From a virus, in the IMG/VR virus record IMGVR_UViG_3300043037_000028, positions 1 through 39,220 of that record: a stretch of DNA of 39,220 nucleotides; one strand, given 5' to 3'. Below are positions 1 through 39,220 of the stretch, one piece after another. The notes under the pieces are model-generated. The model worked only from the letters and a program-made list of their open reading frames with translations, was not told where the DNA came from and did not search any database. The first letter of the stretch is position 1. Every line of letters starts with the position of its first letter. The translations under genes and the position numbers were made by a program.

Positions 1-40
1 CTCGAATTTTCCTAAAATCGTGAATTATGTTGTTCCCCAC

Positions 41-168
41 GATTAATTTCTGTATATAAATTATATAGTTGTAAAATTAATAAAATAGGTCGAAATAAAA
101 TTGGAACTTGACTAAAATGAAGAATAACCCATAATAGATAGGTAATTTTTAAGAGGACTTTTCGGACT
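41..168. other. AT-rich intergenic region upstream of the terminase genes
   Basis: This stretch is strongly AT-rich and has no convincing internal gene. It separates the small terminase gene on the + strand from a minus-strand GTG at 38-40, which would be the start of the gene running off the other end of the window if the molecule is circular or circularly permuted. It holds the late promoter listed separately. On the minus strand there is a TATAAT-like box (60-65), but no well-spaced -35 was found. No direct repeat with the window end is visible, so nothing shows a cos or terminal repeat. Confidence 0.5.
108..135 (+). promoter_or_regulatory. Sigma70-like promoter of the packaging/structural operon
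   Basis: TTGACT at 108-113 and CATAAT at 130-135 are separated by 16 bp, a good host-type -35/-10 pair. The small terminase ATG follows about 34 bp after the -10. No other promoter is evident between here and the major capsid terminator, so it probably drives the late genes. This is a motif reading only. Confidence 0.55.
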
Positions 169-570
169 ATGAATAACCCGATGATGGAAAAGATACGTGA
201 GAACCCACCAATAGCCGTAAAATCCGATTGGCGCTGCATCGAGCAGTACAAAACCCTTTACGATGATATCACTGGAAATGGTGTTGTACTAAAATACGTT
301 GACCGTCATGCACTTGGTGAACTAGCAACCACCATGGTTGAAATGATGGACCTGCGCAACGAGTTGGCTGTTAAAGGTGAATCAATCGAGGTGCAGGGCG
401 ACCGTAATCGTGTCACTAAGAAAAACCCTGCTGCCGATAGGTTAGAAAAACTGCGAAGCCCGTTGCTCCGCTTAATGCGTGAGTTCCAGATGACCCCGAG
501 TAGCCGTGGTACTAAGTTCAGTGCTGGTGGCGTGGCGCCGAAAGGTGATGATGGTTTTGATGAGGTGTGA
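169..570 (+). CDS. terS: Terminase small subunit, P27 family
   Basis: This 133-residue protein is likely the DNA-recognition subunit of the packaging motor. The central and C-terminal pattern (TKKNPAADRLEKL followed by LMREFQMTPSSR) is the typical ending of P27/Terminase_4 small subunits, whose C-terminal half carries an NPA and a TPSSR-like motif. Its length is normal for the family. It is first in the late operon and is followed by the large terminase after one small gene, the usual place for this subunit. The ATG at 169 is preceded by an AAGAGGA ribosome site about 11 bp upstream. The family assignment is by motif; the DNA sites it binds are not identified. Confidence 0.8.
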   Translation: MNNPMMEKIRENPPIAVKSDWRCIEQYKTLYDDITGNGVVLKYVDRHALGELATTMVEMMDLRNELAVKGESIEVQGDRNRVTKKNPAADRLEKLRSPLLRLMREFQMTPSSRGTKFSAGGVAPKGDDGFDEV

Positions 571-572
571 TT

Positions 573-794
573 ATGGACTATTACATTGATGTCGATAAGG
601 CCGTACACCTCGGTTGTATTGGTGAGGTTACTGTTAAACTCCACGGTAAACGGGTTCATCGGTGTGTTGCTGCTAAGTCAGGAACCAATGGTTTTGTTGA
701 ATATCAGGAAGTCCCTCTTCGTGGGTCTGAAGAAATGAGAGTTGTTCATAAGCGCGGTAACGTGAAGATATCGTTTAATAAGTCAGAGGTGTAA
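573..794 (+). CDS. Small hypothetical protein between terminase subunits
   Basis: This 73-residue protein of unknown function is encoded between the two terminase genes, 2 bp after the small subunit and 3 bp before the large one. The ATG at 573 is preferred over an upstream GTG (567) because GAGG lies 7 bp before it. The product is rich in beta-forming and basic residues (for example KLHGKRVHRCVAAK) and shows no membrane segment or recognised catalytic motif. It could be a packaging accessory or head-tail factor, but only its position points that way. Confidence 0.6.
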   Translation: MDYYIDVDKAVHLGCIGEVTVKLHGKRVHRCVAAKSGTNGFVEYQEVPLRGSEEMRVVHKRGNVKISFNKSEV

Positions 795-797
795 CAG

Positions 798-2582
798 TTG
801 TCCGAATTTAACCTCGATATTTCACAGTATGAATATCCTGACTTGCAGCCTGGTGACCAAGATTGGCGCTGGGCGCATCGGTACTGTCACGACATCCTCA
901 CCGGAAAAGTCCCATCGTGTAAGAAAATGCGCTGGGCAGCAGAGCGCCACTTCCGTGACCTGCAACGTGATGACATTTATTGGGATGAAGCCGCGGCTAA
1001 AAGCATCGTTGCTTGGTTCCGATTCTGTCCAATTATCAAAGGACCAAAAGCAGGAACACCAACAGTCCTCGACCCCTGTCAGATATGGATGGCCGCTTCA
1101 CTCATTGCGTGGCGCTGGTCAGAAGATGCTTACGAGACTGACAATGCTACCGGTATGGTGATTCAGACCCGTTGGGCTGGAACTAGGCGGTTTAACCAGT
1201 TCTTCGGGTTGGTGGCGCGTAAATTTGGTAAAACCACGTTTATCGCCGGTATCAAACTATACCTAATGTTCAAGGCTGGTTATGGCCCCCGCGTATTTTC
1301 ATTGGCTACAAAACGTGATCAGGCTAAAGAGGTGTGGTCGGTAGCGTGGAAGATGATTAAGTTATCGCCGAGGCTACAGGAATACTTCCAACCTCGCGCA
1401 AACGATATCCGTATGCCCGGCACCGATGGTGAGTTTAAGCCATTGGCCAGTGATAGTAACTCGCTTGACGGTCTTGACCCTATTGCAGCGTGTCTCGATG
1501 AATGTCACGCGATTAAGGACCGTAACCTGTATGGTGTGCTTATTTCGGCATTCGGTTCGAACCAAGGTGAGTTTTTATTTTCTGTAATCACCACTGCCGG
1601 GTTCATCCTCGACGGGCTGTGTACTGATATCTACAAGAACGGTGAGCGTGTTCTTAACCCTGACGATGATACCGTTCAGGATAACTACTTCTACGCTATT
1701 TTTGAGATTGACAAGGGTGACGATTGGACCGATGAGAAAACTTGGTTCAAGTCAAACCCTGGTTTAGCGTTTGGGCGCCCATCACTGCAATACCTCCGTG
1801 ACCGTTACGCTGAGGCGTGTATGTCGGTTGCTGAGAAGGCTAACTTCCTCACAAAGCACTGTAATCTATTCGTATCAGGTTCTGACAAATGGCTCGACAT
1901 GGATGAGGTGAGAGCGTGTGACAAACCTCGTGGTGAATCATATCTTGACCCGATATATCGTGGCCGTGAATGTTATATCGGTATCGACCGCGCCCGTGTG
2001 AACGATATCACCAGTTTCGCAATACTATTCCCGATGGACGACGGCGGTCTCGACATTTTCTTTGTAAACCTATTGCCACAGAAAACCATTGATGGGGTCA
2101 CAGCATTCTTACACCAGAAATATCTGAAGGCTATCGAACTCGGTGACCTCACTCCGATAAATACTCCGACTGTTCGGGATGACGATGTTAAATTATATAT
2201 CAGGAAACTGAACAAACAGCTTAACCCGGTGGCATTCTATTATGACCCTTGGCACATGCGGTCAATCTGTGAAGATATGGATGATGAAAACATACCGGTG
2301 ATCTCGGTGTCACAGGGTACTGGTAACATGTCGGAACCATCAAAAATCCTTGAAGGGCTTATCAGTGAGGGTTTACTGAGATTCGATAGTGTGTTATTTG
2401 AGTACGCATGTGAATGTGCTATGATGCGGTTATCAATGGAAAATAATATGAAGGTCTATCGTGAAAACGACAAGATCGATAAGATAGACCCGTTAATTTC
2501 CACTATTATCGGATTGTCTGGTGCTACTCTGATTAAACCGGATCGTAATATTTATGAAGAACGAGGATTATTATCAATATGA
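798..2582 (+). CDS. terL: Terminase large subunit (ATPase and nuclease)
   Basis: The motor protein that translocates and cuts phage DNA at the portal; 594 residues, normal for Terminase_1/HK97-type proteins. A Walker A-like RKFGKT lies near residues 142-147 (family members carry R/K-rich variants), a Walker B-like CLDEC near 233-237, and the nuclease domain begins near residue 395 with GIDRAR, whose Asp is the first RNase H-fold metal ligand. The start is a TTG at 798 with AGAGGTG just upstream; no in-frame ATG lies near, so this rare start seems genuine. It overlaps the portal gene by 4 bp (ATGA). Confidence 0.93.
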   Translation: MSEFNLDISQYEYPDLQPGDQDWRWAHRYCHDILTGKVPSCKKMRWAAERHFRDLQRDDIYWDEAAAKSIVAWFRFCPIIKGPKAGTPTVLDPCQIWMAASLIAWRWSEDAYETDNATGMVIQTRWAGTRRFNQFFGLVARKFGKTTFIAGIKLYLMFKAGYGPRVFSLATKRDQAKEVWSVAWKMIKLSPRLQEYFQPRANDIRMPGTDGEFKPLASDSNSLDGLDPIAACLDECHAIKDRNLYGVLISAFGSNQGEFLFSVITTAGFILDGLCTDIYKNGERVLNPDDDTVQDNYFYAIFEIDKGDDWTDEKTWFKSNPGLAFGRPSLQYLRDRYAEACMSVAEKANFLTKHCNLFVSGSDKWLDMDEVRACDKPRGESYLDPIYRGRECYIGIDRARVNDITSFAILFPMDDGGLDIFFVNLLPQKTIDGVTAFLHQKYLKAIELGDLTPINTPTVRDDDVKLYIRKLNKQLNPVAFYYDPWHMRSICEDMDDENIPVISVSQGTGNMSEPSKILEGLISEGLLRFDSVLFEYACECAMMRLSMENNMKVYRENDKIDKIDPLISTIIGLSGATLIKPDRNIYEERGLLSI

Positions 2583-3883
2583 ACTTACTCAGTTGGTTTA
2601 ATTCGTCCACCAGCGAAAATACCGCTGAGAAGGTCGAACCCTCGTTTAATGGGCCAGACTTAAATATCAAGATGGACCCAGGTAACCTCGTCACCGTCGA
2701 TATGCTCGCCACACGATATGGTACTGGCACAGTGTCGGCAGATTCGGCCATGAAGATTGAAGCCTATTACTCGTGCATCCGGGATAAGGCTGAAACCATT
2801 GGTTCTTTACCTCTGAAACTATTTACCCAAGAAGGTGAAAACCCTCGCCGTGAAATGAAGCAGGGTCGAAGCAAGCGGATATTTACCGAGCGACCAAACG
2901 AGTACCAGTCAATCATTGAGTTCATGGAAATGGCCGCGGCAGTATTGGAGCGCCGTGGTGCATTCTATGCGTATGCTCCTCGTAATGACCGTGGTGCCGT
3001 GATGGAGTTTATCCCGTTCCGTCATCAAGGCTCAGTTGTCCCAAACATGGACATGAACGGCAACGTGTACTGGACATATACGTTGAATGACGGTCGCCCA
3101 CAACTCACTATTGATGATCGTGAGTTATTTCGCATCACCTTGTTCAGTACCGATGGTATTCATCCGACTAATCCAATCTATCAGTGTGCTAACCAGTTGG
3201 GGATCGCGCTAGCACAGGATAAGTCATACAAGAATAACCAAGAAAAAGGTATGACTACTCAGATGGGCCTTAAAACACCTAATCAGTTTAATGATGCCAA
3301 CGCGGTGCAGCGCCTTAAAGATGATTTCAAGAAAATGCGCGGTCCAACCGGTTTCGAGAATATCCCGTTGTTTGAAAATGGCCTCGAACCCGTTTGGTTC
3401 CAGTTAAGCAGCAAGGAACAGGAATTACTTGGTCACCGTCAATTCACCATTGACCGTATTTGCCGAATGACTCGTGTGCCACCACACCGCGTCGGTTTCT
3501 CAGATAAAGGTACTACGGTAAGCGACCCGACCAAACTCGATGAAGCCTACATGAACAGCGGTATCAATCCGATACTGCGTAAATTCGAGGGTGAGTTTAA
3601 CCGTTTCTTGCCGACAGGTATGCACGTTCAATTTGACAGGAATGCGTTTTACCAGGGTTCCCCTTGGCGTCTTGGTGAAGCGATTGAGAAACAGGTTAAA
3701 GCAGGGTTAGTAACCGTTAATGAAGGTCGCGTGATGCTCGGCATGGAACCTGTTGACGGTGGTGATGTATTCGGTATCGACAATAACAACGTAACGTATG
3801 GCACATGGGATGACCTCCCTGCGATACAAGCTCAACTTTATGGCGGTAATGGCACCAACGGAGGTAACACCAATGAAAACTAA
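2579..3883 (+). CDS. Portal protein, HK97 family
   Basis: A 434-residue portal that would form the dodecameric ring at one capsid vertex for DNA entry and exit. Typical HK97-family features include the N-terminal YYSCIRDKAETIGSLPLKLF segment, the region around PTGFENIPLFENG, and QFTIDRICRMTRVPPHRVG near the middle. The ATG overlaps the terminase stop (ATGA), implying translational coupling. The C-terminus is rich in Gly and Asn and overlaps the protease start by 11 bp. Family assignment is strong from position and sequence pattern together. Confidence 0.92.
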   Translation: MNLLSWFNSSTSENTAEKVEPSFNGPDLNIKMDPGNLVTVDMLATRYGTGTVSADSAMKIEAYYSCIRDKAETIGSLPLKLFTQEGENPRREMKQGRSKRIFTERPNEYQSIIEFMEMAAAVLERRGAFYAYAPRNDRGAVMEFIPFRHQGSVVPNMDMNGNVYWTYTLNDGRPQLTIDDRELFRITLFSTDGIHPTNPIYQCANQLGIALAQDKSYKNNQEKGMTTQMGLKTPNQFNDANAVQRLKDDFKKMRGPTGFENIPLFENGLEPVWFQLSSKEQELLGHRQFTIDRICRMTRVPPHRVGFSDKGTTVSDPTKLDEAYMNSGINPILRKFEGEFNRFLPTGMHVQFDRNAFYQGSPWRLGEAIEKQVKAGLVTVNEGRVMLGMEPVDGGDVFGIDNNNVTYGTWDDLPAIQAQLYGGNGTNGGNTNEN

Positions 3884-4523
3884 ACAATACCGAGAAGTTG
3901 GTGTAACTGACTTCAAATACGATAAAGCCACCGGTGAATTTACCTGTTACGGTAATACCAAGGGTAATATCGACCATGCGCTTGACCGTACACTGGATGG
4001 TGCATACCAGAATAGTATCGAAACCCACATGAAGAATGGGACAATGCCTAAAATGTTCTGGATGCACAAAGCTTACGATCTGCCTGTCGGTGTCTGGCTT
4101 GAAATGAAGGAAGACCAAAAAGGACTTTGGTTAAAAGGTCGATTATCTGATACCAGTATGGGTCGTGATATTGAAACCTTGGCCAAAGATGGTGCTCTCG
4201 ACTCATTCAGTATTGGTTACTACGTTATTCAGGAAAAGTGGAACCAAGAAGCTCGCTGCAACGACCTCATTGAAATCGATATTAAAGAGATCTCATGGGT
4301 GACATATGCTTGCAATGAAGAATCTTTGTTGCAGGATATTAAGTCCAAAATGGATGATGGTAAGATGCCGACCAAGGCCGAATTGCGTGAGTTATTGAAA
4401 TCACTACCCCATGGTTTAAGTAAGAAACAAATTGAACGTATCACCAGTTGTTATCAACCAACCGAAGAACCTGATTTAACTGAAATTAAATCAATACTTG
4501 AAGGTTCGTCGTTGTTTAAGTAA
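3873..4523 (+). CDS. Prohead maturation protease, HK97 U35-like
   Basis: A 216-residue serine protease that would remove the capsid delta domain during head maturation. The likely catalytic His is in FWMHKAYDLPVG and the Ser in LDSFSIGYYV, with the usual spacing for peptidase U35. The ATG at 3873 follows GGAGGTAACACCA, and the N-terminus (MKTKQYREVGVTDFKY) suits the family; a longer reading from 3798 would be buried in the portal gene. The C-terminal tail has a charged helix (TKAELRELLKSLPHGLSKK) that may act in scaffolding. Confidence 0.9.
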   Translation: MKTKQYREVGVTDFKYDKATGEFTCYGNTKGNIDHALDRTLDGAYQNSIETHMKNGTMPKMFWMHKAYDLPVGVWLEMKEDQKGLWLKGRLSDTSMGRDIETLAKDGALDSFSIGYYVIQEKWNQEARCNDLIEIDIKEISWVTYACNEESLLQDIKSKMDDGKMPTKAELRELLKSLPHGLSKKQIERITSCYQPTEEPDLTEIKSILEGSSLFK

Positions 4524-4606
4524 TATTTATGCGACAGTGTGGACACACGAGTCACCGCTTGGATAAGCGTAATAACTCTCAAACCACTTAATAAAGGAGT
4601 CCTGTT

Positions 4607-5938
4607 ATGGACATTGCGGAATTACAGGCGCTTATCCAGAAGGCGACCGAGAAATATGAAGCTCAGGCAACTAAAAACGCTGCCCTTGAGTCCACTATCA
4701 CTGAACTGAAGTCACAAGTTGAAGCGTTCAAAGCTAAACTTGATGCTGGTGATCCTGAAGCTAAACAAAAATTGGAAGACCTCGAAAATGAGATCTCTGA
4801 TTTGCGTTCTAAGCAAAAATCACCTGTGCTGGCGATCACTGATGAAGAACAGAAAAAAGCGCTACGTGAAGTTGCCCGTAAAGCCTTTGCTACTGTTATT
4901 AAAACCAACAGTAAAACCAAGGGCGACATCATGGGCGCTGCCCGTGAACAGATTGACGTTGAAATCAAAGCCTTGAATATCAGCACTCCGGCAGAAGGCG
5001 GTTACGCTGTAGCTGAAATTCTGTCAATGGATGTGATGGATATTGCTCGTGAATACAGTCCTATCGCCAGCCAGATCATGTATAAGACCGGTATCACTCG
5101 TGACTACCGTCAGCTTATCCGTATTTCATGGCCAGCGGTTGCTGAAGGCATTGAAAATGTCGCTGGTGCTGTCCCTACAGTCACAGCTACCCAAGAATAC
5201 GCTGAAGTTAAGTCGAAAGAGTTCAAGTTGTACGCTTCACCATATATCACCAATGAAGCCCTTATGGGTACTGATATTGACGTGTACGGTGATTTGACCA
5301 TGGCTCTTGGTGAAGAAATCGGCGTGTATCTGGCTAACCAGTTGTTATTCGGTGATGGTACTGGTAAAAACGCTCGTGGTATGTTGTCGTCCAATCGTGT
5401 TGATATCACTGATGTTACTGGTGAGTCATGGAAGGCTACTGGTACTCGTAACCCTGACTTCTTCCCTGCGTATGGTACGGGTGTGTCAGGTGCCATTGGT
5501 ATCGATGACCAGGCGATTGTTGACTTCGTCATCGATGTTACCAACACTCTGCCAACCCGTTATCTCGGCGGCGCAGCATGGTATATGAACCGTAAGACTA
5601 AAGGTATCTTCCAGAAGGTACGTGATGCTGACGGTAAACCGATTTTCCAATATGACTATATCGAAGGCTTACCTGGCCGTCGTTTGGTTCTGGAAGGTTA
5701 TCCGGTCATTATCGATGATACCATGCCGGATGTTGCCGCTAACTCACTGTTTGCTATCTTCGGCAATATGTCTGCAGCGTTTGCGTACAATGCTGGCAGT
5801 ATTGACCAGATGCTATTGGACCCATACACTAAGAAGGGCGGCCTCTTGGTTTATACCGAGAAAGAGTTCTTCGAGATGGTGCAACGTAGTGACGCAATCC
5901 TGATTCTAGCAGCAACCACCAATGACACTGTAGTATAA
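4607..5938 (+). CDS. Major capsid protein, HK97 fold
   Basis: A 443-residue capsid protein. The first ~100 residues form a charged coiled coil (EKYEAQATKNAALESTI onwards), matching the HK97 delta domain that scaffolds assembly and is then cleaved. The HK97-fold part begins around the phrase STPAEGGYAVAE (near residue 126), with further family marks at QLLFGDGTGKNARGML and the YPVIIDDTMPD strand. AAGGAG at about 4592 precedes the ATG. A rho-independent terminator lies shortly after its stop codon. Confidence 0.95.
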   Translation: MDIAELQALIQKATEKYEAQATKNAALESTITELKSQVEAFKAKLDAGDPEAKQKLEDLENEISDLRSKQKSPVLAITDEEQKKALREVARKAFATVIKTNSKTKGDIMGAAREQIDVEIKALNISTPAEGGYAVAEILSMDVMDIAREYSPIASQIMYKTGITRDYRQLIRISWPAVAEGIENVAGAVPTVTATQEYAEVKSKEFKLYASPYITNEALMGTDIDVYGDLTMALGEEIGVYLANQLLFGDGTGKNARGMLSSNRVDITDVTGESWKATGTRNPDFFPAYGTGVSGAIGIDDQAIVDFVIDVTNTLPTRYLGGAAWYMNRKTKGIFQKVRDADGKPIFQYDYIEGLPGRRLVLEGYPVIIDDTMPDVAANSLFAIFGNMSAAFAYNAGSIDQMLLDPYTKKGGLLVYTEKEFFEMVQRSDAILILAATTNDTVV

Positions 5939-5956
5939 TAACCAGTAAATAATATT

Positions 5957-5983
5957 AGCCACCTTTCGAGGTGGCTTTTTTTT
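5957..5983 (+). terminator. Rho-independent terminator after the capsid gene
   Basis: AGCCACC (5957-5963), a 6-nt loop, GGTGGCT (5970-5976) and a run of T to 5983 make a classic terminator. It sits 19 bp after the capsid stop and just before the homing endonuclease promoter. Confidence 0.9.
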
Positions 5984-5993
5984 GTTGATAATA

Positions 5994-6023
5994 TTGTCGA
6001 TGTGTTCTTTTTCGGTGTATACT
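5994..6023 (+). promoter_or_regulatory. Candidate promoter of the homing endonuclease gene
   Basis: TTGTCG (5994-5999) and TATACT (6018-6023) are separated by 18 bp. The pair sits between the capsid terminator and the endonuclease ATG at 6051, so the gene can be transcribed independently. The -10 is good; the -35 is moderate. Confidence 0.5.
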
Positions 6024-6050
6024 TTACAAAATAAACCATAGAGAAATATT

Positions 6051-7454
6051 ATGAATAAGAACACTGCATTTATTGAAAAAGCTGTGAAAGTACATGGGTA
6101 TAAATATGATTACAGTAGAGTAAATTATAGAGGTAATCGTGTTAAGGTAATTATAGGTTGCCCAGAAAACGGCTGGTTCGAACAAACCCCTGCAAATCAT
6201 TTATCTGGTCATGGAGTTACGTTAAAACTAAACACTGAAAAGTTTATAGCGTTATCTAGAAAGGTTCACGGTGATAAGTATGACTATTCCGAAGTACATT
6301 ATACTTCGAATAAAGCAAAAGTAACAATAAAATGCCCGATACATGGTAAGTTTGAGCAAGAAGCATCATCACATATGAAAGGTAGAGGATGTGCAGAGTG
6401 TGGAAAGATAAATCGTAGAGGTAAGATAAGAGTTGATTACAAAGAATTTGTAAAGAGAGCAAAGGACGTACATGGTAATAAATATGAGTATTTAAAAAGT
6501 GATTACAAGTCAATTACCGATCTTATGACAATTAAATGCCCCAAACATGGGATATTTATCCAACGCGCATCAGACCATACTTTTAATAATACAGGGTGTC
6601 CTAGATGTTCTTGGGTTTTATCAGCCGCCGAAAGTGAAATACGCTCTGTCATAGATTCTATTGGTATAGATTACTACCATAATGATAGAACTCTTATAAA
6701 ACCGCTCGAACTAGATATTGTTATCCCGAGTCTCAAAATCGCAATCGAGTACAACGGGCTAATCTGGCATTCCGAGAAACATGGAAAAGACAAGTGGTAT
6801 CATTACAATAAAAGTAAAATGTGTGCCAACAAAGGTTATCGTCTTATTCACATATGGGAGGATGACTGGAACCGGAATAAACAACTTCAAATTGAATTTC
6901 TTAAATATCAACTAGGAGTATCCAGATATACCCCAATCTATGCTCGTGAGTGTACTTTAGCCACAATAAGTAAAAAACAGGCTAGTGAGTTTCTTGACTT
7001 ACACCATATCCAAGGTTCAACTGTATTTTCTGAGGCTGTATGCTTAGCTTATAAGGGTGAAATAGTTACCGTTAGCTGCTTCACTAAACGCAGTGATAAA
7101 TATGAGTTGGTTCGACATTGTTCAAGTAAGCCAGTCATAGGTTCACTTGGTAAGTGTGTTAAACATTTCCATAAAATCCACAATACTGAAATCTACACTT
7201 TCTTAGATAAATCTCGTTATGTAGGTAAATCGTATGAAAAAGCTGGTTTCATTAAAGCTTGTGAAATACCACCTGACTATATGTATGTCAAAGGTTCTGT
7301 CAGGTATCACAAGTTTAACTTCCGTAGAGCGCAGATAAAGCGAAAACTGCCGGATGTTTATTCAGAGGAATTAAGTGAGTCACAAATGATGGAAAAAGCC
7401 GGTTACACTCGTGTATGGGACTGTGGTAAGACCAAGTACGTATTCACTAGGTAA
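6051..7454 (+). CDS. Homing endonuclease, DUF723 repeats plus PD-(D/E)XK-like nuclease
   Basis: A 467-residue free-standing homing endonuclease-like protein. It starts with three copies of a DUF723-type module (VHG.KYDYS...CP.HG.F.Q pattern) near residues 5-50, 63-117 and 130-186; copies 2 and 3 end in Cys-x-x-Cys (CAEC, CPRC) suggesting zinc binding, while copy 1 lacks that pair. A Vsr/EDxHD-like nuclease core follows: ELDIVIP (Glu220, Asp222), AIEYNG (Glu233) and Trp-His at 239-240. The C-terminal ~170 residues match the Hef-like endonuclease tail. The gene is more AT-rich than its neighbours, has its own promoter and is flanked by terminators, which fits recent insertion between capsid and connector genes. 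The cut site is unknown. Confidence 0.85.
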   Translation: MNKNTAFIEKAVKVHGYKYDYSRVNYRGNRVKVIIGCPENGWFEQTPANHLSGHGVTLKLNTEKFIALSRKVHGDKYDYSEVHYTSNKAKVTIKCPIHGKFEQEASSHMKGRGCAECGKINRRGKIRVDYKEFVKRAKDVHGNKYEYLKSDYKSITDLMTIKCPKHGIFIQRASDHTFNNTGCPRCSWVLSAAESEIRSVIDSIGIDYYHNDRTLIKPLELDIVIPSLKIAIEYNGLIWHSEKHGKDKWYHYNKSKMCANKGYRLIHIWEDDWNRNKQLQIEFLKYQLGVSRYTPIYARECTLATISKKQASEFLDLHHIQGSTVFSEAVCLAYKGEIVTVSCFTKRSDKYELVRHCSSKPVIGSLGKCVKHFHKIHNTEIYTFLDKSRYVGKSYEKAGFIKACEIPPDYMYVKGSVRYHKFNFRRAQIKRKLPDVYSEELSESQMMEKAGYTRVWDCGKTKYVFTR

Positions 7455-7458
7455 CCCA

Positions 7459-7489
7459 AATACCCTGGCATTGCTGGGGTATTTTTTTT
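7459..7489 (+). terminator. Rho-independent terminator after the homing endonuclease
   Basis: AATACCC (7459-7465) pairs with GGGTATT (7477-7483) around an 11-nt interior, followed by a T run to 7489. It lies 4 bp after the endonuclease stop and, with the terminator at 5957, brackets the inserted gene. Confidence 0.85.
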
Positions 7490-7529
7490 ATGCAATAATC
7501 ATGGTATTCGTGGTATAGGAGTTAACACC

Positions 7530-8048
7530 GTGTATAGTAAGATAATCACACAGGACTCGTTGGCAAGCGTGATAAGCCTCGCAGATGCTAAGTTACAGTG
7601 TCGCGTAAGTCACACGGCTGAGGATGCCTATATCACCTCGTTGGTTGAAGTGTGTGCTCGAAATGCACAGGACTATACCCGTAAACTATTATCACCTGGT
7701 AACGTGAAATGTGTGGTCGAAGATTACAATGGTGAAATTATGTTGCCGTATGGTAATCCAACCACTATTAACTCGGTGTTCCTCGACGATACCGAAACCA
7801 CCGAATATGAGTTCGATGATATTACCGAGAAAGTGGTCATCACCGATACCACAACTGAGTTCAGCAAGGTTACAATCGACTTTGATGCGGGTTACACCAC
7901 TATACCTGTTAACACCCTTCATGCCATTAAAATCATGATCTCGACATTCTACAATAACCGTGAAGACCTGATCCTCGGTATGAGTGTTGAACACTTCCCA
8001 CTGGGTGCACTGGCGTTGTTAAACAAGGATAAGTACTATGTCGTTTAA
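7530..8048 (+). CDS. Head-tail connector, HK97 gp6-like
   Basis: A 172-residue protein resembling the gp6/gp15-like head-tail adaptors that sit under the portal. The opening SLADAKLQCRVSHTAEDAYI and the later VTIDFDAGYTTIP strand followed by an amphipathic helix (HAIKIMISTFYNNRED) are the usual pattern of these connectors. The GTG start at 7530 has TAGGAG about 9 bp upstream. It overlaps the next gene by 11 bp. In related phages this gene directly follows the capsid, so the endonuclease interrupts a standard order. Confidence 0.8.
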   Translation: MYSKIITQDSLASVISLADAKLQCRVSHTAEDAYITSLVEVCARNAQDYTRKLLSPGNVKCVVEDYNGEIMLPYGNPTTINSVFLDDTETTEYEFDDITEKVVITDTTTEFSKVTIDFDAGYTTIPVNTLHAIKIMISTFYNNREDLILGMSVEHFPLGALALLNKDKYYVV

Positions 8049-8373
8049 CATTACGGCCAGCCGCTTACGTCATGTGGTGAACATCCTCACACCGGCATTA
8101 CCGGGTGAAACCGATGACTACGGTGACCCATTGCCACCGAGCATGTTAATCGAGAACATGTTCTGTGAAGTGCAGGTTAAGTCTGGTGACCAGAACTCTG
8201 CATATAGCACTGAGGTGACCAGTGAAGTGATCACAGTGCTTTGCTGGTACGATGACCGTATTACAAACGAGCAGTATATCGAATGGAATGGGAACCAGTA
8301 CATTATCCGTCACACACGTAACAGTACCGACCGTAACGGTATGATTATCACAGCCATGAGGGAATCCAAATGA
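8038..8373 (+). CDS. Head closure / head-tail joining protein
   Basis: A 111-residue protein of the SPP1 gp16-like head-tail joining type. The beginning (ASRLRHVVNILTP followed by DDYGDPLP) and the middle (EVITVLCWYDDRITNEQYIEW) match the small beta-barrel family that seals the connector. It overlaps the previous gene by 11 bp. The stop codon overlaps a tiny 10-codon open frame that leads into the next gene. The call rests on the pattern plus the position between connector and tail genes. Confidence 0.75.
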   Translation: MSFNITASRLRHVVNILTPALPGETDDYGDPLPPSMLIENMFCEVQVKSGDQNSAYSTEVTSEVITVLCWYDDRITNEQYIEWNGNQYIIRHTRNSTDRNGMIITAMRESK

Positions 8374-8398
8374 GGGGTAGTAACCGTGGTGTATTCCT

Positions 8399-8755
8399 AT
8401 GAGCAACGAAACCAAATTAATAGCGCTATTAAAAGCCAATCTATCGACCACAGTATATAGCGACCTGGTTCCTGAGTCGGTAACTGAAGGTGTTGCTATC
8501 AGTAATGTGGCCAATCCGTTTGGACGCATATTGAATGGTGATAAAACGCAGCGTTCTGGAGTATGGCGTGTTACCATTGTGGCATCGTCTAAAGCCCGCC
8601 GTGATGCCATTATCACTGAACTTGAAAACCTAGATAATACGAGCGATAATGACTTTCAGCGTATTTACGCGGATTTAGTTAACAAAGAAGCGAAAGAATC
8701 CGAAGAACAACCAGTGGTTCGGGCATTCGTTGACATAACCCTTTATCCAAGATAA
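8399..8755 (+). CDS. Probable tail terminator / tail completion protein
   Basis: A 118-residue protein in the position where tail terminator proteins (lambda gpU-like) are encoded, between the head-tail joining protein and the tail tube. Features: an N-terminal helix (TKLIALLKANLSTTVYSDLVPE), a GVWRVTIVASSKARRDAI strand-helix, and a final beta strand (VVRAFVDITLYP), all normal for this fold. No strong ribosome site precedes the ATG; a minicistron at 8370-8402 overlaps the start by ATGA and may couple translation. Function is inferred from order and length. Confidence 0.6.
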   Translation: MSNETKLIALLKANLSTTVYSDLVPESVTEGVAISNVANPFGRILNGDKTQRSGVWRVTIVASSKARRDAIITELENLDNTSDNDFQRIYADLVNKEAKESEEQPVVRAFVDITLYPR

Positions 8756-8766
8756 GGAACATAAAG

Positions 8767-9444
8767 ATGAGTGATGACGTAATCTTAGTTGCCGGCACCA
8801 TTGTTGAAATGGAAACCGGTTCAATCGGCTCTGGCATTTGGCAAGTAGTACCTAAGATTACAGGTATGGGCGCCACAGGTGATATGGCCGATCCGAAAGA
8901 GAAAACCACTCTTTCTGACAAGAAGAAAAAGTATGGTGACTCTTTACCTGACGCACTAGATAAAAACCTAAGTGCTCAATATATTCCATTCCAAGATGTT
9001 GGTGACGATCATTATGATGATTACGTCTTACAGCAAGCGTTCATCACTCGTTGTCAGAACCGTGAAGAGTTCAACATCCGTGTTAAATGGCCCGATAACG
9101 ACGTTAACGGCTTCTTGTGGAAATCTCTAGGCTTCCAATGGGATGAAGCCACCCAAGAAGACTGGAAGATGTTTACTGTTAACGGTAAACAGAACTCATT
9201 CTGTATCATGGACGTTAATCTTTCTGGTACTGCAACTGTTGCAGCAGCAGCTACTACACAGTTAACCGCATCGTGGGTGCCAATGCTTGAAAACGAACCA
9301 GGTACTATCCTATGGTCATCTTCAGACAAAGCTGTTGCCACCGTTGACACTGCCGGTTTGGTTACTGGTGTTTCCGCCGGTACTGCCACCATCACCGCTG
9401 AAATCCGTGGTGTTCCTGGTACTTTGGAGGTCACTGTATCATGA
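8767..9444 (+). CDS. Major tail tube protein with C-terminal Ig-like (Big2) domain
   Basis: A 225-residue tail tube protein. The first ~150 residues are a tube-type beta domain; the start includes GSIGSGIWQVVPKITGMGATGDMAD and the middle carries RVKWPDNDVNGFLWKSLGF. The last ~75 residues form a bacterial Ig-like group 2 domain, recognised by ATVDTAGLVTGVSAGTATI and ending in LEVTVS. Ig-like extensions on tube proteins project from the tail surface and may bind host or environmental sugars. A GATAAGGAAC site lies before the ATG. The gene overlaps the chaperone gene by 4 bp. Confidence 0.88.
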   Translation: MSDDVILVAGTIVEMETGSIGSGIWQVVPKITGMGATGDMADPKEKTTLSDKKKKYGDSLPDALDKNLSAQYIPFQDVGDDHYDDYVLQQAFITRCQNREEFNIRVKWPDNDVNGFLWKSLGFQWDEATQEDWKMFTVNGKQNSFCIMDVNLSGTATVAAAATTQLTASWVPMLENEPGTILWSSSDKAVATVDTAGLVTGVSAGTATITAEIRGVPGTLEVTVS

Positions 9445-9848
9445 TCGTAACTGATTTCAATCCAGCAGCAGTTACCCCGTTGAAAACCGAACTGGCGAAA
9501 GTTCCTCAGTTCGGTGACGACGCAGAAATGGTGGTATCAGAACTGTCAGGTAAGTGTCGAGCATACCGTGATCGATTGGCAAAGCATGTTAGAGAACTTG
9601 ATGGGTTATCTGAAGATGAAAAGTCAAATCTCGGACTGTTTGTCATGCTGGTTCCATGCATTGTTCACCCCGATACTCGTGACCCTTTGATCACTATTGA
9701 CCAGTTTGTTGAGTTTGCTGGTATATGCAGTGAAGAAACGACTAATTCGTTGCTGGAGGCTTATGCTAAAGTGAATCCAAAGGTTGTGGAAGAAGTCATC
9801 GACGAAACCAAAACCACTAAAATGCGGGAAAAAAAAAGCAAGTCCTGA
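9441..9848 (+). CDS. Tail assembly chaperone, gpG-like (unshifted product)
   Basis: A 135-residue helical protein between the tube and tape measure genes, where the tail assembly chaperone pair is always found. It has charged helices (SELSGKCRAYRDRLAKHVRELDG) and ends in MREKKSKS. Just before its stop is a GGGAAAAAAAAAGC run (9826-9839) where the ribosome can slip by -1 to make the longer G-T form. As in lambda, the short form should be the major product and help assemble the tape measure and tube. Confidence 0.82.
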   Translation: MIVTDFNPAAVTPLKTELAKVPQFGDDAEMVVSELSGKCRAYRDRLAKHVRELDGLSEDEKSNLGLFVMLVPCIVHPDTRDPLITIDQFVEFAGICSEETTNSLLEAYAKVNPKVVEEVIDETKTTKMREKKSKS

Positions 9849-10063
9849 CGGACCCTTACCAGTATCTGATTTATAACATCTGGTTTCTCACACACCGCCC
9901 TATCTTTGAGATTGAAAACTGGCCAGCCAGCGAACTCGATAGATGGGCGGTTTTTTTGTCTATTAATCCTAAGAAAGACAAACCTAACTTTTCTGAGTAC
10001 AATAAGAAAAACACCAGTGTTGACGCTTCTAAAGCTGCATTTAAACGATTGTTTGCGAGGTAA
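9441..10063 (+). CDS. Tail assembly chaperone G-T fusion by -1 frameshift
   Basis: The -1 frame opened at the nine-A run (9829-9837) continues to a TAA at 10061-10063, adding about 74 residues that begin KQVLTDPYQYLIYNIWFL and include ENWPASELDRWAVFL. This DPYQYL...W pattern is typical of phage T-type chaperone extensions. The extension has no start of its own and lies exactly between G and the next gene, so frameshifting is the best explanation. The amount of shifted product cannot be read from sequence. Confidence 0.78.
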
Positions 10064-10065
10064 TC

Positions 10066-10584
10066 ATGGCCAGAGGTTTAATCACTGTTACCAGTTCGGG
10101 TTTATCCGATATAGTGAAAGAGATTGAGGCTCTCGGTGACCACTATGACGAGATATTACTTGAATCACTGAAGTCAATGCAGAATATAGTTGAGGACGGT
10201 ATTCGAAAAAACTGGTCAACTATGACTGGTGGTAAAGTAGGTGATTATGTGTATGACAGTATTGGCCAATCAAGTGCATATAGTCAGCAGATGGAACATA
10301 CGGTTGTCGGTACTATGGGTGTATACAACATTGATGCTGTAACTGCAAAACACGGTAAAACGAGCAAAGACCTTAATGCAGCGCAAATCGCGTACTGGGT
10401 AGAGTTTGGCACATCAAGATTACGTTATGGTGGTCGAAAAGTTAAAGGCATGGAGTACAACGAGGAAGACCTGATACGGGTAAACCCTGTTCCGTTCGTA
10501 AGTAATGCAGCCTACCAAACCCGTGATGCTCAAGATAAGGCATTCATTAATAAGTTCAACGAACTGGCGGATAAGTACAAATGA
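10066..10584 (+). CDS. HK97 gp10-like tail protein
   Basis: A 172-residue protein of the HK97 gp10-like type, which usually acts at tail completion or head-tail joining. Marks are the YWVEFGTSR phrase and the C-terminal PFVSNAAYQTRDAQDKAF, both common in this family, plus an N-terminal helix that includes EIEALGDHYDEIL. In most HK97-like phages this gene sits before the tail tube; here it lies between the chaperone and tape measure genes, an unusual position. It overlaps the tape measure by 4 bp (ATGA). Confidence 0.7.
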   Translation: MARGLITVTSSGLSDIVKEIEALGDHYDEILLESLKSMQNIVEDGIRKNWSTMTGGKVGDYVYDSIGQSSAYSQQMEHTVVGTMGVYNIDAVTAKHGKTSKDLNAAQIAYWVEFGTSRLRYGGRKVKGMEYNEEDLIRVNPVPFVSNAAYQTRDAQDKAFINKFNELADKYK

Positions 10585-13109
10585 CAGAATTACGCACGTT
10601 TAACATTCAGGCACATGTTGAAGGTAAATCCGGTCTAACCCAGCTTCGCCAGTTGACTGCCGCAGTAAAGGACGTCGATGCTGCCACTGAAGCATTAAAA
10701 CAGCAACTCGGCGAAGATACTCAGGTCACGGTAACCAACACTAAAACCAAGCGAGAACTAGCTAACGAGGCTCGTAAGTTACTCACTGAAATACAACGTA
10801 CCGAGCGTAATGTTGACCGATTAACTGAGTCATACCGTCAGCAAACAGCCATGCTCGGTATGACTGCTAACGAAGCCGAACAGTATCGTGCTGTAATGGC
10901 GCTTGGTTCCAATGCAACAGAAGCCCAACGCAATGCTGTTCGCCAGTCTGTAATTGAATACCAGAACATGAGGAATGCGACCGGTAACGCGCAAGGTTCA
11001 ATGCGTAATTTCCGTGGTGTAATGCAGAACTTCGGCTGGCAGATGCAGGACACCATCGTACAGCTTCAGATGGGTACGAGTGCGTTTACTGTATTATCGC
11101 AGCAGGGTTCTCAGATGGCGGCTGCATTCGGGCCAGGAGGGGCTTTGATTGGCGCTCTCATTGCAGTTGCTGGCGTTATCGGCGGTACGTTGTTCAAGAG
11201 TATTGTGAATACTAAGAGTGCCACCCAACAACTCACCGAAGCACTGAAAATACAAAATGAAGTGGTATCAGTTAGTGACAAAGGGGTTACCGAACTCGCT
11301 GATTCATTTAATAAGCTGTATATCCGAGATCAAGCCCTTGCTAAGCTAAAGCTGGCTGAAGGTCTGATTAATGCGCGTAATATCATTCGTACATCAGGTG
11401 CTGAGATCGAGAACGCCTATGGTAATATTTCAGTGGGGTTAACCAAGGTCGCCATTAACATGGCTAACCCATTTGGTGATACTAGTAAATCGACATTAAA
11501 TGACTTCCTGGATAATATCGGTATTAAAGCTGACAAGATCGGGTCTACTAGCCGAAATAAAATTAGCGGTTTTATGGACTCACTAAATGCATTATCGAGT
11601 TCAACCTGGAAAGGTAGTGCAGACGATATCACCAGTGTCATCAATACGCTTGAACAAGGTACTCAAACACTAGTTGATGCGGGCGCCAGTGGTAGTAAGT
11701 TTAGTGCCTTTCTTAAAGGTATTACAGAAAACCTGAAAAACCTAAAGAATAGCCGGGATGCTATTTTACTGTATGAACAATTAACCAAAGACCCTGAAAA
11801 ACTGGATGAAACAGCCGGGGCAGCAGCTAAGGCGAACTCAGACATTCAAAAGTTAACTGACTCATTGACGAAGCAAGCAGCCACCCTTGGTTTAAATGAA
11901 ACTCAGTTGACCGAATATAACATCATCAACTCAAAAGCTTCTGACTTCGATAAAGCGAGGGCGTTAGCCATCCTTGAACAAGTGGACGCTAAACGTAAAC
12001 AAATAGAAAAAGAAAAGGAATATGCGGCACTACAGGATAAAGAGAATAATGACTTTGAGAGGTTACTTAATAAGGGAACAAATGACACTGAGTCTGAATA
12101 TACCCGTCGTTATAATATCATTAAGGCTTACTCTGAAAACGTCGGCGCTGACCAGGCTAAGGTTGCTAAAGCTTATTCTGACCTAGAAAAGTGGAAAACT
12201 GATGAGTTAACTAAAGAATATAATAAACGTGAAGCTGTTCGCTTACGTATTCAGAAGGCAGCAGCTAAGACGTTAGGTAATGAAACCCCACTAACATTAG
12301 AAAATGACACATATAAACAGAACAAGGGACTGTTAACTGAACAGTTAGCTAAAGCCACTGAAGCCGATGAAATAGCTCGTATCAATAAAGTGATGGAAGA
12401 TGAAGAAGCACGTCATACGGAAGCTGTGAAACAACTCAGACTGCAGCAATTACAGGCCGGGCTGACAGCTATCAGTGGCGCTGCAACTATGGCCACCAGT
12501 ATTGTTGACATGATGACTAATGGTGTTGAGCAAATTAAAAACCAGACTGCTGAGATGAATGCGTTTCAGAAGACTATGTTCCTGGTCACACAAACCATTG
12601 CTGCCGCACAGGCTATAATAAATGGTATTGATATTGGCATGAAGCTAGCTGCGGCATTCCCACTAGCAGCGCCTGAAATGATCGCACTGGGAACCGGACT
12701 TGGTGCAGCTCAAGCCGGTGTTATTATGGGAACAACGTTTGCCGGTACATTCGATAATGGTGGTTATATCCCTGCTGGCGCTACCGGTATCATGTCTGAA
12801 TACGGTACTGAGATTGCCAACGGTGCGTTAGTGCAAGGCCCTGCACAAATCACTAGCAGGGAAGATACTGCCGCATTGCTGGCTGGTTCAGGTGGTGGAG
12901 GGTATAACCTCACCATCGAGAATCGTATTCCGAGTGGAAACTATAGCGTGGTTAAAGATGGTGATAACTCTATGAAAATTATTGCTGAACAAGTATTTAA
13001 CCAAAATATTGATGGTGGGGTTGCTAACGTATTAAATAGTAGTAATAGTAAGTCAGCTAAATCGTTACGGTCGAATTATCAAGTAAGGAGGAACCTCGGT
13101 GGCAACTAA
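10581..13109 (+). CDS. Tail tape measure protein
   Basis: An 842-residue tape measure protein setting tail length; the family rule of about 1.5 angstrom per residue suggests a tail near 125 nm (inference). It is helix-rich, with coiled coils in the first 150 residues and again near 410-620, a hydrophobic segment near 195-210 (GGALIGALIAVAGVIGG) and a Gly/Ala-rich hydrophobic stretch near 700-725. The end has a GGYIPAG / MSEYGTEIANGALV motif often seen at tape measure C-termini. It starts by ATGA overlap and overlaps the next gene by 11 bp. Confidence 0.9.
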   Translation: MTELRTFNIQAHVEGKSGLTQLRQLTAAVKDVDAATEALKQQLGEDTQVTVTNTKTKRELANEARKLLTEIQRTERNVDRLTESYRQQTAMLGMTANEAEQYRAVMALGSNATEAQRNAVRQSVIEYQNMRNATGNAQGSMRNFRGVMQNFGWQMQDTIVQLQMGTSAFTVLSQQGSQMAAAFGPGGALIGALIAVAGVIGGTLFKSIVNTKSATQQLTEALKIQNEVVSVSDKGVTELADSFNKLYIRDQALAKLKLAEGLINARNIIRTSGAEIENAYGNISVGLTKVAINMANPFGDTSKSTLNDFLDNIGIKADKIGSTSRNKISGFMDSLNALSSSTWKGSADDITSVINTLEQGTQTLVDAGASGSKFSAFLKGITENLKNLKNSRDAILLYEQLTKDPEKLDETAGAAAKANSDIQKLTDSLTKQAATLGLNETQLTEYNIINSKASDFDKARALAILEQVDAKRKQIEKEKEYAALQDKENNDFERLLNKGTNDTESEYTRRYNIIKAYSENVGADQAKVAKAYSDLEKWKTDELTKEYNKREAVRLRIQKAAAKTLGNETPLTLENDTYKQNKGLLTEQLAKATEADEIARINKVMEDEEARHTEAVKQLRLQQLQAGLTAISGAATMATSIVDMMTNGVEQIKNQTAEMNAFQKTMFLVTQTIAAAQAIINGIDIGMKLAAAFPLAAPEMIALGTGLGAAQAGVIMGTTFAGTFDNGGYIPAGATGIMSEYGTEIANGALVQGPAQITSREDTAALLAGSGGGGYNLTIENRIPSGNYSVVKDGDNSMKIIAEQVFNQNIDGGVANVLNSSNSKSAKSLRSNYQVRRNLGGN

Positions 13110-13596
13110 AGGTGATATTTCCGATTTAGACGAACTTATCTTCGGTGGTAAGCCAATCGTTCCACAAGTGGCTATCGGCGGCTACAGCATGTATAAGCGC
13201 ACCGGTGTCACTCAGAATGACGTTGCCGGTGGTGCAACACGTCAGCGACGTCGGTTCCACGGTACACCAATTGTCGCGTCGGCCACGTTTTTCCTCGAAA
13301 CACCTGAGATGCAGGATTTTATCCGTGTATTTATCGAGCGTAACACTGGTAAATACTTTGTATGTCACACCGAGGCCGACCGTAAAATAGTGGAACCTTA
13401 CGTGGTTCAGGTATTAGGAGACTGGGACGAGTCCGATATCAACGCTGTGGATTCTACTGTCACCGTGACAATGGAAATTATATCTGTGCGTGACCCTGAC
13501 TTAGACGACTCTTTATATGTTCTCTACACAGGTGTTGAGAACGTCGAGGGCTCGCTGCTATCACTGGAACACTTGGTTGAGACTTATCCGTTATGA
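13099..13596 (+). CDS. Minor tail protein after tape measure
   Basis: A 165-residue protein starting at a GTG (13099) with AAGGAGG 7 bp upstream, inside the tape measure end. The fold looks beta-rich: GYSMYKRTGVTQNDVAGG, a strand run TVTVTMEIISVRDPD. Its place directly after the tape measure, followed by a DUF1833-like and an NlpC/P60-like protein, corresponds to lambda gpM or a distal tail/hub protein. It is not recognised more closely. It overlaps the next gene by ATGA-type coupling (13593). Confidence 0.65.
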   Translation: MATKGDISDLDELIFGGKPIVPQVAIGGYSMYKRTGVTQNDVAGGATRQRRRFHGTPIVASATFFLETPEMQDFIRVFIERNTGKYFVCHTEADRKIVEPYVVQVLGDWDESDINAVDSTVTVTMEIISVRDPDLDDSLYVLYTGVENVEGSLLSLEHLVETYPL

Positions 13597-14108
13597 CCTC
13601 AGATGAATTAAAGGCGATCTACGCCAGTGCACCTGTCAACTCCACTGCTTTCGAAGTGGTCACACTTAGTGCGCCATGGTACTCACGGACGTATCATTTG
13701 CAGAATGTTTACACTGGTGATCTTGAGGTCACCCTTGAAACTGCTGAAACAGTGACTGCCGAGTACGCACCAATGTCACTGGCACAGGCCAACAGTAATG
13801 CCGACCTCAATTATGAACGTGAAATTGTTATCCAGATGCTCAATGACCTGATTGCCGCTGAGATGGACAGGTTCGACCCTAGCCTTTACAGTTGGTTAGA
13901 CCAGACAATCACTGTTCGAAGTTACATTTACTATCGTGACGGTACTGTGAGTTCACTGCAGTCTACACCGGTTGAAATGCCGATACGTGATATCACTAAT
14001 AACACTATAGGGTCGAAGATTCGTGTTGCCTCGAAACCAAGCAATGAGTCCGCCACAGGTGAGATAGCGACAATCGCCCGGGTGCCGATGCTAAAGCCTT
14101 ATGCGTGA
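13593..14108 (+). CDS. DUF1833-like minor tail protein
   Basis: A 171-residue protein resembling DUF1833 minor tail proteins. It has the usual FEVVTLSAPWYSRTYHLQN start, a central MLNDLIAAEMDRFDPSLY helix and a TITVRSYIYYRDG strand. In lambda-type tails the equivalent position is gpL, a tail tip component (some carry an Fe-S cluster, but no Cys cluster is seen here). It is coupled on both sides by short overlaps (4 bp and 8 bp). The family call is from pattern memory; the structural role is inferred from order. Confidence 0.7.
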   Translation: MTSDELKAIYASAPVNSTAFEVVTLSAPWYSRTYHLQNVYTGDLEVTLETAETVTAEYAPMSLAQANSNADLNYEREIVIQMLNDLIAAEMDRFDPSLYSWLDQTITVRSYIYYRDGTVSSLQSTPVEMPIRDITNNTIGSKIRVASKPSNESATGEIATIARVPMLKPYA

Positions 14109-14478
14109 GTATATTGGTCGTCATTATAATATTGACAATTATCACTGTGCTAACCTGGTAGCAGATTATTACCGGGATAAATTTAACGTCGAGTTACCCG
14201 TTAATGAAGCGTTTAACGTGTCGTTCACAAGATGGATGCGAAAGCACTGTGAACCGATAGCGTTACCAGTTAACGATTGCATAGTCAGGATGCGTAAAGA
14301 TGGGCGAACTCATGTAGGAATCTATACTGAATATGGTGTCCTACACAACTTCAAACCTTTTTACGGACTTGGTTCCGTAGTACACTGGCCATTAGGTGTT
14401 GTGACCAGAAATTACGACAAGGTGGAATATTTTAAATGGTCAGAATTAGATACTACGAAGACCCAACCAAGGACGTGA
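14101..14478 (+). CDS. NlpC/P60-like cysteine peptidase, tail assembly (gpK-like)
   Basis: A 125-residue protein with a CHAP/NlpC-P60-like active-site pattern: Cys in NYHCANLVADYY near residue 16, and His in HVGIYTEYGVLHNF near residue 79. Many tail tips carry such a peptidase (lambda gpK), which may open peptidoglycan at entry or help tip assembly. The protein is only the peptidase domain, without the Mov34/JAB part found in lambda gpK. It overlaps the long tip gene by 43 bp and the previous gene by 8 bp. Confidence 0.75.
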   Translation: MREYIGRHYNIDNYHCANLVADYYRDKFNVELPVNEAFNVSFTRWMRKHCEPIALPVNDCIVRMRKDGRTHVGIYTEYGVLHNFKPFYGLGSVVHWPLGVVTRNYDKVEYFKWSELDTTKTQPRT

Positions 14479-17237
14479 CGATTGACCGTGAGTATGAGAC
14501 TGTCGGTCATTTTATCCTTGCTGAGTTTCCTGCTGCAAGCCGTGAGACACTATTAGACCTGTTGTTCTTCGACGGTGAAGTCCTTGGCCACCAGATAGAC
14601 ACTAAAACCGAACACAGTGCGTTTATCGACGTCAATGAAGGTGTCATAGCTGTCACTCACGACTCAATGCTACCACGTGACCCAGCTACGTGGGGTTACA
14701 TTATTGTCGCGGTCATTTTCGCTGCTGCTGCAATACTGTTGGCACCGAGTATCCCTGATGTGTCTACTGACCAACAGAGTTCGACTAACCGTCTCGGTGA
14801 TACCAATAACAGTGTGAGACTGAATAAGCGTATTGACGACATTTTCGGGACAGTCAGCAAACACATGCCTTCACTGTGGCAGGTGCCGTACCGTATTGGG
14901 GTTAATAACGAGGAAACTGAGGTACTGTTTCTCTGTGTAGGTCGTGGTAAATACGACATTAACACCAATAACTGGTATGATGGTGACACCCCTGTCGTCA
15001 ACATCCCCAATGCTGCGGTGAGTATCTATGAGCCTGGCACACACCCGGGTAACGGGTCACCTGCTCAACAGATTGGTGACCTGGTTACAGAACCTATCGG
15101 TATTTATCGCCAGTCGAATGACCTTAACCCTGCAGAATTATTACCACCTAATGAACTGGAAAATGCAGGTATCAAGTGGCAGATCACAGGGACTGCAACC
15201 AGTGCAACATTAACCGCAACCAGTATCCCTGATGGTTTTAAGTTTTCCGAATACTACACTGTCGGCCAACTGCTCACTTTATCAGGTGTGATTTACGCAG
15301 CGGATGACGGTACGGTTACCCTTTATGAATATGGCGGTGACAATAGTTACTATAACTCAAAGGTGTACTCAAAATTAACCAATCCTGTTGATCTCGGTGA
15401 AGGAGGAACAATCCAATACGAGGTGACTGCGGTTACGTCAGACTCTATCACCGTTGACATTCCAACGGATGCAAGTACCGAGGTGAAAGACGCCTTGGCC
15501 GCTATGACTAACTACGTTCCTGTTGAAAGTGCGTATCTACTCACATCCAGTAGCGGTTTAAATGTGTACTCTGATGACAGGTATGTTCTATACACACCGC
15601 TGTTCGACAAGGTTGACGACGGTGCGGGTGGTTTCAATTATCACCCTGTCACTGTCAGCGATCAAGAATACGCACCTTTAATATCAGTGCCTTTCTCCAA
15701 TGGTATTGGTCCATTATTTGTACCAAACGGTGCCACAGAGATAATATTGAACTTCGTCAGCACCAGTGGTTTCTATAAACTCAATGGCAGTTCAGAGGTT
15801 GCCGTCGATGCCAATATTAGGATCACTAACATCGAACTCGATAGTAACGGAGTCGAGACGGGTAACTTTACCGTCACTAATTTCCCTTATTCAAGTAATG
15901 AGACTAAGTTGCGTTTCTCGGTGTTCCAGACCGCACGAATAGCACTGCCTTACACGTATAGTAAAGTGTTTGTTGAACGTACCACAGACCGTGATAAGTC
16001 CAGTAATGTCAGTAATGTCGATAAAATCGAATGGCGTGATTTCTACAGCTATGAACCTGTGTCGGTGTCAAGCTTTGGTGACGTGACTACCGCTCATGTG
16101 GTCATACCGAGTAACTCGCAATCTCGACTTGTTAAAGAGCGTAAACAGAATGTTGATTTAACCCGTAAGATCACCCAATACCTCGGAAACGGTATTTTCG
16201 GAACCACTGAGAGTTATGCGACCGACGACTTTAGTCAGATCCTCATTCATACTGCACTTGACCCACGTATTGGCCGGTTACAGTTAAAGCATATTAATGC
16301 CGACGGTTTCTTACTACTTAAACAGGAGATTCTTGATTACTTCGGTGACCCCGAGATGATTAAGTTCGGTTATGACTTCGATGATGCGGGATTGACCTTC
16401 CAGGACACGTTCATTGCTATATGTAAGGCTGTGATGTGCTTACCGTATGTTCAACAGGGCGTGTATGATGCGTTCTTCGAGAAGTTGCAGCCGACGTCAT
16501 CGATGCAAATAACCGTTCGTAACAAGTTACCTGACTCTGAAACCCGTAACACCACGTATGAACGTAATAACGACGGTGTACAAATTACCTACCGTGATAA
16601 CAATGGCGGTGTTAGTAATGTCATTGAGTACCCCACAGATGGTTCAAGTATTAACCCTGAAACCGAGGACGTCAAAGGCATCACCACCGAGTTACAGGCT
16701 TACCGATATGCACTGCGTAAGTACAACAAACAGGTTCACCGTCGCGTCGCTGTGACATTTGACGTCGATGATTTCGGTCGTAACGTGATACCCGGTAAAC
16801 GTATTGATAGCCCGGATAGCACCCGTTTCACTAAGCGCCCAGGTGTTGCCGATGGTTACCGTGTGTACGATGGCCACGTAGTTGAGGTTAATGGTTTGAA
16901 TGTAGAATTGTCCGACCCTGTTGAGTTCACACCAGGTGAAGGCCATTACATCACGTTTACCACTGAAACCGGTGATATCAGTAGTGCGATTCTATGTACC
17001 CGGGTGAGTGACAACGTGGTTCAGTTATCATCACTACCATCGGAAGCGATTTACGACGGGTATAGTCGTGATAAAACCACCTATGTGTTTGCTTCAGAAC
17101 AACTTAGAGATTCGGTGGCATTGATACCACAGACAATTGAGTCTAACATAGACACTGATGGTGTTGAAACCAACACAATTAACTCTATTAACTATTCTGA
17201 CCGTTACTATGACGGTGATACGGAGTACCCAGCATGA
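14436..17237 (+). CDS. Tail tip protein: lambda I-like N-terminus with J-like body
   Basis: A 933-residue central tail tip protein. The first ~110 residues resemble lambda gpI: a small acidic beta domain ending in a hydrophobic helix (GYIIVAVIFAAAAILLAPS, near residues 88-106), followed by the J-like body whose start (SVRLNKRIDDIFGTVSKHMP, YRIGVNNEETEVLFLCVGRG) is typical of host-specificity proteins. The later part is beta-rich; KRIDSPDSTRF and GEGHYITF lie near the end. Thus I and J functions appear fused. The ATG lies 43 bp inside the NlpC-like gene and the end overlaps the receptor-binding gene by ATGA. Role: closes the tube tip and binds the fibre or spike. Confidence 0.82.
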   Translation: MVRIRYYEDPTKDVTIDREYETVGHFILAEFPAASRETLLDLLFFDGEVLGHQIDTKTEHSAFIDVNEGVIAVTHDSMLPRDPATWGYIIVAVIFAAAAILLAPSIPDVSTDQQSSTNRLGDTNNSVRLNKRIDDIFGTVSKHMPSLWQVPYRIGVNNEETEVLFLCVGRGKYDINTNNWYDGDTPVVNIPNAAVSIYEPGTHPGNGSPAQQIGDLVTEPIGIYRQSNDLNPAELLPPNELENAGIKWQITGTATSATLTATSIPDGFKFSEYYTVGQLLTLSGVIYAADDGTVTLYEYGGDNSYYNSKVYSKLTNPVDLGEGGTIQYEVTAVTSDSITVDIPTDASTEVKDALAAMTNYVPVESAYLLTSSSGLNVYSDDRYVLYTPLFDKVDDGAGGFNYHPVTVSDQEYAPLISVPFSNGIGPLFVPNGATEIILNFVSTSGFYKLNGSSEVAVDANIRITNIELDSNGVETGNFTVTNFPYSSNETKLRFSVFQTARIALPYTYSKVFVERTTDRDKSSNVSNVDKIEWRDFYSYEPVSVSSFGDVTTAHVVIPSNSQSRLVKERKQNVDLTRKITQYLGNGIFGTTESYATDDFSQILIHTALDPRIGRLQLKHINADGFLLLKQEILDYFGDPEMIKFGYDFDDAGLTFQDTFIAICKAVMCLPYVQQGVYDAFFEKLQPTSSMQITVRNKLPDSETRNTTYERNNDGVQITYRDNNGGVSNVIEYPTDGSSINPETEDVKGITTELQAYRYALRKYNKQVHRRVAVTFDVDDFGRNVIPGKRIDSPDSTRFTKRPGVADGYRVYDGHVVEVNGLNVELSDPVEFTPGEGHYITFTTETGDISSAILCTRVSDNVVQLSSLPSEAIYDGYSRDKTTYVFASEQLRDSVALIPQTIESNIDTDGVETNTINSINYSDRYYDGDTEYPA

Positions 17238-19264
17238 CATTAACTAAAGAGATTATAGAGGCTGCTGAGAAAGACTTTCAGTTTGTCGCCGACGTAGTTG
17301 AAGGAACCAGTGACACGGTACTGAACCCGAGAACGGGAAAATACGATAAATCGGTGAAATACGTTATTGATAGCATTGACTGGTCGTATGTTGGCAAGTT
17401 TGCTGATGGTGTTACATTCACTAAAAAAACAGATTTTGCAATCGATGCTGATGGGACGCAGTGGATTTATACTGGGTCACTTCCGTTTTCTGCTACTGCT
17501 GGCACTGTTCCGAACGAGCCGACTTATCAGGTGGTGCATGTTAGTGATCACAATCAGACGACTAACAGAAACGCAGTTGGTGCGCATGACCAGATTTATC
17601 GTAGAAAAACCACCGTTGCAGAAATCGAAAGTGGTGTTTTTTCAGTTGGTGATATATTAGAAGTATCTGATAGAGCAAATGCTCCATTTAATGTTGTCGC
17701 AGGCGGCACGCCAAACGGGTTTAATATTCTTGATGCTGGGAATGGTAATACTGCTGTTTACACTCCATCAGATAAAGTATCAAAAGATGCCGTTGGCTCT
17801 ACAAATTCTGTAATGTTATACGCAAAAGACAATGATAAGTTATCAATATTGTTAGGCTCTGGTGATGCAATAATAACTCCAGTTTTAATACCAAGTCTTG
17901 CAGAAATTGAGGGAACAAATTCAGCACTAGGAACAAGCGGTGGCACAGTAGATGGATACAACACAATTTCAAAAACTGGAACAGAAACGGTATTACTTGA
18001 CAATACAGACCCTAATACTCCTGCTCCTTGGACTGTAGATTGTATTGTGTATTTAGATCCTGAATTCAAGAATAACGCATACCCTCAAGGTTCTAAGTTA
18101 ACGAATGTTGCATTAAAAGGGACTGGTACAACTGAGGTTGGTTTAGCTGTTTTTCAAGGGTCTATTAATACTGAAAATCTTCAGGTTGACGGCTGTATTG
18201 AAGGATTTAAGTCACAAAATTCATGGTCAAGTCGTCATAATGGTATGAGGGTATATAATGGAGCGATATCATTTGGTGAGGGTACAAGCCAATCGCTTAA
18301 TCAATGCGCTGCAAAAGGTCACGCTTCTATTCGTGGAGCTTTTAATTTTGATACAGTGACATACTCTAATTTACGATGCTGTACTTCTGACTCATCTGAA
18401 AACGGCGCATTTGTCTTTAGCGATGTTTCAGGAATCACTATTACTAGCTGCGGCAATGAATCAGCATCAGTTGTTGATTCTGACGTAGGTCAAGCACTGA
18501 CATTTGACCAGTATTGTTACGCACATGTAGATGGTTATTTTTGTGTTCCTTCTGAAACATCAGATCATCTAATATACGTAGGTAATAATTGTGATTTACA
18601 GATAGATAATTTCATAGCTGATGGTGCTTCAAAAATTTACACTGGTGCAGATATTTTTATAGCTGGAAACAATAATCACGTTAAAGTTAAAGGTTATCGT
18701 TCTTATCAGAATGGAGTTCGCAAGCAAGAGCCTGTGGTTCATATGGCAACAAGTGGTGCCAGCGGTTCTCGCGTAACTGTAGAGCTTACAAACGGCAATC
18801 GAAAAAAATATTATCCTTCTTCTACAGAAAGTGCACCAAACTTCGAGTATGAAAATGAATCTGGTTCATTCACTCCAAATATGTACATCGGAGGAACTGA
18901 AGTAACAACGTATGCTGTCGCATCAGGTTCATATAAAAAGAATGGTGACACAGTAACAGCGCAGTTTACATTAAACGTTTCAGATTTAGGTGGTGGTGTT
19001 GGTGGTGTAACTATAGGGCTTGGAACTTTAACAGATACTTTAGTTCCAATTTCCACTAATGCAATCAACATGGGATATGTTGATGGTGTTGCTGCAAATA
19101 ATTTGCATGGAAATATATCAACTTCAACAAAATTAATTTCTGTTCAAAAGGATAATGGAACTACAGGATCTACAGCGTTGCTAGATACAGACTTAACAGC
19201 AAGTGTTGTATTAATCGGAACAATAACATTTACAGTAAATTCACAATTTACAACATATCTATAA
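17234..19264 (+). CDS. Receptor-binding tail protein, probable beta-helix spike
   Basis: A 676-residue protein at the tail end of the structural module, where receptor-binding proteins lie. The first ~110 residues look like a virion-attachment region (YVIDSIDWSYVGKFADGV, then FAIDADGTQWIYTG). The middle is repetitive, Ser/Gly/Asn-rich and beta-strand-like (around residues 250-500, e.g. GTTEVGLAVFQGSINTENLQ), consistent with a right-handed beta-helix like polysaccharide-cleaving spikes. The last part ends in small hydrophobic strands. Base composition falls markedly after ~17.4 kb while the first codons resemble the upstream genes, so the distal part is probably a swapped specificity module. 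Depolymerase activity is not shown. Confidence 0.75.
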   Translation: MTLTKEIIEAAEKDFQFVADVVEGTSDTVLNPRTGKYDKSVKYVIDSIDWSYVGKFADGVTFTKKTDFAIDADGTQWIYTGSLPFSATAGTVPNEPTYQVVHVSDHNQTTNRNAVGAHDQIYRRKTTVAEIESGVFSVGDILEVSDRANAPFNVVAGGTPNGFNILDAGNGNTAVYTPSDKVSKDAVGSTNSVMLYAKDNDKLSILLGSGDAIITPVLIPSLAEIEGTNSALGTSGGTVDGYNTISKTGTETVLLDNTDPNTPAPWTVDCIVYLDPEFKNNAYPQGSKLTNVALKGTGTTEVGLAVFQGSINTENLQVDGCIEGFKSQNSWSSRHNGMRVYNGAISFGEGTSQSLNQCAAKGHASIRGAFNFDTVTYSNLRCCTSDSSENGAFVFSDVSGITITSCGNESASVVDSDVGQALTFDQYCYAHVDGYFCVPSETSDHLIYVGNNCDLQIDNFIADGASKIYTGADIFIAGNNNHVKVKGYRSYQNGVRKQEPVVHMATSGASGSRVTVELTNGNRKKYYPSSTESAPNFEYENESGSFTPNMYIGGTEVTTYAVASGSYKKNGDTVTAQFTLNVSDLGGGVGGVTIGLGTLTDTLVPISTNAINMGYVDGVAANNLHGNISTSTKLISVQKDNGTTGSTALLDTDLTASVVLIGTITFTVNSQFTTYL

Positions 19265-19369
19265 GATAAACCCTCTGGGCTATGTCTTAAAAGATTTATT
19301 ATATTGTAGAGTCGATTAAAAGACTAGATCTAGGCTTCAATCATACATCGTCTGATATTATCTTTCATT

Positions 19370-19410
19370 AAATACCATCAAAGATAACAAATTTATCTGC
19401 GATGGTATTT
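19370..19410. repeat. Strong inverted repeat before the DUF4815-like fragment
   Basis: AAATACCATC (19370-19379) pairs perfectly with GATGGTATTT (19401-19410), with further pairing AGATA (19382-19386) to TATCT (19394-19398). The stem ends 4 bp before the ATG at 19415. There is no T run on either side, so a simple terminator is unlikely. It may be a regulatory RNA hairpin or a recombination remnant. Confidence 0.7.
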
Positions 19411-19414
19411 AATT

Positions 19415-19639
19415 ATGCGTCAGACAGACCTCAACATCAGCCCATATTTTGATGACAATGATCCGGCGAAACGGTTCTATCAGGTACTTTTCAAGGCTGG
19501 TCAGATAGTTCAAAGTCGTGAACTCAATGAACTTCAGGATATCCTTCTGAATCAAATCATTTCGCCAGCATACTTCCATCACAAGATAGGCTCACAACTT
19601 TATACAATGGATCTATTAGCAACAATGGTAGCTTTTTAG
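19415..19639 (+). pseudogene. Truncated DUF4815-like tail fibre N-terminus
   Basis: A 74-residue frame whose first ~55 residues (MRQTDLNISPYFDDNDPAKR, then FKAGQIVQSRELNELQ) closely match the start of DUF4815 proteins, which are long tail or fibre proteins of myoviruses and other large phages. Those proteins are normally several hundred residues; here the match fades after residue ~55 and the frame stops. The expected ribosome site lies inside the hairpin just upstream. Best explained as a broken, imported tail gene. It could instead be a small expressed adaptor. Confidence 0.65.
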
Positions 19640-19660
19640 TATCAATGCCATATTACTAAT

Positions 19661-19870
19661 TTAAATGGTTTTAGTAAAAATACAAGTAATGAGACTCTCG
19701 GATAAATATTCTAATTCAAAATTACTTAATAGTTCATACTTAGGATAAAACTTGTAATAAATGTCACCACTTCTTCTACTAATATCATTAATACTACTGT
19801 CAGAGGGAAGCCAGCAGAAGTTGGTTTCCTTATCTGCTAGATATTTATTATTTGCATATCTGATAACCAT
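19661..19870 (-). CDS. Doubtful small open reading frame in the scar
   Basis: A 69-codon frame on the minus strand with unrecognised product (for example GDIYYKFYPKYELLSNFELE). The ribosome site is weak (GGGATG about 8 bp upstream) and the start overlaps a short inverted repeat. Low complexity and AT-rich composition make it possible that this is chance. Included because nothing else explains this stretch; no homology is claimed. Confidence 0.2.
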   Translation of the reverse strand: MVIRYANNKYLADKETNFCWLPSDSSINDISRRSGDIYYKFYPKYELLSNFELEYLSESLITCIFTKTI

Positions 19871-19889
19871 AATATGGACATCCCATATT
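19871..19889. repeat. Short perfect inverted repeat in the scar
   Basis: AATATGG (19871-19877) and CCATATT (19883-19889) form a 7-bp stem with a 5-nt loop. No T run follows. It touches the start codon of the doubtful minus-strand frame. Confidence 0.5.
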
Positions 19890-20002
19890 GAGTCTCAGAG
19901 CCTTTCTGTGCTTTTTGTGGGATAACCTATACGATGGTATTCATTGTGGTATATAATCTAACACAGTGCTTCCTAGCAACAAGGCCAGATTGAACAGTAT
20001 TT

Positions 20003-20031
20003 TTGACAGCGCGCGATAGGTTGCATGTAAA
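20003..20031 (+). promoter_or_regulatory. Possible promoter upstream of the endolysin fragment
   Basis: TTGACA (20003-20008), a perfect -35, is followed after 17 bp by TGTAAA (20026-20031), a moderate -10. The M15-like ATG lies about 25 bp downstream. This may be the leftover promoter of a lost gene. Confidence 0.35.
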
Positions 20032-20055
20032 CACAGGCTAGGCTAAGGAAAATCA

Positions 20056-20139
20056 ATGAAACTAGGCGAAAAACAAGAGCTGTTTATGCGATTATTGCCG
20101 AGATTAATCGACAAGGCGCATGGCGTTATAAAATCTTAA
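20056..20139 (+). pseudogene. Truncated M15-type peptidase (endolysin) start
   Basis: A 27-codon frame, MKLGEKQELFMRLLPRLIDK followed by AHGVIKS and a stop. The pattern K-x-L-x-x-K-Q-x-x-F-x-x-x-L-x-x-L-I-x-x-A is the usual N-terminus of phage L-alanyl-D-glutamate peptidases (VanY/M15) used as endolysins, normally about 120-160 residues. A ribosome site (AAGGAA) and a candidate promoter precede it. The rest of the gene is absent; the stop lies 21 bp before the end of the polymerase gene. A second frame without a start codon also runs through here, so the assignment is moderate. Confidence 0.5.
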
Positions 20140-20160
20140 CCAACACAAAGACGATACTCA

Positions 20161-22227
20161 TCATACCAACCCATCAACCAACTTACGTGCTTTCTTGACG
20201 TAATAACTGATATCGATGTTGTCCAGATTTAACCCTTGCAGCGAGTTTGCGAGGGTTATTTTTTGCCCAGCATCCACGCCAATACGACGCATAGGCGGTT
20301 CAACCGATGGTGGTGGAATACGGATATACTTACCTGACGGTGCTTTATCGCTATTGACGGTTTTACCGGTAGTGACATGTTTCCAGTGGGGTTTAGTATT
20401 CCAGTTATTAATCTGTAATTGTGTTGGTTCCATTAATTTAAAAATGTAGTCACCATCGGTACTTGCGTAGTAACGGGAAATGCGTTGGATAACCCGATCA
20501 CCGTACAGTAGCGTTGTGCTCCGATTAGCCTTAGTCCTCAGCATAAAGTCGAGCGGATTGGTTTTAATATGGTTCCTGATAAACCGTTCAATATTCTCAC
20601 CCCGAATTAACGCAGCTTCAGCGGCCTTGGCCACAACCACGGCGCTGTGATTCTTATGCCATGGTAATTCACGGGTAGCATCGTTTTCACTGGCAAGCTC
20701 GTAAGCATAGGCTCCAATACGCTTAACCGACGGTGGTATGAGTTTCTGTTTCTTGTCGTCGAAGTATGCTGGCTTAACCGCCAGATATGAATTGACATCA
20801 CGGATGCACATCTTAGAATACTCAACATCTTCGAGTTTGAGTTTAGTCAATTCTTCCCACCACTTAGCAACATCATTGGCATGACCGAGGTATTCTTCAG
20901 GACAAACATATGTCAAGCCGTCCGTATTAATTTGAATCATCTCGAAACCAGGTATCTTCATCAACTGCTCGACTAACATACACAGCATTAACTGGCCGTT
21001 GATGGTGATCGTCATAGTGTATTGCGAGTCGAGAAAGGCACTATGTTTATCATTGGTCTTACCGTACATACCACCGTTGAGGCCGAGCTTGTAGGCATTA
21101 CCCATTGCTGTTTTCTTACCAACACGAATACGCTCATGGAACATGAAGTCGCCAACATCACACCACGTCTCACCTAAGTGAGCAGGGTAAATACGGTGTT
21201 TAACAGATATATTCGGGTAATAACTGGCAGCATCGATATCCTTCAGCTTCTTTCCAGAATGAGGAACCACGATCCTATTCTTAACTGACCCATGTATACC
21301 ACCAGCACCAAAGTCGAATGTGAAGCCGTTTAACGTGGTTGAGGTGAACTTAGTTTCCTCATCGTCATCCGATTCCTTGAAGAACCCTTTAATCTTTTCA
21401 GGGTCAATGACGCTGCGACGGAAGTAGTCGAGTACCTGATTAAATTCCTTGGTTTCGAATCGGATGAACGGGAAAATAATGTCGTTGACAACGATACGGT
21501 CGCGGATAGTCTGCGTCCACTTATTGACGGTGACACCACGTTTCTGCAATTCGATTTTAACGATTTCCTCGCCAATCTTGGTGTCGTTGAAGTTGGTGAA
21601 GTCCTTGCCATACTTTGCCGACAGTTCGTCACGAAAGGAAATCATCTTCTTCGAATAGTGCAGGAACTGAACGGTGGCATCAACGTCATTGCCGTTATAT
21701 TCGAGAATGCGGCGTGATTCCTCGTAGGTAACAGGTTTATTCCAGTCGAGTTCGAGTTCATCAATAACACTGAGGCGCATGTTGAATTCCAGCAATTTCA
21801 GGCTGGTCGATTTAGCCTTGTTGTCGAAGTGGTGAATTTTGAACAGATCAACTTGCGGCACATAACGTTGGTCGCCCCAGATGAAGTGACTGAAGTCTTT
21901 CTGTGGACCATTACCTGCGGCGAGTATGGCCTGTGATTTATTGTAAAGAATGGCATTATTGATGTTGCCGTTGTAGGTCATGATCAGGTGCAATATTGGG
22001 TAGTCGTACCACTCGTTGTTAAACCCAACCATACGGCCACCACTGGCGGCAATCTGATGCACGAACAGACAAAGGTCTTTACCTTGATGTGCCCAGTCTG
22101 AAATCTCAAACGTCCACTTAGCATTATCCTCAACGCGGGTAATACGGCATGAGAAGAAGTTAGGTAGACATTCCTCGTCATAGGTATAGTGACCATTCCA
22201 CCCCGGTAAAAACTCTGTCCATGTCAT
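20161..22227 (-). CDS. Replicative DNA polymerase, B-family-like with exonuclease domain
   Basis: A 688-residue DNA polymerase. The N-terminal 3'-5' exonuclease part shows a possible Exo I (DEE, residues 17-19), Exo II (FNNEWYD, 69-75) and Exo III (YNGNDVD, near 177). The polymerase part has motif A DAASYYPNI (near 331), motif B KLGLNGGMYGK (near 378) and motif C NTDG (near 432), which resemble B-family DxxSLYP, KxxxNxxYG and DTDS, although motif C is altered. Length suits protein-independent phage polymerases. It is last in the replication operon, 3 bp after a small gene. Confidence 0.82.
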   Translation of the reverse strand: MTWTEFLPGWNGHYTYDEECLPNFFSCRITRVEDNAKWTFEISDWAHQGKDLCLFVHQIAASGGRMVGFNNEWYDYPILHLIMTYNGNINNAILYNKSQAILAAGNGPQKDFSHFIWGDQRYVPQVDLFKIHHFDNKAKSTSLKLLEFNMRLSVIDELELDWNKPVTYEESRRILEYNGNDVDATVQFLHYSKKMISFRDELSAKYGKDFTNFNDTKIGEEIVKIELQKRGVTVNKWTQTIRDRIVVNDIIFPFIRFETKEFNQVLDYFRRSVIDPEKIKGFFKESDDDEETKFTSTTLNGFTFDFGAGGIHGSVKNRIVVPHSGKKLKDIDAASYYPNISVKHRIYPAHLGETWCDVGDFMFHERIRVGKKTAMGNAYKLGLNGGMYGKTNDKHSAFLDSQYTMTITINGQLMLCMLVEQLMKIPGFEMIQINTDGLTYVCPEEYLGHANDVAKWWEELTKLKLEDVEYSKMCIRDVNSYLAVKPAYFDDKKQKLIPPSVKRIGAYAYELASENDATRELPWHKNHSAVVVAKAAEAALIRGENIERFIRNHIKTNPLDFMLRTKANRSTTLLYGDRVIQRISRYYASTDGDYIFKLMEPTQLQINNWNTKPHWKHVTTGKTVNSDKAPSGKYIRIPPPSVEPPMRRIGVDAGQKITLANSLQGLNLDNIDISYYVKKARKLVDGLV

Positions 22228-22230
22228 TGG

Positions 22231-22509
22231 TTATAACCCTACGTATACGAATCGGATATGTTGTTTAACACTGTCAACTAGGTTTATTTTATAGCCCAGT
22301 AACATGAGGGTATCACCGATACCTTGGTATCGTAGTTCATGTAAATTACACGCTAACTTGTTGCGAATGTATCTAAACGAGACAGAATCAACATACCATT
22401 CATAACACTTGTCATGGTCGCAAGCAATCTGTTGCTTTCGTATACGAATAGCCGTGAATAGTTCGTTGAGTAATTGGTCTTCGGTCACATCCTCAAAATC
22501 AATATTCAT
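22231..22509 (-). CDS. Small hypothetical protein upstream of polymerase
   Basis: A 92-residue protein encoded between the HAD-HTH fusion and the polymerase. Its start ATG (22509) overlaps the stop of the upstream gene (TGATG). It has a charged N-terminus (FEDVTEDQLLNELF) and two Cys (residues ~31 and ~36, CDHDKC) that could bind metal; otherwise no motif is recognised. A role in replication is only suggested by position. Confidence 0.6.
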   Translation of the reverse strand: MNIDFEDVTEDQLLNELFTAIRIRKQQIACDHDKCYEWYVDSVSFRYIRNKLACNLHELRYQGIGDTLMLLGYKINLVDSVKQHIRFVYVGL

Positions 22510-23201
22510 CACAGTAACTCCATGCTGCTGATAATACCGTGTTCATCACGGATAACCTTAACGGTATCTCCCGTTCCGACGTAATCACGAACAGTACGTT
22601 GGCGCAGAGTCCCACGGTTGATACCGAAATACTCCGCCGCCTTTGTCTGATTACCGCGGAACCAGATTAATGCGTCGCGTAACGTACACACTTCAATCTG
22701 AACCGTTGGCACTTTGATTGGTTTTGGTTTGATCATTGGTTTCTTTCTCCCTCGGATTCTCGGACCAACCCGAATAACTGGAATACCTAACTTCTCAACG
22801 TAATCGAGGATAACGGGGTCATCGTCAACCCACAGTTCAATGTCGTCACGATTGGAGTCAATGAAGTCACGCTTAAAGTCGTGTGGGTGACGATGGTCAT
22901 CATGTTCGCGTTCGATGATGGTTAAATCACTACTGACACTGACCTCTACACTATTCAACCAACGGCGTGTGCCGAATTGACTATTGGTTAAAATCACCAA
23001 GTCATGCCAGTTTTCATCATAGTCGTTGCACGCAAGTGAAAATGACTCAAACAACCCTACTATCGGCTTAATCGGCTTGCCGTTCTCATTAACCCATCGT
23101 TGCCATTCAAGCCAGTGTTCGGCGCGTGACATGTCATCTGGTACGGTATGCTCGCAACCATCGTTATTGCGTAAACACCCATCTAAATCAAAAACTATCA
23201 T
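22509..23201 (-). CDS. HAD-type phosphatase fused to a Fis-type helix-turn-helix
   Basis: A 230-residue two-domain protein. The N-terminal ~145 residues have HAD-superfamily marks: IVFDLDGCLRN at the very start (nucleophile Asp and second Asp), ILTNSQFGTRRW (Thr/Ser motif II) and LWVDDDPVILDY (acidic motif IV). Phage HAD proteins of this size often act as nucleotide or polynucleotide 3'-phosphatases. The C-terminal ~50 residues form a Fis-like HTH: GNQTKAAEYFGINRGTLRQR. A basic linker (RGRKKPMIKPKPIK) joins them. ATG at 23201 overlaps the upstream stop. The enzymatic substrate and DNA target are unknown. Confidence 0.72.
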   Translation of the reverse strand: MIVFDLDGCLRNNDGCEHTVPDDMSRAEHWLEWQRWVNENGKPIKPIVGLFESFSLACNDYDENWHDLVILTNSQFGTRRWLNSVEVSVSSDLTIIEREHDDHRHPHDFKRDFIDSNRDDIELWVDDDPVILDYVEKLGIPVIRVGPRIRGRKKPMIKPKPIKVPTVQIEVCTLRDALIWFRGNQTKAAEYFGINRGTLRQRTVRDYVGTGDTVKVIRDEHGIISSMELL

Positions 23202-23644
23202 CACTCATCATCCTTAGCAGCCGCTTCACCGGCCAATGCCGCATATGCTGCACCATCGACGAAATCATTAAGACGGAATTTACCACCACGAGATCGTGAC
23301 ATTTCCAGCAGTTCCATGAATTGCCAGCCTTGCACCTCGGTGATGTTGGTTCCAAACATGGCATTGAATGCATTGACCGTGGACAGCATTGACCGCTCAG
23401 CTTCGGCATCACGCTCTGATGCACGGTTGCTGATATATTCTGATGCCATTAATAGGATATTTGTTGCCTGCGGTACGGGTGGTCTTGGTATTTCAACACC
23501 TTCGAATTTCATCTTTGTAAACGATGGGAATTTGTCACCTAGTTTTGTCACATCTATAAAATTAGGACTGGTTTTCAACTCGTCAAGCATTACACCGGTA
23601 ATTCGGTAATGCACGCCATCAATATCTACGTCATAAATATCCAT
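23201..23644 (-). CDS. DUF6378-like protein
   Basis: A 147-residue protein. The C-terminal ~85 residues (ERDAEAERSMLSTVNAFNAM, then SRSRGGKFRLNDFVDGAAYAALAGE) match the pattern of DUF6378, a phage domain often near nucleotide-metabolism genes and related in layout to MazG-type helical proteins. The N-terminus (DIYDVDIDGVHYRI) is not recognised. The ATG at 23644 follows GAGAGG 8 bp upstream; an in-frame TTG at 23650 is less likely. A strong promoter lies directly upstream, so it heads a sub-operon running through the polymerase gene. Confidence 0.65.
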   Translation of the reverse strand: MDIYDVDIDGVHYRITGVMLDELKTSPNFIDVTKLGDKFPSFTKMKFEGVEIPRPPVPQATNILLMASEYISNRASERDAEAERSMLSTVNAFNAMFGTNITEVQGWQFMELLEMSRSRGGKFRLNDFVDGAAYAALAGEAAAKDDE

Positions 23645-23680
23645 AATCAAACCCTCTCACTAAAATTAACTTACACACTC

Positions 23681-23709
23681 AGAATAATACCGACTCTATC
23701 ATTTGTAAA
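23681..23709 (-). promoter_or_regulatory. Early-class minus-strand promoter before the DUF6378-like gene
   Basis: Read on the minus strand: TTTACA (23704-23709), 17 bp, TATTCT (23681-23686). The block TTCGAAAGACTCTTTACA (23704-23721) is nearly identical at the promoters near 35906 and 37352 and similar at 30764. It gives an internal start for the distal replication genes. Confidence 0.8.
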
Positions 23710-23723
23710 GAGTCTTTCGAAAA

Positions 23724-24302
23724 TTATTTTATCTCAACATCACTTTGTATCTCATTACCCCATGAAGACCAACCAGTTCGAGGTTTCCGACAGAACATTT
23801 CAAGATAATTACCCGGTGATACAGTTTCCACTAACTCATAAAATTCAGGTGGTTTGGCTGAATGACGAGGTTTTCCGTTAAAGTAAGGTCTTTTCCAGTT
23901 GTACCATGTTGATTCACCTACTCCTATTGCTGATAGCTTTCCTTTCCTTCCGAATAGACAAAACTCAGTTGATACCCTATGTGCACCACCTAAACCACCA
24001 CCCATCCTGTTTTTACACCACACGATCGTTGTTGAATACTCAAAACCCCACGCCTTCATTACGTCAAACGCATCTTTTAAATATTTGTTAGTGACCCATA
24101 AATAAAGATGTGAATTTTCAGCAGACGGAACCTTCAACTTGCAAATTTCAGGCACCGTCATCGTTTGATAAGGTAAGTTTTCAGAACTGTTTGAAACAGG
24201 GTTGAACACCTGCTTTCCATCGACTAACTTGTAACCTCCACTTAAAGGTCTGCCTGCTTTCTGTTCCCATGGTGGGTCAGCTACTATTGTATTATATAAC
24301 AT
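23724..24302 (-). CDS. DNA N6-adenine methyltransferase, MT-A70-like
   Basis: A 192-residue methylase with the catalytic DPPW motif at residues ~9-12 (VADPPWEQ) and a SAM-fold end (ETVSPGNYLEMFCRKPR), the typical layout of MT-A70-type adenine methylases found in phages. GFEYSTTIVWCKN in the middle is also characteristic. It likely methylates adenine in phage DNA, perhaps as protection from host restriction (inference). It starts 2 bp after the primase-helicase stop; the stop at 23724 touches the internal promoter region. The target sequence is unknown. Confidence 0.85.
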   Translation of the reverse strand: MLYNTIVADPPWEQKAGRPLSGGYKLVDGKQVFNPVSNSSENLPYQTMTVPEICKLKVPSAENSHLYLWVTNKYLKDAFDVMKAWGFEYSTTIVWCKNRMGGGLGGAHRVSTEFCLFGRKGKLSAIGVGESTWYNWKRPYFNGKPRHSAKPPEFYELVETVSPGNYLEMFCRKPRTGWSSWGNEIQSDVEIK

Positions 24303-24304
24303 GT

Positions 24305-26794
24305 TTATTTTATCCCCCTTGGTCTAAACCCGACCACATTGTTAGCCACGTAATTCGGTTTAACGGTGATACCAGTGAATCCTTGGGTATCGCCTGGTTG
24401 GTACACTATCGGTAGCGACGAGTTACGTAGGCAACGATTAAAGTTACCTTTCATCATCGGCGTCTTAATCCCTTCTGTACTACTCCACAGGCGATAAGCA
24501 CTATAAAGGTCTTCCAACATGGTGAACTCACCGTCAGCAAGCACACAGGAAGCCTCGACGAACTGGGATAGTGGGAACATCTCCCGTTTAATCTCGTGTT
24601 TCTCAACCAAGCTGGCTTTAGCCTCAGTAAACACCCCACCATTAGCACGTAACCGACGTAACCCTTCAATGGCCCATTGGCAGATACCAGCGGTTTCAGC
24701 GAGTAGTTTTTCACCGAGTTTCAGATCAGGTGTAACCCCGTTGGCATAAAACGACTTGAAGAATGGGAACACTAACATCCGTCGAACCAGTGCGCCCGAC
24801 GCATCGTGAAACGCTGGAACACCGTTGGCACTGAGATTGAGTTTGCTTTTAATCACCTCGTTGCGCTGATCTTTAAATTTAACATCGAACGATACAGGGT
24901 CACCACCGGTAATGGCCAGCATTGTACTGAGCACATCATCACGTGATGAAGGGTGCACGTCACGGGCATCGGGGATTAATGTCAGCGCATTCTCGGACAT
25001 TTCTTTCAGACTGGTATCTTTGTGAATTTTCGGCAACGATGGAGCAGCCACATTACCGGCACCAATCATGTTACTGAGGACAGTGGTTAATGTACCTTTA
25101 CCACCACCTGTTTTACCAGTGAACACGGCGAAGCGCTGTAACGATACGTCGGTAGTGAGACAGTAACCCATCCATTCCTGAAGCTGGTTTTTTAGTTCGG
25201 TGTCGTTACCCCATATGGAGTTCAGGAACCAATGCCATTTCGGACATTGTGCTGCCACATCGAAATCATATCCGAGTTCATTCAATGAGAAGAATGCCGG
25301 GGTGTGCGGTAACAATGTCGGTCTATCAGCGTTGAGGTCAACGATACCATTCTGGAAAATTGCCAGATTACTGGTGTCACTATTATTGCCGGTGAGCCAG
25401 GTCCCGTTCTCGACCTTATCAATGTTTACGTGGTCACATACAACACGGAAAATACCCGCTGTTAATGCGTCCGCTGGTTTAAACACAGCAAATGACCGTT
25501 GAATTTGGGCTTTAATGGTCGCGTCATCGACAACACTCCATGATTTACCGGTGAACTCGTAGAATTGATTACTACAACGGATCAGATTCACACCATCGTA
25601 ATTTGCGCCAACGAACACCACGGCGAAATCGTAATGACTTGACTTAGGTGTTAGCTGTGCAACACGGATAACGGCGTCATCACGGGAAATACGGTAATCA
25701 CCGCGCAATATATCGAGGTCAACGTTAGAGGTGTTAACGGTAGCGCGTGGTGTAGTCACAACCACATCGTCTGCGCTAATAGTTACTTCGCGCTGGAATA
25801 ACTCTGCTTGGCCTTCCCAACCGCACGACGGTTCTTGGCGGTGTATTGCCTGAAATCCCGCTTTCGCTGTTTTACAACCCGGGGCAGATTTAGGGTAATG
25901 GTATGCACGATAGACCACCCCTTCGAAGTGGTTTTTCTCGTCTTCCGTCCATGGTGGCAAGCAACGAGGGTTATAGTGCTCCCATAAGAGTTCAGTGGCG
26001 AGTTTAAGGGGGATACCATGGTCATGACCATAACAAGCCACACGGTATAACTCATGCGTTCCACTACCGGTAACAGCCGGGTGTGCGGCATTGGAAATAA
26101 ACGATATAAACTTATTACGTTCGAACGTGTTATCTTCATAACCAATCCCTTCATCAATACCTTTACGTGCGTCAACCCAGCGCTGCAGTTCAGCGTCTTT
26201 ATCAGCAGGTAACAGGTGGGCTAAACGAATATCCTCGACCGAGTATTTTGGTTTGGATTTACTCAGGTCACTGACGACGCCATATGACTTCGGTGATGAT
26301 GGGTCTTTCAGGTGTAAACTACCTGGCAAACGTGCCACACGACACGGGTCGATAACCTGACTATCGGAACCATAAAACATTGATAACTGTTTCTGAATTA
26401 CGGTCCAACCGTCATGGTCGATATTACCGGCATCAATCAACCAATAGGCATGGCCGTGGGTATCATCACGTTTTGTGATCAGGTGCGGTTCAATAGCCCA
26501 TTGCGGTTCTTGCATCCCATCGAAATCAACAAAGAACACGCGAAAGTCAATAATGTTGTAAATTTCACGACCTTTGAAATCGGTGCCATTGATACAGACG
26601 TAAATACCACACTGTTGGGATTGAGCCCAGTCGATGTACTCAAGTGATTCCTGTAATGTCGAGTGCCAAACTTTTGCAAGTTCAGGGTGCTGAGTTCCGT
26701 CCTTTGGGTCATAAAACGCTTGAAAGGTAACAACGGAGGTGTCAGAACCCGTCAACGCAGAGATATACTGCTGCGCTTGATTAAGGTCGTGCAT
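24305..26794 (-). CDS. Primase-helicase: AEP-like primase with SF3/D5 helicase
   Basis: An 829-residue replication protein. The N-terminal ~300 residues look like an archaeo-eukaryotic primase: VDFDG near residue 90 (metal-binding Asp pair), HAYWLI near 119-124, and VARLPGSLHLKDP near 155. The C-terminal half is an SF3 helicase with Walker A FTGKTGGGKGTL (near 561), a LIPDARD strand with B-motif acidic residues, and KSKLNLSANGVPAFHDASG typical of D5/VirE-type helicases, ending with a DNA-binding winged domain. It would open the origin and prime synthesis for the polymerase. It lies 14 bp after the small gene upstream. Confidence 0.88.
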   Translation of the reverse strand: MHDLNQAQQYISALTGSDTSVVTFQAFYDPKDGTQHPELAKVWHSTLQESLEYIDWAQSQQCGIYVCINGTDFKGREIYNIIDFRVFFVDFDGMQEPQWAIEPHLITKRDDTHGHAYWLIDAGNIDHDGWTVIQKQLSMFYGSDSQVIDPCRVARLPGSLHLKDPSSPKSYGVVSDLSKSKPKYSVEDIRLAHLLPADKDAELQRWVDARKGIDEGIGYEDNTFERNKFISFISNAAHPAVTGSGTHELYRVACYGHDHGIPLKLATELLWEHYNPRCLPPWTEDEKNHFEGVVYRAYHYPKSAPGCKTAKAGFQAIHRQEPSCGWEGQAELFQREVTISADDVVVTTPRATVNTSNVDLDILRGDYRISRDDAVIRVAQLTPKSSHYDFAVVFVGANYDGVNLIRCSNQFYEFTGKSWSVVDDATIKAQIQRSFAVFKPADALTAGIFRVVCDHVNIDKVENGTWLTGNNSDTSNLAIFQNGIVDLNADRPTLLPHTPAFFSLNELGYDFDVAAQCPKWHWFLNSIWGNDTELKNQLQEWMGYCLTTDVSLQRFAVFTGKTGGGKGTLTTVLSNMIGAGNVAAPSLPKIHKDTSLKEMSENALTLIPDARDVHPSSRDDVLSTMLAITGGDPVSFDVKFKDQRNEVIKSKLNLSANGVPAFHDASGALVRRMLVFPFFKSFYANGVTPDLKLGEKLLAETAGICQWAIEGLRRLRANGGVFTEAKASLVEKHEIKREMFPLSQFVEASCVLADGEFTMLEDLYSAYRLWSSTEGIKTPMMKGNFNRCLRNSSLPIVYQPGDTQGFTGITVKPNYVANNVVGFRPRGIK

Positions 26795-26808
26795 AAAACA
26801 CCCCGTTA

Positions 26809-27051
26809 TTATTTGACGGCGTACTTACCTAAGATAGTTTCGGCTTTCACCAGTGTCTGCATGGCAATTGGGTAATTATTTTTCTGGGTGTACTTAACCA
26901 CAGATGAACACTTCAGACCGGTTGCAGCACAAACATTATCGACACCGTATTTCTCAACCAGGGTTTTGAATCGTTCGGTACGTTGTTCACCAGTAGTTTC
27001 GTTACTGGCATCGTAATCAGCCGCGGCCTTTTTAATTAATTCGATAGTCAT
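26809..27051 (-). CDS. Small putative helix-turn-helix protein
   Basis: An 80-residue, largely helical protein. The stretch GVDNVCAATGLKCSSVVKY looks like a helix-turn-helix, so it could bind DNA and regulate the replication operon or load the helicase; this is a weak inference. The ATG at 27051 overlaps the stop of the VRR-NUC gene (TGATG), and the stop lies 14 bp before the primase gene, so it is part of the same transcript. Confidence 0.55.
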   Translation of the reverse strand: MTIELIKKAAADYDASNETTGEQRTERFKTLVEKYGVDNVCAATGLKCSSVVKYTQKNNYPIAMQTLVKAETILGKYAVK

Positions 27052-27476
27052 GATCTTCTCATCATCCTCTGGTTGAAATCTTGGTACATGGCGTCAACAT
27101 CGGCGGCACAGGTGACAAAATCGGCAATACCACCAGCATTAATCACTTGTTGACGAAATATGTTCTGCCCATACTCTCGCGTGTTCACATTGTACGAAAG
27201 TTTCTTTATAAAACCAAGTTGTTTTACTTCAGGTGCTGTGAACACGGCCACTTTTTTACCGACCATTTCAGGTGTGATAGTGACCTCGGTCCAACCAACA
27301 AGGTCAGGTGTACGAATATCACTATCACCCTTTTTACCCTCATTACCGAGACCGAAGAATACCGGGCGACCATCTTTAGTGTAGGCCACACCGGTATTGT
27401 TCCGAAGCAGATTAGCGCCATACATCGACGCCCGCAGCTTCACGTTCTCGGTAGCGGTGTTTTCACGTTTACCCAT
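27048..27476 (-). CDS. VRR-NUC domain nuclease
   Basis: A 142-residue nuclease of the VRR-NUC (PD-(D/E)XK) family. The core is visible as KGDSDIRTPDLVGW (metal-binding Asp), VAVFTAPEVKQ (Glu-x-Lys) and NIFRQQVINAGGIADFV (the Gln and GG region). Stand-alone phage VRR-NUC enzymes cut branched DNA, such as flaps or Holliday junctions. The ATG at 27476 (MGKRENT) has GTGGAG 8 bp upstream and is preferred over ATG 27491, which lies closer to a strong hairpin. Confidence 0.85.
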   Translation of the reverse strand: MGKRENTATENVKLRASMYGANLLRNNTGVAYTKDGRPVFFGLGNEGKKGDSDIRTPDLVGWTEVTITPEMVGKKVAVFTAPEVKQLGFIKKLSYNVNTREYGQNIFRQQVINAGGIADFVTCAADVDAMYQDFNQRMMRRS

Positions 27477-27494
27477 GATGTAACTCCACATAAT

Positions 27495-27518
27495 CCCCGA
27501 CCACCGAAGTAGTCGGGG
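27495..27518 (-). other. C(UUCG)G super-stable hairpin between the DUF2815-like and VRR-NUC genes
   Basis: On the minus strand CCCCGACTAC, UUCG, GTGGTCGGGG form a 10-bp stem (one T-G wobble) closed by a C-G pair over a UUCG tetraloop. It lies 10 bp after the DUF2815-like stop and 18 bp before the VRR-NUC ATG. There is no T run, so it is not a standard terminator; it may stabilise the upstream mRNA end or reduce downstream expression. Confidence 0.75.
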
Positions 27519-27528
27519 TAATTGTTAA

Positions 27529-28596
27529 TTACTGTGCTGGGTTAGTGTAGTTTGGTTTAGCCCAACCTTGGGTGATGATCTGTTCATCAGTCCACCCTTG
27601 ACCTTTCAACGCTTCATACGTATGAGGAGAGTCAGGGTTCATGATGACAGTACCTGTGGTCGGGATGCTGGCTGGTGCCGCTGGTGCCGCTGGTGCCGCT
27701 GGTGCCGCTGGTGCCGCTGGTGCCGCTGGTGCCGCTGGTGCCGCTGGTGCCGCTGGTGCCGCTGGTGCCGCTGGTGCCGCTGGTGCCGCTGGTGCCGCTG
27801 GTGCCTGTTCCCACCGACCCTTACCGTTTGCTACCAATTGGTCATCCGTCCAACCCACATACTGTTCACGAGTGAATTGAGTATCGGTGTGAACGTACTT
27901 CTTAACCGCTGGCATTGCGGGAGCAGTCGGAGCAGTCGGGTGATTACCGAATTGCTGACCTGTACCGGCTGGGATGTTACTGTCAGCATGACCACGGTTA
28001 GCAAATGCCTGTGTTGCTGTTTGTGCTGGGCCACGACCGAATGATTCATCATCGTAAACCATCTGCACGTTCAACAATGTCAGCGCGATAATACGTGAAC
28101 CATCTTGCTTGGTATAGGCCGATACTTCGACCTGTGCATCACACCAGCAACCACCATAGATAGTGCCCGGATTAATATCCTTGGTTCCGGTAGGGTCAAC
28201 ACAACCAACAGGGTCGCTGTTCTTGATTGATACAATCTCATAACCCGCAGTAATTGGGTCAACAGTACCAGGTAACGGATTACCTCGGTCGTCGGTCTGC
28301 ATCACAGTGTTACCGTCCACAAACTCAGGCGGATATTGAACACCAGTGTATTGCTTTACAATTGCAGAGGTGACATCGGGAACTGCAACACCCCATTCTT
28401 CCTGAATAACTTCCTTCAGTGCCTGTTTCAACGCTGATGGATTGGAAACTCCATTGATACCAGATTTCTGAATGGTGAACTGACCAGATTGCGGAAACAT
28501 CGCTTTCAACTGGTATTTACCTGATTTCTCATATGGAGTTTTCAGGTTAGGTAAGGAACACCGGAACAAACCGGTAAAGATAGTACGATTAGCCAT
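27529..28596 (-). CDS. DUF2815-like single-strand DNA-binding protein with repeat linker
   Basis: A 355-residue protein. The first ~200 residues match DUF2815, annotated in many phages as a single-strand DNA-binding protein: beta-rich, with [16 protein letters not shown] and [19 protein letters not shown]. The C-terminal part is unusual: a [19 protein letters not shown] module, then a long Ala-Pro-Ala linker from 15 perfect 9-bp repeats, then a second module, [19 protein letters not shown]. Typical DUF2815 proteins are about 180-200 residues, so the tail is an addition. It follows the Cas4-like nuclease gene by 5 bp, a common pairing. Confidence 0.8.
27671..27805. repeat. Fifteen perfect tandem copies of a 9-bp unit
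   Basis: The unit GCTGGTGCC repeats 15 times without a single difference, including third-codon positions, inside the DUF2815-like gene. On the coding strand it reads Ala-Pro-Ala. Nine is a multiple of three, so copy-number change keeps the frame. It is not a CRISPR array, since there are no spacers. Confidence 0.97.
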
Positions 28597-28601
28597 GAAA
28601 A

Positions 28602-29780
28602 TTAACCTCGTTGTTTAAACACACCGACAGCACTTTTGCTCTCGGCAGTGCGGTTGCTAAATACACCCTCGGCGCTGCCAGTACGGACAGCAGGGCGGTT
28701 ATCATTCATTTCAGCCAGTTTAGTTGTGGCTGGTTGGGTTTTGTAATACTGGTTCACGATCTCTTTCGGTAACAGCTTTTCTGCCTTGGACTTACCGATG
28801 AGTCGAGGGTTATTGTAAAGGTCAGACTTATCCACGCCATGTGCAACAGCGGCTTTCATAAATCCTTCAACGTCTTCAACGACTGGCCACGGTCTTGATT
28901 GAACCAGCTTAAAGTTAGTGAACTGGTGGCCATTGCGGGCTTCTTCCAGACAACGGTTCTCAACAGCATCGAGCCATTTTTTAATGTCTGGTATTGCTTC
29001 CTTAATGACTTCGAGTTCACCGAGACTAATTCCTTCAAGGGGATGGTCAGTATACGCCAGTCGCAATGTCCGCTCCATTCTAGCGCGACAGTTTGCTTGT
29101 GCTGGGCAATACTCACACCATTCACCTGCTTTCGGTTTAGTCATTGGGTCTTCAGCTAATGCAATCGACCGACGATACTTTTCACGCCAACCGATTAAGT
29201 CGACAATACTGTATTCAACGGTACGGACTGGGCCACTGATATGGTCACCATTTGGTTGAATGATCGTGTTATAAACCTTGTCAACTTTATCCCACAAGTC
29301 GTAGGTGTCGAGCGTTGCCACTGAATACCCGGCAGTCTGTGAGTTATTCTCGACTTCAACACGGTTATAACCGTTCTTGTAATCGAGAATATGGCAAATA
29401 CGATTTATCACGACGATGAACACAATATCGGAAGTACCGTAAACATCGGTACGACCGAGGCTGCTCATCACCACACGACACTCAACCAGCGGTTTAACAC
29501 CGTATCGATGAGATAAGTCATTGACGACGTTGATATACAAGCTGGCGTCATCAGCCATTTTATCGTTCACGACATGATTACTAATGGTTAAACCAATCAT
29601 GTCGTGAGGATTAATACCAATGACAATACACATTTCACCAAGGGCATGGACAGCAGTACCGAGTTCAGCAGCAGGGTTAGTGGGGTTAGGATAACCCTTG
29701 CTCATGCGAATTGATGCAGGGCAAGCGTCTTCCATCCACCGGTAACTACTGCTAAAGCTGAATACGCTGTGTGCCGTCAT
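28602..29780 (-). CDS. DUF2800 Cas4/RecB-like exonuclease
   Basis: A 392-residue nuclease. It has the PD-(D/E)XK core IVVINRICHILDYKNGYNRV (Asp and Lys of DYK) and ENNSQTAGYSV, plus four Cys: Cys20 (DACPAS) at the start and three in GEWCEYCPAQANCRARM near residues 222-231. This Cys placement is the Fe-S cluster arrangement of Cas4/AddB nucleases. DUF2800 genes usually sit beside DUF2815 in phage replication modules, as here. The function is likely end processing in recombination-dependent replication. It ends 5 bp before DUF2815. Confidence 0.85.
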   Translation of the reverse strand: MTAHSVFSFSSSYRWMEDACPASIRMSKGYPNPTNPAAELGTAVHALGEMCIVIGINPHDMIGLTISNHVVNDKMADDASLYINVVNDLSHRYGVKPLVECRVVMSSLGRTDVYGTSDIVFIVVINRICHILDYKNGYNRVEVENNSQTAGYSVATLDTYDLWDKVDKVYNTIIQPNGDHISGPVRTVEYSIVDLIGWREKYRRSIALAEDPMTKPKAGEWCEYCPAQANCRARMERTLRLAYTDHPLEGISLGELEVIKEAIPDIKKWLDAVENRCLEEARNGHQFTNFKLVQSRPWPVVEDVEGFMKAAVAHGVDKSDLYNNPRLIGKSKAEKLLPKEIVNQYYKTQPATTKLAEMNDNRPAVRTGSAEGVFSNRTAESKSAVGVFKQRG

Positions 29781-29785
29781 AATAA

Positions 29786-30697
29786 TTACCCCTTAGCCAG
29801 CTCGGCGTCGATGTCACGACCACCAGGAATAGACGCATACCATTTAACCCACTGGTCAGCACTTTCTTTCAAGTTGTCAATCAATGTGCCAATATTGGCA
29901 CGACCGATTTGACCTAGAATAACAGCACCTTTGGTGTGGGCATTCAGGTGGTAACCAACAACAGTTTCCATCAGATTGTTATCACCATTGGTTGCAGTAT
30001 CTACGAGGTCAAGGCGGTCAATCTGGTCTTGCACTTGTGACAACATACCAGCCCATGCGGTACATTCAGTAGTAACCTTGGCATAGTTTTCAGCAGATAA
30101 TGCTTCGAAGGTATCCGCACCGAGTGGCTTCAACACACCATCGATAATGAGGTCAAAATCAGTTTTGTACTCATTGGTCAGTACGTTGATTGCTTCCAGT
30201 GCTTTACGCTGCTCAGTCGGTTCCACTGGCTTAGACGGTGCAGCAGGTGTTGCCGGAGGCTTAGGAGTAGACGGTGCAGCAGGTGTTGCTGGAGGTTTAG
30301 GGGTGGATGGTACAGCCATTGACTCCACAGCAGCACTAAGTGGTGTTGGTTTAAACGGTGCTGGTTCATCAATGGTATCACCAGCACCACCCAGATATTC
30401 ATTTTTCCATGCTTCGAATGCTGCGTCGTTTTCGGCTTTACGCTGCTCTTTGTTTTCACCGGAAATACGAATACGCTTCCAAGTACCATCGTTGTTTTGT
30501 GACTTAGTAGCAGCATGGAATTCTTCATTCCACGGTAAGCCGTCGGCATCCAGTTCAACGTCGTCGCTGGCGGTTTCAACAGGGTCGAGATTATCCATTA
30601 ACGTTAACACGGGTGCTGCACTATCCGTCTGAATAAACACCTTTTCTTCCAAAGCTTTAACACGCGCTTCGAGTGATTCTAAAATACCTAGTGACAT
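29786..30697 (-). CDS. Proline-rich hypothetical protein, first of the replication operon
   Basis: A 303-residue protein with no recognised domain. It begins with a short coiled coil (GILESLEARVKALEEKVF), an acidic region follows, then a flexible Pro/Ala linker (near residues 130-160) with two copies of STPKPPATPAAP, and a helical C-terminal half (residues ~165-303; e.g. KALEAINVLTNEYKTDFDL). Linkers of this kind tie domains together and the following DUF2815 has a related Ala-Pro linker. The first gene in the operon, with AAGGAG about 10 bp before the ATG. Possibly a recombination or replication partner; not established. Confidence 0.6.
   Translation of the reverse strand: MSLGILESLEARVKALEEKVFIQTDSAAPVLTLMDNLDPVETASDDVELDADGLPWNEEFHAATKSQNNDGTWKRIRISGENKEQRKAENDAAFEAWKNEYLGGAGDTIDEPAPFKPTPLSAAVESMAVPSTPKPPATPAAPSTPKPPATPAAPSKPVEPTEQRKALEAINVLTNEYKTDFDLIIDGVLKPLGADTFEALSAENYAKVTTECTAWAGMLSQVQDQIDRLDLVDTATNGDNNLMETVVGYHLNAHTKGAVILGQIGRANIGTLIDNLKESADQWVKWYASIPGGRDIDAELAKG
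30234..30305. repeat. Two tandem 36-bp repeats encoding a Pro/Ala linker
   Basis: Units at 30234-30269 and 30270-30305 are nearly identical (about 4 differences), each starting GACGGTGCAGCAGG. They encode STPKPPATPAAP twice in the gene on the minus strand. A third partial copy follows. Confidence 0.85.
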
Positions 30698-30740
30698 TTA
30701 ATGTCTCCTTTGTTGGGTTGCTCGTCATCGAGTGATACTG

Positions 30741-30769
30741 ACTATAAACAAGGTAAAAACTGTTGTAAA
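30741..30769 (-). promoter_or_regulatory. Promoter of the replication operon
   Basis: Read on the minus strand: TTTACA (30764-30769), 17 bp, TATAGT (30741-30746). The upstream block (30764-30781) resembles the common block of the other minus-strand promoters. It drives the whole 30.7-20.2 kb operon. Confidence 0.8.
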
Positions 30770-30776
30770 GAATTAT

Positions 30777-30804
30777 TTGAAAATATTTTTACAAAGTGTA
30801 TTAT
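30777..30804 (+). promoter_or_regulatory. Divergent promoter of the helicase/lysis operon
   Basis: TTGAAA (30777-30782), 16 bp, TATTAT (30799-30804). A palindrome TTGTAAA (30763-30769) / TTTACAA (30788-30794) spans the gap between the two divergent promoters and could bind one regulator or the two polymerases. The Cys-rich gene starts at 30836 after GAGGAACC. Confidence 0.6.
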
Positions 30805-30835
30805 TGGTGAAAGGTTAATAGTGAGGAACCAGATT

Positions 30836-31063
30836 ATGTACGAACGTGAATACGATAAAAATGGCGTAATGGTTATGGCAGTACCTGAGGATGAAAATCT
30901 TTGTAAAAACTGTGTGTATAATGACGATAAACACCCTAAGTGTAAGGTAAAACCTAAACCATGCTCACATTGTCTCAGGTCCGATACCCAAAACTGTATC
31001 TTCAAACCCCTATACCGATACGACTGGAAACTCGGCAAACCTGTAGCGGCGGTTAAAGTATGA
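30836..31063 (+). CDS. Small Cys-rich protein
   Basis: A 75-residue protein with seven Cys in two groups: CKNCVYNDDKHPKC and CSHCLRSDTQNC, a likely zinc-binding pair (zinc ribbon or knuckles). The start ATG at 30836 follows GAGGAACC with good spacing, and a promoter lies just upstream; an extended frame back to 30701 would run over the divergent promoters and is not used. It overlaps the helicase gene by 4 bp. It may be a helicase partner or early regulator; unknown. Confidence 0.7.
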   Translation: MYEREYDKNGVMVMAVPEDENLCKNCVYNDDKHPKCKVKPKPCSHCLRSDTQNCIFKPLYRYDWKLGKPVAAVKV

Positions 31064-32913
31064 TTTTACCACCAGCTAAGATTAGTTTGCGTCAATACCA
31101 GATTGATGCAGTGAACGACACTGACCGTTTGTTTAATGAAGGTAACAAAGTTGTTATGACAGTGTTACCAACAGGCGCCGGTAAATCGGTCTGCAAAGCA
31201 TACTATGCCCGCCGGTACTATGAGCAAGGTAGTCGAATGCTTATCTTTGCCCATCGTGACGTGTTGTTAGAGCAGATCAGCGACAAATGTTGTTTACTTG
31301 GTGTTCCACACACATTCATCTGTTCAAGTAAGACGCTTAAAAACGCAACCAATGCTAACCTCAAGAATCACGGTGATTCATATTGGGATGAGAATTCCAG
31401 AGTGGTTTTGGTATCAGTTGACACATTTCTTGCCAGATTAAAGTCAGGAATCATTACTAAAGAGTTCTGTAACTCTATGAATTATTGGGCAATTGATGAA
31501 AGTCATCACCTCTTGCGTAGTAACCTCTATGACCATTTCAATGGTGACGTAGATAAAATAATGGACTATCTGGTGTCGAACGACATTGACACTGAAAAAC
31601 TACCGATCGGCAATAAATGGGGTATCTGCGTTGAGGTCTTGCGCAACGCTAAAGGTCATTGTTTTACAGCCACACCAAAACGAGGTGACAAACTTGGCCT
31701 TGGTTCCAAAGCTGATGGTCATGTCGATGCCATGTCTGTTACTGTGACAATGTTCGACCTTATCAAACTCGGCTCGCTTACCCCATACGAAATCTACAGT
31801 ACCGGCACCATCGATGTTAGTGGTATCAAGCATAACAAGGACGGTGAACTCAATAACAAACAGCTATATATCAGGACCAAGGAAGCCGATATCACCGGTG
31901 ATGCCGTTGCTGAGTATCGTAAACACCTCGACGGTAAACCTGTCATCACTTTCTGTGTCAACGTAGAACATGCCAAAGAAGTCACCAAGGCGTTCAACGA
32001 TGCAGGTATACCAAGTCAAATGGTTAATGCCAAAACAGCCGACAGCATCCGACAGAAAGCCGTTGCTGACTTGCGCGACGGTCGTATTCTTAACCTGGTG
32101 AACGTTGACCTGTTCGGTGAGGGTTTTGATGCTCCGGCGGTGGCCGGTGTCATCATGATGCGCCGTACCGAGTCATATTCGTTGTTCAAGCAACAGTTTG
32201 GTCGGATGCTTCGCCCGTCACCAGGTAAGACTGCTGGTATTCTTATCGATATGGTGGGTAACGTTAAATTCTTCATGATGGAATACGGTTTATCGGCACC
32301 ACACGATGACCCTAAGTGGACATTGGATAACGAGCGTAACAGTAAAAAACGCAATGACGATAATGACGACGACCCGAATAAGCCGGAGGCTATCAGTTGC
32401 GGCGATGAACTTTGCACGGCGTTTGGTTTATACGTAACCACGGATGAACAGATCAAGAAGTACGAGGGTACTGGTCTATTGTTCATTAACGGGGTTTGCC
32501 CGAAGTGTGGTTGGCATGAGGATGAACAGCACAAGAATGAACGTAAAACCGAGCTAAAATATAAGAAAGGTGATTTAGTTCGGCTCGACTTCAGCGTTAT
32601 CGATGAACTGATTAAGCAGCGTGATCATGCCCTGCAGCCAATGGAGCAATTTAGTAACTCGGTGCAACACGCTAACTTTGCTTATGCGGCTAAGGCCCAG
32701 TTTGCTCGGCGTCAACATGCGCTAAACGTATTACGGTTTAAAATTCAACGATGGTGTGAGAACCATGGCGCGGTAACGGGCCAATCAGTATCGTTGGTAC
32801 AGGCTGACTTCGAGATTAAATTCGGGGTCAATATCTTTAAGGCTCAGACCGGTACAGCATCCGAATTGGAAAAACTGTCGGCTGAGATTGATAGAGAGGT
32901 GAGTAGGTTATGA
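31060..32913 (+). CDS. DEAD/DEAH-box helicase, SF2
   Basis: A 617-residue SF2 helicase. Motif I LPTGAGKS lies near residues 36-43, motif Ia FAHRDVLLEQ near 65-74, motif II IDESHH near 144, TATPKRG (motif III) near 205, and the second RecA-like domain ends with FGRMLRPSPGKTAGI near 385 (motif VI). A zinc-like Cys set (CGDELC and CPKCGWHE) follows. It resembles Type III restriction/UvrB-like (ResIII) helicases of phage modules with DUF2800 and DUF2815. Likely role: DNA unwinding in replication or recombination. It overlaps neighbours by 4 bp. Confidence 0.9.
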   Translation: MILPPAKISLRQYQIDAVNDTDRLFNEGNKVVMTVLPTGAGKSVCKAYYARRYYEQGSRMLIFAHRDVLLEQISDKCCLLGVPHTFICSSKTLKNATNANLKNHGDSYWDENSRVVLVSVDTFLARLKSGIITKEFCNSMNYWAIDESHHLLRSNLYDHFNGDVDKIMDYLVSNDIDTEKLPIGNKWGICVEVLRNAKGHCFTATPKRGDKLGLGSKADGHVDAMSVTVTMFDLIKLGSLTPYEIYSTGTIDVSGIKHNKDGELNNKQLYIRTKEADITGDAVAEYRKHLDGKPVITFCVNVEHAKEVTKAFNDAGIPSQMVNAKTADSIRQKAVADLRDGRILNLVNVDLFGEGFDAPAVAGVIMMRRTESYSLFKQQFGRMLRPSPGKTAGILIDMVGNVKFFMMEYGLSAPHDDPKWTLDNERNSKKRNDDNDDDPNKPEAISCGDELCTAFGLYVTTDEQIKKYEGTGLLFINGVCPKCGWHEDEQHKNERKTELKYKKGDLVRLDFSVIDELIKQRDHALQPMEQFSNSVQHANFAYAAKAQFARRQHALNVLRFKIQRWCENHGAVTGQSVSLVQADFEIKFGVNIFKAQTGTASELEKLSAEIDREVSRL

Positions 32914-33137
32914 GAGAGATCAGTGATGTTTTCGATTTATCAAAGTCAATTGGGTATAACCCGAACTGGACCGATGAACAGGTACGTACTGCCGATAAAG
33001 TTATTCGTATGCACGATGAGTTGGTTGCCATGTTGGGTAAGTGTCGAGATAAATTAGGTTGTGATTGTTGTCACCCTTGCTGCGGTAAGTGCAACCTTGA
33101 CGGTGAAATATCAACACTACTGGAGCGCTGCAAATGA
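32910..33137 (+). CDS. Small Cys-rich protein downstream of helicase
   Basis: A 75-residue protein starting at an ATGA overlap with the helicase. The N-terminal half is helical; the C-terminal half has a dense Cys cluster, CDCCHPCCGKC, plus a last Cys, likely binding zinc or another metal. It overlaps the transglycosylase gene by 4 bp. No family is recognised. Confidence 0.65.
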   Translation: MREISDVFDLSKSIGYNPNWTDEQVRTADKVIRMHDELVAMLGKCRDKLGCDCCHPCCGKCNLDGEISTLLERCK

Positions 33138-33616
33138 ACAACCAATTCGACGATATTATTCAAGAAGCATGGTTAATGTGGATGCCACAGTATGACTGGC
33201 GTATCGGCTGGGGTCAGATAATGCAGGAATCATCCTTTAATATCTTTGCCGCCAGTCCTGCAGGTGCTATGGGGTTATGCCAGTTCATGCCTGAAACGTG
33301 GAACGACGTTATACGCAAGGGTATTGTGCTACCGGGAACTGACCGTACAGATGCCGTGGCCAGCATTCGCGCTGGTGCGTGGTATATGCGTAAAATGTGT
33401 GACTTCTGGACTACCCCACGTCATCCTAATGAACTGATTAAGTGGGCGTTGGCCAGTTACAACTATGGTGCCGGTAATGTGCTTAAAGCACAGGAAGCCG
33501 CTGGTGGTTCAACCAGATTCGAAGACCTGCTACACTTCTTACCGATGGAAACGGCAACGTACCCGTTTAAGATCCGTCAGCATGTTATCGATGAGTTCGG
33601 GGTCACCCCATACTAA
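33134..33616 (+). CDS. Endolysin, lytic transglycosylase (SLT domain)
   Basis: A 160-residue soluble lytic transglycosylase-like enzyme. It has the catalytic Glu at ~32 in IMQESSFN, the GLCQFMP motif (GLMQ-like) near 47-53, and ASYNYGAGNV near 109-118 (the AYNAG motif). It has no signal peptide, so a holin would release it; the holin follows 13 bp downstream. Its place before holin and spanin genes supports the endolysin role. It is unrelated in family to the M15-like remnant at 20056. Confidence 0.88.
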   Translation: MNNQFDDIIQEAWLMWMPQYDWRIGWGQIMQESSFNIFAASPAGAMGLCQFMPETWNDVIRKGIVLPGTDRTDAVASIRAGAWYMRKMCDFWTTPRHPNELIKWALASYNYGAGNVLKAQEAAGGSTRFEDLLHFLPMETATYPFKIRQHVIDEFGVTPY

Positions 33617-33629
33617 CAGGAGAACACCC

Positions 33630-33842
33630 ATGCCACAGAAAATAACTATCAAGGTCAATAAAGAGGTTCATAAACGGGCCTCAACCTATGTCAATCTCAT
33701 CGGGCTGGTGGTCGCTGCAGCAATGCCATATATCCCGTCACTCGGCCTATCAGGAACCATCACGGGTACGGTTATGATTGTGTGTAACGTGGCGGTATTA
33801 TTGTCGCAGTCATTGACGTTCGTGGAGAATACCGATGCTTAA
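33630..33842 (+). CDS. Holin
   Basis: A 70-residue membrane protein with two predicted transmembrane segments, YVNLIGLVVAAAMPYIPS (near 20-37) and ITGTVMIVCNVAVLLSQS (near 44-61), and a short charged N-terminus with Lys residues. This size and topology fit class II holins. It is between the transglycosylase and Rz genes, with AGGAGAACACCC before the ATG, and overlaps Rz by 8 bp. Confidence 0.8.
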   Translation: MPQKITIKVNKEVHKRASTYVNLIGLVVAAAMPYIPSLGLSGTITGTVMIVCNVAVLLSQSLTFVENTDA

Positions 33843-34125
33843 CTGGATTACAGGAATTAAACGCTGGCTTTATATTGCCGGTGCCGTCGTTGTCGCCGTG
33901 TTTATCGCTTGGTTCCAATACCTCCGGCGTGAGGTGAAGGAACAACAGGTTAAACTCGACGATGTAGAGACTAGAAACAATCAGCTTAAACTCGATATCG
34001 AGGAAGCAGTCAAGGTTACTGAGGTTAAGCAGGAGATTAAAAATGCTGAAGATGCTACTGATATGCTTAGTGATGATGATGTCACTCAGCAGTTGCTCGA
34101 CAAATACACACGAAATAAGGACTAA
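33835..34125 (+). CDS. Rz: Inner-membrane spanin (Rz-like)
   Basis: A 96-residue protein with one N-terminal transmembrane segment (IAGAVVVAVFIAWFQYL) followed by a long charged periplasmic coiled coil (VKEQQVKLDDVETRNNQLKL). This is the i-spanin layout; it disrupts the outer membrane together with Rz1. The Rz1 gene lies inside it in another frame. The pair indicates a Gram-negative host. Confidence 0.85.
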   Translation: MLNWITGIKRWLYIAGAVVVAVFIAWFQYLRREVKEQQVKLDDVETRNNQLKLDIEEAVKVTEVKQEIKNAEDATDMLSDDDVTQQLLDKYTRNKD

Positions 34126-34264
34126 GGTTGTCGTTATCTGCTCTGGTGTTATAATCATGTTTGATGGCGCCGATGAGGTTAACGCAACACCACTGAATAT
34201 TCAGCGTCAGATCCTCACTAATAACGAGTCAGTGTCTGCTTGCCGTAATCACAGTAAGGAATAG
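34043..34264 (+). CDS. Rz1: Outer-membrane spanin lipoprotein (Rz1-like), embedded in Rz
   Basis: A 73-residue protein in the +1 frame within and beyond the Rz gene. It has a signal sequence and lipobox, SLSSC, with the lipidated Cys at residue 18. AGGAG lies 8 bp before its ATG. The mature part is not proline-rich, unlike lambda Rz1, which is a variation. Its stop lies 139 bp after the Rz stop. Confidence 0.78.
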   Translation: MLKMLLICLVMMMSLSSCSTNTHEIRTKVVVICSGVIIMFDGADEVNATPLNIQRQILTNNESVSACRNHSKE

Positions 34265-34268
34265 TGAC

Positions 34269-34313
34269 ATGTGTAATCCAAAAAAAACGCCACCAGCGGG
34301 AACTGACGAATAA
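34269..34313 (+). CDS. Possible 14-residue peptide gene
   Basis: A tiny frame encoding MCNPKKTPPAGTDE. It lies 4 bp after Rz1 and 12 bp before the next gene, with AAGGAA about 10 bp upstream. Small Cys-Pro-rich peptides with an MC(x)2-3P start are encoded among structural or lysis genes of various phages. Expression is unproven. Confidence 0.3.
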   Translation: MCNPKKTPPAGTDE

Positions 34314-34325
34314 CGGGTGATATTT

Positions 34326-34763
34326 ATGACTACCGATCTACTGCTATTAACCGCTTATGTTGCACTCGCCACGTATTACCGGAAACGATTGAATATCGCG
34401 TTGCTAGTATGGTTTGTATTGTCGGTAGTCATTGGTTTCGCTCATTTACCTTCCATCATTATATTCCCTATTTATTGGTTTATGGCGCTCGGTGTGACAT
34501 GCTATTCTGCATCAAGAGGGTCATGGTCAATCACTATCTGTATGGGAACCATGGCGCTGTTACAGTTAGCCTTATCTGTCGATTCTGTGAAGACCAACGA
34601 AATTACCGCACTGTATAATCACTATCCAATCATGGCGTTACTGGTTAATCTGTTTATAATAGGGGCATCAATTTACCACGGACGAGGTTATGAGAGTGTT
34701 GATAGTATTCATAAAGCTGACGCTCATAACCGGGTTAGCCATCATCACAACAATAACGCTTAG
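34326..34763 (+). CDS. Multi-pass membrane protein in the lysis region
   Basis: A 145-residue protein with four likely transmembrane segments: LLLLTAYVALATYY near 4-17, IALLVWFVLSVVIGFA near 23-38, IIIFPIYWFMALGVT near 43-58, and a hydrophobic part with ALLVNLFIIGASIYHG near 105-120. The end is soluble and His-rich (HHHNNNA). The ATG at 34326 is chosen over an upstream GTG. It might be a second holin, a superinfection or envelope protein; none is proven. Confidence 0.6.
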   Translation: MTTDLLLLTAYVALATYYRKRLNIALLVWFVLSVVIGFAHLPSIIIFPIYWFMALGVTCYSASRGSWSITICMGTMALLQLALSVDSVKTNEITALYNHYPIMALLVNLFIIGASIYHGRGYESVDSIHKADAHNRVSHHHNNNA

Positions 34764-34771
34764 GTACTGCT

Positions 34772-35026
34772 ATGATCTTATCAAAACTCGTCGAAGCCGC
34801 AGAAAGCCCCGTAAGTCAGACGGCGGGTAAGATACTGGATGTTGCCGGTAAAAGTAGTGTTGTGACTCAGGCAACCAATAAGGTTGTTGAAGTAGCCTCA
34901 GATGGTGCCTGGGGTTTGAATGATTATGCGATCATACTGACGATGATGGTATCAGCGATGTGGCTGATTAAACTCGGCCTAGACGTTTACATAAATATCA
35001 TGAAGTATCGCCGTGGTGATTATTAA
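34772..35026 (+). CDS. Single-pass membrane protein, end of the + strand operon
   Basis: An 84-residue protein with an N-terminal amphipathic Ala/Val/Ser-rich region and one transmembrane helix near 54-72 (AIILTMMVSAMWLIKLGL), ending in a basic YRRGDY tail. The size and location beside lysis genes suggest a holin-like or antiholin role, but no family is recognised. The stop overlaps the minus-strand gene end at 35023-35026 (shared TTAA), so the two operons meet tail to tail. Confidence 0.55.
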   Translation: MILSKLVEAAESPVSQTAGKILDVAGKSSVVTQATNKVVEVASDGAWGLNDYAIILTMMVSAMWLIKLGLDVYINIMKYRRGDY

Positions 35027-35262
35027 TCATCTTCATCAGGAATATCCTCTATAATTACTCTATTGACTATTGGTGCGGTATGTTCCCTCCAGTCATTGCC
35101 ACAGTTATCACATAACCATTGCTCTACGTTAGTACCTTTCCGCAGGTTACTCAGTACATATAGGTAAACATCAGCAGCATGGCGCGTTAGAGGTCCTAGA
35201 TGGCATAACCGTTCTAAGACATCAATACGTTCGATTAAACGCTCTATATGGCCGTCAGACAC
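35023..35262 (-). CDS. Small hypothetical protein with a CxxC motif
   Basis: A 79-residue protein: a helical start (HIERLIERIDVLERLC) then CDNCGNDWRE, a possible zinc knuckle, and an acidic end. The start is a GTG at 35262; no ATG is close. It is last in the right-hand minus-strand operon. The start overlaps the end of the small membrane protein gene upstream by 19 bp. Unknown function. Confidence 0.55.
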   Translation of the reverse strand: MSDGHIERLIERIDVLERLCHLGPLTRHAADVYLYVLSNLRKGTNVEQWLCDNCGNDWREHTAPIVNRVIIEDIPDEDD

Positions 35263-35348
35263 GGAGTAACCATTACGAAAAGAATAATACCTATGATTAT
35301 ACTAATCAGAAAACCCTGACCTTTACGGTCATCATCAAAATTATTCAT
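35244..35348 (-). CDS. 34-residue single-pass membrane peptide
   Basis: A small protein too short for most gene finders: a charged N-terminus (MNNFDDDRKGQG) followed by one transmembrane segment (FLISIIIGIILFVMVT). Its ATG at 35348 overlaps the stop of the upstream gene by 8 bp (ATGAATAA) and it overlaps the downstream GTG-start gene by 19 bp, so the three are probably coupled. Function unknown. Confidence 0.55.
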   Translation of the reverse strand: MNNFDDDRKGQGFLISIIIGIILFVMVTPCLTAI

Positions 35349-35838
35349 GGAGTAACCCCGCGTCGTAAAGTGCTTCGATAATGTCGATAGGATGAGATTT
35401 ACCTTGTGTAGCTTTTATAGCGGCATCAATGGCCTTTTTACGCTTTAGGTCGATTGATCCTATTTGGTAGTCATGGAACATTTCCAGTGAACCAGCATCT
35501 GTTCGTTCACCTATGATTAACCCAGCACTGGTAAACCCTCTGCAAACATGACTGTTACCATATCCGTCAATAAACGGTTCGCCCACCGCTGGTTTCCATG
35601 GTGTCGGTTTGAAGTCGTCGAGGGTCAGTCGTTGATAACCTCTATTTTTATAGGGATCTTTATTATCTGCTTGACCAATTAAACCGTCGCTGACTACTAC
35701 ATATTTACCATCTGGTTTAAATCCTCTAGGTGCTTCACCATATACCCAATTAAACCCTTGCTTTTCACACTCATCGAGGAATAACTCCAGAACTTCTTTG
35801 TCGTCGGTGTGAACGTATTTACCTTTAAGATTAATCAT
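35341..35838 (-). CDS. Hypothetical phage protein under a strong promoter
   Basis: A 165-residue protein. The start (MINLKGKYVHTDDKE) follows a GAGGG site at 7-8 bp, and its promoter lies in the leader upstream, so the longer frame back to 35958 is rejected. The middle has an RLTLDDFKPT phrase common in small phage early proteins; the rest is unrecognised. Likely an early protein. Confidence 0.65.
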   Translation of the reverse strand: MINLKGKYVHTDDKEVLELFLDECEKQGFNWVYGEAPRGFKPDGKYVVVSDGLIGQADNKDPYKNRGYQRLTLDDFKPTPWKPAVGEPFIDGYGNSHVCRGFTSAGLIIGERTDAGSLEMFHDYQIGSIDLKRKKAIDAAIKATQGKSHPIDIIEALYDAGLLHE

Positions 35839-35845
35839 AAAAAAA

Positions 35846-35905
35846 CCCTCTGTTACTTTGGTTGGAAGAACTATATAGGGAGAGTATAGTTCCAGTAACA
35901 GAGGG
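35846..35905. repeat. Nested inverted repeat over promoter and ribosome site
   Basis: A 12-bp perfect inverted repeat, CCCTCTGTTACT (35846-35857) and AGTAACAGAGGG (35894-35905), encloses an 8-bp one, GAACTATA (35868-35875) and TATAGTTC (35885-35892). The right arms lie in the promoter spacer, and the left outer arm covers the ribosome site of the minus-strand gene starting at 35838. It resembles an operator pair. Confidence 0.85.
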
Positions 35906-35911
35906 TGTAAA
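35883..35911 (-). promoter_or_regulatory. Strong minus-strand promoter of the 35.8-35.0 kb genes
   Basis: Read on the minus strand: TTTACA (35906-35911), 17 bp, TATACT (35883-35888). The common block TTCGAAAGACACTTTACA is at 35906-35923. Confidence 0.85.
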
Positions 35912-36013
35912 GTGTCTTTCGAAAATAATTTTATTACCCTCGTCATATCGTTCGACATTACTCAGGCTTGCGGTTCTGTCCTTTCCCGCTGGGAGATACG
36001 GACCACCTCCTTA

Positions 36014-36559
36014 TCAGAGTAGGTTACGTAAATCCGGTTTCTTGTAGTTAATCGACTTCAGGACTTTACCTGGTGGTATGGTTCCTGAGTCGTCTGATTT
36101 ACATTTAAGCACAAAAATATTTGGATCGCCAAACGATTCGACACTGCAGGTAATGCCGATAGCCTTATAATAGTCAGTGCTGGCGGTAACTTCATCCCAA
36201 CCATGGCAGACCTTGCTCATGTTACTTTTATGGATTTCCCGCCAGCATTCGAGAAATGGGATGTGGAGTCGTTCAGCGACTTTACCAAGGTGTTCAATCA
36301 TCATCTTAACCCGGGCACATTCGTAGGTTTCCCCGGCGTGAACCAGTCGCCCTATAAGCACGTAAACGGTGTCAACGATAGCGTCAGCGATTTGAACACG
36401 GTCGGTGGCTGTGGCTAACTCAGTGAGTTCTTCAACGGTTAAACCTTCATGCAATGCAATTTCGCTGGTGGACAGAGCACCGGTAGCGATAGGTAAACCC
36501 ATGGTCATACGGAATTGCTGAACGTCACCCATCATAATGGTGTAATCGAGATTATTCAT
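36014..36559 (-). CDS. MazG-like nucleotide pyrophosphohydrolase
   Basis: A 181-residue all-alpha NTP pyrophosphohydrolase-like protein. The motif LTVEELTELATATDRVQIAD followed by AIVDTVYVLIG corresponds to the EExxE...ExxD region of MazG/PRA-PH proteins. The preceding GLPIATG and the helical shape fit. Such phage proteins hydrolyse NTPs or dNTPs, or reduce host (p)ppGpp (family knowledge). The ATG at 36559 overlaps the upstream stop by 8 bp. Confidence 0.75.
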   Translation of the reverse strand: MNNLDYTIMMGDVQQFRMTMGLPIATGALSTSEIALHEGLTVEELTELATATDRVQIADAIVDTVYVLIGRLVHAGETYECARVKMMIEHLGKVAERLHIPFLECWREIHKSNMSKVCHGWDEVTASTDYYKAIGITCSVESFGDPNIFVLKCKSDDSGTIPPGKVLKSINYKKPDLRNLL

Positions 36560-37067
36560 GATCTTCAGTACCTTTAGTAAATCGACATCCGTTGTCGAAT
36601 AATTTTCCGTAACGTTCACCTACCGATTTTCCAGTTATTTCCCTGCACTTCTCAATAAACTCATCACGCTCTGATTTGCGCTTGGCGCGGTAGGTGCTAC
36701 AGCGATTAATAATGTTATCATGGTCGGCATCATTCCATACAAAGTTGTGAAAATACTCTAATTTCCCACCGGAAACCCAATGCTCAATCAGCTCACTGCG
36801 TAGCTCCTTAGTTAGCTCTTTAAATGGCTTGTCGATGGTGAAGATAGTATTATCGATAGGACGTTCAGCGATAATCCAACCAATATCGTCATCCATAAAG
36901 AAACCAGCGCCCTCATCATTGGTATAACGACCATCAGGGGTACGGTAAGCAGGTTGGAATGAACCAATACACTTAGGGTCTGCATCCCAGTTAGGTGCTG
37001 TGGTAAGAACCACACGACAATCAGGTAATGCGTTCGCTGCGTCTTCATAACTCTTATAAATCTTCAT
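36552..37067 (-). CDS. Hypothetical protein, 171 residues
   Basis: A soluble, mixed alpha/beta protein of 171 residues with an N-terminal part (MKIYKSYEDAANALPDCRVV) and a DDDIGWIIAERPIDN segment. No family is recognised. The ATG overlaps the upstream stop by 1 bp (TAATG), while its end overlaps the MazG-like start, so it is in the same operon. Unknown function. Confidence 0.6.
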   Translation of the reverse strand: MKIYKSYEDAANALPDCRVVLTTAPNWDADPKCIGSFQPAYRTPDGRYTNDEGAGFFMDDDIGWIIAERPIDNTIFTIDKPFKELTKELRSELIEHWVSGGKLEYFHNFVWNDADHDNIINRCSTYRAKRKSERDEFIEKCREITGKSVGERYGKLFDNGCRFTKGTEDHE

Positions 37068-37306
37068 TACTCACACTCCTCTACATAATCAGGTGCACCG
37101 AGTTCGTTCTTGGTGCGGTTATAAATCTTAGTATTATCGGCATGGACGGTGATACGGACGTTATCACTACGCTGCCACACATAACACCAGTCGTCGACAG
37201 TGTTAACCGCTGGTTCTGGTTTAACCGAGCTTAACCACATTAATGATAACACCATTAGTATCGCTAAACTGAACAGAAACGATGTTAAAAATTCCTTGAG
37301 TGTCAT
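37067..37306 (-). CDS. Small N-terminally anchored membrane protein
   Basis: A 79-residue protein with one N-terminal transmembrane or signal segment (FLFSLAILMVLSLMWLSSV, residues 10-28) then a soluble domain with two Cys (WCYVWQRSDN; ECE at the end), likely periplasmic and possibly disulfide-bonded. GAGGGG lies just before the ATG. First gene downstream of the promoter at 37340, overlapped by TAATG coupling. Confidence 0.6.
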   Translation of the reverse strand: MTLKEFLTSFLFSLAILMVLSLMWLSSVKPEPAVNTVDDWCYVWQRSDNVRITVHADNTKIYNRTKNELGAPDYVEECE

Positions 37307-37339
37307 GATAAACCCCTCACTTATTTAACCGATAAACAG

Positions 37340-37368
37340 AGTATAAACGACTGTAAAGAGTCTTTCAA
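37340..37368 (-). promoter_or_regulatory. Minus-strand promoter before the 37.3 kb gene
   Basis: Read on the minus strand: TTGAAA (37363-37368), 17 bp, TATACT (37340-37345). The common TTTACA lies 11 bp nearer (37352-37357) and would pair with a weaker TATCGG. The conserved block is at 37352-37369. Confidence 0.7.
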
Positions 37369-37751
37369 ACAATTCTTTCAATTATCCTCTCTACCCGCTT
37401 AATCGCCCGGTTAAGGTTACGCACACCCTTTGGTTTAACACCTGTACGGTAATACTCAGTCAGCGCGGCGACGATGGTATCGCTGGTGAAGCTGCACAGA
37501 GGAAGTAGCTTAACAGGGTCACCACTGGCCTGATACGCGATAACGCACTCAGCGGCACGATTGACAGTCTCGACGGTTCTGGTGAAGTTACTCTCAGGGT
37601 AACCGTTAACCGTATGACTGTGGGTGAAGCTGTGACCTTTAACGTAATAGTCGTGGAGGGAGTCGATACCCGCTTCGCTGGTGATACCGGTAATGGCCAC
37701 CAGCGCGTTGATATAGGACTCGGTTTCCATTCCTTGAACCAAGTAGCGCAT
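37365..37751 (-). CDS. Hypothetical protein, 128 residues
   Basis: A 128-residue helical protein of unknown function. It has a His-rich stretch (HSFTHSHTV) in the middle and a basic C-terminal helix (NRAIKRVERIIERIV) that could bind nucleic acid. It starts 2 bp after a small zinc-finger-like gene, so is part of the operon coming from 38.8 kb. The stop overlaps the next promoter. Confidence 0.55.
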   Translation of the reverse strand: MRYLVQGMETESYINALVAITGITSEAGIDSLHDYYVKGHSFTHSHTVNGYPESNFTRTVETVNRAAECVIAYQASGDPVKLLPLCSFTSDTIVAALTEYYRTGVKPKGVRNLNRAIKRVERIIERIV

Positions 37752-37753
37752 TA

Positions 37754-37927
37754 CTATTTACCTCGTTTCTGTAGTTTAAATCGTTCACGTATCTCGGCGA
37801 TACGGGTTAACCCCACCTGGCGCCGGTCGATACAGTCAGGTGTTTCATCGTCCATACCCCAGCACTTACCACACCGAGGACACTGGCACTCATCGTTACT
37901 GCGGATAATGCGGGGGTGTGGGGTCAT
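37754..37927 (-). CDS. 57-residue zinc-binding-like protein
   Basis: A short protein with Cys residues 14, 16, 19, 22 and 32: CQCPRCGKCW then C at 32, a likely zinc ribbon. The C-terminal half is basic and helical (RIAEIRERFKLQKRGK). It is separated by only 2 bp from both neighbours. Unknown function, possibly nucleic acid binding. Confidence 0.6.
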   Translation of the reverse strand: MTPHPRIIRSNDECQCPRCGKCWGMDDETPDCIDRRQVGLTRIAEIRERFKLQKRGK

Positions 37928-37929
37928 GG

Positions 37930-38544
37930 TTATAACCTCTCTAGTACCAGAAAGTAACTATGGTAAATACGAGCATGTTTCTGAACTCGCTTCTTCTCAC
38001 CTTCTTTTTCAGGCATTGACATACGAGATTTAGCAGGTAACACGAACATATCTTTAAGTCGAAAACCTGATTCGGTAGCCCAATTAATTACATTAACATG
38101 GGTACAGTGCATTTTATGGTTGTGAATAATGTCCTGACACTTAAATACCATGATACCTTTACTTTTCAGTACACGAGCCACTTCAACCAGTGTGGACTTA
38201 TAGTGTTCTTCTAATTCTGAATACAACCAATACCCGCCAAATCTGTTGGCCATGACCATATTACCGTTTCCAGTTCTACCGCTTTTAACGTAAGTAAGGA
38301 AAGGAGGATCAAATACCACACTATTAAAGTAGTTATCTGGTGCCGGTATTAATGTGCTTGACGCGCATATCACCCCATCACATTGAGGGTCTATGTCGTA
38401 CTTAAACCGTGGTTCTGGTAAGTTTTTATAAAACACTCCATTACCATACGAGACATCAGCATCGAAGTGGTCTAAACCATTCAGAGTCATGATTGACTGT
38501 AATATCTCGGTCTGGTCGTAGCTCACTGACTTAATGACACCCAT
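37930..38544 (-). CDS. DNA methyltransferase, DPPF-type
   Basis: A 204-residue SAM-dependent methylase. DPPF appears near residue 84 (SVVFDPPFLTY), the catalytic motif IV of amino-methylases. The segment YGNGVFYKNLPEPRFKYDID looks like a SAM-binding motif I variant, and the C-terminal half has LVEVARVLKSKGIMVFKCQD. The ATG at 38544 is preferred, as an alternative start at 38592 would overlap the previous gene by 43 bp. Probably methylates phage or host DNA; site and base are unknown. Confidence 0.72.
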   Translation of the reverse strand: MGVIKSVSYDQTEILQSIMTLNGLDHFDADVSYGNGVFYKNLPEPRFKYDIDPQCDGVICASSTLIPAPDNYFNSVVFDPPFLTYVKSGRTGNGNMVMANRFGGYWLYSELEEHYKSTLVEVARVLKSKGIMVFKCQDIIHNHKMHCTHVNVINWATESGFRLKDMFVLPAKSRMSMPEKEGEKKRVQKHARIYHSYFLVLERL

Positions 38545-38549
38545 ATAAA

Positions 38550-38810
38550 TCACCGTCCTTTCCGAGTCATGTTGTATAAATCGCGTGGCCATAGGTAACT
38601 ACGACTGAACACCACACCAAACACTATCAGAGATACCAACCATGTCGGGTAATGGAACTCTGACTGTAGTGTGTTCAGGTTCTCAATCTCTAGGATCAGA
38701 CGAATATCACGTACTTTAACGCGATACTGTGATGCCAATACTATCCATGTGGCGACGCCGAGGCTGGTGGCTATCCATCCTGTTAACCAGGTTATGAGGA
38801 ATGTGAACAC
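38550..38810 (-). CDS. Small membrane protein with two predicted helices
   Basis: An 86-residue protein with two transmembrane segments (FLITWLTGWIATSLGVATW near 4-22 and WLVSLIVFGVVF near 57-68) separated by a charged region. The start is a GTG at 38810, with AAGGAG 9 bp upstream, and it directly follows the stop of the upstream gene. Function unknown; possible holin-like or exclusion role not supported further. Confidence 0.55.
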   Translation of the reverse strand: MFTFLITWLTGWIATSLGVATWIVLASQYRVKVRDIRLILEIENLNTLQSEFHYPTWLVSLIVFGVVFSRSYLWPRDLYNMTRKGR

Positions 38811-39220
38811 CTATCTGTACTCCTTATCTGGACCAACGATGCCGCGCATTACTTTATGTTCGGCATTAGTGATACCGGTGACGCTGCGGGTTGCACATTT
38901 ATATACCCGTTCACCATTAACGGTGAGGCATACGTGGCCGTCTTCTTTGTCTTTACTGAGGCAGACCGAGCGACGGGTGACAACACCCTTACTGACCTTG
39001 AAGCAACCTTCAGGGCGTCGGCTACATAGTGCGGCAATGTACGCATAACCTTTATCCTCTACGGTAAGGCCAGCAATCTCAGGGACTGGTGTTGGGGTGT
39101 CGTAGGGGAGTGAGGAGAGCCACGCATCGAATTTGGCGGCATAGTTAATGGTTCGGAGGACACTGGCGCGGCTTATAAACCCGGTTTCGTCACCTGTCTT
39201 TTTGGTTACGACTAATCGAT
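38811..39220 (-). CDS. Hypothetical protein, C-terminal part; gene runs off the window
   Basis: An open frame of 136 codons with no stop up to the window end (complete start not in this linear window). It ends ...VGPDKEYR* and has several Cys (LCSRRPEGC, VCLSKDKEDGHVCL). If the molecule closes on itself, the frame continues into positions 1-40 for 14 more codons to a GTG (38-40), giving an N-terminus MGNNIIHDFRKIRD. No family is recognised. Confidence 0.65.
   Translation of the reverse strand, partial: RLVVTKKTGDETGFISRASVLRTINYAAKFDAWLSSLPYDTPTPVPEIAGLTVEDKGYAYIAALCSRRPEGCFKVSKGVVTRRSVCLSKDKEDGHVCLTVNGERVYKCATRSVTGITNAEHKVMRGIVGPDKEYR

Follow-up and report, generated by a model that had tools for sequence, protein, structure and literature searches.

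Gene organization at the locus

The window, meaning the whole 39,220-base stretch analysed (IMG/VR record IMGVR_UViG_3300043037_000028), comes from a tailed, siphovirus-like phage. Its large terminase was best matched by those of Vibrio and Aeromonas phages, at about 58-66% identity. Minus-strand genes run from 38810 to 35023 and are convergent with rightward genes ending near 35026. Elsewhere on the minus strand, the gene at 27529-28596 contains a long alanine-proline (PAA) repeat and matches the DUF2815/ssDNA-binding protein of relatives.

A gap of 175 nt separates the end of a pyrophosphohydrolase-like gene (36014) from the ATG at 35838 of a gene for a 165-aa protein (35341-35838, minus strand; phrog_22263, function not assigned), the gene proposed here to be under the control of the element in the gap. 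The last part of this gap reads TTTACACCCTCTGTTACTGGAACTATACTCTCCCTATATAGTTCTTCCAACCAAAGTAACAGAGGGTTTTTTTATG on the minus strand. Homologues in two Vibrio phages, 1.105.O and qdvp001, start at the residue that corresponds to 35838, and a longer N-terminus from the ATG at 35958, in a frame open through the hairpin described below, was rejected for this reason. No profile match to lysin or endonuclease was found for the 165-aa protein. Just past the stop codon of the pyrophosphohydrolase-like gene lies a strong Shine-Dalgarno sequence, AAGGAGGTGG (35995-36010, minus strand), which lacks a start codon at the proper distance and is perhaps the remnant of a lost gene.

The co-directional genes immediately upstream (36014-37306, minus strand) occupy 37306-37067, 37067-36552 and, for the pyrophosphohydrolase-like gene, 36619-36014. 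They are a possible source of read-through transcription, and a terminator scan revealed no minus-strand terminator-like site between 37340 and 35906.

Inverted repeats over the promoter and ribosome site

The gap contains a sigma70-type promoter, TTTACA-17-TATACT, with a 10/12 match. Its -35 hexamer lies at 35906-35911 and its -10 hexamer at 35883-35888 on the minus strand, which places the predicted transcript start near 35876. The genome-wide promoter scan found 24 sites compared to 32 expected; because it finds fewer sites than shuffled sequence does, the match is not significant alone. The promoter is supported by its intergenic position, its 17-bp spacer and an element that it has in common with two other promoters.

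Two nested inverted repeats overlie this promoter and the ribosome site. The outer repeat, read directly from the sequence, is perfect over 13 bp with 36 nt between the arms. Its 5' arm, ACCCTCTGTTACT (35894-35906, minus strand), lies in the -35/-10 spacer and shares one base with the -35 box, and its 3' arm, AGTAACAGAGGGT (35845-35857, minus strand), contains the Shine-Dalgarno AGAGGG (35846-35851, minus strand) of the ATG at 35838. The inner repeat is perfect over 8 bp, with its 5' arm, GAACTATA (35885-35892, minus strand), overlapping the -10 box and its 3' arm, TATAGTTC, at 35868-35875 on the same strand. An earlier note on this DNA had described nested perfect repeats whose arms overlay the promoter and the ribosome site. 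That description was correct apart from the length of the outer repeat, given there as 12 bp.

The inverted repeats are real and beyond chance. Dinucleotide shuffles of the whole window gave a mean of 0.03 perfect repeats of at least 13 bp with gaps up to 60, and only 3 of 100 shuffles had one, compared to three in the real window; for repeats of at least 12 bp with the same gaps the mean was 0.14. When the promoter was compared with its own leader, the longest complement was 13 nt, and 12 was reached in none of 20,000 shuffles of the promoter segment.

Predicted folding of read-through and local RNA

The placing of the 10/12 consensus promoter puts the predicted start between the two outer arms. 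RNA started near 35876 would be without the upstream arm and therefore could not form the hairpin. The earlier note had concluded from this that the full structure cannot form in RNA, and its argument for a role in DNA rested on the missing arm. The conclusion holds for transcripts initiated locally; the note did not consider read-through from the co-directional genes, which would yield RNA containing both arms.

Predicted folds of the two RNAs differed sharply. Read-through RNA formed a hairpin with the 13-bp stem, a second stem on top and then U7, with three adjacent C-G pairs near the stem base. The fold had a predicted energy of -36.3 kcal/mol (z = -5.4), and none of 200 shuffles was as stable. 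The predicted probability that the Shine-Dalgarno is unpaired was about 0.001 or less in read-through RNA and about 0.4-0.9, for most bases, in RNA from near 35876. The predicted pairing in the read-through RNA and the predicted open site in the local RNA support a ribosome-site lock.

The T7 tract (35839-35845, minus strand) lies directly 3' of the hairpin, as in an intrinsic terminator, and its first T pairs with the 5' arm. As the RNA grows, completion of the outer stem was predicted to coincide with synthesis of the U7 tract, an arrangement that suits both a terminator and a ribosome-site lock. The 13-bp stem followed by U7 has the stable, GC-containing stem directly before a U-rich tract that is characteristic of intrinsic terminators. 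It has, however, a 9-nt loop, a 9-nt bulge and 36 nt between the outer arms, in place of a small loop on a compact hairpin, and termination is less certain because the structure is less compact than a textbook terminator. Our simple terminator scan omitted this hairpin owing to its loop-size limit. Rfam covariance models run against 34800-39220 gave no match up to E = 1.

A promoter element shared with two other genes

A 16-nt element, CGAAAGACWCTTTACA, occurs at three promoters with 0-1 mismatch, in each case upstream of minus-strand genes. Even when 3 mismatches were allowed, none of 100 shuffles reached this number of matches. Copy 1, CGAAAGACTCTTTACA (23704-23719, minus strand), accompanies TTTACA-17-TATTCT in the same register as copy 2. 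Copy 2, CGAAAGACACTTTACA (35906-35921, minus strand), touches the -35 box of the local promoter of the 165-aa gene and is a candidate operator. Copy 3, TGAAAGACTCTTTACA (37352-37367, minus strand), accompanies TTGAAA-17-TATACT, a 10/12 match at 37368-37340 before the gene at 37306-37067; this promoter is a likely source of read-through RNA into the hairpin. Copies 1 and 2, compared with their flanks, agree at 27 of 29 nt; an AT-rich upstream part belongs to the shared sequence, and both have a TTTACA -35 box and a 17-bp spacer. The distance between element and -10 box is 11 bp shorter in copy 3, which shows that the element is more than a -35 box.

All three leaders have the same style of ribosome site, GAGGGTTT..ATG. 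Neither sister promoter has a hairpin: the longest complement between spacer and leader was 13 nt at copy 2, compared to 5 and 4 nt at the sisters. Seven T residues after GGG were likewise seen at copy 2 alone, the T-run being shorter in the sister ribosome sites. Spacer complement and T7 are thus found together only at the 165-aa gene, and, judged against the common promoter-leader plan, the hairpin and U tract are a special feature of this gene.

Vibrio phage LMAVpS1 (PQ284949.1) carries a family of 17-bp dyads, TGTAAAGTNACTTTACA, several of which lie over promoters. Fourteen were found at up to 4 mismatches compared to 3.6 expected, 10 of these at up to 3; examples are at 14151, 16785, 27507, 36425, 40235 and 41827. 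Three of the LMAVpS1 dyads were inspected by eye, and each overlaps the -10 box of a TTGACN-17-TAAAGT promoter. The dyads look like the operator set of a phage repressor. The opposite strand of our shared element, TGTAAAGWGTCTTTC, resembles one half of the LMAVpS1 dyad; this likeness is only half good and is a lead, not proof. An exact search for the shared promoter pattern found nothing new.

Two genes near copies of the element encode proteins with regulator-like domains. A PapB-family regulator gene (Pfam PF03333; 37365-37751, minus strand) lies directly upstream of promoter copy 3, and PapB-like genes are present in relatives too. The protein encoded at 22509-23204 (minus strand) matches phage polynucleotide kinase profiles N-terminally and has a C-terminal Fis-type helix-turn-helix (HTH_8), an unusual fusion. 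Its tblastn matches in two related records (LMAVpS1 and L080) cover the first part only.

Related phages and surveys of similar arrangements

The sole near-identical record is identical over 31 kb and stops at 31,178, before the locus. Protein searches of viral and genome collections with the 165-aa gene or its neighbours found no relative carrying the gene together with the upstream region, and a DNA search of the locus in phages or plasmids gave no match. The two genes sought in 18 related viral records were found in none of them, and an exact search for the arm-plus-promoter pattern found nothing new. Two related Vibrio phages, 2.044.O and 393E50-1, carry an ordinary intrinsic terminator in a comparable position, close to where the same convergent early operon ends; this is consistent with upstream transcription having to be stopped at this point.

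Among 1,396 ATG starts preceded by a Shine-Dalgarno, drawn from about 80 fetched records, three had a perfect repeat of at least 12 bp over the Shine-Dalgarno region, compared to none of 4,188 shuffled leaders. The repeat of the 165-aa gene is the longest but one of the three. Promoters inside terminator-like hairpins were not enriched in 1.2 Mb of related records, in a scan whose loop limit of 45 excluded this site too. The lack of enrichment suggests that the arrangement is rare and not a general habit of these phages. At 1890-1955 of record L035, a promoter-like site, CTAACA-18-TAGAAT, lies in a 13-bp perfect repeat followed by TTTTTTTGATCATG; this is possibly another promoter inside a terminator.

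Proposed mechanism and alternative explanations

We consider it probable that the locus joins an RNA-level veto on read-through, acting by termination, ribosome-site occlusion or both, to a private promoter. Polymerase arriving from the upstream minus-strand genes would copy both arms, giving an RNA hairpin followed by U7 that should end transcription just before the start codon. Any read-through RNA that escaped would have its Shine-Dalgarno buried in the stem. Initiation at TTTACA-17-TATACT would begin inside the loop, and the resulting RNA, with the upstream arm missing, would run past the U7 tract with its ribosome site accessible. Expression of the 165-aa gene, and probably also of the two small genes after it, would come only from the gene's own promoter, which may itself be controlled through CGAAAGACWCTTTACA.

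An alternative explanation is that the hairpin is an intrinsic terminator and nothing more: it would close the upstream unit, with the next promoter packed into it to save space and burial of the Shine-Dalgarno a by-product. In its favour are the U7 that abuts a stem containing three consecutive C-G pairs, the plain terminators at a comparable place in related phages and a T7 longer than the T-runs of the sister ribosome sites. However, the Shine-Dalgarno falls exactly within the 3' arm, and every read-through RNA is predicted to have it occluded. We regard this account as unlikely, and it differs from the veto on read-through in emphasis alone.

Two explanations at the DNA level seem less likely still. 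The earlier note had taken the arms as a DNA operator pair, in which case the two 13-bp arms would be half-sites for a phage regulator that loops or spans 49 bp and represses the promoter. With one arm at the -35 box and the other over the ribosome site, a protein on either could block expression, and the shared operator-like element adjoins an arm. Against this, an exact search of the window for the half-site that the note had proposed to look for, CTCTGTTACT, gave no second copy, and near-matches were about as frequent as expected by chance (35 compared to 32.6). Its absence from both sister promoters (23719 and 37367) argues against a shared regulator binding there, and in the other fetched loci, copies of this window aside, a single copy was found, in a distant record. 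Neither 13-bp arm is a dyad by itself, and binding to DNA does not explain why a U7 tract adjoins the arm or why the arm fits the Shine-Dalgarno exactly. There is very little room for the operator pair given these results. A phage regulator could instead act via the neighbouring CGAAAGACWCTTTACA, which by its recurrence at promoters is a better operator candidate than the arms. Taken to its limit, this would make a regulator bound at the three promoters the control itself and the hairpin of little effect. Such a reading draws on the three copies and their absence from shuffled sequence, on the 27 of 29 nt that copies 1 and 2 have in common, on the different promoter parts overlapped by each copy, as may be the case for a repressor site, and on the similar dyads over promoters in LMAVpS1. 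It leaves the 13-bp repeat unaccounted for, however, and involves a hypothetical protein; copies 1 and 2 could also have arisen by duplication of one promoter that includes an AT-rich upstream element, and the LMAVpS1 likeness is partial. We give a sole role for this regulator as slight a chance as the paired operator arms.

The veto on read-through with a private promoter can be extended to a more specific claim, which we put forward tentatively and hold to be rather doubtful as a whole: that one 70-nt piece acts as a sigma70 promoter under operator control, as an intrinsic terminator and as a ribosome-site lock, leaving the gene unaffected by its operon and responsive only to a phage regulator that also governs two other promoters. 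The same bases would then be promoter spacer, terminator stem and ribosome-site lock, and a phage may in this manner insulate one gene within a co-directional operon without extra DNA. The locus also cautions against taking every inverted repeat over a promoter for an operator.

Comparison with known systems

Like the intrinsic (Rho-independent) terminators between phage early units, the hairpin of the 165-aa gene is a stem followed by a U tract at a unit boundary. Unlike plain terminators, it has a promoter in its spacer and loop and a Shine-Dalgarno in its stem. Mobile elements offer a second comparison. IS10 and IS50 are protected from impinging transcription by hairpins, which also conceal the ribosome site of the transposase. 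Likewise, in IS200 one hairpin stops outside RNA and another hides the ribosome site of the transposase (PMC3196728). At the 165-aa gene a single hairpin could serve the two functions that IS200 divides between separate hairpins, and no transposase is present.

One of the other two repeats in our survey of Shine-Dalgarno regions is a candidate second case of a promoter in a hairpin, as judged from its sequence. The leader of V6000125 in Vibrio phage V6Aob (PV454620.1, near 81443-81502) likewise has a perfect repeat, of 14 bp, with TAGACA-16-TATAGT inside, a 10/12 promoter match. A T5 run follows, then the Shine-Dalgarno and ATG of a protease-annotated gene. Unlike at the 165-aa gene, the Shine-Dalgarno lies just after the stem and not in it. 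DNA matches to relatives of V6Aob do not extend over the leader. If our reading is true and V6Aob is a parallel case, veto promoters of this one-piece kind would have evolved in phages on more than one occasion.

The closest known scheme is that of T4 gene e (lysozyme), soc, I-TevI/II/III and segB and of Aeh1 mobE, in which the ribosome site is concealed, on early read-through RNA, by the 3' strand of a hairpin; a late promoter lies inside the hairpin and gives RNA without the 5' strand (PMC3014915; PMC2988022). As in gene e and I-TevI, the predicted read-through stem at the 165-aa gene includes the ribosome site. Several features differ. The promoter is sigma70-type and not the T4 late TATAAATA box, and the phage is unrelated and siphovirus-like; no profile found marks the 165-aa gene as a lysin or endonuclease; and U7 directly follows the hairpin, which may therefore be a terminator as well. 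Because the T4 class is defined by late promoters, and the inner promoter here is sigma70-like, we have not placed the locus within it. By analogy, the locus would work like the gene e and I-TevI scheme, as a compact version of a known switch. If confirmed, it would show that the scheme of the T4 late genes also operates with promoters of host type, in a phage unrelated to T4.
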